A stretch of DNA of 48,056 bases from an uncultured Eubacteriales bacterium (GTDB lineage Bacteria > Bacillota > Clostridia > Lachnospirales > Lachnospiraceae): NCBI GenBank assembly GCA_900318405.1, contig ONKP01000022.1, positions 1 to 48,056 on the forward strand, in the 5' to 3' direction. Positions 1 through 48,056 of this stretch are shown here, in pieces. The notes under the pieces are model-generated. The model did not search any database, was not told the origin of the DNA, and saw only the letters and a list, made by a program, of their open reading frames with translations. Numbering within the stretch: the first letter of the stretch is position 1; each line of letters opens with the position of its first letter. A program made the translations under genes and the position numbers.

Positions 1-198
1 TAACAAAAATTTGACCCAGTCAGAATCAACTACTAGCTGATTCATCCTGAATTACTGTTATAAGGAATCGATGAAAGCTTTCCGGATTTTCATCCGTTCC
101 GCTTTCTCTGTTCCGTTCGAAAATTAAACTTTTGAATTTTCGAGGATGTGTTCTACTGTTCAGTTGTCAATGTTCATGTCGCCTTGTAACCGGCGAAC
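1..198 (-). promoter_or_regulatory. Probable rRNA operon leader or spacer (partial)
   Basis: Gene-free stretch downstream of tRNA-Ser on the minus strand. Read on the minus strand it contains ACATTGACAACTGAACA at about 159-175, which resembles the boxA-like ATTGAAAACTGAA element found in rRNA leaders and spacers of Bacillota. It is followed by an A/T-rich hairpin (CGAAAAT...ATTTTCG, about 117-143) and a smaller GGAT/ATCC hairpin near 82-96. No 16S or 23S sequence is in the window, so an rRNA gene just left of position 1 is inference. Confidence 0.45.
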
Positions 199-286
199 GG
201 AGATGAAGAGATTTGAACTCTTGCGCCGCTTTCACGACCTACTCCCTTTCCAGGGGAGCCCCTTCGGCCAGCTTGGGTACATCTCC
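199..286 (-). tRNA. tRNA-Ser (anticodon GGA)
   Basis: An 88-nt class II tRNA. The acceptor arm pairs GGAGATG with CATCTCC; the D-arm, the long variable arm typical of serine tRNAs and a T-arm with AGAGTTCAAATCTCT are visible. The anticodon loop reads CTGGAAA between stems CTCCC and GGGAG, giving anticodon GGA (codons UCC/UCU). No CCA is encoded. A promoter lies at 376-404, so tRNA-Ser is probably transcribed toward the presumed rRNA operon at the left edge. Confidence 0.95.
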
Positions 287-375
287 ACAACCTGCTCGAA
301 TCATATTCGAACTATGTAATTGTGCTGTATCCCTGAAGGCCTTATCTGTAACCGTTCTGGGCGACAACAGTGATG

Positions 376-404
376 ATACTATCACATCCTTCCGAAGGAT
401 GCAA
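376..404 (-). promoter_or_regulatory. Sigma-A-type promoter for tRNA-Ser(GGA)
   Basis: On the minus strand TTGCAT (399-404) and TAGTAT (376-381) are separated by exactly 17 bases. The spacer holds a small palindrome CCTTCGGAAGG. The inferred start near 369 gives a leader of about 80 nt before the tRNA. The -35 match is only partial. Confidence 0.45.
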
Positions 405-437
405 GAGGGAATTTTAATTTTTTTCAAAAAAGTTTTT

Positions 438-1073
438 TCAAAAATCTGTTACCAGATGCATGAAGTGATCCGTGATGTTCGCCGTGAGTCCCCAGATCGT
501 GTCTCCCGGATAACGGTAAAAATACATCCTGCGGTGTTTGCGCGCAAAGGTATAATCCTTGCCGCCGGGAATCAGGTCGTAGGGGAAGCCTTCCTGTGGA
601 ACCGTCTGCAGTACCGTATCGCAGCTCTCTGCCGGATGTTCACGCAGCCATGTGACAGGCACCGTAAATGTCATACTTACTTCATCCGTGGAGAAAGTAC
701 CATCATAATCTGTCAGTTCCGCAATCACCGGCCACACAGGTGCGCCGGACGGCCCCATAACGCCATCCATTTTTCCCAGAATATGAATCTGCGATTCCGA
801 AATCAGAAGTTCCTCACAGGCTTCCCGGACAGCCGTCTGTGATGCCGTCTCTCCGGGTTCCATGCGTCCACCGGGAAAACAGATTTCTCCCGGCTGATGA
901 TCCAGCGTCGAAGCACGTTTTTCATATAGAAGATACAGTTCGCGATCCTGTCTGATCAGCGGCACCAGAACTGCCGATGTCCCACGCATCTGTTCAGCAG
1001 GATACACAGGTGTGCGTCCTGCTGTTTTCATACTGATATGACGCATCATTTTGTCAGTTTTCTCTGTTTCCAT
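438..1073 (-). CDS. Nudix hydrolase, CoA-pyrophosphatase-like
   Basis: A 211-residue Nudix protein expected to cleave a nucleoside diphosphate linked to another group. The Nudix box runs from G69 to about L90 (GGRMEPGETASQ, then REACEEL); the metal-binding REXXEE core is intact, but the glycine usually near the end of the box is leucine. Just before the box, EKRASTLDHQPGEICFPGG matches the signature of the NudL/CoA diphosphatase subgroup, which makes CoA or a CoA ester the best substrate guess. The ATG has an AAAGG ribosome site 7 nt upstream. It starts 12 nt after the stop of the GGDEF gene upstream, so the two form an operon; no functional link between them is known to me. Confidence 0.85.
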   Translation of the reverse strand: METEKTDKMMRHISMKTAGRTPVYPAEQMRGTSAVLVPLIRQDRELYLLYEKRASTLDHQPGEICFPGGRMEPGETASQTAVREACEELLISESQIHILGKMDGVMGPSGAPVWPVIAELTDYDGTFSTDEVSMTFTVPVTWLREHPAESCDTVLQTVPQEGFPYDLIPGGKDYTFARKHRRMYFYRYPGDTIWGLTANITDHFMHLVTDF

Positions 1074-1084
1074 CTGTCTGCCTT

Positions 1085-2830
1085 TTAAAGATTCAGCGTG
1101 CTCACATTCCTGAGCTTATCCAGATCCTCTATAAATACATAGAAGATTTCTCCGTAATGCTGGTCATGCACCAGCCGTCCCATGTCAATGACGCGTCGTA
1201 TCTTTCCCGTTTTTGTCTGAATCCGGTATTCCACAAAATCCTCATAACTGCCTTTTGTGCCGTCCGCGCTGTTTTTCTCCCGTGTGATCTGTTCCTCAAC
1301 GGAACGTTCCACCCGTTCGAGATCTTCACTGTAAACAATATGGCGGAAGCTTGACTGTGTATAACGGAGAAAATCCGTATAATTTTCACATTCAAAGAGT
1401 GTTATCAGGTGATCATTGGCAAAAAGAATCTCCTCATCGCCGCCCGCTTTGTAAACCAGAAACGAACCGGGCATGCCGTAGGCCATATTTTTCACATTGA
1501 AACCGAGAGGTTCTCTTTTAAGACCGGTCATGTCAGGCTGAAAGCGCCGGACAGACCGCTTGCCGTCGATTTTCGCCGCATAGAGCGCGGTATCCATCAT
1601 GGTCATCAGTTCCTCCCGGCCGGACGCCTGTGCCGGGTAATCCGCATAACCACCGGAAATGGTATATCGAATGTTCTTACCATGCCAGGCGAGTTCTTTT
1701 TCACCCGGTATCACTTTTTCGAAGAGTGCCTGACATTCTACCGCCGATTTATTCGGAATGAAGACGCAGAATTCGTCGCCGCCGGTTCTGCCGATCAGTG
1801 CATCCGGGAACGAACAGCGCAGATAATCCGCCAGATGACAGAGGGCTCTGTCGCCGAAATCATGACCGTAGAGATCATTGATCAGCTTGAAATCATCCAG
1901 ATCGATAAAAATACCTGTCAGTTTTTCCGTACCCTTCTTCTGCATCACATCTTCTGTCTGCCGGACAAGCCCGCCGCGGTTGTACAGACCGGTGAGCGCA
2001 TCTTTGTACGCCAGATCATTCAGCGCATTATTTTTCTCTACAAGGATACGATTATATCGCCTGGTAAAAGCCCACGACGTTATCAGCGTAATGCCCATGC
2101 AGACCAGCGACATGATCAGGTCCGTGCGGTACAGAAAAGGAAGCAGAGCTTCCCGCTGGTTTGTTTCATATTCATGGATACTGTTTAAATTTTCTCCCTC
2201 GCAGATGACCCAGTTGTAGTCACGATAAAGCATACAATAGGTGATCTTTTCCACCGGCTCGGTGTTCTCGTCCGCCTGATAAAAATAACTGTAAAAACCG
2301 CTGCCCGATGTATTCACCAGATCCAGCTCCATCTGATACGGCTTATTGCCGGCCGCGTCCTCCATATCCGTCGAGAGCTTCATGCCCTCAGAGGATGTGG
2401 GATTCGGATGGATCAGACGGACCGCATAATCATCGCCCCCGCTGTAATCCAGGATCTCATTCACCCACATATACCTGCCGCCTGAATATTCATCGGAATG
2501 AATTTTGGCATGCATTCTTTCCTGGATTTCGCCTTTAACCTCTTCTTCTGTCTTGCCCTGATTTTCCAGTAGTACTCTGGTGCTCTCGATGTCCCGGACG
2601 GTATTGTTGACGGAGTCCTGCAGTGTATTTTTATCCGCCTGCAGCATATTGTCATAAAGGATTTCGGAATTTCGCCGGATCTGCAAATTGGAACTGACAA
2701 AAAAGACAACATTCAGTTCGATAATAACGATGAGAACCATGAGGATATTATTGAGAATTGAAATTTTCTCCGAATGCCTGTCGCGACGATGCCGCCCGGA
2801 TTCCCTTTTTGCAAGTTTTTCTGCCAGCAT
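1085..2830 (-). CDS. Membrane diguanylate cyclase with Cache-type sensor, GGDEF and PAS domains
   Basis: A 581-residue signalling protein. TM helices at about 28-46 and 236-256 flank an extracytoplasmic Cache-like sensor (residues 50-235, with the typical YMWVNE and NWVICEGE segments). A GGDEF domain follows (about 272-430) with intact GGDEF at 350-354 and substrate-binding FIDLDDFKLIND, so cyclic-di-GMP synthesis is expected. No RxxD product-inhibition site is seen upstream of GGDEF. Residues 440-575 look like a PAS domain, an unusual position after the cyclase. A GGGGGAGG ribosome site precedes the ATG and sits inside a small hairpin (see findings). It is transcribed from the promoter at 2945-2973 and co-transcribed with the Nudix gene. 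Confidence 0.9.
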   Translation of the reverse strand: MLAEKLAKRESGRHRRDRHSEKISILNNILMVLIVIIELNVVFFVSSNLQIRRNSEILYDNMLQADKNTLQDSVNNTVRDIESTRVLLENQGKTEEEVKGEIQERMHAKIHSDEYSGGRYMWVNEILDYSGGDDYAVRLIHPNPTSSEGMKLSTDMEDAAGNKPYQMELDLVNTSGSGFYSYFYQADENTEPVEKITYCMLYRDYNWVICEGENLNSIHEYETNQREALLPFLYRTDLIMSLVCMGITLITSWAFTRRYNRILVEKNNALNDLAYKDALTGLYNRGGLVRQTEDVMQKKGTEKLTGIFIDLDDFKLINDLYGHDFGDRALCHLADYLRCSFPDALIGRTGGDEFCVFIPNKSAVECQALFEKVIPGEKELAWHGKNIRYTISGGYADYPAQASGREELMTMMDTALYAAKIDGKRSVRRFQPDMTGLKREPLGFNVKNMAYGMPGSFLVYKAGGDEEILFANDHLITLFECENYTDFLRYTQSSFRHIVYSEDLERVERSVEEQITREKNSADGTKGSYEDFVEYRIQTKTGKIRRVIDMGRLVHDQHYGEIFYVFIEDLDKLRNVSTLNL

Positions 2831-2944
2831 CGTCTGCCTCCCCCTGAGACGTCCTCACAGGTTTGTTTTCCTGTTTTTCAGATATTCAGCATGAAGGCCA
2901 CCTGAAATCAGGAAAATATTTCCGCACGTATCACATCTCGTCTC

Positions 2945-2973
2945 CTTATATCATCTGTCATAGCACATGTCAA
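2945..2973 (-). promoter_or_regulatory. Strong sigma-A promoter for the GGDEF/PAS-Nudix operon
   Basis: On the minus strand a perfect TTGACA (2968-2973) lies 17 bases from TATAAG (2945-2950), a 5/6 match. The inferred start near 2938 leaves a leader of about 108 nt with two small hairpins before the ATG at 2830. Confidence 0.75.
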
Positions 2974-3078
2974 TTCTGAAAAATCAGCAGAACACGCATC
3001 TGAAAAGCCAGGAAAAATCCGGCCGGAATCTTCCGCCAGCCGGCAGCATCTTTGCACAAGTCAGGTTTTGGGGGAATC

Positions 3079-4239
3079 ATGCACGGAATTGACTATATCG
3101 CACTGTATCTGAGTGTCGCATTCATGTGTATGGCACTGGAATTCATGATGGCGCTGAAAATGAACACCAACGTTGTCTCAACTGCCGAGGTTGTCATTTT
3201 CCGTCGTCTGACCACATTTTCGATCACAGAGATACTGACGCAGTGCCTGTGGCTCATCGACTCCGCTCCGCGCTTCCAGTTCCCGAGACCCGTTCAGTAT
3301 GGTTACAATCTGATCGACCTGATCTGTACCGGCCTGATCTGCTATTTCTGGTATCGTTTTGTAGATATGAATCTTACGCCCAGAGAAAATCTCCTTCACC
3401 GGAGGAAGATAGAAACCGTTTTTCGCAACATCCCGATTATCACCCTTGTCACTGTGGACTGTATGTCTCTTCTGAATCACAAGGTATTCTATGTCTCAGC
3501 GGCAGGTAACTATATCCGCGGGCCCTGGTATTTCATTCAGGTTGCCTGCTGCTTTGCCTACTGCCTGATCGTCATCATCACGCTGATCAGAAGCCAGATC
3601 AGACACACGCTGAACCGCAGAATTTTCCTCGTGTATTTCGTATTCACGATTTGCCCGTCGCTTGGCGGCATTCTACAGGTCATGCTCCCCGGTCCGATTC
3701 CCATCGCGGCCATATTTTTCGCCCTTGGCATGTTTCTCATGTTCAGCGAGCTGCAGAACCGGCAGATCAACACTGATGCACTCACCGGACTCAACAACCG
3801 CGCAAAGACGTCGGCTTACCTTGCCGCGCGCATTCCGCATGCCGGGCGGGAGCCGTTCTGCCTTTTCATGGCGGATATTGATTACTTCAAGCAGATCAAC
3901 GACCGCTACGGACACGTCATGGGCGATAATGCGCTGGCGCTTGTCGCAGACGCCTTCCGTGCGCTTGCGAAAAGCTACAGAACGCTCTTTGTCTCCCGCT
4001 ACGGCGGAGATGAATTTTTATTCACGGTTTCTCTGGAGGAGACAAGTCCGGAGGATCTGATGAAGGCATTTTCAGAATCTCTGAAAAATAAACTGGAAGC
4101 GTCCGATCTTCCGTTTCAGCTCAATGTAAGCATGGGATATACCATCGCCTATGACAGTGATCTGACGGAGAAGCAGCTCATCAGCAGAGCCGATGCCAGT
4201 CTGTATACAGCCAAAAATCAGAATCACCTGCAGCGATAA
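3079..4239 (+). CDS. Polytopic membrane diguanylate cyclase (GGDEF)
   Basis: A 386-residue protein with about seven hydrophobic helices in residues 5-225 followed by a GGDEF domain (about 230-385). GGDEF is intact at 309-313, and the metal-binding MADIDYFKQIND and DALTGLNNR motifs are present. The membrane part is an unrecognised 7TM-type sensor. I prefer the ATG at 3079, 4-5 nt after GGGGG, over an in-frame TTG at 3052 that has no ribosome site. It is transcribed divergently from the other cyclase gene with about 250 bp between them, suggesting related signalling roles, though nothing here shows co-regulation. No RxxD inhibition site is visible before GGDEF. Confidence 0.88.
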   Translation: MHGIDYIALYLSVAFMCMALEFMMALKMNTNVVSTAEVVIFRRLTTFSITEILTQCLWLIDSAPRFQFPRPVQYGYNLIDLICTGLICYFWYRFVDMNLTPRENLLHRRKIETVFRNIPIITLVTVDCMSLLNHKVFYVSAAGNYIRGPWYFIQVACCFAYCLIVIITLIRSQIRHTLNRRIFLVYFVFTICPSLGGILQVMLPGPIPIAAIFFALGMFLMFSELQNRQINTDALTGLNNRAKTSAYLAARIPHAGREPFCLFMADIDYFKQINDRYGHVMGDNALALVADAFRALAKSYRTLFVSRYGGDEFLFTVSLEETSPEDLMKAFSESLKNKLEASDLPFQLNVSMGYTIAYDSDLTEKQLISRADASLYTAKNQNHLQR

Positions 4240-4253
4240 TAGTGGTGGTCCCG

Positions 4254-4305
4254 GCCTGGGAGTCTCCATGTGTTCCGTGGCTCTGGCAGTGTCTGAACTG
4301 CAGCA
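4254..4305 (+). repeat. Palindromic intergenic element, family 1, copy A
   Basis: About 50 bp that recurs at 23968-24019 with roughly 80 percent identity; both share the core GTGTTCCGTGGCTCTG. A hairpin at 4286-4301 (GCAGT/ACTGC, six-base loop) is preserved in the other copy with two compensatory pair changes. It lies 14 bp after the stop of the cyclase gene. Confidence 0.7.
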
Positions 4306-4319
4306 CTTTTTTACACAGA

Positions 4320-4369
4320 AAGAGGCAGATACCATACGCGACATTTCTGTCGGATGATATCTGCCTCTT
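4320..4369. terminator. 12-bp inverted repeat between converging transcripts
   Basis: AAGAGGCAGATA (4320-4331) pairs perfectly with TATCTGCCTCTT (4358-4369); an inner hairpin CGACA/TGTCG sits in the loop. It lies between the end of the plus-strand cyclase gene and the minus-strand tRNA-Ser. There is no clean T-run on either side, so the terminator role is inferred from its place. Confidence 0.45.
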
Positions 4370-4397
4370 AAAAAGTTTGCACGAACTTTTCACGTGC
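4369..4397 (-). terminator. Probable terminator of tRNA-Ser(UGA)
   Basis: On the minus strand GCACG and CGTGC form a short stem followed by AAACTTTTT. A second GC-rich hairpin (CCCCC/GGGGG, 4400-4415) sits between this and the tRNA 3' end. Confidence 0.5.
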
Positions 4398-4425
4398 CTC
4401 CCCCTGCTCCGGGGGATTTCAAAGC

Positions 4426-4510
4426 GGAGCGGAAGGGATTCGAACCCTTGTGTCCTTGCGGACAAACGGTTTTCAAGACCGCCTCGTTATGACCGCTTCG
4501 ATACCGCTCC
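4426..4510 (-). tRNA. tRNA-Ser (anticodon UGA)
   Basis: An 85-nt class II tRNA. The acceptor stem pairs GGAGCGG with CCGCTCC; the long variable arm (GTCCGCAAGGAC) is typical of serine tRNAs and the T-arm reads AAGGGTTCGAATCCCTT. The anticodon loop CTTGAAA sits between GCGGT and ACCGT, giving anticodon TGA (UCA codons). CCA is not encoded. It is a second serine isoacceptor 4 kb from tRNA-Ser(GGA) and has its own promoter. Confidence 0.95.
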
Positions 4511-4549
4511 ATGATGTTCCTGAAGTCTGTCGACCACAGGAACCAGTTA

Positions 4550-4578
4550 ACTATAGCACAGCCGCCCGCTGTTTTCAA
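4550..4578 (-). promoter_or_regulatory. Promoter for tRNA-Ser(UGA)
   Basis: On the minus strand TTGAAA (4573-4578) and TATAGT (4550-4555) are 17 bases apart, each a 5/6 match to consensus. The start would fall near 4543, about 33 nt before the tRNA 5' end. Confidence 0.75.
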
Positions 4579-4650
4579 CACCTTTTCCTGCGCAGGGAGG
4601 CACGCATTGTTACTGTTCACACATCGCCGGCCACTGTCGCAGTGACACAA

Positions 4651-5385
4651 CTATGATCCCGGATTTTCGTCTGCTTTCGTTGCCGGGTTCAGCTTTCGGA
4701 TGTATGTCTCTGCCAGCAGAAAGTCCTCCGGCGTCGTGATCTTGATATTCTCGTAGCTCCCGGTGAACATGCGGATCTTCGAGCCGCCCATGGTCTCCAG
4801 GATCATGGCATCATCTGTGATGCCCGTACGGTCAAAATCCTGCATGCGGTCATAGGCTTTCCGTATCAGATCATAGCGGAAAATCTGCGGCGTCTGCACA
4901 TTCCACACGCGGGACCGCAGCGGGGTCTCTTCGATGCACCCGCCGGTGTCAACGATCTTGACCGTATCCTTCGACGGCACACCGCACACGGCGCTGCCGT
5001 ATTCCTGCGCAACCAGATAGCCTCTCTCGATGATCTCCTCCGTCACAAAGGGACGAACACCGTCATGGATAAAGACGTAATCGCAGCCTGCCGCAGCCTG
5101 CAGACCGATATAGACAGAGTCATAGCGTTCCCGGCCGCCGGCGCATATTTTTCTCACCTTAGAAAAATGATATGCATTCACGATATGCAGTTGTACATAC
5201 GCCTCCTGCCCGGGCGTCACCACGAGAATGATCCCCGAAATGCGCGGAGATTTCTGGAATGCATCGATTGTCCAGGCGAGCACCGGTCTCCCGCAGAGGT
5301 CCATATACTGTTTGCTCACGGGTCCGCCCATACGGCGCCCCGTTCCCGCAGCAACGATGACTGCAAAACACTGATCCTGACTCAT
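4651..5385 (-). CDS. ispD: 2-C-methyl-D-erythritol 4-phosphate cytidylyltransferase
   Basis: A 244-residue enzyme that joins CTP and MEP to give CDP-ME in the MEP (non-mevalonate) isoprenoid pathway. The N-terminal nucleotide-binding motif VAAGTGRRMGGPVSKQY (residues 11-27), the central DGVRPF segment and TDDAMILE are characteristic. Length matches the family. GGAGG sits upstream of the ATG. It follows tsaD on the same strand after an 89-bp gap and is probably co-transcribed; no other MEP-pathway gene is in the window. Confidence 0.93.
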   Translation of the reverse strand: MSQDQCFAVIVAAGTGRRMGGPVSKQYMDLCGRPVLAWTIDAFQKSPRISGIILVVTPGQEAYVQLHIVNAYHFSKVRKICAGGRERYDSVYIGLQAAAGCDYVFIHDGVRPFVTEEIIERGYLVAQEYGSAVCGVPSKDTVKIVDTGGCIEETPLRSRVWNVQTPQIFRYDLIRKAYDRMQDFDRTGITDDAMILETMGGSKIRMFTGSYENIKITTPEDFLLAETYIRKLNPATKADENPGS

Positions 5386-5474
5386 ACCTTCCTCCCTGCA
5401 GTTTTCTCACCGCCGGATGCTGAAAAAGTGCCATGCTGTGTCTCACAGCCGGTCACAGCTCAAATATACACGCG

Positions 5475-6539
5475 TTACCTCTCGCCGAGGGCGAGATTCG
5501 GAACCGCATTCAGATCCCAGCCGCTGCGGTTGCCGGAGAGAAACTCATAATAGCCCGCTGTGGCGATCATCGCTGCATTATCCGTGCAGTACACGGGTGA
5601 CGGGTAATAAAAATCAACGCCTGCCTTCGCACACGCATCCCGCATGGCCGCACGAAGTGCCGAATTGGCCGCCACGCCGCCGGCGATGGCAAATTTTTTC
5701 ACGCCGAAATCATGCACACCGCGCATGGCTGTGTCCACCAGCGAATCGACGACGGCTTGCTGAAACGAAGCCGCCACATCCGCGCGGTTCCATGTCTGCC
5801 CCGTCATTTTGCACTGGTTCAGGTAATTCAGCACAGCCGACTTCAGGCCGCTGAAGCTGAAATCATAGTTGGTCATTTCATGCGATCCACGCGCAAACGT
5901 GAGGTTGGTCTTACCCTTGTCCTCCACGTGGCTGCGTGGAAATTCGATGGCGTGCGGATCGCCGTTCTTTGCCTCTTTATCGATCTTGGGGCCGCCCGGA
6001 TAACCGAGTCCGATCGCACGCGCGACCTTATCAAAAGCCTCTCCGGCCGCGTCATCTCTGGTACGGCCGAGAATCCGGAACTTTCCGTAATCCTCCACGA
6101 TCACAAGGTGTGTATGCCCGCCCGAGATGATCTCGCACATAAAAGGAGGCTCCAGATCCTTATGCTCGATAAAATTCGCTGCCACATGTCCCTCGATATG
6201 ATGGACGCCGACCAGCGGCAGGTGTTTCGCCCAGGCTATAGCTTTTGCCTCTGATACGCCGACCAGAAGTGCGCCCACCAGTCCGGGACCATAGGTGACA
6301 GCCACAGCATCCAGATCGTCAAACGTAACGCCGGCCTTCTCCAGCGCCATCGTGATGACCTGATCGATTTTTTCTATATGTTTTCTGGATGCGATCTCGG
6401 GGACAACGCCGCCGTAGATCGTATGCAGGTCGATCTGCGACGAGATCACATTGGACAGCACTGTGCGTCCGTTCAGCACCACCGATGCAGCCGTCTCATC
6501 GCAGCTTGTCTCTATGCCGAGAATGCGGATATCCTTCAT
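5475..6539 (-). CDS. tsaD: tRNA N6-adenosine threonylcarbamoyltransferase TsaD
   Basis: A 354-residue ASKHA-fold protein that transfers threonylcarbamoyl from TC-AMP to A37 of ANN-decoding tRNAs, working with TsaB/TsaE (not in this window). The start [13 protein letters not shown], the metal-binding HIEGH (H114, H118), SGGHTHLV and the [10 protein letters not shown] segment are all present, and length is typical. The ATG has AGGAG about 9 nt upstream. It is followed by ispD and preceded by rnz on the same strand with 62 bp between, so a housekeeping rnz-tsaD-ispD transcript is likely. Confidence 0.95.
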
Positions 6540-6601
6540 CTGTTCATTCTCCTGATCTTTCTTATTTTTCTACCCTTCATCAGGACTGATTTTCATTATT
6601 G

Positions 6602-7510
6602 TCACTCTTCGTCGAAATTCAGCGTGATCGACTTTCCGTCCTCACCGGCCTGCGCCGCCGGGAAGATTTTTTTCACATCCTTCATATACCATTCCGGATG
6701 GATCATGGACGGTGAATAATGCGTAAGCCACAGCTGTGCCGGCTTCGCTTCCGCTGCCAGTCTCGCAGCGTCATACATCGTCATATGGCGGTGTTCCTTT
6801 GCTTTTTCCAGCTTTTCCGGATCGCCGTACATGCCCTCGCAGATAAACAGATCCGATCCTGCCGCGTGCTCCGCGATCCGCGCGATTGGGCGTGTATCGG
6901 TACAGTACGTGACCTTCAGGCCGCGGCGCGGCTTTCCGAGCACCATGTCCGGTGTATACGTCACACCATCAGCCTCGATCGTCTCGCCCTTCTGCAGCGG
7001 ATTCCAGTATTTCAGCGGTATCTGCTGTGCCTTCGCCCGTTCCGCGTCAAAGCGGCCGGCCCGCTTGATCTCCAGCGAATATCCCAGGCACGGCATGCTG
7101 TGCTGCAGCCGGAACGGGGTAATGTGATAACCATGCAGCTCAATCGTCTGATCGTCCACTGCTTCCATCAGCTTTATCTCAAACGGAAGCTCCGGTGCGA
7201 TGACACGCAGCCCGGAGACGACTCTCTCCAATCCCTTGGGGCCGATGATCGTCAGCGGTTCTGTCCTCTCCGCATTTGCCATGGCCAGAAGGAATCCCGG
7301 CAGTCCGCTCACATGATCCGCATGATAATGCGTCAGGCAGATCGTGTCCACGGATTTAAACGACCATGCGTGCTCTTTCATGGTGATCTGGGTACCTTCT
7401 CCGCAGTCGATCAGCAGGCTGCTCCCGTTATACCGCGTCAGGAGCGCCGTCAGCCACCTGCCCGGCAGCGGCATCATTCCACCAGTTCCCAGAAGACATA
7501 CATCCAGCAT
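6602..7510 (-). CDS. rnz: Ribonuclease Z (tRNA 3' endonuclease)
   Basis: A 302-residue metallo-beta-lactamase-fold nuclease expected to cut the 3' trailer of tRNA precursors lacking encoded CCA, consistent with both tRNAs here lacking CCA. The zinc motif HYHADH lies at 61-66, and the GTGG, PxGR and late HMTMYDAARLA and LTHYSP motifs fit the RNase Z family. A GAGGTG ribosome site sits about 7 nt before the ATG. A perfect TATAAT on the minus strand at 7613-7618 may be its -10, but no good -35 is visible. The leader holds a hairpin ATCCCGG/CCGGGAT (7579-7612). Confidence 0.9.
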   Translation of the reverse strand: MLDVCLLGTGGMMPLPGRWLTALLTRYNGSSLLIDCGEGTQITMKEHAWSFKSVDTICLTHYHADHVSGLPGFLLAMANAERTEPLTIIGPKGLERVVSGLRVIAPELPFEIKLMEAVDDQTIELHGYHITPFRLQHSMPCLGYSLEIKRAGRFDAERAKAQQIPLKYWNPLQKGETIEADGVTYTPDMVLGKPRRGLKVTYCTDTRPIARIAEHAAGSDLFICEGMYGDPEKLEKAKEHRHMTMYDAARLAAEAKPAQLWLTHYSPSMIHPEWYMKDVKKIFPAAQAGEDGKSITLNFDEE

Positions 7511-7706
7511 GCAAACACCTCAGTCCGCCTCACCGCCTCACTGTCTGCGTGCGGATATGGCTTAGTTTCAAAAATAAATATCCCGGCCACCGTTTTACCG
7601 ACAACCGGGATCATTATATCATACTCCGACAAAAACCGTTTACATTTCACCTGACATATGGATTTGCTGATGAATGAGCTTACCACCGCTGCGTCAAGGA
7701 CGAGCG

Positions 7707-7741
7707 AGAGCGGTCGCTCTGTTGCAGATGAAGTATCTGCA
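7707..7741 (-). other. Tandem small hairpins after trpA
   Basis: TGCAGAT/ATCTGCA (7723-7741) and AGAGCG/CGCTCT (7707-7720) lie just after the trpA stop. They could end the trp transcript, but no T-run follows, so this is only a candidate termination or RNA-stabilising site. Confidence 0.35.
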
Positions 7742-7747
7742 TGTACG

Positions 7748-8533
7748 TCAGACGGACCTCACCGCATCCTTCATGGACTTCACGTAATCATAGATCGGCT
7801 GTGCCGCATTTTTGCCGTACTGCGCTATGAGCTTCTCGATCGCCGACCCGACAATGACGCCGTCGGCGATCTTCGCCATCTCCGCAGCCTGCGCCGGTGT
7901 ATTGATACCGAAGCCGATGGCTGCAGGGATCGTGCTGTTTGCCGCACGGACAGCCTTCATGATGGAGCCGAGATCCGTCGTGATCTTCGAGCGCACGCCG
8001 GTGACACCCATGGACGAAACCACATACAGGAAGCCCTTTGCATCCGCCGCGATCGTCCGAATCCGTTCCTCCGATGTCGGTGCGATCATGGACACGACAT
8101 CCACGTGATGCGCCGCCGCGATCCCGGCGCACTCGTCCTTTTCCTCATACGGCATATCCGGAATGATGATGCCGCTGATGCCGACTTCCTCGCATTTGCT
8201 GAAAAACTTCTCATACCCGTAAAAATAAACGATATTCAGATAGGTCATAAATACCAGCGGCATATCCGTCTTCGTGCGGAGCCTTGCCACCAGCTCAAAC
8301 GCATCGTCCGTTGTCGTTCCGGCTTCCAACGAGCGGAGATCCGCCTCCTGGATCACGATGCCCTCGGCGATCGGATCGGAGAAAGGAATGCCGATCTCGA
8401 TCAGATCCGCGCCCGCGTCACGCATCGCCAGAATATATTCCTCTGTTTTGTCGATGCCCTGGTCCCCGGCTGTGATGAAGGGGATAAAAGCCTTGCCGTT
8501 TTTAAATGCATCCTCAATTCTTTTTGCTTCCAT
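7748..8533 (-). CDS. trpA: Tryptophan synthase alpha chain
   Basis: A 261-residue TIM barrel that cleaves indole-3-glycerol phosphate to indole for TrpB. The start chosen is the ATG at 8533, 8 nt after GAGGAGG; an upstream in-frame start would add 14 unrelated residues overlapping trpB. The catalytic glutamate is E46 in LIEIGIPFSDP. The position of the second catalytic acid (Asp60 in the enterobacterial enzyme) is glutamate (E57, AEGIVIQ). It is the last gene of the trp operon, 13 nt after the trpB stop, whose TGA abuts this ribosome site. Confidence 0.95.
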   Translation of the reverse strand: MEAKRIEDAFKNGKAFIPFITAGDQGIDKTEEYILAMRDAGADLIEIGIPFSDPIAEGIVIQEADLRSLEAGTTTDDAFELVARLRTKTDMPLVFMTYLNIVYFYGYEKFFSKCEEVGISGIIIPDMPYEEKDECAGIAAAHHVDVVSMIAPTSEERIRTIAADAKGFLYVVSSMGVTGVRSKITTDLGSIMKAVRAANSTIPAAIGFGINTPAQAAEMAKIADGVIVGSAIEKLIAQYGKNAAQPIYDYVKSMKDAVRSV

Positions 8534-8546
8534 GCTCTTTTCCTCC

Positions 8547-9743
8547 TCAGCTCTCCAGATCGACGGTGATCCCACGATATTTGGCTACGGATGCCACATC
8601 CTTGTCGCCACGTCCCGACAGGCAGATGATCATGATCTGATCCTTACTCATCTGCGGCGCAAGCTTCATGGCATAGGCAACAGCGTGCGAACTCTCCAGT
8701 GCCGGAATGATGCCCTCTGTCCTGGACAGATATTCAAAAGCATTGACGGCCTCATCATCCGTCACAGGCACATATTCCGCGCGGCCGATGGAATGCAGGT
8801 ACGCATGCTCCGGACCGATGCCCGGGTAATCCAGACCGGCGGAAATGGAGTACACCTTGTCGATCTGGCCGTAGTCGTTCTGGCAGAAGAGGGACTTCAT
8901 CCCATGGAAGACGCCCATCTTGCCGGTGGAGATCGTCGCCGCCGTTTCGCCACTGTCAATGCCGCGGCCGGCCGCCTCGCAGCCGATCAGACGTACATTT
9001 TTGTCGGGGATAAAATTGTAGAACATGCCCATGGCGTTGGAGCCGCCACCCACGCAGGCGAGAACAGCATCCGGCAGCCGGCCTTCTTTTTCCAGGATCT
9101 GTGCGCGCGCCTCCTTCGAGATGACGGACTGGAAATCGCGGACGATCGTCGGGAACGGATGCGGGCCCATCGTCGAACCGATGACGTAATGCGTATCCTC
9201 CGTGCGGGAAGCCCACTCACGCATGGCCTCATTGACGGCATCCTTGAGTACCTGCGACCCGGAGGTCACATGGTGAACCTTTGCGCCGAGAAGCTCCATG
9301 CGGTATACGTTGAGCTTCTGCCGCTGGCAGTCCTTTTCGCCCATGAAAATCTCGCACTCCATATCCATCAGAGCGGCGACCGTAGCCGTGGCGACACCGT
9401 GCTGTCCGGCGCCGGTCTCGGCAATGACACGGGTCTTTCCCATTTTCTTCGCGAGGAGCACCTGGCCCAGGCAGTTATTGATCTTGTGCGCACCGGTGTG
9501 GTTCAGATCCTCACGCTTCAAGTAGATCTTCGCGCCGCCGAGATCCTTCGTCATCTTCTCAGCGTAGTACAGGCGGGAAGGACGCCCTGCATAATTATTC
9601 AGCAGGTCATTCAGTTCCTTATTAAAGGCCGGATCATTTTTGTAATGATTGTACGCCTCTTCCAGGTGAATCAGCTCGTTCATCAGGGTCTCGGGAACAT
9701 ACTGTCCGCCGAAATCTCCAAATCTTCCCTCAGGGTTTGTCAT
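8547..9743 (-). CDS. trpB: Tryptophan synthase beta chain
   Basis: A 398-residue PLP enzyme that condenses indole with serine to give tryptophan. The PLP lysine is K87 in [10 protein letters not shown], at the same number as in the Escherichia coli protein; the phosphate-binding GGGSNAMG loop and the [13 protein letters not shown] start are intact. The ATG overlaps the trpF stop by ATGA, so it is translationally coupled; its GAGGAGG ribosome site lies within trpF. Confidence 0.97.
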
Positions 9744-10357
9744 CTCTTTCTTACCTCCTCTGCGGCTTTTCTCATTTTTTCCGGATCCTTGATCCGGTCT
9801 GTCTCCAGTCCGCTGCTCATATCCACGGCAAACGGATGAAATCTGTCGACGGCTTCACCGACGTTTTCCGGTGTCAGCCCGCCGGCCAGGAAATACTCTC
9901 TGCCGATATCGCGGATCAGCTTCCAGTCAAAGGTCTGTCCCGTTCCGGCGCCGTTATCCAGAAGGATATAGTCGGCTGCGCTGTGCTCCGCCTTCACCAG
10001 ATCGGCGGGCGTGCGCACCCTGCAGGCCTGGATCACCGGCGCGATCGTATTCTGGAACGCCATGACGTCACGGAGTTTCCGGATGTAGTATTCGCTCTCA
10101 TTTCCATGCAGCTGGACGATATCAATGATGCCCTTCTTCAGATAATCTGCGATCTTCTCGTACGGTTCATCAACGAACACGCCGACCGCGCGGATGGACG
10201 GATCCAGCATGGCCTTCAGCTCCGCTGCCTTCTCCGGCGGAATGTACCGCCAGAATCTGTCTGTGCAGATGAATCCGATGTAGTCCGGGCGGATCCGGTT
10301 CACCGCCTCAATGTCTTCCCTGCGGCGCATGCCGCAGAATTTCATCCGTGTTCCCAT
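9740..10357 (-). CDS. trpF: Phosphoribosylanthranilate isomerase
   Basis: A 205-residue TIM-barrel enzyme for the third step of tryptophan synthesis. KFCGM at residues 6-10 holds the catalytic cysteine, and [17 protein letters not shown] carries the catalytic aspartate. It is a stand-alone gene rather than fused to trpC. It starts 12 nt after the trpC stop and ends in a 4-nt overlap with trpB. An in-frame ATG four codons later is the only alternative start. Confidence 0.95.
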
Positions 10358-10369
10358 GCTTCCTGCTCC

Positions 10370-11158
10370 CTACACGATCTGGCTGCGGAGCTCATCCAGC
10401 ATGCCCTTTTTATCGCTGCTCCGCATCAGTGTCTCGCCGATCAGCACGGCGTTCGTGCCGTTCCGATACAGCCGTGCCACATCGTCCGCTGTGCGGATTC
10501 CGCTCTCGGAGACAAAAATAATGTCATCCGGCACCATCTTCCGCAGCCGCTCCGAATTCCGGATGTCCACCGTGAAATCCTTCAGATTCCGGTTGTTGAC
10601 GCCAATGATCTTCGCCCCGGAACGGAGAGCCATCTCCACTTCCTTCTCATCATGTGCCTCCACCAGTGCGGAGAGGCCTACGCTCTCGGCGATGTTCCTG
10701 TACTCCGTCAGCTCCTGTTCATCCAGGATCGCACAGATCAGGAGCACGGCCGATGCGCCGAGTGTCCTCGCCTGCCAGATCATATACGGTGACACCGTGA
10801 AATCCTTTCGCAGGACCGGAATCGTCACATGCGCTGCGATTTCCTTCAGATACTGATCGGATCCCTGAAACCATTTGGGCTCTGTCAGACAGGAGATGGC
10901 GGATGCGCCTGCTTTCTGATAAGCCTCCGCGATCTGCAGATACGGGAAGTCCGGCGCGATCAGGCCTTTGGAAGGCGATGCCTTCTTGACCTCCGTGATA
11001 AAGCTGATGCCGGGCGCCGCCAGTGCTTTTTCAAACGGAAAACCCGTCCCGCCGCCCAGGGCTTCAGCCGCATCGCGCATCTCCTCTTCCGGTATTTTCT
11101 TTTCTGCCTCGCTCACGCGATAACGCGCGTAATCTGCAAGCTCATCAAGAATGTTCAT
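10370..11158 (-). CDS. trpC: Indole-3-glycerol phosphate synthase
   Basis: A 262-residue TIM barrel that converts CdRP to indole-3-glycerol phosphate. The signature EVKKASPSKG, the ALVEAHDEKEVE strand and NNRNLKDF are present. I chose the ATG at 11158 (MNILDELA), 7 nt after AGGAG, instead of an in-frame ATG at 11200 with no ribosome site. A 169-bp gap to trpD upstream holds short palindromes (AAGCT/AGCTT near 11210, CACAGCTGTG near 11255) but nothing I can name. Confidence 0.95.
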   Translation of the reverse strand: MNILDELADYARYRVSEAEKKIPEEEMRDAAEALGGGTGFPFEKALAAPGISFITEVKKASPSKGLIAPDFPYLQIAEAYQKAGASAISCLTEPKWFQGSDQYLKEIAAHVTIPVLRKDFTVSPYMIWQARTLGASAVLLICAILDEQELTEYRNIAESVGLSALVEAHDEKEVEMALRSGAKIIGVNNRNLKDFTVDIRNSERLRKMVPDDIIFVSESGIRTADDVARLYRNGTNAVLIGETLMRSSDKKGMLDELRSQIV

Positions 11159-11327
11159 GTCTGCTGTCTCCTGTACGTGATTCCGCAAATACTGGTTCAT
11201 AAATAAAGCTTATCAGCTTTTATCCGTTAGCTGCATTTTCTGTATGATACGTCACAGCTGTGAAAACGTTGTGTCATCTGCTGAAGCTCTGTGTCAGTTG
11301 TGTACATTACATCAGTTGCAGGAAAGT

Positions 11328-12350
11328 TCAGCGATTCGAAGCCTCAATGTACTCTTTCATTTTCTTAGCTGCCGCGCCGCTGTCGATGAGTTTCCCGGCC
11401 TTCTTCACGCCGTCGGCGATCGTCTCCGCAGCGCCGGCCACATAGAGGGCCGCACCGGCGTTCAGCATGACAATATTTTTCTTCGTGCCGCCGATCGTGC
11501 CGTCGAGAATGCCTTTGGTGATCTCCGCGTTCTCCTCGGGTGTTCCGCCGACGATCTCGCTCTTCTCACCGCGCGTCAGGCCGAAATCCTCCGGACTGAT
11601 CACCGTCGTCCTGTAATATCCGTTGCGGAGCTCGCAGACGGTCGTCGGTGCGGAAGCTGAGATCTCATCCATTTTGTCCTGTCCGTAGACAACCAGCGCT
11701 CTCTTCACGCCGAGCTTGTCGAGAACCTTGGCGATCGGCTCGACGAGGTATTCGTCGTAAACACCGAGCAGGAAATATTCCGGATTGGCCGGGTTCGTGA
11801 GCGGTCCGAGGATATTGAAAACGGTCCGGAAACCGAGCTCTTTGCGGATCGGTCCCACATATTTCATGGCCGCGTGATATTTCTGTGCGAACAGGAAGCA
11901 CATGCCGACATCCTGCAGCATGGAAAGTGCCTTCTCAGGATCCTGCACGATATTGACACCGAGCGCTTCCTGGCAGTCTGCCGTTCCGGAGCTGGAGGAT
12001 GCCGCCCGGTTGCCGTGCTTGGCAACCTTAACGCCCGCCGACGCGATCACGAAGGCTGAGGTCGTGGAAATGTTGAAGGAATGAGAACCGTCTCCGCCGG
12101 TACCCACGATCTCGAGGACTTCCATGCCCGGATGCTTCACCGGTGTCGCCTGCTCCCGCATGGCCTTTGCACATCCGGAAATCTCATCGATCGTCTCGGC
12201 CTTTGTCGACTTGGTAGTGAGAGCAGCCAGAAACGCCGCATTCTGCGTAGCTGTCGTCTGGCCGGTCATGATCTCTTTCATCACCTGATAAGCTTCATCA
12301 TATGTCAGGTCACCCTTGTTTACGATCTTTACAATGGCTTCTTTAATCAT
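11328..12350 (-). CDS. trpD: Anthranilate phosphoribosyltransferase
   Basis: A 340-residue enzyme that adds phosphoribose from PRPP to anthranilate. The PRPP-binding [14 protein letters not shown] motif sits at residues 83-96, and [15 protein letters not shown] follows, both diagnostic. AAAGGAG precedes the ATG. A perfect 14-bp palindrome (CCGGCATATGCCGG, 12367-12380) lies 17 bp upstream of the start; its role is unknown. The gap to trpG is 149 bp. Confidence 0.96.
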
Positions 12351-12499
12351 GGTAAAACTCCTTTCGCCGGCATATGCCGGAATATTTGTCTGTTCATCCG
12401 ATCTGCTTCTTCAGGCAGCCCATCAATTCTGGTATCACAGGCCGACACTTCTTTTCGTTTGCTGAGTGCATCCTCAGCCCTGTAATTCTGATAAACGCT

Positions 12500-13084
12500 T
12501 CAGCTCTCCAGCAGCCCTGCGATATGCAGGAAGTTGGTCAGTATCTGTTTTCCATCCGGTGTCATGATGGATTCCGGATGGAACTGAAGTCCGTAAATTT
12601 TCTTCTCATCATTTCCGACGGCCATCACCTCGCCGTCATCGGATTCCGCGATCTCCTTCAGATCCGGCGGCAGCGTGCTGCTCTTCACCGCGAGGGAGTG
12701 ATAGCGTCCGGCTTTGATCTCCGGTTTCATTCCTTTAAAAAGAGGACTTGTGGTATCCAGTTTTACCTCTGACTGCATGCCGTGCATCAGATGAGCTGCG
12801 TACGTGACAGTCGCGCCGGAGGCTTCGCAGATGGCCTGATGGCCGAGGCATACGCCGAACAGCGGGATCTCGCCGCCGAACGTCCGCACCGCATCCTCGC
12901 AGACACCGGCATCCGCCGGACGGCCGGGGCCCGGGGAGAGGATAATGCACGACGGGTGCATCGCACGGATCTCTTCGATTGTTTTTTCATCGTTCCGTAT
13001 GACCGTGATGTCCGGATCCAGCGATCCGATCAGCTGATACAGGTTAAAGGAAAAGCTGTCGTAATTATCGATCAGAAGAATCAT
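12500..13084 (-). CDS. trpG: Anthranilate synthase component II (glutamine amidotransferase)
   Basis: A 194-residue class I amidotransferase that supplies ammonia to TrpE. The nucleophile is C79 in FGVCLGHQAI and the His-Glu pair is in QFHPESIMT. It is not fused to trpD. Its ATG overlaps the trpE stop by 4 nt (13081-13084), giving coupled, equimolar production of the two subunits. PabA, its folate-pathway relative, is indistinguishable by motif, but the context fixes TrpG. Confidence 0.95.
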   Translation of the reverse strand: MILLIDNYDSFSFNLYQLIGSLDPDITVIRNDEKTIEEIRAMHPSCIILSPGPGRPADAGVCEDAVRTFGGEIPLFGVCLGHQAICEASGATVTYAAHLMHGMQSEVKLDTTSPLFKGMKPEIKAGRYHSLAVKSSTLPPDLKEIAESDDGEVMAVGNDEKKIYGLQFHPESIMTPDGKQILTNFLHIAGLLES

Positions 13085-14556
13085 TCGTCTGCCTCCTCTG
13101 CCTGATGCAGTGCCTCAACAACGGCCTTCGCCTTGTTGATGCATTCCTGATACTCTCTCTCCGGCACGCTGTCCGCGACAATGCCTGCGCCCGACCGTAC
13201 AAACACCTTTCCGTTTCGCTTGAAGGCCAGCCGGATGGCGATGCACACATCGAGGTTACCGGTGAAGTCGATGTAACCGATGGCGCCGCCGTAGATCCCG
13301 CGGTGATCATTCTCCATCTCGTTGATCAGCTCGCAGGCCCTGAACTTGGGTGCGCCGGAAAGCGTTCCGGCCGGCAGTACGGAGTCCACGGCATCGATGG
13401 CATCCTTGTCGTCCCGGAGGATTCCCTTCACCTCGGAGCCGATGTGCATGACGTGCGAGTAACGAAGGATGTCCATGTATCGCTCTACTTCCACGGATCC
13501 GAATCTGCAGAGCCTGCCGAGATCATTTCTTCCCAGATCAACCAGCATGTTGTGCTCCGCGCATTCCTTTTTGTCCTTCAGGAGTCCGTCACTGAGCGCC
13601 TGATCCTCCTCCGGCGTATTGCCTCTCGGCCTCGTGCCCGCCAGCGGAAATGTGCGGATCTCGCGGTTCTGGACCTTCACCAGCGTCTCCGGCGAAGCAC
13701 CCGCGATCTCCACATCATCGCCCGAGAAGTAAAACATATACGGCGACGGATTCGTGGTCCTGAGCACGCGGTAGGTATCGAGCAGGCTTCCCTCGTACGG
13801 AGCGATCATCGGATTGGAGAACACCAGCTGAAAAATATCGCCCTCGCGGATGTAGTGTTTGATCTTCTCCACTCTCCTGCAATACTCTTCTTTCGAGAAT
13901 GCTGGCTTCAGTTCCCCGAGCAGATGTCCCTTCTTCACCTGCTTCGGTTTTCCGAAGCGCACCAGATTTTCCATCTCGTTCAGCGTCAGGATCGCTTTGT
14001 TGTACTCCGTCTCGAGATCGTCTGTATGGATGTTCGCGATCAGGATGATCTTCTGATGGAAATTATCATAGGCGATCAGCTTGTCGAAGAGCATCAGGTT
14101 GACGTCATCGAATTTTTCCTCATCCGGTGCATCGAGTTTCAGCGTCGGCTCCCCGTACTGGATGTAATCGTAGGAAAAATAACCGACCAGTCCGGAGGTA
14201 AGTGTCGGCATGCCTTCGATGCGCGGCGACCTGTTTTCATTCACCACCTGACGGATATAGATGCCGGGGTGATCGGTGTGCTGCGTGATCCTGCTGCCGC
14301 CGGTAACAACGGTGAGTTCATGATTTTTGCAGGAGATCTCGAGGGACGGATCATAGCCGAGAAATGTATATCGGCCCCACTGCCGGCTGTCCTCAACGGA
14401 TTCAAGCAGGAAACAGTGGCTGCTCACATTCTGCAGCGCACGTAGTGTTTCCACAGGAGTCCTGATGTCGGCAAAGATTTCGCGGGTGACAGGGATGCGT
14501 CTGTAATCGCCTGTCGCGGCAACTTTCTGTACTTCTTCCAGGGTTGTGTTCTTCAT
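13081..14556 (-). CDS. trpE: Anthranilate synthase component I
   Basis: A 491-residue chorismate-utilising enzyme, first step of the tryptophan pathway. The feedback motif LLES (residues 50-53) is present, so tryptophan inhibition is expected. Chorismate-domain motifs GASPETLVK, FPLAGTRPRG, VDLGRNDLGR and YGGAIGYIDF are intact. The start is the ATG at 14556 after AAAGGAG; the reading frame is open further upstream, but that part lies in the T-box leader. First gene of the trp operon. Confidence 0.96.
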   Translation of the reverse strand: MKNTTLEEVQKVAATGDYRRIPVTREIFADIRTPVETLRALQNVSSHCFLLESVEDSRQWGRYTFLGYDPSLEISCKNHELTVVTGGSRITQHTDHPGIYIRQVVNENRSPRIEGMPTLTSGLVGYFSYDYIQYGEPTLKLDAPDEEKFDDVNLMLFDKLIAYDNFHQKIILIANIHTDDLETEYNKAILTLNEMENLVRFGKPKQVKKGHLLGELKPAFSKEEYCRRVEKIKHYIREGDIFQLVFSNPMIAPYEGSLLDTYRVLRTTNPSPYMFYFSGDDVEIAGASPETLVKVQNREIRTFPLAGTRPRGNTPEEDQALSDGLLKDKKECAEHNMLVDLGRNDLGRLCRFGSVEVERYMDILRYSHVMHIGSEVKGILRDDKDAIDAVDSVLPAGTLSGAPKFRACELINEMENDHRGIYGGAIGYIDFTGNLDVCIAIRLAFKRNGKVFVRSGAGIVADSVPEREYQECINKAKAVVEALHQAEEADE

Positions 14557-14609
14557 TTGCTCTCCTTTCCAGATTGAGGATGGTGTGCAAGTCCGACTTC
14601 GCCGGACAC

Positions 14610-14653
14610 AAAAATACCCTTGACAGAAAAACAATCTGATTTTCTGTCAAGGG
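14610..14653 (-). terminator. T-box-controlled attenuator terminator before trpE
   Basis: On the minus strand a 14-bp perfect stem (CCCTTGACAGAAAA with TTTTCTGTCAAGGG) is followed by TATTTTT. It lies between the T-box sequence and trpE, where the T-box mechanism forms a terminator when charged tRNA-Trp is abundant. A second small hairpin GTCCG/CGGAC follows at 14591-14606. Confidence 0.93.
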
Positions 14654-14900
14654 CGAGTCTTCAATAAAACCCGTGGTGCCACCTTGATTCATGCAGATGC
14701 ACGCACTTATGAGATACCATCATATCTCCGGCAGGATAACGGATGCCTTCCGTCACGTATACTTGAACCAGATATTTACCGGTTCGTTCCCCATGCCCTC
14801 TGTGGTCCATTTGCGGATATGCATACTGCCCGGCTCTCACCTGCCCGGACTCTCTGGGAGCGCTCTGTCCGCTTTATCTCCACTTCATCGGTTTGTTGTA
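14610..14900 (-). promoter_or_regulatory. Tryptophan T-box riboswitch leader
   Basis: On the minus strand AAGGTGGCACCACGGG (T-box sequence, core at 14675-14685) precedes the terminator, and about 200 nt of structured Stem I sequence lies upstream. A TGG codon at 14807-14809 in the context AAATGGACC fits the Stem I specifier loop, matching tRNA-Trp and the trp genes downstream. Uncharged tRNA-Trp would pair with the T-box bulge and let transcription enter trpE. Confidence 0.92.
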
Positions 14901-14906
14901 TATTCA

Positions 14907-14936
14907 ATTTTGTTATCCACATTAAAGCACTGTCAA
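14907..14936 (-). promoter_or_regulatory. Promoter of the trp operon
   Basis: A perfect TTGACA on the minus strand at 14931-14936. The best -10 is CAAAAT at 14907-14912 with an 18-base spacer (4/6 match), so the -35 is firm and the -10 tentative. The inferred start near 14900 agrees with the 5' edge of the T-box. Confidence 0.55.
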
Positions 14937-15110
14937 AAGTGGCTGTCAAGCCACTATTTTCGCAATTTTCATTCTTTGAGGTATATAGGATTTCCGGATA
15001 AAAGATGCTTGTATCTCTGAATTGATCTTTGCAATGTTATCGCTATTTTTATCACAATGCGTTCGGAACGAATGCCTGTTTACGCGGAACAGAAACCATA
15101 ATTTTGCATA

Positions 15111-15151
15111 AAAAAAATACCAGAACCCCTCTGATACATGGAATTCTGGTA
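15111..15151 (-). terminator. Intrinsic terminator of the three-gene unknown operon
   Basis: On the minus strand TACCAGAA and TTCTGGTA (15118-15151) pair and are followed by a run of seven or eight T. It lies 46 bp after the stop of the TPR gene and closes that operon before the divergently regulated trp leader region. Confidence 0.85.
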
Positions 15152-15196
15152 CTTCGTTGTTAGTATTATGGATAAAAATGCTGAAATGAAAAGCCG

Positions 15197-16975
15197 TCAG
15201 GGTGCTGTCTGCCGGTGGTAGTCACGCACCCAGGTATTCAGTGCTTCATCGATATTCGCCGGTGTTTTTTTTACCGGGATGTTCTCCACGCTGCTCACGA
15301 TCTCTGCCCTGGTAACAGTATCGGTTCCAAGTCTGTCCGCCAGATCGTCAAATGCCTCCCTGCCGCGGCTGATCAGCACGCAGCACAGATAGTCACGGAG
15401 GATTTCATTAGAACGCAAAAGATTATACGCTCTTTTCATGCATCCGCAGGCTTCGTCAAACTGGAAAAGTCTGGCATACGCCACGCCCATGTTGTGCCAC
15501 ACAGCGCCGCAGAGTACGGCTGTACGATCATCAGCAGCCATACTGTCTTCCTGCGCATCATCTGCAGTCACAGTATCTGTGTTCAGATCGTATGCTGTTC
15601 CCGCATTCTCCGTCTTACTGTCCGGCTCATTGTCCACACCTGCCCTGTCTGTGTCTGCGCTGTCTCCGTCTGTTGCAGCGTCGGCACTTTCCGTCTTTAT
15701 GTCTGATGTGATACCCGTGCTTTCTGCCATGGCCGCTGACGACGCAGTTTCCTCTGTTGCTGAACCATCAGCCGTAATCTCTGTCATTCCCTGCGCATCC
15801 GGGTCAGCATCTTCTTCTGCAGTTGTTCTTTCAGAGGATTCTTCACCTGCAGTATTTTCTTCTGCGGATATTTCTATCGCAGCATCCACTGCGGACACCT
15901 CATCGGCATTCGCATTATCCGCTGTCAGATCTGACGCTGTTTCATTCACCGCTGCATCTGAATTCGTACCTGCAGGGCCCGATACTTCGTTCTCTGTATT
16001 TTCCGATGTCGTACCAGCTGCCACAATGTCTGTATCTGTTTCGGTTTCTTTAGCCACTGTATCCACTGCTGCATCCATACCTGCGGAGTCCGATACTTCT
16101 GCGCCCATACCTGTGGGGTCCGAACCTTCTGCTTCTGTATCCGAAACTGCTGTATCCGCAGCTGTCGCATCCGTAGCTGTCGGACCGGCGGCTTCTGCTT
16201 TCTCTGCCGATGTATCCGCATCTGTTGTCCTCTCAGCTGTCATGTCAGCAGTTCCCGTATCTGTCTCAGATTTACCGGAAACAGTTTCCATGTACGGCTT
16301 CAGGCGGCCCTCTTCTTCCTCATCCCGGAGGATACGCTTGTAGATCTGCAGTGCCCGGGTGTACTTCTCATAACCAATGAGCGTGTCGGCGCGGCGCTTC
16401 ATGCGTTCGCCGGCGGACATACGGCGGAGTCCGGCAATCTCCTCCCGGAAGGCCTGACGGTCCGGCACGTAGATCCAGCTGATCTCCGCGTTGAGCACAT
16501 AGATCAGACGGCTGAGCACGCTGCCGCTGTCCGATTCGCTCTCCTTTTCCGTTTTGCTCTCTGTTCTGTTCTCTGTTTTGTTCTCTGTTATGCTCTCTGT
16601 TCTGTTCTCTGTTTTGTTTTCTGCTTTGCTTTCCGTTCTGCCTTCTGCTGCACGCTCCGCTTCAGCTTCCGCACTGTCCTGCTTCCCATTGACCCCGTCA
16701 ATGCCGGCGATGAAGGCTTTCTCGTCAGCAGGCTCGTCTTCCTCACGCCCGCTGCTCATGATGCGGTCCATCCGGTCCGCCAGATCGGGAAGCTGCAGCT
16801 CTCCGCGGATCCAGTCCGTCAGCGTCGTATCGAAAAAGGCATCGTCCACGAGCGCAAGATTGTGGTCCACAAACCAGCACAGCTCCTCAATGGAGTAGAG
16901 ATAGCGGTTGATATCCTCGATATAATACGGCTCATCCGCCCGCTTTACCTGGCAGAGAATAATTTTGCTGCTCAT
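15197..16975 (-). CDS. TPR-like protein with long acidic low-complexity insert, unknown function
   Basis: A 592-residue cytoplasmic protein I cannot assign. By eye: a conserved-looking N-terminal domain (1-75, MSSKIILCQVKRADEPYYIE); a Lys/Thr/Glu/Asn/Arg repeat (about 113-147, units like KTENRTES) encoded by short tandem DNA repeats; a helical segment (150-225); a very acidic Ala/Thr/Asp/Glu/Ser-rich disordered stretch (235-480); and a C-terminal TPR-like helical pair (VWHNMGVAYARLFQFDEACGCMKRAY). The start is the ATG at 16975, with GGAGGG in the end of the upstream gene and only 4 nt between that stop and this start. Third and last gene of an operon with the Hsp70-like and giant proteins, so it probably acts with them. 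Confidence 0.75.
   Translation of the reverse strand: MSSKIILCQVKRADEPYYIEDINRYLYSIEELCWFVDHNLALVDDAFFDTTLTDWIRGELQLPDLADRMDRIMSSGREEDEPADEKAFIAGIDGVNGKQDSAEAEAERAAEGRTESKAENKTENRTESITENKTENRTESKTEKESESDSGSVLSRLIYVLNAEISWIYVPDRQAFREEIAGLRRMSAGERMKRRADTLIGYEKYTRALQIYKRILRDEEEEGRLKPYMETVSGKSETDTGTADMTAERTTDADTSAEKAEAAGPTATDATAADTAVSDTEAEGSDPTGMGAEVSDSAGMDAAVDTVAKETETDTDIVAAGTTSENTENEVSGPAGTNSDAAVNETASDLTADNANADEVSAVDAAIEISAEENTAGEESSERTTAEEDADPDAQGMTEITADGSATEETASSAAMAESTGITSDIKTESADAATDGDSADTDRAGVDNEPDSKTENAGTAYDLNTDTVTADDAQEDSMAADDRTAVLCGAVWHNMGVAYARLFQFDEACGCMKRAYNLLRSNEILRDYLCCVLISRGREAFDDLADRLGTDTVTRAEIVSSVENIPVKKTPANIDEALNTWVRDYHRQTAP
16547..16639 (-). repeat. Short tandem coding repeat
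   Basis: Degenerate 12- to 15-bp units (plus strand: variants of TTCTCTGTTTTG) encode alternating KTENRTES-type residues inside the TPR protein. Such arrays are prone to length change by slippage. Confidence 0.7.
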
Positions 16976-16979
16976 GCTT

Positions 16980-18158
16980 TCAGCCCTCCAGAACTTCCTT
17001 CCACACCTGTCCGCCCGACGGATACAGATCACCGAAACCGAGATCCTCCGCCTCGATCACACAGCGTCCCGGCGCTTCATAGGTCACGTGCAGACCGATG
17101 CGCGTCGTTCCCACCGGACGTTTCGACTGATCCAGATCCGTCAGCTCCATGCGCACCAGCGAAGCGGCGGATGAACCCATGGCGCTGACCTGAAACGTCA
17201 GAACCGGCTCACCCTCCAGGATGCACTCGCATTTTTTATCGACTTCATACCAGCTCACACCTGCCGTCACCAGCGGATAATAGGTCTCCTGGCCCTGAAT
17301 GATCATCTGCATGCCCAGATTGGTGCGGACCATATCTCTGCCGATGTAGAGATAGTCCTGCAGACGCTTTTTCAGCGTTTTTTCCCGTGCCGCACAGCAG
17401 GCGCCGCGCGCATACAGATTGTCGACAATGAAAGCCTTGCGGCCGCCGCGCAGCAGCAGGGAAGTCGACTTCACCGCCCAGCTTCTGTCAAAGGTCTCAC
17501 CCTGCAGGAACACCGATGTATAGATATTCTGCCTGAGGGAAGCCTGGATCATATTGCTGAACTGTTCATCCCAGCTGTCCGCTTCTCCCCGCAGCGTGAT
17601 GGTGACGCCCTCTTCGCAGGTCACGGAGACGGGCCGCGTCTGCCGGTTGAGAGAAAGCGATGTGAACGTGATACGTTTCCCATCGAAATCAAAAAATCCG
17701 ACGCTCCGGTTCCAGAGCTCTTCTTTCTGGTACAGCGTATAGTAATAAAAGCTCTCGTCGTAGTCCTGCAGAAATCCCTTTCCGTCACCGAGATCAAGCT
17801 CCCGGAATACGATTCTGATAGCAGAGACGATCGGGCGTGTGAGATGCGGCACCGTGATCGTCAGCCCTGTGATCTGGTTCCCCGTATCCGTGCCCAGCGT
17901 GGCCAGCGCCTTCTTCAGGATCTCTGCCGTCTGGAGTCCCAGCTCCTCCGTGCGCGTCTCCCGCTCGCTGAATGGCGTGTCGTCATCGTAGTCCATCTCA
18001 TCCAGTTCTTCCAGAATGTCGCGGAATGACGCCGTTTCATTGCCGATCTTCAGCGGTGCCGTCACCGTGTTGTCCGTTGCCTGCTCGTAATAGCAGATCT
18101 GCGGATGTTCACCGTTCAGATCTATGCCGACATTCAGTCTTCGCTCTGCATTACTCAT
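16980..18158 (-). CDS. Hsp70/actin-fold-like protein of unknown function (DUF5716-like)
   Basis: A 392-residue protein that opens like an ASKHA ATPase: VGIDLN (10-15, phosphate-1-like), LTITVPHL (connect-like), SVGFFDFDGKRITFTS (phosphate-2-like), and VDNLYARGACCAARE, resembling the DnaK adenosine-side helix. Residues after about 290 look like a beta-rich C-terminal domain. The catalytic residues of true Hsp70s are not all recognisable, so it may bind but not hydrolyse nucleotide. From memory it fits the clostridial family catalogued as DUF5716, adjacent to DUF5717; I could not check. It ends 4 nt before the TPR gene and starts 58 nt after the giant protein gene. Confidence 0.75.
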   Translation of the reverse strand: MSNAERRLNVGIDLNGEHPQICYYEQATDNTVTAPLKIGNETASFRDILEELDEMDYDDDTPFSERETRTEELGLQTAEILKKALATLGTDTGNQITGLTITVPHLTRPIVSAIRIVFRELDLGDGKGFLQDYDESFYYYTLYQKEELWNRSVGFFDFDGKRITFTSLSLNRQTRPVSVTCEEGVTITLRGEADSWDEQFSNMIQASLRQNIYTSVFLQGETFDRSWAVKSTSLLLRGGRKAFIVDNLYARGACCAAREKTLKKRLQDYLYIGRDMVRTNLGMQMIIQGQETYYPLVTAGVSWYEVDKKCECILEGEPVLTFQVSAMGSSAASLVRMELTDLDQSKRPVGTTRIGLHVTYEAPGRCVIEAEDLGFGDLYPSGGQVWKEVLEG

Positions 18159-18216
18159 CCGAAACTCCTATGCAATCCTGTAAACTCTGTTATCTGCTGC
18201 AGCAATCACGTATCCG

Positions 18217-21200
18217 TCAGATCGTGTGCAGCAGTCCTGCCGTCTGCGCTTCCTGCCGCAGGTAAATATTCATCGCATCCTCCAGCGCATCCATATCGCT
18301 CAGGTCGCGCGCCTCCAGCATGCGGTTGAGCAGCCGGTATTTGGTGCTGCCCGTCGTATCCATATCCACCAGAGAGATCTCAAAGGAATCCGTGTTGGTC
18401 GTCCCGCTGTCATCCGTGATGCTCAGGTAATACGTTAATTTTTCTCCGTAGAACAGCAGAAATTCCTTCGAAAAAATACCATGGTACACGTTTCTCATCG
18501 GCTCCGATACCCATTCGCCGGACGCGTCATCCGCCTCCGACAGACGGTAATGGATCGTCAGATGATCGGAGGGATCCGCCTGCTGCTCGATAAAGATCTT
18601 GTCCTCGATCTGGTAGGCCTGTGTCAGGTCCTTCGGCAGATCTCTGAAGAAATCAAACCGGCAGCCCTTTGCATCCATCTCGGCGAGAAGCCTCCGGCAG
18701 AGCGCTCTTCTGGAATCGGTGAGACTTCCCAGCCCTGCATAGTATTTCAACAGTGCCAGTTTGCAGATCGTATACGTCAGCTCGCCCTTCTGAACGGCAG
18801 ATTCCAGGATGATCATCGTCTCTCCCGTCATCGGCCTGTCACCGAGGAAGTAATAGTCCGACAGGTAAGCCAGAAAAGCATAGACGACCTCCCGTCTCCC
18901 TCCGGTGCGCAGAACGCTCTTCAGGACTGCCGTCTCATCATCCGGGAACTGATGCGTCTCTACCGAACGGAGAAGAATCCGCTCGCCCAGTGCCGTCGTC
19001 CGGAGTCCCTCCGCGCGCGCCCGTTTCCACAGCCGGCAGAGATCCTGCAGAGATCCGTCATATTTTTCCAGAAGAAAGCGCAGAATATCCCTGTCTGCCA
19101 GTCCGTTTCTGAACACCTGCCAGGCAGCGTACACCAGCGTATCGCTCCCGACGCGCCTGTCGGAACCGGCCATATGGTCCGTGATTTCCTTCAAAACGGG
19201 CAGCGGTATATCCTCTGTCCCGTATTTTCTGATCACGCGCCAGGCGTCCTCATATCTCTCCTGACACGTCAGCACCTTAACCGTTCCCGCCTTATCGGCT
19301 TCCGCACAGAGCTCCAGCTCCGACGGTCTGATCACGTCCGCCGTGAGAGCCGCTCTGTCCTGCTCCCCGTCCCAGGCGATCAGTTTTTTCCTCAGGATAC
19401 GGCGGTAGTCATCGGTAAAAGCATCGTTGCGCGACGCAGCCCGGCAGGCCGCCACTGTGTCGGCGTTGATATCCATCTGAAAGGCCTTTTCACGGCATAC
19501 ACAGAGCTCCGCACCCGGATCATCAATGCCGGCCTCCAGGATGGCTTTTGCGCTCTCCCGCTCGTCAAAGAGGCGTTTCTGCTCATAGGGCACTGTGACG
19601 GCATAGCGCCGCTGACTGACGTCCTCAAACAGGATGCACTCATCATCTGTGTACATGGGCACATAGGCCACACCGTCACGCACGGGCGCCGATGACTCAC
19701 GTTTCATCGCCGTGCCGCTCACGACAACACGGCGGATCGCAGGATCTGCCACGGTTATTTTTCTCATGAAGAGAACAGCCGACAGCAGGGCTGCTGTCTT
19801 CTCATCGCGGGGCGGCATGAAAAATTCACGGTAAAGGATCGCGTAGTTAACGTCGATTCTGCGCTTCTCCAGTGCCCTCTCGGCGAACGCCCGGATGCTG
19901 TCGATATAGTTCTGATAGCTGGTCTCATCCTGCTTCCTGTGCAGAATGATGCTCGCATAGAGCAGTGCTCTCCTGTTCTCACCCAGCGTATTGTTCGTGG
20001 CGAAATACATCTTGATCGGGAGAGGAAGTTCTTCCTCCGCCGGCTGATGATACGTCTCCATGTAATACTCGTACAGTCTCGTCACGCGGATGTCGCGCTC
20101 GACAGCTCTGGCGTACCAGCGGAAATTGGAAGGTGCTATCGGATTGCCCTTGATGGCCATCTTGCAGATGGCCTCCAGGACCTCATCATCGCTGTACTTC
20201 TCATAGCTCTTTGTGAGCAGGCGGAAAAGCAGCGGATGGTAGTTTTTCATGTTGCCGCAGAGGAACGCCGTGCGCTGGATCAGTTCATGCGTCATCAGTC
20301 CGTTTTCCGCTCCGAAGCTGAGGACATGGATCATAAAATCTGACAGGCGGCGCAGCAGCGTCTCCTCGGAAGCCAGCAGTGTCCATGCGTCCAGGTACAG
20401 GAACGGGCTGCTGCAGCCGGCGAGATAGCAGTTCTCATATGCCTGCATCAGATCCGCGGAAGAGATCTGCGAAAGATCCTCTTCGTCATGATACAGCCGG
20501 AGCAGCAGGTAATTCTGCGGATTCCGGGCGCTGTATTTGCGGAGCGTCGGCAGAATATCCGCTTTTTCTCTGGGAAGAAGCTCCACGCGCTTTGCGAGGT
20601 ACAGATACATGGCGCGCAGCTCGTCGGAGCGGGTCCTGACGGAGCCGTCGCGGAAGGGCCAGAGTGCCTCGATCGCTTTTGCGTTGTCACCCCGCGTATA
20701 TTCAATATATGCCTTATAAAGCATCGCCCAAGGGTCTGACGGATCAGCCTCGAGCATTTCTCCGACGGTGAGCATGGAGCTCTCCAGCCAGGATGGCTGA
20801 TCCAGGATGTGCAGCTGCAGATTAAGATAATCTCGCAGCAGCCAGGCGATGCGGCGTGCGCGCACGATCTGCGGACGGATCTCCGACGCCGGCTGGGCAG
20901 AGGCTTCGATCTGATACTCCAGCACCTGATGGGCGCTACGGATGCGGATTTTTCCGAAAGAACGGCCTTCCCCCAGGTTTTCCTTATGAACCACATATTC
21001 CAGGCCATACACGCCGCCGATGAAATCGTCCCCGGTGACGATCTTCCGGTCTACTTCCAGAAAGCTTCCCTCGGTCTCCACTTCGAGCCGTATGTAGCCC
21101 CAGGTGCTCCGGTAGACAAACAGCGTGTCCTTCTGTGACGCGTCGAGGTGGTATACCGCCTTTTCCTGCTTGTCCGTGCTGATCTCCACGGGCTCTTTCT

Positions 21201-21762
21201 TGCCTGTCGCGACGAGGAACTCTTCCAGATTCTGGTAGGTGACCGGATTGGCAGACATGCCCCTGTACAGTGCCAGATACTGCCGGTTGTTCCCGTTCAG
21301 AACGCCGGGAAAATCCGGGTCCGTAAAGAGGCGGAATCCCTCCCGCATGCTGCGCTGACACACTCTGGAAAAATCATCGAGTGTGCGTACATCGCCGAAC
21401 CGGCCGTTCTCCTGTACGTCCGTGATCTCGATGTCTGCCGGCACCGTGTACTCCGAGAGATTGCTGCGCACCAGAATGTCCGCATGAATTTTTTCTCCCG
21501 CGCTGAGGCCGGTAGTGCCAATGGTAAACCGGATCTCGCAGTTTCTCCCCTCGAACTCATCCTTCTCGAAGGTGATCCGCCCGCTGTCCGACAATACTTT
21601 CCCGAAAATCAGGCTCCCGTCCTCTGCGCGGATGGTGAAACCCGCATCCGCGGTTTCTCCGGCGCAGATTTTCAGCGAAATGCTCTCCGGAGAAGCGATC
21701 ATCTGCGGAAGACGATAGACATATCCTGCTCTGACTGTTCTTTGTCCGTTCAAAATACTCAC
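18217..21762 (-). CDS. Giant beta-domain/helical-repeat protein of unknown function (DUF5717-like)
   Basis: An 1181-residue protein without signal peptide or TM segment, so probably cytoplasmic. Residues 1-130 and 195-300 look like beta-sandwich domains; about 310-700 and 850-1060 read as alpha-helical repeats (TPR/HEAT-like, rich in Leu, Tyr and Arg); the end returns to a beta-rich domain. No catalytic motif is recognised. From memory it matches clostridial DUF5717, usually beside DUF5716. The start used is GTG at 21762; a TTG at 21753 after GGGTGAG is an alternative. It has its own promoter at 21797-21825 whose -35 lies in the last codons of fbp. Confidence 0.75.
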   Translation of the reverse strand: MSILNGQRTVRAGYVYRLPQMIASPESISLKICAGETADAGFTIRAEDGSLIFGKVLSDSGRITFEKDEFEGRNCEIRFTIGTTGLSAGEKIHADILVRSNLSEYTVPADIEITDVQENGRFGDVRTLDDFSRVCQRSMREGFRLFTDPDFPGVLNGNNRQYLALYRGMSANPVTYQNLEEFLVATGKKEPVEISTDKQEKAVYHLDASQKDTLFVYRSTWGYIRLEVETEGSFLEVDRKIVTGDDFIGGVYGLEYVVHKENLGEGRSFGKIRIRSAHQVLEYQIEASAQPASEIRPQIVRARRIAWLLRDYLNLQLHILDQPSWLESSMLTVGEMLEADPSDPWAMLYKAYIEYTRGDNAKAIEALWPFRDGSVRTRSDELRAMYLYLAKRVELLPREKADILPTLRKYSARNPQNYLLLRLYHDEEDLSQISSADLMQAYENCYLAGCSSPFLYLDAWTLLASEETLLRRLSDFMIHVLSFGAENGLMTHELIQRTAFLCGNMKNYHPLLFRLLTKSYEKYSDDEVLEAICKMAIKGNPIAPSNFRWYARAVERDIRVTRLYEYYMETYHQPAEEELPLPIKMYFATNNTLGENRRALLYASIILHRKQDETSYQNYIDSIRAFAERALEKRRIDVNYAILYREFFMPPRDEKTAALLSAVLFMRKITVADPAIRRVVVSGTAMKRESSAPVRDGVAYVPMYTDDECILFEDVSQRRYAVTVPYEQKRLFDERESAKAILEAGIDDPGAELCVCREKAFQMDINADTVAACRAASRNDAFTDDYRRILRKKLIAWDGEQDRAALTADVIRPSELELCAEADKAGTVKVLTCQERYEDAWRVIRKYGTEDIPLPVLKEITDHMAGSDRRVGSDTLVYAAWQVFRNGLADRDILRFLLEKYDGSLQDLCRLWKRARAEGLRTTALGERILLRSVETHQFPDDETAVLKSVLRTGGRREVVYAFLAYLSDYYFLGDRPMTGETMIILESAVQKGELTYTICKLALLKYYAGLGSLTDSRRALCRRLLAEMDAKGCRFDFFRDLPKDLTQAYQIEDKIFIEQQADPSDHLTIHYRLSEADDASGEWVSEPMRNVYHGIFSKEFLLFYGEKLTYYLSITDDSGTTNTDSFEISLVDMDTTGSTKYRLLNRMLEARDLSDMDALEDAMNIYLRQEAQTAGLLHTI

Positions 21763-21796
21763 CCTGTCTGTGAAAAATCGTTGTACTGCCTGTCTG

Positions 21797-21825
21797 ATTA
21801 TACCGCAGCCCGTAATTCATCGCAA
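21797..21825 (-). promoter_or_regulatory. Promoter of the three-gene unknown operon
   Basis: On the minus strand TTGCGA (21820-21825) and a perfect TATAAT (21797-21802) are exactly 17 bases apart. The -35 overlaps the final codon and stop of fbp. The start near 21790 gives a 28-nt leader to the GTG. Confidence 0.65.
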
Positions 21826-23850
21826 CGCGTGCGGGTTCTCGACGATGAGGCCGCTGCGGTACGCGTACAGCAGTTCCTTCAGGCTGCTGATCCGCTCGCG
21901 CAATTTTCTGCCGGTATCCGTGTCGCGGATCATAATCCTCTCGGGCGCGTTCATGGAGATGATGCGGTCGTTGTGAATATCCGTCTCGTTCTTCACGGCA
22001 TCTTCTATGGACGTAAACGGTTCATGCGCCACGAGATTCATGCCGTAGGAATTATACGTGAGTGTGTAGCCCGCGATACCTGTCTGCTTCTGGTATGCCT
22101 TCGAAAATCCTCCGTCGATGATCAGCACCTTGCCGCCGCACTTGGCAGGGCTCTCACCTCTGCTCTGCAGCACCGGCACATGACCGTTGACGATATGCGC
22201 ATCCGTCCCGAGTCCGAATTCCGCGAGCACACGGTTCATGACCTCTTCGTTGTCCAGCAGCTGATAGTACGGGTTCTTCGTCTCGACGTGCGTCTCCTTC
22301 TCAGCGATAAAATACCGCTCGAACGTCGTCATTTTATTTTTGCCGAAAAGCGGTGACATCGGGCTGCACCAGATCCAGTAGATGATGTCGCGTCCCTTCT
22401 GTCTCTCCTCCTCGTCCGTGGAGAAAAATGCACGGCGCACGTATTTCTCCAGCTCATCGTACAGCTTTCTGCCGGCGAACTTCTGCCCGTAGACCTCCAC
22501 CTTCTCGAAATTGCCGTCGCGGTCGAGCGGAATGCAGCCATGATAGAGGAGATTGTTGTTGTACACCAGGTAGAGGCTGCCCTTGTTCAGAAGGAACTGC
22601 ATGTGCGTCTGCAGCTTCTCACACTGCTGAAACGCACTCTGCATGCGCTCCATCACGTTTTCCTCCGCCTCCGTCAGCCGGTAGGGATCGGCGGGATCGA
22701 TGGTGGGAAAACTGGTGTCGAGCAGCCTGTATGTCTTTCCGTCGAGTGTGATCGTTCCCTTCTCATAATCGATGCGGTCAAGCAGCATCCGGGATTCCAT
22801 GTGGAATTCAGGGCGCCGGCGGAACAGCTGCCCCTCCAGCTTGAACTGGATGATGGCGATGGCCTTGTGCATCTTCATATTGAGGAGCGTCTCGCTGTCC
22901 GTGTCCTGCTCATGCCCCTTGATCCGGAAAAGCGTGCAGGGATCGTCCCGGTACGCATCCATGGCAAAGGTGGCGAGCGGAAGCATGTTGATGCCGTAGC
23001 CGTCCTCAAGGATGTTGAAATTGCCGTAACGCGCCTGGATCCGCAGCACAGTGGCTATGCACTCCAGCGACCCGGCGGCGGCACCCATCCACGTGATGTC
23101 ATGGTTTCCCCAGCAGATGTCGAGGGAGTGATAGCGAAGCAGCCGGTCCATGATCTTGTCCGGTCCGGGTCCGCGGTCGTAGATATCGCCGAGGATATGC
23201 AGGTGATCGACGACGAGGCGCTGGATCAGGTGGCTGAGCGCGACGATCAGCTCCTCTGCCCGGTCAACCTCGATGATCGTGTCTATGATCGCGTTGTAAT
23301 ACGCTTCCTTCTCGGTAACCTCGGGCTTTTCCGTGATCAGTTCCTCGATGACATAGGCGAATTCCTTCGGCATCGCCTTGCGCACCTTGGAACGGGTGTA
23401 CTTGGAGGCCACCCGCTTGCAGATCTCAATGAGACGATACAGGGTAATCCTGTACCAGTCCACCATGTTTTTCTCCGTGCGACGGATGATATCCATTTTT
23501 TCCCGCGGATAGTAGATCAGCGTGGCCAGCATATTTTTGTCCGCTTCGGAGAGCGTGCGGCCGAAGACATCGTTGATCTTCATCTTCACGGCGCCGGATC
23601 CGTTCTTCAGCACGTGGATAAACGCCTCGTATTCGCCGTGAATATCCGTGATGAAATGCTCGGTGCCCTTCGGCAGGTTGAGTATGGCCTCCAGGTTGAT
23701 GATCTCCGTCGACGCTTCGGCGATGGTCGGATAGATCTCAGCCAGCGTTCTCAGATATCTCATTTCCTGCGGATCGCTGATATTGTTAAAATTCTGTACT
23801 GTGACGCGTTCTTCACTTTCCCCAAAAAATGTCTGCGTATTATTCTGCAT
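21817..23850 (-). CDS. fbp: Fructose-1,6-bisphosphatase, class III
   Basis: A 677-residue gluconeogenic phosphatase of the Bacillus subtilis Fbp type (about 670 residues). Metallophosphatase-like motifs include TDIHGEYEAF (D and H ligands), LGDIYDRGPGPD, WGNHDITWMGA and NGHVPV. I prefer the ATG at 23850, about 6 nt after GGGGAGA; two in-frame upstream starts (23883 and 23946) have weak ribosome sites. No nearby gluconeogenic gene. Confidence 0.95.
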   Translation of the reverse strand: MQNNTQTFFGESEERVTVQNFNNISDPQEMRYLRTLAEIYPTIAEASTEIINLEAILNLPKGTEHFITDIHGEYEAFIHVLKNGSGAVKMKINDVFGRTLSEADKNMLATLIYYPREKMDIIRRTEKNMVDWYRITLYRLIEICKRVASKYTRSKVRKAMPKEFAYVIEELITEKPEVTEKEAYYNAIIDTIIEVDRAEELIVALSHLIQRLVVDHLHILGDIYDRGPGPDKIMDRLLRYHSLDICWGNHDITWMGAAAGSLECIATVLRIQARYGNFNILEDGYGINMLPLATFAMDAYRDDPCTLFRIKGHEQDTDSETLLNMKMHKAIAIIQFKLEGQLFRRRPEFHMESRMLLDRIDYEKGTITLDGKTYRLLDTSFPTIDPADPYRLTEAEENVMERMQSAFQQCEKLQTHMQFLLNKGSLYLVYNNNLLYHGCIPLDRDGNFEKVEVYGQKFAGRKLYDELEKYVRRAFFSTDEEERQKGRDIIYWIWCSPMSPLFGKNKMTTFERYFIAEKETHVETKNPYYQLLDNEEVMNRVLAEFGLGTDAHIVNGHVPVLQSRGESPAKCGGKVLIIDGGFSKAYQKQTGIAGYTLTYNSYGMNLVAHEPFTSIEDAVKNETDIHNDRIISMNAPERIMIRDTDTGRKLRERISSLKELLYAYRSGLIVENPHALR

Positions 23851-23967
23851 GGTTCTCCCCAAAGCTGTATACTGTGTACTCATTTCACAAACCCGCTGCC
23901 GTATCGGCCTGCGCGTCACTGTTCGCTCTTTGCCAGCCACCGTCACCCATGGAGACTTTCAGTCTCG

Positions 23968-24019
23968 AGCCGGAAGTCTCTGTGTGTTCCGTGGCTCTGA
24001 CAGCATCTGAGCTGTCATA
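23968..24019 (+). repeat. Palindromic intergenic element, family 1, copy B
   Basis: Second copy of the element at 4254-4305, same orientation, here between fbp and the C39-like gene. The hairpin is stronger (TGACAGC/GCTGTCA, 23998-24017). A further hairpin GAGACT/AGTCTC sits beside it at 23952-23967. Confidence 0.7.
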
Positions 24020-24038
24020 CCCCGGCGGACATCCTGTG

Positions 24039-24728
24039 TCATGAAGGATTCCCCGGTCGTATCTCGAAGAAATGGCAGAATCCGATCCCGGCTGTGTCCA
24101 GGTAAGCAGGTTCCCCGCTCCACCCGTCCGCAATGATCAGGTACCGCCGCCGCAGGGGCTTCCTGTTGCGCGCCGTGCTCACCACCTCCGTCATGCCGCA
24201 GCAGATGACGTGATGATCCCCGTACACCGGATGGTGTCTCAGTTCGATGTAGAGGAGACTGCCCCTTCTCAGGGCGTCCGTGAAGCTCCCGGCGGATATT
24301 GGCTGATGAAAAATAACGTGAGCGCGGATGCCGTAGTGATACATTACCGCGCGGAGATATTCGCCGCAGCGAAGGTCCTGCGTTCCGCCGAAATGATGCA
24401 GGAAATCCATATTCCAGTATATCCCGTGCCTCTGTCCGATGCGCGCAGCCGTGGTAAACACTTCCTGCACATGCTCCTGCTGCCATTTCCGGCTGTCTCC
24501 GCCGGCAGCTGACAGCGTCAGGATTGCGTTGGTCACAGAGACCGGACCGCAGTGACGTTTGTAGCCGCGGCCCAGACCGGCGAACATGTCCGTTGTGGTG
24601 TACGCCATATATGGTTCCCAGGAATTCCAAACCTTGCGAACCTCAAACGGGACGCCCGTTTTCGCCTGTGCGTCCGCGGCAGGATCATGGATCGGCCGGG
24701 GATTGATTTTCTTCGTTTTTCGCAGCAT
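24039..24728 (-). CDS. C39-like papain-fold cysteine peptidase, stand-alone
   Basis: A 229-residue protein without an apparent signal peptide or TM segment. HCGPVSVTNAIL (C60) resembles the nucleophile block of peptidase C39/C39-like proteins, GDHHVICCG (H173) the catalytic histidine block, and IADGWSG (D201) the third residue. No ABC transporter is attached and no bacteriocin precursor is seen nearby, so it is not a typical bacteriocin exporter. The start is the ATG at 24728 after AAGGA. The upstream region (24832-24875) carries a palindromic repeat shared with the csoR-copA gap. Substrate unknown. Confidence 0.7.
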   Translation of the reverse strand: MLRKTKKINPRPIHDPAADAQAKTGVPFEVRKVWNSWEPYMAYTTTDMFAGLGRGYKRHCGPVSVTNAILTLSAAGGDSRKWQQEHVQEVFTTAARIGQRHGIYWNMDFLHHFGGTQDLRCGEYLRAVMYHYGIRAHVIFHQPISAGSFTDALRRGSLLYIELRHHPVYGDHHVICCGMTEVVSTARNRKPLRRRYLIIADGWSGEPAYLDTAGIGFCHFFEIRPGNPS

Positions 24729-24831
24729 AAATATATCCTTCTGTTTATCGTGTATGTGTAATACGGTCAACAGCTTCCACGGCGATCCCGAATTACCCAG
24801 ATACAAAGAGTCTTTGTGTATTTGCCAACAC

Positions 24832-24875
24832 TTGTATAAATCTGCGCGCCTCTGGCATGCGACGGACTTATACAA
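24832..24875. repeat. Palindromic intergenic element, family 2, short copy
   Basis: TTGTATAA (24832-24839) and TTATACAA (24868-24875) enclose CTCTGGCATGCGACGGA. The right half is nearly identical to 31168-31193. It lies about 100 bp upstream of the C39-like gene. Confidence 0.7.
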
Positions 24876-25057
24876 CAATTCTACCACAGCTGCCAAAGTT
24901 GCTCTATCTTTTTAACACACTGGTTCGGAAATGTATGCTATTATTTAAGTATCTGAGCCGCAGGTCATATCCGTCATGCGGAAATGGCGGCAGTTTACCG
25001 TTATGCAGCTTTGCGCTGCACACAGCCTGATACTTCAGGTAAGAGGAGGATTTGCAT

Positions 25058-26098
25058 ATGGGTGTACTGCTTATCATCATTCTGATCATTGTCATCTGGA
25101 TCCTGGCCGCCAATTTCCGGGTGGTGCCGCAGGCAAACGCGTACGTCATCGAGCACCTCGGCAAATATAAGACGACATGGGGCGCCGGCCTGCATATCAA
25201 GGCACCTTTCATCGAGCGGATTGCAGCCAAAGTGTCCCTGAAGGAGCAGGTTCTTGACTTCCCGCCGCAGCCCGTCATCACCAAGGATAACGTGACGATG
25301 CAGATCGATTCCGTTGTCTTCTGCTATGTATTCGATCCCCGCCTGTTTACCTACGGCGTGGAAAATCCGGTGGCAGGCCTTCAGAATCTCTCGGCGACAA
25401 CGCTCCGCAATATCATCGGAGAGATGGAGCTCGACCAGACACTGACCAGTCGCGACCAGATCAATACACGCCTGCAGGCGGTGCTCGACCAGGCGACCGA
25501 TCCCTGGGGCATCAAGGTCACCCGTGTGGAGATCAAAAATATTCAGCCTCCGAAGGAAATCGAGGAGGTCATGACCAAGCAGATGCGCGCCGAGCGTGAA
25601 CGCCGCCAGACTGTACTCGAGGCGCAGGCGCATCAGGAAGCTGTTGTCAGCCGTGCCGAGGGTGATAAAAAAGCGAAGATCCTCGCCGCCGAGGCTGAGA
25701 GGGACGCACAGATTTCCCTGGCGGAAGGCCGTGCGAAATCCATCTCTCTCGTTTACCAGGCTGAGGCAGATGGTCTGCGCGCACTGAAAGATGCGAACAT
25801 CGATGAATCCGTGCTGCGCCTGAAAGGCATTGAGGCACTGAAGACCGTATCGGACGGCCGCGCCACAAAGATCTATATGCCGAGCGACCTGACCAATGTC
25901 ATCTCCAGTCTCGGACTTGCCTCAGAGGCACTGGGCATCGGTGATGCGATACCAATTGACAAAACGGCCAAACCGGTACCGCCGAAACCCGTCGATCCCT
26001 GCCTGAGCAGCGAATCCAGCGAGGCAACGCTGAACGCCGCGGCAACAGGTGCTGCCATTGAATCCGACGTGGAGCATCAGGCTGCAGAAAAGAACTGA
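25058..26098 (+). CDS. SPFH/Band 7 (stomatin-prohibitin) membrane protein
   Basis: A 346-residue protein with one N-terminal TM helix (residues 2-20) followed by an SPFH domain (25-190: VVPQANAYVIEHLGKYKTTW, FPPQPVITKDNVTM) and a charged coiled coil (180-250, Ala/Glu/Arg-rich). It resembles QmcA/stomatin proteins, thought to scaffold membrane microdomains and often to control proteases. No NfeD partner is adjacent. The ATG at 25058 lies 8 nt after AGAGGAGG. A weak promoter candidate is TTAACA at 24912-24917 with TATGCT 16 bases on. It ends at a strong terminator. Confidence 0.9.
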   Translation: MGVLLIIILIIVIWILAANFRVVPQANAYVIEHLGKYKTTWGAGLHIKAPFIERIAAKVSLKEQVLDFPPQPVITKDNVTMQIDSVVFCYVFDPRLFTYGVENPVAGLQNLSATTLRNIIGEMELDQTLTSRDQINTRLQAVLDQATDPWGIKVTRVEIKNIQPPKEIEEVMTKQMRAERERRQTVLEAQAHQEAVVSRAEGDKKAKILAAEAERDAQISLAEGRAKSISLVYQAEADGLRALKDANIDESVLRLKGIEALKTVSDGRATKIYMPSDLTNVISSLGLASEALGIGDAIPIDKTAKPVPPKPVDPCLSSESSEATLNAAATGAAIESDVEHQAAEKN

Positions 26099-26103
26099 AT
26101 GGG

Positions 26104-26148
26104 AAAGGGCTGTGAAGAAATGTTTTGCATTTCTTCACAGCCCTTTTT
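26104..26148 (+). terminator. Strong intrinsic terminator after the SPFH gene
   Basis: A 19-bp perfect stem (AAAGGGCTGTGAAGAAATG at 26104-26122 with its complement at 26128-26146), a five-base loop, and a T-run. Confidence 0.95.
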
Positions 26149-26188
26149 ATGTTTTTACATCTTTGGTTCTATGATCCTCATATCCAAA

Positions 26189-26242
26189 AATACAGATGCT
26201 TCCAACCTGCAACCATCTGCTGCGGATGGAGTCATCTGTATT
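26189..26242. repeat. Palindromic intergenic element, family 3, complete copy
   Basis: AATACAGATG (26189-26198) and CATCTGTATT (26233-26242) are perfect inverted arms. The left half recurs, reverse-complemented, at 47940-47972 with about three mismatches in 33 bases. Confidence 0.7.
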
Positions 26243-26268
26243 CCGGACTATTATGAATCTGGTTGAGT

Positions 26269-28134
26269 TTACGCCTTGCCTTCCTGTGCCAGCTGGTCGT
26301 TCAGGATATCCAGAATATCATACACATCGAGGCCATGCGTCATGCACGCCTCCGCCAGCGTCTCCATTGTGGACACACCGCAGCCGATGCAGTGCAGTCC
26401 CGCACTCATCATGACCGGAACGAGAGAAGGATATGTCTGAACGATATCGCCCACGATCATATCCGGCTTGATCAGGGTATCCGATGCACCCATAAATGCC
26501 TCCATATCTTCCTGCACGGATTTGATCTGTGCAATGCCGAAATACTTGACCAGAACATCCAGTACATTTTTTGACAGATATGCCGGGAATGTCGGACCAA
26601 TGTGCATATGCTTCACATCCAGGTAGAGAAGCGACAGCAGAACGATCGTATCCTTCTGATCATGCCATGCCAGGTCATAGACCACCGGCAGCTGGTTCAG
26701 ATTATCCAGACCGAGCTTGTCCTTGAGCGCCAGCAGGAACTGAATGATCGAGTAGACGTCGCTCAGCTGTCCTGCGTCAATGATCCGCGGCATACCGGCG
26801 ACCGTCGTCTCATCATCCGTCTTCAGGAAGCGGTATTTCAGCGAACCGGCTGTAAGGATCAGTGCGTCATCCGGCATGGCCTTGACAATGTCGGTGTAAT
26901 AGCTGCGCGTCTTCGCGCGTCCGTCACTGCCTGCCAGTACAAAAATTTTGGAAACGGATCCCGTTCTGACAGCGTCAGCCATCTGGTCGAGCAGCTTCAT
27001 CAGCTGATCATGACCGTAGCCGCCGGCAATCTTTCCGCCGTCCACGGCATGCGGAAGCTCGCATTTTTTCGCCATTTCGATCACAGGAGAAAAATCTCTC
27101 CGGCCGTCCGCATCAGCCGAAATATGCACGGTTCCCGGATACCCGGCTGTTCCCGTCGTGAAAAATCTTTCGAGAAGATCGCTCTTCGGCGGTACGATAT
27201 CTGCGCCCGTCATGATCACCGGTCCGTTAAAGTGTTCAAAGTCCGTCTTCTGCTGCCACCAGGCCCCGCCGTAATTGCCGGCCAGATTGCCATAGGCCTT
27301 CAGTTTCGGATAAAACGCCGCCGGCATCATATCGCTGTATGTATACACGTCCACGCCCTGCTCCGCTGCCTGTGCAAGCACCTGATCCAGCACATGCAGA
27401 TCATCTCCGGCAACGAGGATAGCCGGACGGTTTCCGACGCCTGCGGAAATTTTTCCTGCCGCCGGATGACCGAATGCCTCTGTCTGCGCGCGGTCGAGCA
27501 GATCCATGCCGCGCACGCCGTAGCGTCCCGTCTCCATCACCAGTGCAAGCAGGCTGCCGCCCGTCATCGTCTCATCGAGCGTCTGAGAAAGCGCCCGCTG
27601 GATAAAGGAATCGACATCCGGATCATTTTTACCAAGTTCGTTGGCACGGTTATTCATCACTGCCAGTCCCTTGACGCCGTAGGTGATCAGCTCGCGGAAG
27701 CTGCGGATATCGTCATCGCGTGTAGCCATCACGCCCACATCCTTCGCGTGCGCCTTCTCCGCAAAGCTTTCCCGGCTTCCGGTCCAGGTGGCTGCATCCG
27801 GCAGTCCGTCCTGTTTGCTCAGCCGACCGATCAGACCATCCCTCGCAGCGAGCGTCTTCTCCACGCTGTCAGCCAGCATTTCCGTATCAAAGTTGGCATC
27901 TGTCACCGTCATGCAGAGGTTTTCTGTGACCAGACGGTTCACCTCAGCCGGTATCTCCGTTTTCTGGCGGCGCAGACGCGTAGTCACCGCCGAGATGCCC
28001 TTCGTAACATAGATCAGCAGGTCCTGCATGGCGGCAGTATCCGCTTTTTTCCCGCACATGCCGGTGCGGGTGCATCCGGTGCCCGCCATGGTTTCCTGGC
28101 ACTGATAGCAGAACATCGCATTCTGATTTTCCAT
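26269..28134 (-). CDS. Hcp-like protein lacking hybrid-cluster ligands, with DUF1858 domain
   Basis: A 621-residue relative of hydroxylamine reductase/hybrid cluster protein (Hcp). The N-terminal cysteine set for an iron-sulfur cluster is kept (C9, C12, C21, C27), and the fold is clearly Hcp by the GNYGGAWWQQK, SYYTDI, KYRF and GPTFPAYL segments. The known hybrid-cluster ligands of Hcp (His244, Glu268, Cys312, Cys406, Cys434, Cys459, Glu494 in the Desulfovibrio protein) correspond here to D244, D268, D312, S403, S431, L457 and D492, so the hybrid cluster cannot form as in Hcp. Residues about 550-618 are a DUF1858 domain with HCIGC. Databases would name it hcp, but reductase or NO-reductase activity should not be assumed. 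GGAGG lies 12 nt before the ATG. Confidence 0.88.
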   Translation of the reverse strand: MENQNAMFCYQCQETMAGTGCTRTGMCGKKADTAAMQDLLIYVTKGISAVTTRLRRQKTEIPAEVNRLVTENLCMTVTDANFDTEMLADSVEKTLAARDGLIGRLSKQDGLPDAATWTGSRESFAEKAHAKDVGVMATRDDDIRSFRELITYGVKGLAVMNNRANELGKNDPDVDSFIQRALSQTLDETMTGGSLLALVMETGRYGVRGMDLLDRAQTEAFGHPAAGKISAGVGNRPAILVAGDDLHVLDQVLAQAAEQGVDVYTYSDMMPAAFYPKLKAYGNLAGNYGGAWWQQKTDFEHFNGPVIMTGADIVPPKSDLLERFFTTGTAGYPGTVHISADADGRRDFSPVIEMAKKCELPHAVDGGKIAGGYGHDQLMKLLDQMADAVRTGSVSKIFVLAGSDGRAKTRSYYTDIVKAMPDDALILTAGSLKYRFLKTDDETTVAGMPRIIDAGQLSDVYSIIQFLLALKDKLGLDNLNQLPVVYDLAWHDQKDTIVLLSLLYLDVKHMHIGPTFPAYLSKNVLDVLVKYFGIAQIKSVQEDMEAFMGASDTLIKPDMIVGDIVQTYPSLVPVMMSAGLHCIGCGVSTMETLAEACMTHGLDVYDILDILNDQLAQEGKA

Positions 28135-28194
28135 ATATGTATAAGTCCTCCGTTCTGTTTATGTTGTGGTTGTATTTCATTCCAATGTATAGCA

Positions 28195-28235
28195 GAAGAA
28201 GAAATCTCCTCCCCTTACGGGAGAAAACTTCTTCC
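28195..28235 (-). terminator. Probable terminator of csoR-copA-copZ
   Basis: On the minus strand GAAGAAG...CTCCC-gtaag-GGGAG...CTTCTTC forms a long interrupted hairpin followed by a T-rich stretch without a pure T-run. It lies about 40 bp after the copZ stop. Confidence 0.5.
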
Positions 28236-28272
28236 AGTATATCAGCATTAAGCAGATTTATACAGTGAATTT

Positions 28273-28488
28273 TCAGGCGGTAACACCTGCATAATCATAG
28301 CCTGCGTCTGTGACAGCCTTCTTCAGAACATCCTCCGACACATCCGCCGAAAGACTGAGTTTCGCCGTACCTGTATCATGAGATACCTCAGCACTCTCAA
28401 CACCATCCAGTGCCTCCAGCGCCTTCTTCACTCTCATCTCGCAGTGCTCGCACATCATGCCTTCAACCTTAACTGTTTCTGTCTTCAT
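28273..28488 (-). CDS. copZ: Copper chaperone CopZ-like (HMA domain)
   Basis: A 71-residue single heavy-metal-associated domain. The metal site GMMCEHC (residues 10-16) gives the CxxC pair that binds Cu(I), and the rest fits the beta-alpha-beta-beta-alpha-beta fold. It should carry copper to the CopA ATPase encoded just upstream. AGGAGGG precedes the ATG, with a 29-bp gap to copA. It is likely controlled by CsoR from the promoter at 31681-31709. Confidence 0.88.
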   Translation of the reverse strand: MKTETVKVEGMMCEHCEMRVKKALEALDGVESAEVSHDTGTAKLSLSADVSEDVLKKAVTDAGYDYAGVTA

Positions 28489-28517
28489 AGCTGCATTCCC
28501 TCCTGTTATATCCTTTG

Positions 28518-31073
28518 TTATATTCTGTTTTGTTGTATCCTGTTTTGTTGTTTTGTTGCATCCTGTACTGCTGTACTCTGTTTTGTTGTATCCTGTTCGG
28601 TTTTTCCTGCATCTGCGCCGCTGTTCTTACCATATGCGCCGAGGAGCTGACCGCTGCCGACGGCATTTTTCATTTTTCTGTCATGGCTCGTATTAAAAAT
28701 ATTGAACAGATTCAGCCGGAGTGCATTGCATACGACGAATACGCTCGAGCAGCTCATCGCCGCGGCACCCCACATCGGGTTCATGGACAGTCCGAGGAAA
28801 GCCCACGCACCGGCTGCCAGCGGGATCAGCAGAACATTGTAGATCAGTGCCCAGAAGAGGTTCTCCTTGATGTCCTTATAGGTCTGTCTGGACAGACGGA
28901 TCGCTGCAGCCGCATCGCCGAGCCTTGATTTCATCAGCACGACATCCGCCGCATCGATTGCCACATCTGTTCCGGCACCGATGGCGATACCGATGTCCGC
29001 GCGGGTAAGCGCAGGCGCATCGTTGATACCATCACCGACCATGGCTGTCTTTCCGTGCTTCTGGAGCTCCCGGATCACGGCTTCCTTGCCGTCCGGCAGT
29101 ACGCCGGCCACCACTTCGTCTACACCCGCCTCACGGCCAACTGCCGCAGCTGTACGCTCGTTATCACCTGTCAGCATCACAACGTGGATGCCCATGTTTC
29201 TCATCTCGCGAATAGCTTCCGGTGAATCCTTGCGGATCGTATCCGCCACAGCGATGATGCCGAGGAGTCTGCCGCCACAGGCGAAAAACAGAGGTGTCTT
29301 CCCGAGTCCTGCCAGTTCTTCCGCTTTCTTCTTCATGTCGGCGCTGACCGCAGCTCTTCCCTGTATGAAGGCCGCGTTGCCGCCGGAGAGGACGACATTC
29401 TGATCATCAGTGACCTGAAGAGAAGCATGGCTGCCGTTCTGACCGTCACCCGTTGTTCCTGCAAAAAATCCATCGGCCGTTCCCGCAGGAATCTCTGCCT
29501 GCAGGCCGTTGCCCGGAAGTGCCTTAAAGCCGCTCACCTCAAAGGCACGCTGTCCGTCTTCACCGTCGGCGTACGCCGTCACGGCCTTTGCCAGCGGATG
29601 CTCACTGCGTCGCTCCAGGGATGCCGCTGCCGAAACCAGATCTTCTTCCGTCACACCTTCCGCCGGGATCACATCCGTCACAACCGGTTTGCCATTGGTG
29701 ATCGTACCGGTCTTGTCGAGCGCTACGATCTGCACATTTCCCGTCTCCTGCAGAGCTTCAGCCGTCTTGAACAGGATGCCGTTCTTCGCGCCGACGCCGT
29801 TGCCGACCATGATGGCAACCGGAGTCGCAAGTCCGAGCGCGCACGGGCAGGAGACAACGAGTACGCTGATACCTCTCTGCAGCGCCAGTCCGATATTGAC
29901 CGATCCCGTCGTCACAGCTGTCACGATCAGCCAGATCACCGTCACAACAGCGGCGATCGTGATAACAGCCGGTACAAATACAGCCGAGATTCTGTCCGCC
30001 AGCCTTGCCACCGGTGCCTTTGTCGCCGATGCGTCGCTGACCATGTTGATGATCTGTGCCAGCGTCGTGTCCTCACCGACACGCTCCGCGCGGCACTTCA
30101 GGAAACCGCTCTGGTTCAGTGTCGCCGAGCTGACCTTGCTACCCTCCTGCTTGTCAACCGGAAGGCTCTCGCCGGTCAGTGCCGACTCATCAACGGCACT
30201 TGTTCCCTCGATGACTACGCCGTCCACCGGAATGTTCTCACCCGGGCGTACAACGAAAATATCACCCTTCACAACGTCATCGATATTGACCGTGACTTCC
30301 TGTCCGTTGCGGATTACGTTGGCCGTCTTCGGTGCCAGCTTCATCAGGCTCTTGAGCGCATCCGTCGTCCTGCCCTTGGAATAGGACTCCAGTGTTTTTC
30401 CGATGGTAATCAGCGTGAGGATCATCGCCGCCGATTCGAAGTACAGTTCATTCATCACGGCCATCGATGCCTCTGTGCCCTGGTGAAGCTGTACATAGCT
30501 CATGTAGAAAAGCATCACTGTGCTATATCCGAAAGCCGTACCGGAACCGATCGCGATCAGCGAATCCATATTCGGCGCACCGTGCACCAGTCCCTTGAAA
30601 CCGCTGACAAAAAACTTTTTATTGATCAGCATGACAACGATGGTGAGCAGAAGTTCCATCAGGGAGACCGATACCGGATTGCCTTTCATGAACGCCGGCT
30701 CCGGCCATCCCCACATATGCACGCCCATGCTGAAGTACATCAGCGCCAGAAGAAAAATAATCGACAGCACCAGTCTTCTGATCATCAGCGGCGTCGTGTG
30801 ATCCTCCAGCGCCTCTTCCTCAGCCGCGAGTTTGGCGCCTGCACTGACACCGCTTCCCTTCGCCTCACCGGCGTCTCTCAGCTTTGCGCCATATCCTGCC
30901 TGATCAACCGCCTGACATATGGCATCCGGCGATGCGGTGCCTTCTACACGCATGGAATTCGTGAGCAGACTCACAGAAACATTCGTGACACCGGGCACGC
31001 CGGAAACCGCTTTTTCTATGTGCGCCTGGCACGAAGCACAGCTCATTCCTGTTACGTCATACGTTTCAGCCAT
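28518..31073 (-). CDS. copA: Copper-exporting P1B-type ATPase CopA
   Basis: An 851-residue membrane ATPase that exports Cu(I). One N-terminal HMA domain (GMSCASC, residues 9-15), the intramembrane CPC site ([11 protein letters not shown]), the phosphorylation site [11 protein letters not shown], the SEHPLAKAV nucleotide motif and [10 protein letters not shown] are all intact. It ends in an unusual hydrophilic tail of about 45 residues (from [10 protein letters not shown]) rich in Gln, Asn and Thr, encoded by short repeats. The ribosome site AAAGGGG is 11 nt from the ATG, a long spacing. It lies between csoR and copZ. Confidence 0.95.
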
Positions 31074-31109
31074 AACTTTGATTGCCCCTTTCTATGCAAA
31101 TTAATCTGG

Positions 31110-31195
31110 TTGTATAAGTCGTCGCAAAGCCATAGTCGGTCTTGCGCACCCTTCGGGTGTGCAGTCCGCCTCTGGCATGCGACGGACATATACAC
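31110..31195. repeat. Palindromic intergenic element, family 2, long copy
   Basis: Inverted arms TTGTATAAGTCGTCGCA and TGCGACGGACATATACA enclose an inner hairpin GCACCCTTCGGGTGTGC. The right arm matches the short copy at 24832-24875. It lies in the csoR-copA gap, 37 bp before copA, so it would be transcribed in that operon. Confidence 0.75.
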
Positions 31196-31615
31196 TTACC
31201 TCATCAGCTTCGGAAGCAGCACATGGATCAGTTCTTCCATCTTGTCCGTCTTGCCATCCTTCACCTCATCCATCACACAGGTTTCCAGATGATTTGTGAG
31301 GATCGCGCGGTTGAAGCTGTTCAGTGCGGAGTTGATGGCCGATACCTGAACAATAATATCCAGACAGTAGGCATTCTCCTCCAGCATCTTGCGGACGCCT
31401 CTCACCTGACCCTCAATCCTGGCCAGACGATTGACGAGATCCCTGAATTCCTTTTCCGAACGCTCCTTTGATTTATGCCGGCAGCAGTCCGGAACTGCAG
31501 GTTCCGCACTGACCTGTTCTTCCACCTGTTTCTTATCCTGCTCTTTATTCATTCCCTCATCCATTTCAATATTTTCCGATGCACTGCCGCAGCAGCATTT
31601 CTTTTTTTCTGCCAT
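31196..31615 (-). CDS. csoR: Copper-sensing repressor CsoR family
   Basis: A 139-residue repressor that releases DNA on binding Cu(I). The ligand set is C84, H109 and C113 (YCLDII... and NHLETC), with the 25- and 4-residue spacing of known CsoR proteins. Residues 1-50 are an extra cysteine-rich, charged extension (KKKCCCGS, DCCRHK) not found in the basic family and possibly another metal site. I chose the ATG at 31615 with AAGGTGG; an in-frame ATG at 31636 lacks a ribosome site. It is the first gene of csoR-copA-copZ and probably autoregulated through the two palindromes upstream. Confidence 0.9.
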   Translation of the reverse strand: MAEKKKCCCGSASENIEMDEGMNKEQDKKQVEEQVSAEPAVPDCCRHKSKERSEKEFRDLVNRLARIEGQVRGVRKMLEENAYCLDIIVQVSAINSALNSFNRAILTNHLETCVMDEVKDGKTDKMEELIHVLLPKLMR

Positions 31616-31645
31616 ACCAGCCACCTTTTCCTTCATGATGTTTTT

Positions 31646-31662
31646 ATACCCATATGGGGTAT
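31646..31662. promoter_or_regulatory. CsoR-type operator 2
   Basis: ATACCCATATGGGGTAT, a near-perfect GC-centred palindrome of the CsoR type, sits in the leader 31 bp before the csoR ATG and 40 bp from operator 1. Confidence 0.75.
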
Positions 31663-31680
31663 CTTTCCTTTGCAGTTGCC

Positions 31681-31709
31681 AGTATATACCCCTTCCCGGT
31701 ATAACGCAA
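31681..31709 (-). promoter_or_regulatory. csoR promoter with overlapping CsoR-type operator 1
   Basis: On the minus strand TTGCGT (31704-31709) and TATACT (31681-31686) are 17 bases apart. The spacer is occupied by the palindrome ATACCCCTTCCCGGTAT (31686-31702), so a bound repressor would block RNA polymerase. Confidence 0.75.
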
Positions 31710-31776
31710 TACTTTTTTGCAACCCGAAAACTTCATTCATCAAAATTCCGAATTCGCTTTTCACTCAAAAGATTCA

Positions 31777-32028
31777 GCCAGAGACAAACAACAGCTGCCG
31801 CAGATGACCGGCGAACATTGTACGTTTTTCGTCGTGAGTGAGCATGCCAGCTGCGGCCCGGGTGACAACCGTTCAAGCAGAAATGCTTCCAGAATATATT
31901 GCGTTTGCAAATTTCTGGATAAGCATTTCTGCGCGTTTTGTCAGAGGGCCGCAAATCAGCGCATGCGAGCGAACAGAAAAACGTACAGTGAGCCGATCAC
32001 TGCGGCAGCTGTTACCATTGACTCTGCC
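31777..32028. repeat. 252-bp imperfect inverted repeat (fold-back element)
   Basis: Two arms of about 117 bp face each other around an 18-base loop (31895-31912). Matching blocks, left arm against the complement of the right, include AACAGCTGCCGCAG, GTACGTTTTTC, GCGGCCC, GCAGAAATGCTT and CCAGAA. The tips read GCCAGAG and CTCTGCC. No open frame of note fits inside. This is the only content of the 340-bp gap between the csoR promoter and the UbiB gene. Confidence 0.85.
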
Positions 32029-32048
32029 AATTATGCAATTATAAATCT

Positions 32049-33683
32049 TCACTTGCGTTTCCGATGCTCCTTCATTTCTCTCGGTCTGGTGATGATATGC
32101 CGCACCACAAGAAACGCGACGATCGTCCCCGCCAGTCCGAAGCCGATCACGCCGAGCAAAGGCATGCCGAAGACCTGCGGCTGAAGATCCGATGTACAGA
32201 GAATCGCCGATGCGATCAGCAGCGCCATGACCCAGATGCCGAGCACGAGGTTCTGCACAAGTTTCCGCAGGAGCCATGCGAGCCGGGGCGAGGTCTTCAG
32301 CTCCATACTCATATGGCCTTCTCCGGCCATGTAATCACGAAGCGCCCTCTCCACCAGCGAGGGAATCTCCACAGATTTTTCCAGGGAGTGAATAAGCTTT
32401 CCGGACCCCGTGCGAAGTTCTTTCTTCCAGTCAAAGTTCTCCAGCCGGTCGGCGATGACACGGCGCGTGGCGATCTCCGCCATATTGATATCCGGACTGA
32501 TCTCCGCGAGATCCCCCTCCATGTGAATCAGACCGCGGGCCAGCATCGCGAGGCCATGCGGCAGGCGGATCCCGTTCCGTTTCATCGCCTCAATGACTTC
32601 CTGAAAAAACTGGGCGACATCCACGTTCGTGATATCCGTATCCACATAGTCCTGCAGGATCGTGCTCAGATCATGATACAGCGCGTCTCTGTCGGGCTGT
32701 TTCTGAAAATCCCCCAGCTTCAGGACGGCATTTTCCACTGCCGTCGTGTCATGATTGGCAATACCCCGGATAGCATCACCGAGCAGTTTTCTGTCCGATT
32801 CAGAGAGGCGGCCCATCATGCCCATGTCGATCCAGATTATTTTTCCATTCGACACCTTGACATTGCCGGGATGCGGATCTGCGTGGAAAAATCCGTCGTC
32901 CATCACCTGCTTGATGAAATTGTCAACCAGCTTCTCACCGATCTCATGCAGATCATAGCCCCGCGCCTCCAGCGTCTCCCTGTCATTGACGGGGCAGCCG
33001 CCGACATAGTCCATGACCAGCACTTCTCTGGTCGTGTATTCCCGGTAGAGCTTCGGCACGCCGACAAACCGGACATTCGCGTTGTTTCTGGCGAACTCCT
33101 CCATATTGTCAGCTTCCTGCAGAAAGTTCATCTCTTCCTGCGCGACCTTCCACATCTCCGTCAGGACCTCGTCAAAATCGACGACATTTTTCAGCCCGCC
33201 GACTGACGGGAGAAGCTTCACTGCACGGCGCAGCAGGCGGATGTCGCGCGACATCGTGTTATAGATGCCCTTTCGCTGCACCTTAATGATCACATCCTGC
33301 CCGTTTTTCAGCCGGGCCCGGTGCACCTGTGCGATCGAAGCAGAGCCGAGCGGTTTTTCTTCAATAGAAGTAAATACATTCTCCCAGCTCTCGCCGTAGG
33401 ACTGATCGATCACGTCGATCACATCGGAAAAAGGCATCGGCGCCACGTCGGAATTCAGCTTCATCAGCTCCTGACAGTATTCAGCGGGCAGAATATCCGA
33501 ATGCATGGACATGATCTGGCCGATTTTGATATAGGTCGGGCCCAGTTCCTCCAGCACGACGCGCAGTTTTTCCGGCGTGATTCCCTGAAAGACATGGTTA
33601 TCCTTCAGAATTTTCAGGATCTCCCTGAAACGGGACTGTGATGCCGCCTGTTTTTCACCTGTTTTTGTCGATTCTTCCGCCAT
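32049..33683 (-). CDS. UbiB/AarF/ABC1-family atypical kinase
   Basis: A 544-residue protein-kinase-like ATPase. Family motifs are present: KIGQ in LGPTYIKIGQIMSMHSDILP (about 50-69), the Ala-rich loop LGSASIAQVHRA, HADPHPGN, and the metal-binding IWIDMGMMG. Two C-terminal TM helices (about 475-530) anchor it in the membrane. In quinone-making bacteria UbiB helps ubiquinone synthesis; this anaerobe shows no such pathway here, so a role in isoprenoid-lipid handling is only a guess. GGGAG precedes the ATG. It is followed, upstream on the same strand, by a phasin-like gene. Confidence 0.9.
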   Translation of the reverse strand: MAEESTKTGEKQAASQSRFREILKILKDNHVFQGITPEKLRVVLEELGPTYIKIGQIMSMHSDILPAEYCQELMKLNSDVAPMPFSDVIDVIDQSYGESWENVFTSIEEKPLGSASIAQVHRARLKNGQDVIIKVQRKGIYNTMSRDIRLLRRAVKLLPSVGGLKNVVDFDEVLTEMWKVAQEEMNFLQEADNMEEFARNNANVRFVGVPKLYREYTTREVLVMDYVGGCPVNDRETLEARGYDLHEIGEKLVDNFIKQVMDDGFFHADPHPGNVKVSNGKIIWIDMGMMGRLSESDRKLLGDAIRGIANHDTTAVENAVLKLGDFQKQPDRDALYHDLSTILQDYVDTDITNVDVAQFFQEVIEAMKRNGIRLPHGLAMLARGLIHMEGDLAEISPDINMAEIATRRVIADRLENFDWKKELRTGSGKLIHSLEKSVEIPSLVERALRDYMAGEGHMSMELKTSPRLAWLLRKLVQNLVLGIWVMALLIASAILCTSDLQPQVFGMPLLGVIGFGLAGTIVAFLVVRHIITRPREMKEHRKRK

Positions 33684-33829
33684 CCGTTCACTCCCTATGC
33701 AATAACGATCCCCATTTCCATCTCATATATCGCAGTTCTGTATTACGCCCGACTGCTTCATCGCTGTGCGCCCGCAGACGCCACATGCAGTTTCAAAAAC
33801 TGCCTGACGAAGGCTTTATACAGCAATAA

Positions 33830-33859
33830 GGGTCCGGCCGGTACGTGCCGGCCGGACCC
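33830..33859 (-). terminator. Hairpin after the phasin-like gene
   Basis: A perfect 12-bp GC-rich stem (GGGTCCGGCCGG with CCGGCCGGACCC) and six-base loop. On the minus strand it is followed by TTATTGCTGT, a weak T-run. It probably ends the phasin-like transcript. Confidence 0.65.
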
Positions 33860-33903
33860 ATCATACCCCATAAATTGGAGTGCAGTACCGTATTACCGTT
33901 TGA

Positions 33904-34317
33904 TCAGTTCTCTTCCGGTGTTTCTGCCGGTTCGGCCTCTTCTGCCTTCGGTTCGGCATCTCCCGTCTTCGGTTCGCCGCTCTTCTCGATCGCAGCCTTC
34001 AGGGATGCCATCTGTTCCGGTGTCAGGTGGCTGAGAAACTCAGCGAAATCATTGCTTTTGACAGCTTCGCCTGCGGCTTTCGCCGTTTCTACTGTCTTCT
34101 TCGACTGCTGTGCCTTGTCTTTGCTCTCGGCAACGGCGTCATCCACCTTGTGCTTCAGCTCCTGGTTCAGCGCCTTTCCCTGTTCTACCGTAATCTTTCC
34201 TTTTTCAACGAACTTGTCCACGATTTCCTTGCTCTTCTCAGCGCCCATCGTAACTGCACCTACGCCAGCCAGAAAGCCCGTCTTGAAGATATCCATAAAA
34301 TCAAAATTGTCAGCCAT
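33904..34317 (-). CDS. Phasin-like coiled-coil protein
   Basis: A 137-residue acidic/basic helical protein: a short hydrophobic stretch (GFLAGVGAVTMGAEK, about 14-28), a long amphipathic helix rich in Lys, Glu and Ala (28-110) and a Pro/Glu-rich disordered tail (110-137). The start resembles phasin/PhaF-type proteins often found beside UbiB-like kinases in clostridia. No polyhydroxyalkanoate gene is here, so granule binding is not implied. AAGGAGGG precedes the ATG. It lies upstream of the UbiB gene with 220 bp and a terminator between them. Confidence 0.6.
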   Translation of the reverse strand: MADNFDFMDIFKTGFLAGVGAVTMGAEKSKEIVDKFVEKGKITVEQGKALNQELKHKVDDAVAESKDKAQQSKKTVETAKAAGEAVKSNDFAEFLSHLTPEQMASLKAAIEKSGEPKTGDAEPKAEEAEPAETPEEN

Positions 34318-34479
34318 AGCAAACCCTCCTTCTGCTGTGAAGCGCCATGTGCTTCATCCGCATCATGTCATGCATGTACAGGACATGCCGGATTATTTTT
34401 TCAAATCCGGTCACGTGCCTCATGCGATCGTCATTACGCCGGCAATGCCGGCACCCCATACATCAGATCCGGAACTCTG

Positions 34480-34851
34480 TTACAATAAAGCCAGTGCTTT
34501 GGGAACGAAAATCACCAGTCCGATGATGGCAGCAAAGATTGCTGATACCAGCACTGCTCCCGCCGCCGCATCCTTCGCCAGCTTGGCCTTCGGCTTCCAT
34601 TCCTCTGTCGCAAGGTCTACGCAGGCTTCCACAGCCGTATTCACGATCTCCAGGCTGATCACCTGTGCAAAGAGAATCATGCAGATACACCATTCCGTCA
34701 CGGATATATGCAGCACACATCCGGCGATGATCACAAGCGTCATGACCGTCAGATGAATCTTGATATTCCGTTCCTTCCGTATGACTGCCCAGATCCCCTG
34801 AAATGCATAGCCGAAGCTTTTGTACAGCGGATTCTTCTTTTCCTTTTTCAT
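34480..34851 (-). CDS. dgkA: Diacylglycerol/undecaprenol kinase family protein
   Basis: A 123-residue membrane protein with three hydrophobic helices (about 32-50, 55-75, 95-118). The family signature is clear: SLEIVNTAVEACVDL, then KDAAAGAVLVSA. In Gram-positive bacteria this family mostly phosphorylates undecaprenol to supply the wall-lipid carrier. Length is typical. The ATG follows AAGGGA. It is probably a single-gene transcript; the 160 bp after its stop contain no gene. Confidence 0.9.
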   Translation of the reverse strand: MKKEKKNPLYKSFGYAFQGIWAVIRKERNIKIHLTVMTLVIIAGCVLHISVTEWCICMILFAQVISLEIVNTAVEACVDLATEEWKPKAKLAKDAAAGAVLVSAIFAAIIGLVIFVPKALALL

Positions 34852-35234
34852 CCGGCAGAGTCCCTTCTTCAGATACCTGAAATTATACCATTTTCAGCGA
34901 CTTCCATCAACGCCGGCCATGCGTAACGATGTAACTGCATCTTGAAAGAAAAATATGAATGATCTTTCGGATACACCTATTATTTCGTTCCGCGAGCTAC
35001 GCGCACAGATCTGCGCAGGCAGTGGAGATCCTGTTTCCGGCTGCATCGGCGCCAAGCAGACATTTCGCACGGATTTGCGCTGGCAGCGTAAATTTCATGT
35101 TAAAGACAGACGAACACTGACGATACAGACATACACGTGTTGTATGACAGAAGTTTTTGTGATACAATGCCCCAGCAAACGCAAATTCCACAAATAGTGC
35201 ACCTACTGCAGCATAATGACATGAGGGAAAAATC
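34852..35234. promoter_or_regulatory. ktrBA upstream region with promoter and direct repeat
   Basis: A gene-free stretch between divergent dgkA and ktrB. A promoter candidate TTGTAT (35140-35145), 17-base spacer, TACAAT (35163-35168) points to ktrB. A 22-bp sequence GCGCACAGATCTGCGCAGGC (35001-35022) recurs at 35065-35086 with four changes. Confidence 0.5.
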
Positions 35235-36590
35235 TTGCATTCTCAAAGATCACACAATTTCAGAACCAGGGGACTGAAAAGCCTGAATTCATCGCAGGCT
35301 ATCATTGTCGGATTTTTACTGCTGATCTTCACCGGCGCCGTTCTGCTCACGCTTCCGGTATCCAGAGCCGGGGAAGGCCATGCGTCTTTTGATGACGCAC
35401 TTTTCACCTCTGTATCCGCCTCCTGTGTGACAGGGCTTGTCGTACAGGACACCGGCACCTACTGGTCTGCCTTCGGACAGCTCATCATTCTGATTCTGAT
35501 CCAGATCGGCGGACTCGGCATCATCACCATGGCCATTGCCATCGTTCTTTTTTCCGGCAGAAAAATCAGTCTCGTCGAACGGAATATGATGGCGGACTCC
35601 ATCAATGCGCCCTATCTTTCGGGCATCCTGCGGATCACCCGCTTCATTCTGCTGTTTACGGCTATCGTGGAGGGCGCCGGCGCTGTGAGTCTCATGACCG
35701 TGTTCATTCCGCGTTTCGGAGCAGCCCGGGGCATATGGTACGCCGTTTTCCATTCTGTATCCGCCTTCTGCAATGCAGGCTTCGATCTGATGGGACGTGA
35801 GAGCGGAAAATTTTCCAGCCTTACGGCTTTCACAGACAGTCCCGTCGTGAACATCACCATTATGGCGCTGATCGTCATCGGCGGTATCGGCTTTGTCACC
35901 TGGAATGACATGATCACGAAGGGGCCTCATTTCTCCCGATACCGGATGCAGACAAAAACCGTGCTGATCATGACGCTGTCTCTCATTGTCATTCCGGCGA
36001 TATATTTCTATGTCTGCGAATACGGCGGTGAAGCCATGCCGACGCGCATACTTGCCTCCTTCTTCCAGTCCGTCACGACGAGAACAGCAGGTTTCAATAC
36101 CACGGACCTGACAAAGCTGAGTGAAGCCGGCATATTTATTTTTATTGTGCTGATGCTGATCGGCGGATCGCCGGGCTCCACAGCCGGCGGCATGAAGACA
36201 ACTACCGTCGCCGTGCTTTTCTCGCAGATGCTCAGCGTCTTCCGGAGAAGCGACAGCACGCCGCTGTTCCGGCGCCGCATTGATGAAGAAACAACCAGAA
36301 AAGCTTCCGCTCTGCTGCTGATGTATATCTTTCTCTTCTCACTGTCAGCCATCATCATCAGCCGTGTCGAGGGCATTCCGATGCTGACCTGTCTGTTTGA
36401 GACGGCGTCAGCGGTCGGCACCGTAGGTCTCACGCTCGGCATTACGCCGGGGCTTCACGCTGTATCTCGGATCCTGCTGATGCTTCTGATGTATGCAGGC
36501 CGTGTCGGCGGTCTGACGCTGATCTACGCCACCCTCTCGAACAATCACAGCACCGGAAAACTGCCGCTGGAACAAATTACCGTGGGATGA
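35235..36590 (+). CDS. ktrB: Potassium uptake protein KtrB/TrkH family
   Basis: A 451-residue membrane protein with the fourfold TM-pore-TM repeat of the Trk/Ktr/HKT superfamily. Selectivity-filter segments are visible: SASCVTGL, SAFCNAGFDL, TRTAGFNTTD and ASAVGTVGLTLG. It moves K+ (with Na+ in Ktr systems) under the control of the KtrA subunit encoded 34 bp downstream. The start appears to be TTG at 35235 after GAGGGA; no in-frame ATG lies near. Terminators follow ktrA. Confidence 0.92.
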   Translation: MHSQRSHNFRTRGLKSLNSSQAIIVGFLLLIFTGAVLLTLPVSRAGEGHASFDDALFTSVSASCVTGLVVQDTGTYWSAFGQLIILILIQIGGLGIITMAIAIVLFSGRKISLVERNMMADSINAPYLSGILRITRFILLFTAIVEGAGAVSLMTVFIPRFGAARGIWYAVFHSVSAFCNAGFDLMGRESGKFSSLTAFTDSPVVNITIMALIVIGGIGFVTWNDMITKGPHFSRYRMQTKTVLIMTLSLIVIPAIYFYVCEYGGEAMPTRILASFFQSVTTRTAGFNTTDLTKLSEAGIFIFIVLMLIGGSPGSTAGGMKTTTVAVLFSQMLSVFRRSDSTPLFRRRIDEETTRKASALLLMYIFLFSLSAIIISRVEGIPMLTCLFETASAVGTVGLTLGITPGLHAVSRILLMLLMYAGRVGGLTLIYATLSNNHSTGKLPLEQITVG

Positions 36591-36624
36591 CCACAGTACC
36601 TTAGTACAATGAGGAGGCTTACAA

Positions 36625-37287
36625 ATGAAATCCATACTGCTGATAGGACTTGGAAGATTTGGAGGAAACATCGCCAAGAAACTGCATGAAATGAACGATG
36701 AGGTGCTCGCCATTGACAGAAACGAACAGCGTGTCAACGACGTCATGGACCATGTGACAAATGCGCAGATCGGTGACAGCACTGACCGCAATTTTCTGAA
36801 TCAGCTCGGGGTGCGGAATTTTGACTGCTGTATCGTAGCCATCGGCGATCACTTCCAGGATTCCGTTATCACAACTTCCCTGCTGAAGGAGCTTGGCGCA
36901 CAGAAAATCGTTGCCCGCGCATCCAGCGCAATTCATGAAAATTTCCTGAAAAAAATAGGCGCTGATGACGTCGTCTATCCGGAAAAGCAGATGGCCGCCT
37001 GGACAGCTGTTCGCTGCAGCATTGACCGGATCCTCGATTACATTCCCATCTCGTCCGACCACGCTGTGTATGAGATTGAAATGCCGGAAGGGTGGGTCGG
37101 GCACACTGTCGGCGAGCTGGATATCCGCCGCAGATATCAGATTACGATCATGGGCATCCGCAACGGCGATGACCTGAACCTCACGGTGACACCGGATACC
37201 ATGCTCACCCATGACATGACCCTGATGGTACTTGGCGAGAACAGCGTCGTACAGAAATGCCTGCAGGGCAAACACAAACTGCGGTAA
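36625..37287 (+). CDS. ktrA: Potassium uptake regulatory subunit KtrA (RCK)
   Basis: A 220-residue cytoplasmic RCK protein. The Rossmann nucleotide-binding motif is GLGRFGGNIA (8-17), with the acidic D31 ending strand 2 (LAIDRNE); an RCK_C domain covers about 135-215. It forms an octameric ring that gates KtrB in response to ATP/ADP. GAGGAGG precedes the ATG; the gap to ktrB is 34 bp. Confidence 0.93.
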   Translation: MKSILLIGLGRFGGNIAKKLHEMNDEVLAIDRNEQRVNDVMDHVTNAQIGDSTDRNFLNQLGVRNFDCCIVAIGDHFQDSVITTSLLKELGAQKIVARASSAIHENFLKKIGADDVVYPEKQMAAWTAVRCSIDRILDYIPISSDHAVYEIEMPEGWVGHTVGELDIRRRYQITIMGIRNGDDLNLTVTPDTMLTHDMTLMVLGENSVVQKCLQGKHKLR

Positions 37288-37333
37288 CGCTCTTTACTGA
37301 TCACACTTTTCCAGCTGCATCTCAAAAAGAGAA

Positions 37334-37379
37334 AAAGACGTGGCACACTGCTGACTGACAGCAGTATGCACACGTCTTT
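37334..37379. terminator. Bidirectional terminator between ktrA and the ACT-gene operon
   Basis: Stem AAAGACGTG/CACGTCTTT with an inner CTGCTG/CAGCAG stem. On the minus strand it is followed by TTTTTCTCTTTTT, a good T-run for the ACT-gene transcript. Confidence 0.8.
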
Positions 37380-37399
37380 CTTCATTCAGCGTCTTTTTT

Positions 37400-37427
37400 C
37401 TGAGAAAACGGGTTCTTCAGTTTTTTA
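37400..37427 (+). terminator. Second terminator after ktrA
   Basis: CTGAGAA pairs with TTCTTCAG (one bulge) and is followed by TTTTTTATT on the plus strand. Confidence 0.55.
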
Positions 37428-37516
37428 TTATCGACTTCTGTTTATATCGAAGATGGCCTCCTGAAGCTTCAGGCTGACGCAGCCCTGCAGACAGCCTGCC
37501 AATCCTCAGGCAGCGT

Positions 37517-37951
37517 TTACAGCGTTGCGACTTCGTCCTGCGAGATCGAGTGATACCCGTGCGCGGTGAGAACCTTCTCCGCCTTGTCTTCATCGCTGAT
37601 CCGGAAGATCATGAAAGCATCGTCGACATTTTTCTTGCCGGGGATGGCATACATATACTCGATATTGATGCCGGCATCCTGAAGCACAGTGAGCAGGTCG
37701 CTCAGGCTTCCCACGACATCAGGAATGGCTACGATGATGACCGGTGTGAGGGAACTCACGTAATCGTTCCGCTTCAGCACATCGGTGCAGGATACCACAT
37801 CATCCACGATCAGCCGGACAATACCGAAATTCTGCGTCTCGGCAAGGGAAAGCGCCCGCATATTCACGTCAGCGCTCTTCAGCAGCTTCATCAGATCACT
37901 CAGGGTACCCGGTTTATTTTCTACAAATACAGAAACCTGCTGTACGCTCAT
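37517..37951 (-). CDS. Tandem ACT-domain protein of the indolepyruvate oxidoreductase operon
   Basis: A 144-residue protein made of two ACT-like domains (1-70: QVSVFVENKPGTLSDLMKLL; 71-144: VIIVAIPDVVGSLSDLLTVL). ACT domains bind amino acids, and this type is regularly found beside phenylacetate-CoA ligase and iorAB, so it is likely a sensor of an aromatic amino acid or aryl acid. AAGGAG precedes the ATG. It is last in the minus-strand order iorA-iorB-paaK-ACT, with a 137-bp gap to paaK that is largely a triple 29-bp repeat. Confidence 0.85.
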   Translation of the reverse strand: MSVQQVSVFVENKPGTLSDLMKLLKSADVNMRALSLAETQNFGIVRLIVDDVVSCTDVLKRNDYVSSLTPVIIVAIPDVVGSLSDLLTVLQDAGINIEYMYAIPGKKNVDDAFMIFRISDEDKAEKVLTAHGYHSISQDEVATL

Positions 37952-37961
37952 CCTTTTCTCC

Positions 37962-38048
37962 TTCTCTGTCTGTTCAGCATTTATCAGCTCTTCTCTGTCT
38001 GTTCAGCATTTATCAGTCCTTCTCTGCCTGTTCAGCATTTATCAGCTG
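37962..38048 (-). repeat. Three tandem 29-bp repeats with overlapping micro-ORFs
   Basis: Units at 37962-37990, 37991-38019 and 38020-38048 differ at only a few bases. On the minus strand each holds ATGCTGAACAG. They form micro-ORFs of 11, 11 and 10 codons (38038-38003, 38009-37974, 37980-37948), each overlapping the next start; the last stop overlaps the ACT-gene ATG as ATGA. Confidence 0.85.
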
Positions 38049-38088
38049 AAATGCACATCATCTCTCGTATCTGGATACAGCCTGTGCA

Positions 38089-39417
38089 TCAGATTTTTCT
38101 GTTGTCGATGACGCGGACGGCCTTGCCGTTGCTTCTCGTGATGCTCTTCGGTGCTACCAGCGTAACGACCGCCTTCAGGCCGAGCATATCTTTCAGCGCA
38201 GAAACCAGTTCCTTCTTGCGGTTGCCGATCACAACAACATCATCCGTAAACATCTCCGGCGTCATCTCCACGTGCACATCCAGGGTATCTGTATTGTTCA
38301 CACGGTCAACGATGATCTGGTAGTTCGCCGGATAACCGAGCTTCAGCAGAACGGTCTCGATCTGAGACGGGAATACATTCACGCCGCGGATGATCAGCAT
38401 ATCATCGGAGCGGCCCTTCGGCTTCGTCATCTTCGCAAAGGTGCGGCCGCAGGAGCATTTTTCTCTCGTGATGCTGCAGATGTCTCTTGTGCGGTAGCGG
38501 AGCAGCGGATACGCTTCCTTGTCCAGAGATGTGAAAACAAGCTCGCCGTACTGTCCGTCAGGCATCGGTTCGCCGGTGTCCGGATCGATGATCTCTGCAA
38601 GGAAATGATCCTCATTGATGTGCATGCCTGCCTGCTCGCTGCACTCGAAGGATACGCCCGGGCCGGAAAGCTCTGTGAGGCCGTAGATATCATACGCCTT
38701 GATGCCCATGGTCTCCTGAATGCTCTGGCGCATCTCCTCGCTCCATGCCTCGGCGCCGAAAATACCGGCCTTCAGCGGAATATCATCCGGTCCCATGCCT
38801 TTTTCCTTCATGGTCTCGGCGATGTATGCCGCATAGGAAGGTGTGCAGCAGAGGATCGTCGCCTGCAGGTCCTGAATGAACATGATCTGCCGCTCCGTGT
38901 TGCCCGAAGATGCCGGGATCGTGAGGCATCCGACCTTATGGCTGCCGCCGTCCAGTCCGGCGCCGCCGGTGAAGAGTCCGTAACCATAGGCGATCTGGCA
39001 CACATCCTCATTTGTGCCGCCGGCAGCGACGATCGCACGGGCAGTGCAGTCTGTCCAGAGATCGATATCATGCTGCGTGTAAAAAGCAACGACCCGCTTT
39101 CCGGTCGTGCCCGACGTGGAGTGAATGCGGACGCAGTCCTTCAGCGGCATGCCGAGCAGTCCGTAGGGATAGGAGTCCCTGAGGTCCTGCTTCGAGAGCG
39201 TCGGCAGTTTCCGGATATCCTCAATCGAGCGGATATCCGCAGGTGTCACGCCCTTCGCCTCCATCTTCTTTCTGTAGTAGGGAACATTGTCCCACACATG
39301 CTGAACCTGCTTTACCAGTTTTGTGTTCTGCATCGCCACGATCTCGTCGCGCGATGCCGTCTCAATTTCCTTCTGAAAATACCTCTCCAACGGATTAACC
39401 TCCCGGTCTGTACCCAT
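38089..39417 (-). CDS. paaK: Phenylacetate-CoA ligase family
   Basis: A 442-residue adenylate-forming enzyme that makes aryl-acetyl-CoA from an aryl acetate, ATP and CoA. The AMP-binding loop HSTSGTTGKR, YGLTELSGPG, LLRYRTRDI and KGRSDDMLIIRG motifs are typical. Next to iorAB it probably acts on phenylacetate or indoleacetate; running in the reverse direction could yield ATP from aryl-acetyl-CoA. The ATG at 39417 has a weak site; an in-frame TTG at 39390 after GGGAGG is a serious alternative. Upstream lies a 63-bp nested palindrome. Confidence 0.92.
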   Translation of the reverse strand: MGTDREVNPLERYFQKEIETASRDEIVAMQNTKLVKQVQHVWDNVPYYRKKMEAKGVTPADIRSIEDIRKLPTLSKQDLRDSYPYGLLGMPLKDCVRIHSTSGTTGKRVVAFYTQHDIDLWTDCTARAIVAAGGTNEDVCQIAYGYGLFTGGAGLDGGSHKVGCLTIPASSGNTERQIMFIQDLQATILCCTPSYAAYIAETMKEKGMGPDDIPLKAGIFGAEAWSEEMRQSIQETMGIKAYDIYGLTELSGPGVSFECSEQAGMHINEDHFLAEIIDPDTGEPMPDGQYGELVFTSLDKEAYPLLRYRTRDICSITREKCSCGRTFAKMTKPKGRSDDMLIIRGVNVFPSQIETVLLKLGYPANYQIIVDRVNNTDTLDVHVEMTPEMFTDDVVVIGNRKKELVSALKDMLGLKAVVTLVAPKSITRSNGKAVRVIDNRKI

Positions 39418-39480
39418 GCAGACCTGCTTCGATCATGCAGCTGTTACCATCCGCTGCAACCGCATCCTATGTATAATAAC

Positions 39481-39543
39481 AGTGTCAAAATTCATCACCC
39501 CTGTTGCACTTGTGCAAAAGTGGGTGAATGACTTATTGACACT
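39481..39543. promoter_or_regulatory. 63-bp nested palindrome upstream of paaK
   Basis: Three nested arm pairs: AGTGTCA/TGACACT (outer), ATTCATCACCC/GGGTGAAT (middle) and TTGCAC/GTGCAA around TT (core, 39504-39517). It lies 64 bp upstream of the paaK start, in the iorB-paaK gap. It could be an operator or an RNA hairpin; no T-run follows, so a plain terminator is unlikely. Confidence 0.65.
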
Positions 39544-39586
39544 ATCATACTTATGACAGCTATATCATACGTATACCGGTGTATTA

Positions 39587-40162
39587 TTATGCTTCCTTAC
39601 CGAGTTTGAATGCCACGCGGTTCATCTCCAGGAACTTTGGCGGAACGACAACCTCCATAGCCTTCTGCCATGATTCCTCCGGCATATCAAAATACTTTGA
39701 CAGTCTTCCCATCAGGACCATATTCACAGCCTTTGTCGATCCGGCCTTTTTGGCGAGCGACAGACAGTCGAGGGCATCCACCTTCGCGCCGGCCGCCTTC
39801 ATTTTTTCAATGAGATTTTCCGGATATGTCGCATCGCCTGTAATGACAGGCATGGGATCCATCTGCTGTGTATTTGTCACGATCGTTCCGTCTTTCTTCA
39901 GCCACTCCAGGTAACGGGCAGCCTCCAGTGTCTCAAAGGATACGACCGCATCCGCCTCGCCCTTGTCAATGATGGGCGAATATACTTTGCTTCCCCAGCG
40001 CACATAGGTGACAACGCTGCCGCCTCTCTGCGACATGCCGTGTACCTCCGATACCTTGACATCATATCCCGCGGCGAGAAGAACCTGACCAAGCATCTTG
40101 CTGGCGAGCAGCGTTCCCTGTCCGCCGACACCGACGATCATTACACTCTTCGTATCACTCAT
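39587..40162 (-). CDS. iorB: Indolepyruvate:ferredoxin oxidoreductase beta subunit
   Basis: A 191-residue 2-oxoacid oxidoreductase gamma-type domain (VGVGGQGTLLASKMLGQVL, VSEVHGMSQRGGSV). With IorA it oxidises aryl-pyruvates to aryl-acetyl-CoA, reducing ferredoxin. I chose the ATG at 40162, which overlaps the iorA stop as TGATG; a GTG one codon upstream is possible. Translational coupling to iorA is expected. Confidence 0.93.
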   Translation of the reverse strand: MSDTKSVMIVGVGGQGTLLASKMLGQVLLAAGYDVKVSEVHGMSQRGGSVVTYVRWGSKVYSPIIDKGEADAVVSFETLEAARYLEWLKKDGTIVTNTQQMDPMPVITGDATYPENLIEKMKAAGAKVDALDCLSLAKKAGSTKAVNMVLMGRLSKYFDMPEESWQKAMEVVVPPKFLEMNRVAFKLGKEA

Positions 40163-42021
40163 CACTGCTCACCGCCTTTCTTCTCTGCTGCGCCGGTTTT
40201 GCCTGCTGCCTTTGCTTCCGCTTCCTGCGCCTTTTTCATCTGATCCAGTTCATACCGGGAGAATCCGGGTTTGATCTCCGCGTGCGGATTGCCCGTGCTG
40301 TCCACGATCGCATCCACAGGGCACATCTGCTGGCAGACGCCGCAGCCTACACACTGTGTCGCATCGATAACGGATTTGCCGTTGCGGAACGAAATGGACG
40401 GGCAGCCGATCTTCATGCAGCTGCGGCAGCCGATACACTTGTCTTCCTCGACGCGGAAGGGTTTCTCATGGTGCACATATTTAAGCAGCGCGCAGGGACG
40501 TCTGGAAATGATGACAGACGGCGCATCCACAGCCAGTTCTTCCTTCACGGCCTTATCCGTGGCCGCCAGATCATACGGATCCACGACGCGTACGTGCTCG
40601 ATACCCATGGCCTTTACGAGAGCCTCGAGGTCAATGCGTCCTGCCGGATCGCCCTTGATATTGTAGCCGGTCGTCGGATTCTCCTGATGGCCGGTCATGC
40701 CGGTAATGGAATTGTCCAGGATGATCACCGTCGTATTGGACTGGTTATAAGCGATATTGGCCAGGCCGGTCATACCGGAGTGCATAAACGTGGAATCGCC
40801 GATGACGGCCACGGAATGATGTGCGTTTTCCTCGCCGCCTGCCACGTTGAAGCCGTGTGCAGAGCCAATGGAGGCGCCCATGCAGATATTGGTGTCCATA
40901 GCATACAGCGGAGCCGCTGCGCCGAGCGTGTAGCAGCCGATATCGCCGAGGACTGTGCATTTATTTTTCTTCAGGGTATAGAAAAGGCCTCTGTGCGGAC
41001 AGCCGGAGCACATCACCGGAGGACGGATGGGCAGATTTTCATCGAGCTTTCTGCCCTCATGCGGCTTTCTGCCGAATGCTTCTGCCACAATGTTCTGTGA
41101 AAATTCGCCGCAGATCGGCAGGATATCCTTACCCTTTACGGAAAGGCCCATGACCTTGCAGGCGTTCTCGATCACCGGATCCAGTTCTTCCACTACATAC
41201 AGTTCCTTAACCTTTGCAGCGAAATCGCGGATCTTCTGCTCCGGAAGTGGCCATACCATGCCGAGCTTCAGGACAGAAACTTCATCTCCGAATACTTCCT
41301 TGACATACTGATAGGAGGTGGAATCGGTGATGATACCGATGTCCGTGCCGCCCATCTCCACGCGGTTCAGCGGACTCGTCTCCGCCCATGCAGCCAGCTT
41401 CTTCAGTCTCTCCTCCACGATCGGATGACGGCGCTTGGCGTTGGCAGGAACCATGACATTCTTCGGAATATTTTTCACATATTCGCGGATATGCTCCGTG
41501 CGCTCTCCTGTCTCCACAACAGACTGGGAATGAGAGACACGGGTGCACATCTTTACGAACACAGGTGTGTCAAAATTCTCAGAGAGATCATAGGCCGTCT
41601 TTACGAACTCCAGTGCCTCCTGCGAATCCGACGGCTCCAGCATCGGAACCTTCGCCGCGATCGCATAATGACGGGAATCCTGCTCATTCTGAGAAGAATG
41701 CATGCCCGGGTCATCCGCCACACCGATCACAACGCCGCCGTTGACACCCGTGTAAGCCATCGTAAACAGCGGGTCCGCAGCCACGTTCAGGCCTACATGC
41801 TTCATACCGCAGAAAACGCGGCGGCCCGCCTGTGAAGCTCCGTACGCAGATTCCATGGCCACTTTTTCATTCGGCGCCCATTCACAGTAGATGTCGTCGT
41901 ATTTTGCAGCTTCCTCCTCGATCTCCGTACTCGGTGTTCCCGGGTAGCTTGATGCAAAGCTGCAGCCCGCCTCGTAAAGTCCACGGGCGAACGCTTTATT
42001 GCCTAGCATTAACTGTTTCAT
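40162..42021 (-). CDS. iorA: Indolepyruvate:ferredoxin oxidoreductase alpha subunit
   Basis: A 619-residue TPP enzyme of aromatic amino acid fermentation. It has an N-terminal pyrimidine-binding domain (SYPGTPSTEIEE), a TPP-binding region (GDIGCYTLG, GDSTFMHSGMTGL) and a C-terminal ferredoxin domain with two 4Fe-4S motifs (CIGCRSCMKIGC and CVGCGVCQQMC). The start is the ATG at 42021, 8 nt after AAGGAG, rather than the GTG three codons upstream. First gene of the iorA-iorB-paaK-ACT operon; substrates are phenyl-, 4-hydroxyphenyl- and indole-pyruvate. Confidence 0.95.
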   Translation of the reverse strand: MKQLMLGNKAFARGLYEAGCSFASSYPGTPSTEIEEEAAKYDDIYCEWAPNEKVAMESAYGASQAGRRVFCGMKHVGLNVAADPLFTMAYTGVNGGVVIGVADDPGMHSSQNEQDSRHYAIAAKVPMLEPSDSQEALEFVKTAYDLSENFDTPVFVKMCTRVSHSQSVVETGERTEHIREYVKNIPKNVMVPANAKRRHPIVEERLKKLAAWAETSPLNRVEMGGTDIGIITDSTSYQYVKEVFGDEVSVLKLGMVWPLPEQKIRDFAAKVKELYVVEELDPVIENACKVMGLSVKGKDILPICGEFSQNIVAEAFGRKPHEGRKLDENLPIRPPVMCSGCPHRGLFYTLKKNKCTVLGDIGCYTLGAAAPLYAMDTNICMGASIGSAHGFNVAGGEENAHHSVAVIGDSTFMHSGMTGLANIAYNQSNTTVIILDNSITGMTGHQENPTTGYNIKGDPAGRIDLEALVKAMGIEHVRVVDPYDLAATDKAVKEELAVDAPSVIISRRPCALLKYVHHEKPFRVEEDKCIGCRSCMKIGCPSISFRNGKSVIDATQCVGCGVCQQMCPVDAIVDSTGNPHAEIKPGFSRYELDQMKKAQEAEAKAAGKTGAAEKKGGEQ

Positions 42022-42090
42022 TTCCTGCACTCCTTCAACTGTATAATTATAGATATTGATATTCTATCACCAAAAGGCGCCTCTGTCTTC

Positions 42091-42124
42091 AAAAAGAAAA
42101 GCCGGTGCGCATCCGCACCGGCTT
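42091..42124 (-). terminator. Terminator of the 35-residue basic peptide gene
   Basis: Stem AAGCCGGTGCG/CGCACCGGCTT with a four-base loop (42099-42124), followed on the minus strand by TTTTCTTTTT. It begins 5 bp after the stop codon. Confidence 0.9.
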
Positions 42125-42128
42125 CACA

Positions 42129-42236
42129 TTATTTCTTTTTCTTAGCGTTCTTACGCTGAAGTGCAGCGAGCTGCTGCTTCATCTTCTTCTCCGCAGCCTT
42201 CTTGCTGTCCTTATTTTTTCCGCCTAACTTGCTCAT
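42129..42236 (-). CDS. 35-residue lysine-rich small protein
   Basis: A small basic protein (MSKLGGKNKDSKKAAEKKMK..., ending in KNAKKKK); about 14 of 35 residues are Lys. An AAAGGG ribosome site sits about 9 nt before the ATG, and a strong terminator begins right after the stop, so it looks like a genuine monocistronic gene. The predicted structure is one charged amphipathic helix; nucleic-acid or ribosome binding is only a guess. Confidence 0.65.
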   Translation of the reverse strand: MSKLGGKNKDSKKAAEKKMKQQLAALQRKNAKKKK

Positions 42237-42530
42237 CTGTCTCACACCCTTTCCCAAATCCGTGTTGAAACCCGACATGCTGTAATGCGCTGCAAACCTT
42301 ATAAGTTCATGCGCCACCGTGCACGCCAGAATCTTTCTGAGTTCACGTTATCATACACCCGATCCGGGAATTTGTCATCAACGCTCCTGTCAGAACCGCA
42401 CGGTTTCCAGCCATCCACACGGTTCTGCAGGAATTTCTGCAGGGTTTAGCAGCTGTAAGCGGAACATACCGGCAAAAGCAGGAGGAGTCCGGTACTGTTT
42501 CCAGCATGAAGCCTGAGGGCCTGATTATGA

Positions 42531-43070
42531 TCAGTAGTTCTCAGCGTGAACTTCGAAGAAGCTCTTCGGATGCTTGCAAACCGGGCATACATCCGGAGCA
42601 GAAGTACCTACGCATACATGTCCGCAGTTGCGGCACTCCCATACGGTTACGCCGCTCTTCTCGAATACCTTCTTCTGCTCAACATTGCTCAGAAGCTTGC
42701 GATAGCGTTCCTCATGAGTCTTCTCGATGGCAGCTACACCGCGGAACTGCTCAGCCAGATCCGTGAAACCTTCCTCGTCTGCATCCTTTGCGAAACGATC
42801 ATACATATCTGTCCACTCGTAGTTCTCGCCCTCAGCAGCTGCTTTCAGGTTATCCTCAGTCGTACCGATGCCGCCGAGTGCTCTGAACCAGAGTTTTGCG
42901 TGCTCTCTCTCGTTGTCTGCCGTCTTCTGGAAAAGTGCTGCGATCTGCTCGTAGCCTGCTTTCTTTGCAACAGATGCAAAATATGTGTACTTATTCGTTG
43001 CCTGTGACTCGCCTGCGAAAGCTTCCTGAAGATTCTTCTCTGTCTTAGTTCCTGCGTAACGATTTGCCAT
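42531..43070 (-). CDS. rbr: Rubrerythrin
   Basis: A 179-residue peroxide-reducing diiron protein. The ferritin-like part carries the ligands in [24 protein letters not shown] and EKTHEERY; the C-terminal rubredoxin domain has CRNCG and CPVCKHP. It reduces H2O2 with electrons from rubredoxin or NADH in anaerobes. GAGGG precedes the ATG. The perR gene lies 126 bp upstream on the same strand, and three 19-bp repeats fill much of that gap. PerR control is expected. Confidence 0.96.
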
Positions 43071-43091
43071 AATGATTTCCCTCCTTAAAAA

Positions 43092-43148
43092 TAAACTTGT
43101 GCATTTCTTTACTTATTGTGCATTACTAAACTTATTGTGCATTTCTTA
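43092..43148 (-). repeat. Three 19-bp tandem repeats before rubrerythrin
   Basis: A unit containing TTGTGCATT recurs at a 19-bp spacing three times (43092-43110, 43111-43129, 43130-43148); on the minus strand each carries AATGCACAA. It sits 22-78 bp upstream of the rbr ATG. Confidence 0.7.
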
Positions 43149-43196
43149 ATTTCCGACGACTGTTTCTCTTTACATCTGCTGCCGTCAGTACAGCTG

Positions 43197-43601
43197 TTAT
43201 GCCGGAGAAGCATTCTCCTCTTCACGGGCCATGCATTCACTGCATACGCCTTCGAAGACTGTCATGTGGCAGATAACCCGACCGCCTGTCGCCTTTTCCG
43301 CTTCCCGGTCTATCTTGTGGTCGTAGGATGACGGATAATCGGTAATTCTCCCGCAGCGGATACAGTGGAGATGATCATGCGGTTCCGGATTTCCGTCATA
43401 GAAGCTCCACCCGTTGCCCTCTATTTTCTGAATCTGCCCTTCCTGTGCAAACAGATTCAGATTGCGATACACTGTCGCGAGGCCGATCCGCGGGTCTTCC
43501 TCTCTTACGATCTGAAGAACCTCTTCCGCTGTGCGATGAATATTCCTGCCCTTCACTGCCTGAAGGATCATCTGTTTCTGATGTGTATTTCGTCTTTCCA
43601 T
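43197..43601 (-). CDS. perR: Fur-family regulator, PerR-like
   Basis: A 134-residue metal-dependent repressor. The winged-helix DNA-recognition segment GLATVYRNLNLF, the regulatory-metal HDHLHC region and the two CxxC zinc pairs (CIRC, CSEC) are present. PerR is favoured over Fur because rubrerythrin follows it and the box in its promoter fits. GGAGAG precedes the ATG. Its own promoter carries a matching operator, so autoregulation is likely. Confidence 0.87.
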   Translation of the reverse strand: MERRNTHQKQMILQAVKGRNIHRTAEEVLQIVREEDPRIGLATVYRNLNLFAQEGQIQKIEGNGWSFYDGNPEPHDHLHCIRCGRITDYPSSYDHKIDREAEKATGGRVICHMTVFEGVCSECMAREEENASPA

Positions 43602-43614
43602 GCGCTCTCCTTAT

Positions 43615-43629
43615 TGATAACAATTATCA
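43615..43629. promoter_or_regulatory. PerR/Fur box
   Basis: TGATAACAATTATCA, a 6-3-6 inverted repeat, starts right after the -10 element of the perR promoter and covers the likely transcription start. Confidence 0.75.
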
Positions 43630-43656
43630 TTATAATCAAGGTGGCTGAAATGTCAA
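43629..43656 (-). promoter_or_regulatory. perR promoter
   Basis: Perfect TTGACA (43651-43656) and perfect TATAAT (43629-43634) on the minus strand, 16-base spacer. Confidence 0.9.
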
Positions 43657-43710
43657 CAGATTTCGAAAAAATTTTCTCGACATTTTTTCAGATACTCAGA
43701 ACACAAAGAA

Positions 43711-43737
43711 GCCGCGGAAGGAAACACCCTCCGCGGC
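43711..43737 (-). terminator. Probable terminator of the EamA gene
   Basis: Stem GCCGCGG/CCGCGGC with an inner CCT/AGG pairing, followed on the minus strand by TTCTTTGTGTT. It lies 26 bp after the EamA stop and just before the perR promoter. Confidence 0.6.
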
Positions 43738-43763
43738 AGCTCTGTACAATGTACAATATTTGA

Positions 43764-44738
43764 TTAGCTTTGCTTCCGTCGTTTTCCGCCCGAGATCACG
43801 ATGCCTGCCGATACAAGGATCAGGGATATCAGCGTCAGCAGATTGAATGCCTCCGCTCCTTCATCCAGGAATGCCGCAGACAGAAGAACGCCGAGAACAG
43901 GATTCATGAAGCCAAGGATCACGATATGACTGACCTCGTTGTATTTCAGCAGAACACTCCAGAGCGTATAGGCCCCGGCTGAGATGAATCCCATATACAG
44001 GATCAGAATAACTGCCTCCGGACCGGAAGGTGATATCCGTCCGCCGGCCGCAAAACTCCCGATGGACATAGTGAGTCCGCCCAGGAAAAACTGCCAGCCG
44101 CTCAGCACCACTGGATCCTCATGGTCGCTGAATTTCTTGATCAGATTGGCAGCCATGGCACTCGACAGAGTGGCGAGGATCATGGCGCCATCTCCTGCCA
44201 GCGAAAATGGCGCACCGGAAATCCTGCCTCCCGATGAGATCAGCACGACGCCGAGAAACCCCAGAAGGCTGCCGATTGTCTTCCGTGCTGTCAGCTTCTC
44301 ATAATGAAAGATGAATACCGAGAAGATAATAGAAAAGAAATTTCCCGCCGCATTGATGATGGAACCCCGCACGCCCGAAGTGTGCGCCAGCGCCGTGTAA
44401 AAGAACACATACTGCAGGATCGTCTGAAAGCACATCAGAGCCAGCACATATTTCACTGACTGACGCTTCGGCACGGATATTTTTTTCTTACGGATACTGT
44501 CAAAAATAATGACCATCAGCCCGGCGATCGTAAAACGGACGCCGGCAAAAAGAATGCGGGATGCCAGATCTCCCTTCGGCACGTTGAATAATACATAGCC
44601 GATCTTGATGGCAGGCGAGGCGGATCCCCAGAGAAAACAGCAGATCAGCGCCGCCACGAAAACAACTACCGGCTCTGTCCAGAAGCGTCTTCTGTTATCC
44701 TCATGTTTTTCCCCTTCTGTCACTATTTCTTCAGTCAT
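43764..44738 (-). CDS. EamA/DMT-family transporter
   Basis: A 324-residue membrane protein with ten predicted TM helices in two EamA halves (FLWGSASPAIKIGYVLF start; AYTLWSVLLKYNEVSHIVIL and GFMNPVLGVLLSA in the second half). The family exports small metabolites, often amino acids; the substrate cannot be told. The ATG at 44738 follows GGGGGGAGAG; upstream in-frame codons are basic filler and not protein-like. Confidence 0.88.
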   Translation of the reverse strand: MTEEIVTEGEKHEDNRRRFWTEPVVVFVAALICCFLWGSASPAIKIGYVLFNVPKGDLASRILFAGVRFTIAGLMVIIFDSIRKKKISVPKRQSVKYVLALMCFQTILQYVFFYTALAHTSGVRGSIINAAGNFFSIIFSVFIFHYEKLTARKTIGSLLGFLGVVLISSGGRISGAPFSLAGDGAMILATLSSAMAANLIKKFSDHEDPVVLSGWQFFLGGLTMSIGSFAAGGRISPSGPEAVILILYMGFISAGAYTLWSVLLKYNEVSHIVILGFMNPVLGVLLSAAFLDEGAEAFNLLTLISLILVSAGIVISGGKRRKQS

Positions 44739-44805
44739 TTCTCTCCCCCCTGAGACCAGCCTTTCCTCTGCCCGTATTCCCGCTGGTGGAAAACTGCACA
44801 GCGTA

Positions 44806-45420
44806 TCAGAGCTTTCTGAAGTCAGATGCCGGATGTTTGCAGATCGGGCAGATGAAATCGGGAGGCAGCACCTCACCCTCATAAATATAACCGCAGATCG
44901 TGCAGATCCATCCCTTCTTCGGCGCGTCATCCTTCTTCGGTGCCGGTGCAGGTTTGATATGTGCGAAATAGTATGCATAGGTAGCCGATGCCGTGTCGTT
45001 AAGCACCTCTCCTCCGGTCACATCCGCAATAAAAAGCGTATGACTTCCGAGATCTACCGTCTGGCGCACCTTGCCCGACAGATAGGCGTTGACATCCGGC
45101 GTCGTGATATACGTGATGCCGTTTTCCGCACGGCGGAACTCGATTCCGGTCATCTTGTCCGTGTCACGGCCGCTCTGATAGCCGAATCTCTGATAGATAT
45201 CAAAGGTAGATGCCTCACTCAGAATGGAGACATTAAATTCCCCGGTATGCAGGATCATATCGTGGGTAAAATCCGTCTTGTTGAGTGCGATAGCGATCGT
45301 GTTCGGTGCACTTGCCACCTGCAGCGCCGTATTGATGATACAGCCGTTGTCACGATCCCCCTCCTTTGCCGTGCAGACAAAGAGTCCGTAGCTGAGTTTT
45401 CTCATTGCCATGTCAATCAT
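44806..45420 (-). CDS. Flavin reductase domain fused to rubredoxin
   Basis: A 204-residue two-domain redox protein. Residues 1-155 are an FMN-binding split-barrel flavin reductase (SYGLFVCTAKEGDRDNGCIINTA...), a Pro/Lys linker follows, and 165-204 form a rubredoxin (CTICGYIYEG, CPICKHP). This architecture matches the high-molecular-weight rubredoxin of acetogens, which passes electrons from NAD(P)H to flavodiiron proteins for O2 or NO removal. No flavodiiron gene is in the window. GGAGAAGG precedes the ATG. Confidence 0.9.
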   Translation of the reverse strand: MIDMAMRKLSYGLFVCTAKEGDRDNGCIINTALQVASAPNTIAIALNKTDFTHDMILHTGEFNVSILSEASTFDIYQRFGYQSGRDTDKMTGIEFRRAENGITYITTPDVNAYLSGKVRQTVDLGSHTLFIADVTGGEVLNDTASATYAYYFAHIKPAPAPKKDDAPKKGWICTICGYIYEGEVLPPDFICPICKHPASDFRKL

Positions 45421-45479
45421 ATTACCTTCTCCTTTCCGGCCCCTTTCCGGGCTTCCTATGCTCTATTAACAGTTCCTTT

Positions 45480-45692
45480 TCAGAACCCCCATTCTTTATT
45501 TCTGAATCCGCTTAGAATCTCCCTGTACGGCACGAGGATCGGCGGAATACTGCGTATCCTGAGCTTTCCATCCACGGTCTCCGTCCACTTGTGAACAGCC
45601 CGCCAGCTGTTCTTTGTCGCCGCATCAGCTACGACCTTATTGATCATCCGCTCCGTCGACCCTGAGAAAAACACAATATACCAGTCAAACAC
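45480..45692 (-). CDS. Hypothetical 70-residue protein
   Basis: A 70-residue frame starting with GTG, MFDWYIVFFSGSTERMINKV..., ending NKEWGF. The composition is protein-like and the aromatic start WYIVFF is distinctive, but I see no ribosome site upstream and do not recognise the family. It ends about 60 bp upstream of the flavin reductase-rubredoxin gene on the same strand. It could be real or the remnant of a longer gene. Confidence 0.4.
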   Translation of the reverse strand: MFDWYIVFFSGSTERMINKVVADAATKNSWRAVHKWTETVDGKLRIRSIPPILVPYREILSGFRNKEWGF

Positions 45693-45929
45693 GGGCGTTT
45701 ACAGATTCAGAATAGCATATCCACCCGAGAAAAGAAATGAAGAAAACGGGACAGACATTTTTACATTAAGAAAAGGGAGCGGACATTTTTACTCTGTGTT
45801 ACAATAAGCTCCACAGAGGGCGCAGGAATCCGCTGTGATGACAATCATCAGAGAACAGAATCAGATCGGCGGTGCCTGTCTGCATAAAACCTGCAGATTT
45901 CATCACGCCGATAAACAGGAGGGGAAAAA

Positions 45930-47054
45930 TTGGAAAAAGCAAAGGTATATTTCACCGACTTTCGGACCCGTCTGGGTGTACCGCTGCCGGAAAAGCTCCA
46001 GAAGCTGATCCGCCGTGCGGGCATAGGCGACATCGATATGAAGGATAAGCTGGTCGCCATCAAGATGCATTTCGGTGAGCTTGGCAACATCGCCTATCTC
46101 CGTCCGAACTATGCAAAGGCAGTCGCGGACGTTGTAAAAGAGCTGGGCGGCAAGCCATTCCTCACGGACTGCAACACACTTTATCCCGGTTCCCGGAAAA
46201 ACGCCATCGACCATCTGTACTGTGCGGAAGTCAACGGCTTTAACCGTGTGACCACCGGCTGTCCGGTCATCATCGGCGACGGCCTCCGCGGAACAGATGA
46301 CATCGCCGTCCCCGTCCGCAACGGAGAATTCTGCAAGGAGGCGTATATCGGCAAGACGGTCATGGATGCCGATGTTTTTATCTCCCTGACGCACTTCAAG
46401 GGGCATGAGGAGACCGGTTTCGGCGGCACGATCAAAAATATCGGCATGGGCTGCGGTTCCCGCGCGGGAAAAATGCAGCAGCACATGAACGGCAAGCCCC
46501 ATGTCATTGAGGAAAAATGCCGTGGCTGCCGGCGCTGTGCCTCCGAATGCGGTTCCGACGCCATTTTCTATGATACCGGCAAGGCACGGATCGATCAGGA
46601 TATCTGCAAGGGCTGCGGCCGCTGCATCGGTGCCTGCTCCTTCGATGCCATTGAAAACGACAACTGGGATGCCAACGAGATGCTCGACAGGCGTATGGCA
46701 GAGTACGCACAGGCTGTCTGCGACGGGCGCCCCTGCTTCCACATCAGCCTGATCACGGATGTTTCCCCGAACTGCGACTGCCACGGAGAAAATGACGCGC
46801 CGATTCTGCCCAACATTGGTATGCTCGCTTCCTTCGATCCGATCGCCCTCGACCAGGCGTGTGCCGATCTCTGTCTCCATGCGACGCCGATCCGCAACAG
46901 CCAGCTCGGTGACAACCTGGCAAAACCCGACTGGCACCATCATCACGATAACTTCCTCGACAGCAACCCGAATGTCTGCTGGCAGGCGACGCTGGATCAG
47001 GGTGAAAAAATCGGTCTCGGATCGAGACAGTATGAGCTGATCACCATGAAGTAA
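45930..47054 (+). CDS. DUF362-family protein with ferredoxin domain
   Basis: A 374-residue protein: a DUF362 domain (about 35-290, with VAIKMHFGELGN, HFKGHEETGFGGTIKNIGMG and FDPIALDQA) interrupted by a ferredoxin insert with two 4Fe-4S motifs (CRGCRRCASEC and CKGCGRCIGAC, about 195-235). Common in anaerobes; the function is unknown but redox-related. TTG start at 45930, 7 nt after AGGAGGGG. Its stop lies 3 bp from the stop of the converging purine nucleoside phosphorylase gene, leaving no room for a terminator between. Confidence 0.9.
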   Translation: MEKAKVYFTDFRTRLGVPLPEKLQKLIRRAGIGDIDMKDKLVAIKMHFGELGNIAYLRPNYAKAVADVVKELGGKPFLTDCNTLYPGSRKNAIDHLYCAEVNGFNRVTTGCPVIIGDGLRGTDDIAVPVRNGEFCKEAYIGKTVMDADVFISLTHFKGHEETGFGGTIKNIGMGCGSRAGKMQQHMNGKPHVIEEKCRGCRRCASECGSDAIFYDTGKARIDQDICKGCGRCIGACSFDAIENDNWDANEMLDRRMAEYAQAVCDGRPCFHISLITDVSPNCDCHGENDAPILPNIGMLASFDPIALDQACADLCLHATPIRNSQLGDNLAKPDWHHHHDNFLDSNPNVCWQATLDQGEKIGLGSRQYELITMK

Positions 47055-47057
47055 ATA

Positions 47058-47870
47058 TCACCCTTTTAAAATCGCCTTCAGCCAGCGGCACAGCACGCTG
47101 CCGCTCTGCTCCGCGATCCTCAACACTTCCTCGTGCGTGTGTTTTTCTGTGGCAATGCCTGTGGCCATATTGGTGACACAGGCAATGCCGAGCACCTTCA
47201 TGCCCAGGTAATTCGCGGCGATCGTCTCCGGGACCGTAGACATGCCGGTCGCGTCCGCACCAAGCGTGCGGAACGCCCGGATCTCCGCCGCCGTCTCATA
47301 GCAGGGTCCGGGGAAAAACATATACACGCCCTCCCGGTAGCCGATATTCAGGCCATCTGCGATCTTCTCCGCCTGCGCGATCCACCCGCGTGAATATGCC
47401 TCGGACATATCCGGGAAACGCACACCGAACCGCTCGTCATTTGCGCCGATCAGCGGATTCTGCCCGCTGAGATTGATATAGTCCCGGATCACCATCAGGT
47501 CTCCCACAGCAAACGTCTGATTGACCGCACCGCAGGCATTGGTGATAATCAGCCGTTGTACGCCGAGCATCTTCATGACGAAGACCGGGAACACCACCTG
47601 CTGCATGCTGTATCCCTGATAAAAATGAAAGCGTCCCTGCATGACGGCAGTCATCCGCCCGCCGATCTTTCCGAACACAAAATTACCTGCCTGTCCGGCT
47701 ATCGTATCCTTCGGAAAATGCGGGATCTCCGCATAGGGAATCACCGTTGTATCCTGCATGGTTTTTACCAGGCCGCCAAGACCGCTGCCGAGAATGACAC
47801 CGATATCAGGCAGGTCAGATATCTGCTCTCTGATAAAGGAAGCCGCCTCCATTACTTTTTCATAATCCAT
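47058..47870 (-). CDS. Purine nucleoside phosphorylase (trimeric type)
   Basis: A 270-residue PNP that cleaves (deoxy)guanosine and (deoxy)inosine to base and sugar-1-phosphate. ILGSGLGGLV, GRFHFYQGYS, TNACGAVNQ, GPCYETAAEI, GADATGMSTVPE and CVTNMATG are the class I trimeric PNP signatures, and length fits. GGAGG precedes the ATG. No other nucleoside gene lies nearby in the window. Confidence 0.94.
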   Translation of the reverse strand: MDYEKVMEAASFIREQISDLPDIGVILGSGLGGLVKTMQDTTVIPYAEIPHFPKDTIAGQAGNFVFGKIGGRMTAVMQGRFHFYQGYSMQQVVFPVFVMKMLGVQRLIITNACGAVNQTFAVGDLMVIRDYINLSGQNPLIGANDERFGVRFPDMSEAYSRGWIAQAEKIADGLNIGYREGVYMFFPGPCYETAAEIRAFRTLGADATGMSTVPETIAANYLGMKVLGIACVTNMATGIATEKHTHEEVLRIAEQSGSVLCRWLKAILKG

Positions 47871-47934
47871 CTGTCAGTCCTCCCGCTTCTTCATGCGCAT
47901 TTTCCACCCGTAATCTCATGAACAGTTTTTGTTA

Positions 47935-47972
47935 GCGTCTGCGGATGGTTGCGGGTTGGAAGCATCTGTATC
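47935..47972 (-). repeat. Family 3 palindromic element, partial copy
   Basis: GGATGGTTGCGGGTTGGAAG followed by CATCTGTAT matches the reverse complement of 26189-26221 with about three changes. The opposite arm of the palindrome is not recognisable here. It lies 65 bp upstream of the PNP gene. Confidence 0.6.
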
Positions 47973-48056
47973 TCAGACCATCCTGCCAGAATCAGTGCAA
48001 ATCAGTGATTTTTGCCTGTATTCTTCATGCACAGCTTCTGCCTGTATTATATAATA

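Follow-up and report, generated by a model that had tools for sequence, protein, structure and literature searches.

Hybrid-cluster proteins (Hcp) hold their cluster through seven ligands (H, E, four C, E), which the accessible portion of PMC10502027 states to be conserved in all HCP classes. For CODHs, C-cluster ligand variants have been described, including clades whose second Cys is replaced by Asp or Glu (PMC6344411 and PMC10502027, in excerpt). According to the available part of PMC10210160, what Hcp does physiologically has long been unclear. An operator of the form TAC-N9-GTA is described for CsoR in extracts of PMC3902906. The protein described here, Hcp*, is the product of an open reading frame in a window of 48,056 nucleotides (the whole stretch of DNA that was analysed) from a gut-type bacterium of a genus that we call g1; a second genus of the same family is called g106.

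The reading frame (26269-28134, minus strand) starts with ATG and encodes 621 amino acids; judging from profile matches and alignment, these form a class I Hcp (Prismane) body that lacks the hybrid-cluster ligands, followed by a C-terminal DUF1858/TIGR03980 domain. The protein matches PF03063 (Prismane) with 394.8 bits. Its DUF1858 domain, at about residues 553-615 (26290-26478, minus strand), is recognised by PF08984 (65.8 bits, cut-off 32.2) as well as TIGR03980 (78 bits, cut-off 44.95), and contains a CxxC in the form of HCIGC at residues 581-585. At the other end of the protein, the four-cysteine [4Fe-4S] motif is present as C9, C12, C21 and C27 (codons of residues 9-27 at 28054-28110, minus strand), in line with a sequence-only reading of this DNA, which had stated that the N-terminal cluster cysteines and the HCIGC of DUF1858 were both kept. 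An AF2 model of Hcp* has a pLDDT of 86.3 and a pTM of 0.82, and its closest structure in the PDB is 1gn9 (Foldseek, rmsd 1.8 over 546 columns); since all rows besides Hcp* in the input alignment are ligand-complete Hcps, the fold is partly assumed.

Hcp* has none of the canonical residues at its seven ligand columns (0/7 identical). In the numbering of D. vulgaris Hcp (PDB 1e2u), which we use for Hcp positions, the changes are H244D, E268D, C312D, C406S, C434S, C459L and E494D; in the residue numbers of Hcp* these are D244, D268, D312, S403, S431, L457 and D492 (codons of residues 244-492 at 26659-27405, minus strand), while K496 is retained. Replacement of all seven ligands had been proposed from the sequence alone, and both the alignment to D. 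vulgaris Hcp and the columns of the family bear it out. Misalignment can be rejected, as the blocks at all seven ligands are gap-free nearby, pairwise with 1gn9 and in the family alignments, and the alignment puts no cysteine at a ligand position of Hcp*; cysteines at these positions had been named beforehand as what would overturn the claim. The additional statement that the region holds no other cysteine was mistaken: C358 is present, at a non-ligand column where Cys is nearly invariant (31 ligand-complete Hcps and Hcp*). In E. coli Hcp the residue corresponding to E494 is Glu492, whose functional importance is cited as shown by variants, a Glu-to-Asp change among them (PMC10502027, in the text available); thus even E494D may matter, one of the mildest changes among the seven. 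The pocket cysteines of the Ni-CODH C-cluster, at positions shared with the Hcp ligands, are absent as well, and CODH chains match the Hcp* model weakly (best Foldseek E 2.5e-17, rmsd about 13). Hcp* therefore very probably builds no [4Fe-2S-3O] hybrid cluster and would lack hydroxylamine or NO reductase activity of the Hcp type.

Although the ligands are gone, the hydroxylamine-reductase equivalog NF003658 matches Hcp* with 623.7 bits, well over its cut-off of 367, so that automatic naming would give hydroxylamine reductase. The earlier warning that such an annotation would be wrong is thus justified, and we have here a curated equivalog model that names a protein hydroxylamine reductase despite its missing active-site ligands. 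Because homology to Hcp is evident but the ligands are absent, "Hcp-derived protein" is the right name.

The loss is not confined to this copy. Our g1 sample comprises 16 genomes, including that of this DNA, and an Hcp-DUF1858 protein was found in 15 of them (G003 shows just a fragment, located at the end of a contig). Seven of these proteins are ligand-complete (G002, G004, G006, G007, G008, G011 and G014), with 61-63% identity to Hcp*, and eight are ligand-less. Read in order across the seven ligand columns, Hcp* has D D D S S L D; G005, nearest to it at 70% identity, shows Y E G S S I D; the remaining six have Q E G S S C G (G012), Q E E S S C D (G009), S E Q G S T D (G015), T E G D S L G (G013), S E N S D V S (G010) and S E G D S A G (G001). 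In g106, all five genomes compared are ligand-less, with D D E S/T S/T S/C D. The gene has a full-length open frame in all 13 genomes of the two genera, and each of the 13 proteins keeps the four N-terminal Cys as well as the HC..C of DUF1858. The suggestion that Hcp* belongs to a possibly undescribed branch of Hcp has held up: the ligand-less branch is real, and no description of an Hcp without its ligands was found in the accessible portions of the open-licence literature on Hcp, DUF1858, pseudoenzymes and copper.

Outside these two groups, complete ligands were the rule. All 80 named loci are ligand-complete (one of them, L034, is the record of the g1 genome G002). In a further set of 90 rows, 84 are ligand-complete and the six exceptions are Hcp* and the five proteins of g106; in another set of 58 rows, which overlaps with the former, 56 are ligand-complete and the two exceptions are G010 and G001 of g1. 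Six loci had no row in the 58-row set: L029 and L230 are complete at the sites covered, L216 and L232 (both from G120) and L229 (G420) were traced to g106, and L128 yielded no row on a second pass. The Hcps of the family members G331 and G127 are identical, over the columns kept, to those of [Clostridium] aminophilum and Lachnoanaerobaculum gingivalis, which points to Lachnospiraceae as the family. The searches at the level of family, order and class covered 397, 392 and 391 genomes, with 81, 126 and 108 of them matching at E 1e-150 (the samples overlap); the ligand state was read in at most the best 30 loci per search and a few extra regions, and further ligand-less Hcps could sit among the lower-ranked matches.

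To compare the fate of the ligands with that of the rest of the protein, we took 209 columns that are at least 98% conserved in 89 ligand-complete rows, and read them in the eight g1 ligand-less proteins. The canonical residue was kept in a mean of 1.3 of the eight rows at the seven ligand columns vs. 6.1 at the other conserved columns, and among 200,000 random draws of seven columns a single one was as low; the loss of the ligands therefore goes beyond chance. Conserved columns at most three residues from a ligand were kept in 5.3 of the eight rows, those in the first 40 residues in 7.8, and 10 of the 12 conserved columns of DUF1858 in all eight, including H581, C582 and C585. Constraint was released most in the catalytic pocket, whereas the N-terminal cluster motif and the dithiol of DUF1858 have been held, which argues against decay and for a changed job.

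Estimates of dN/dS (NG86) show the ligand-less genes to be under selection. The close g1 pair G009/G012 has a value of 0.068, and four close g106 pairs have 0.060, 0.032, 0.033 and 0.012; five ligand-complete pairs gave 0.021-0.034, with dS above 1.5 for G002/G014 and G004/G014. For distant pairs, where dS is near saturation, the ligand-less values (0.146 for Hcp*/G005, 0.211 for G013/G001) lie above the ligand-complete ones (0.09-0.109), and constraint thus appears relaxed. Within the Hcp*/G005 pair (dS 0.8-1.8 by part), dN/dS is lowest in DUF1858 (0.056) and the N-terminus (0.066), and higher in the cluster domains (0.135) and the middle (0.225). Neither an absence of purifying selection nor broken frames, as expected of pseudogenes, were found in the ligand-less proteins. 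The sequence-only reading had held that orthologues with the full ligand set would mark this copy as just a decayed gene; such orthologues do exist (7/15), but given the strong purifying selection on the close pairs, decay does not follow from them. The same selection, together with the recurrence in 13 genomes, speaks against an assembly error.

The gene lies at the 3' end of a set of copper genes, all on the minus strand, which the sequence-only reading had not mentioned. Upstream of hcp* are a CopZ-like HMA protein recognised by profile matches (28273-28488), a CopA-type P1B ATPase (28518-31073; TIGR01511, 573.6 bits, cut-off 397) and a CsoR/RcnR-family metal-sensitive repressor (31196-31636; PF02583, 97.9 bits). 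A predicted CsoR-type operator, TACCCATATGGGGTA, is found at 31647-31661, 10 bases upstream of the csoR start; it is a G-tract pseudopalindrome of the TAC-N9-GTA form, and the window has a single match to TACCC-N5-GGGTA, whereas none of its 100 shuffles has one. A candidate second, weaker TAC-N9-GTA site was read by eye at 31687-31701 (TACCGGGAAGGGGTA, minus strand reading). The locus thus has csoR, copA and copZ in order behind a CsoR-type operator, as in a copper operon. A hairpin of 20 pairs with a T tail (26103-26147, plus strand), probably a terminator, separates the 3' end of hcp* from the stomatin-like gene. The gap between copZ and hcp* is 138 bases, which is room for a promoter of hcp* itself; a promoter scan of 25900-32200 gave one sigma-70-like site, where chance would give 4.0, and this site precedes neither csoR nor hcp*. 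With moderate confidence, we predict from this layout that hcp* is co-transcribed with csoR-copA-copZ in the copper-linked lineage.

What is new here is that copA stands directly before the ligand-less hcp in six of the eight g1 cases, in the same order and on the same strand with gaps of roughly 10-150 bases, and that five of these also have csoR and a CsoR-type operator. These five are the Hcp* locus, G005, G015, G013 and G010; all have the order csoR-copA-hcp* (with a separate copZ at the Hcp* locus) and strict CsoR-type boxes upstream of csoR. In G001, copA-hcp* is found on a contig that starts just before copA. In the five relatives with copA-hcp*, a domain matching CopZ is contained within the CopA frame. 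For the ligand-complete g1 genomes, no CopA or CsoR match was found in 11-20 kb around hcp in six of the seven, their CopA being encoded on a different contig or, for G008, about 190 kb from hcp; the seventh, G014, has hcp on a 3.8-kb contig and CopA on another, and was left out of this count. Flanks were also covered at the 80 named ligand-complete loci, the full 8 kb at 48 of them; csoR-copA-copZ appears once, 3.5 kb from hcp in Catenisphaera (L083), and one more locus has a weak ATPase match in its flank. As far as seen, the adjacent copper operon is confined to ligand-less copies. Linkage to copper genes is not required for the ligand-less state, however, since G012 (no copA within 16 kb of hcp), G009 (428 bases upstream covered, CopA on another contig) and G120 are not beside copA as far as seen; in g106, no copA was found in 11 kb around G120 or in the flanks of about 1.5 kb of three others.

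The loss of every cluster ligand from a protein that selection otherwise keeps, together with the position of its gene in a copper-export operon, suggests a former enzyme put to new use. We tentatively favour the view that Hcp* is a maintained Hcp pseudoenzyme which, in one lineage, may have been recruited to the copper response by means of its N-terminal cluster and DUF1858 dithiol. Expression of hcp* in the linked lineage is rather likely to be induced by copper. A more specific role, in which the N-terminal cluster and DUF1858 make Hcp* a redox or thiol relay in copper stress, is speculative, and we hold it with low confidence. In such a relay, the N-terminal cluster would take up electrons for use by the C-terminal CxxC of DUF1858, or for keeping it reduced, and this CxxC might in turn act on Cu(I) or on thiols or Fe-S sites damaged by copper, with the old catalytic barrel as a scaffold; loss of a thiolate-rich, presumably copper-sensitive cluster would fit the copper setting. 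A DUF1858 protein with CxxU, selenocysteine taking the place of the second cysteine, is found among prokaryotic selenoproteins (PMC9312934, in the part accessible), which fits a redox-active dithiol in this domain.

Operon position alone does not prove a copper role for Hcp*. The protein might instead be a maintained scaffold or binding protein unrelated to copper, with copA having arrived by accident beside a pre-existing gene, an explanation we consider unlikely. In eight g1 genomes the stomatin-like gene adjoins hcp, which is ligand-complete in G002, G007, G011 and G014 and ligand-less at the Hcp* locus and in G005, G010 and G015; the chromosomal place is therefore the same in these eight, as expected if hcp was there before copA, and both ligand-less G012 and the g106 flanks covered are without copA. 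Accident accounts less well for copA and hcp* keeping the same order, strand and short gaps in six genomes, and for copA not adjoining any of the six ligand-complete copies whose flanks are long enough. A single origin of the linked copies, or a single transfer of a copA-hcp* block, is neither established nor rejected by the CopA tree (p 0.376); the CopA proteins of the seven ligand-complete g1 genomes form one starred clade.

The history of the loss can be read in more than one way. In Hcp trees built without the ligand columns, the ligand-less proteins are nested among the ligand-complete g1 proteins. When g106 is left out, the eight g1 ligand-less proteins (degA) form one clade with support of 88/87 and 89/92; with g106 included, degA and g106 (13 proteins) are grouped at 71/55, and neither "all 15 g1 proteins one clade" nor "degA one clade" is rejected (p 0.305 each). 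The g106 proteins are placed inside the g1 radiation on a stem of about 1.0, and a placement outside is not rejected either (p 0.305). Joining G009 and G012 to the G002 group, or species-tree groupings, is likewise not rejected (p 0.124, 0.098, 0.072). In the rpoB tree, starred branches force two changes among the six ligand-less genomes included (G006 and G015 were dropped as partial, and no match to rpoB reached the threshold in G010 or G014). The candidate explanations are transfer between genera, parallel loss and long-branch attraction.

The sequence-only reading had seen in the replacements a switch to hard oxygen ligands, and here the two genera differ: the switch is not conserved in g1, but a similar set is conserved in g106 (5/5). 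The ligands might accordingly have been rebuilt into an oxygen-ligand metal site of four carboxylates and two hydroxyls, e.g. for mono- or dinuclear Fe, Mn, Mg or Ca, to which we give a small chance. Hcp* and all five g106 proteins share carboxylates at four positions and hydroxyls at two, the g106 carboxylates at 244, 268, 312 and 494 being invariant across two subclades of 67% identity, and a carboxylate (E or D) at 268 is found in 13/13 ligand-less proteins, the only generally shared replacement in g1. Within g1, by contrast, the set agrees in 1-5 of the seven columns, and for 25 of 28 pairs this is less than the identity over the whole protein; the replaced residues drift, and an Asp/Ser metal site conserved across g1 was therefore rejected. 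Because the set differs even in the nearest relative G005, which is without two of the carboxylates, an oxygen-ligand site in g1 is weakly supported, and the agreement of Hcp* with g106 at 3-5 of the seven columns is not clearly above an overall identity of 46-48%. A new metal site in g106 and Hcp* is possible. The broader proposal, that an Hcp-derived family in two genera gave up the Fe-S-O hybrid cluster in favour of a pocket with oxygen ligands and that one of the genera made it a copper-induced protein with a new function (a redox or thiol relay or a new metal site), seems to us somewhat unlikely; if true, it would provide a natural Hcp without the hybrid cluster.

As a pseudoenzyme, Hcp* could also partner an ordinary Hcp of its cell, whether as a regulator or as a subunit. 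Ligand-complete Hcps do occur in the ligand-less genomes G005 and G012 of g1 and G420 and G437 of g106, and G000 also has one, which reads as truncated. We find this partnership scarcely probable, as the ligand-less protein is the sole Hcp at E 1e-60 in G009 (99% complete), G001 (94%), G120 (95%), G435 (94%) and G436 (91%), and class I Hcps are described as monomers in the accessible text of PMC10502027.

There is, in our judgement, an even slimmer chance that the old pocket holds another Fe-S or Fe-O cluster built from leftover ligands, namely E/D268 (13/13), C459 (4/13: G009, G012, G420 and G437) and carboxylates; Ch CODH-V, of the same fold, does hold an Fe-S-O cluster with changed ligands (PMC10502027, in excerpt), but Hcp* is without cysteine at any of the four Cys ligand positions. 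Decay of an enzyme that is no longer needed and drifts is least credible of all and largely refuted, for while six of the eight g1 ligand-less proteins have long end branches (0.27-0.98, with 0.26 in ligand-complete G007), dN/dS of G009/G012 is two to three times that of the ligand-complete pairs and distant pairs reach the values given above, the frames are open at full length in 13 genomes, close pairs stay at 0.012-0.068, the invariant columns of the first 40 residues (7.8 of 8 rows) and the H and both C of DUF1858 (8 of 8) are kept, and the ligand-less state is found in two genera.

We thus return to a maintained pseudoenzyme, recruited in one lineage to the copper response, as the reading that we tentatively prefer. 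A lineage that is under selection without its catalytic ligands, but with the N-terminal cluster motif and the DUF1858 dithiol intact, splits the two halves of Hcp by natural experiment, and makes a role of DUF1858 testable; the ligand-complete orthologues, several of them at the same chromosomal place, serve as matched controls. In addition, hcp* adds to the copper operon a gene without known copper function.

Compared to described systems, Hcp* resembles class I Hcp (the prismane protein; D. vulgaris 1e2u, D. desulfuricans 1gn9) in its fold, with 43-49% identity, in its N-terminal C-X2-C-X8-C-X5-C motif and in K496, and differs in the seven replaced ligands, the extra DUF1858 and the copper operon. 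Its architecture is identical to that of ligand-complete Hcp-DUF1858 fusions such as those of [Clostridium] aminophilum (L035), Lachnoanaerobaculum (L037) and the MAG CAIFEZ01 (L034), and g1 fusions of this kind surround the ligand-less ones in the trees; unlike Hcp*, however, these fusions retain H E C C C C E, and none of the six g1 ones with enough flank adjoins copA. With the CODH variants (CODH-V), as far as these are covered by the text available, Hcp* shares the superfamily and substitutions in the homologous pocket, but in the CODHs usually one ligand position differs and CODH-V still holds a cluster, whereas in Hcp* seven are changed and no cysteine ligand is left. Finally, the locus is like known csoR-copA-copZ copper-efflux operons in having the repressor, the exporter, the chaperone and a G-tract operator of the TAC-N9-GTA form, and is set apart from them by the hcp-derived gene added at its 3' end.

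The copper genes that lie 5' of the ligand-less hcp in the window differ in arrangement from those of five relatives. At the end of copA, immediately before copZ, there is an array of a degenerate 15-base repeat (28514-28597, 6.1 copies). Five relatives carry the CopZ domain inside the CopA frame, and in the window copZ is a separate gene; the repeat tract may therefore have split a CopA-CopZ fusion here. In the CsoR-like repressor (31196-31636, minus strand) the PF02583 domain is preceded by an N-terminal extension, about 60 residues long, that contains CCC and CC clusters.

Among the Hcp proteins themselves, the ligand-less protein of the relative G001 (locus L126, 3052-5007) carries, after residue 439 in window numbering, an insert that is about 30 residues long and rich in Ala, Glu and Asp. 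The source genome also encodes a stand-alone, ligand-complete Hcp (contig C7, locus L129, about 8346-9880) that reads as truncated: about 30 codons are absent, the E494/K496 stretch (D. vulgaris numbering) among them, and the frame shifts, while the protein has 543 aa in five relatives. This candidate truncation may be a real deletion or an assembly error.

In genome G057, Hcp and DUF1858 occupy two adjoining, separate frames (locus L130, 7498-9547), an arrangement that possibly pictures the state before the two were fused. Of the 80 named loci whose flanks were scanned (48 with full 8-kb flanks), only that of Catenisphaera adipataccumulans (L083) has a csoR-copA-copZ neighbourhood; the Hcp there is ligand-complete and stand-alone, and the group lies 3.5 kb upstream of it.
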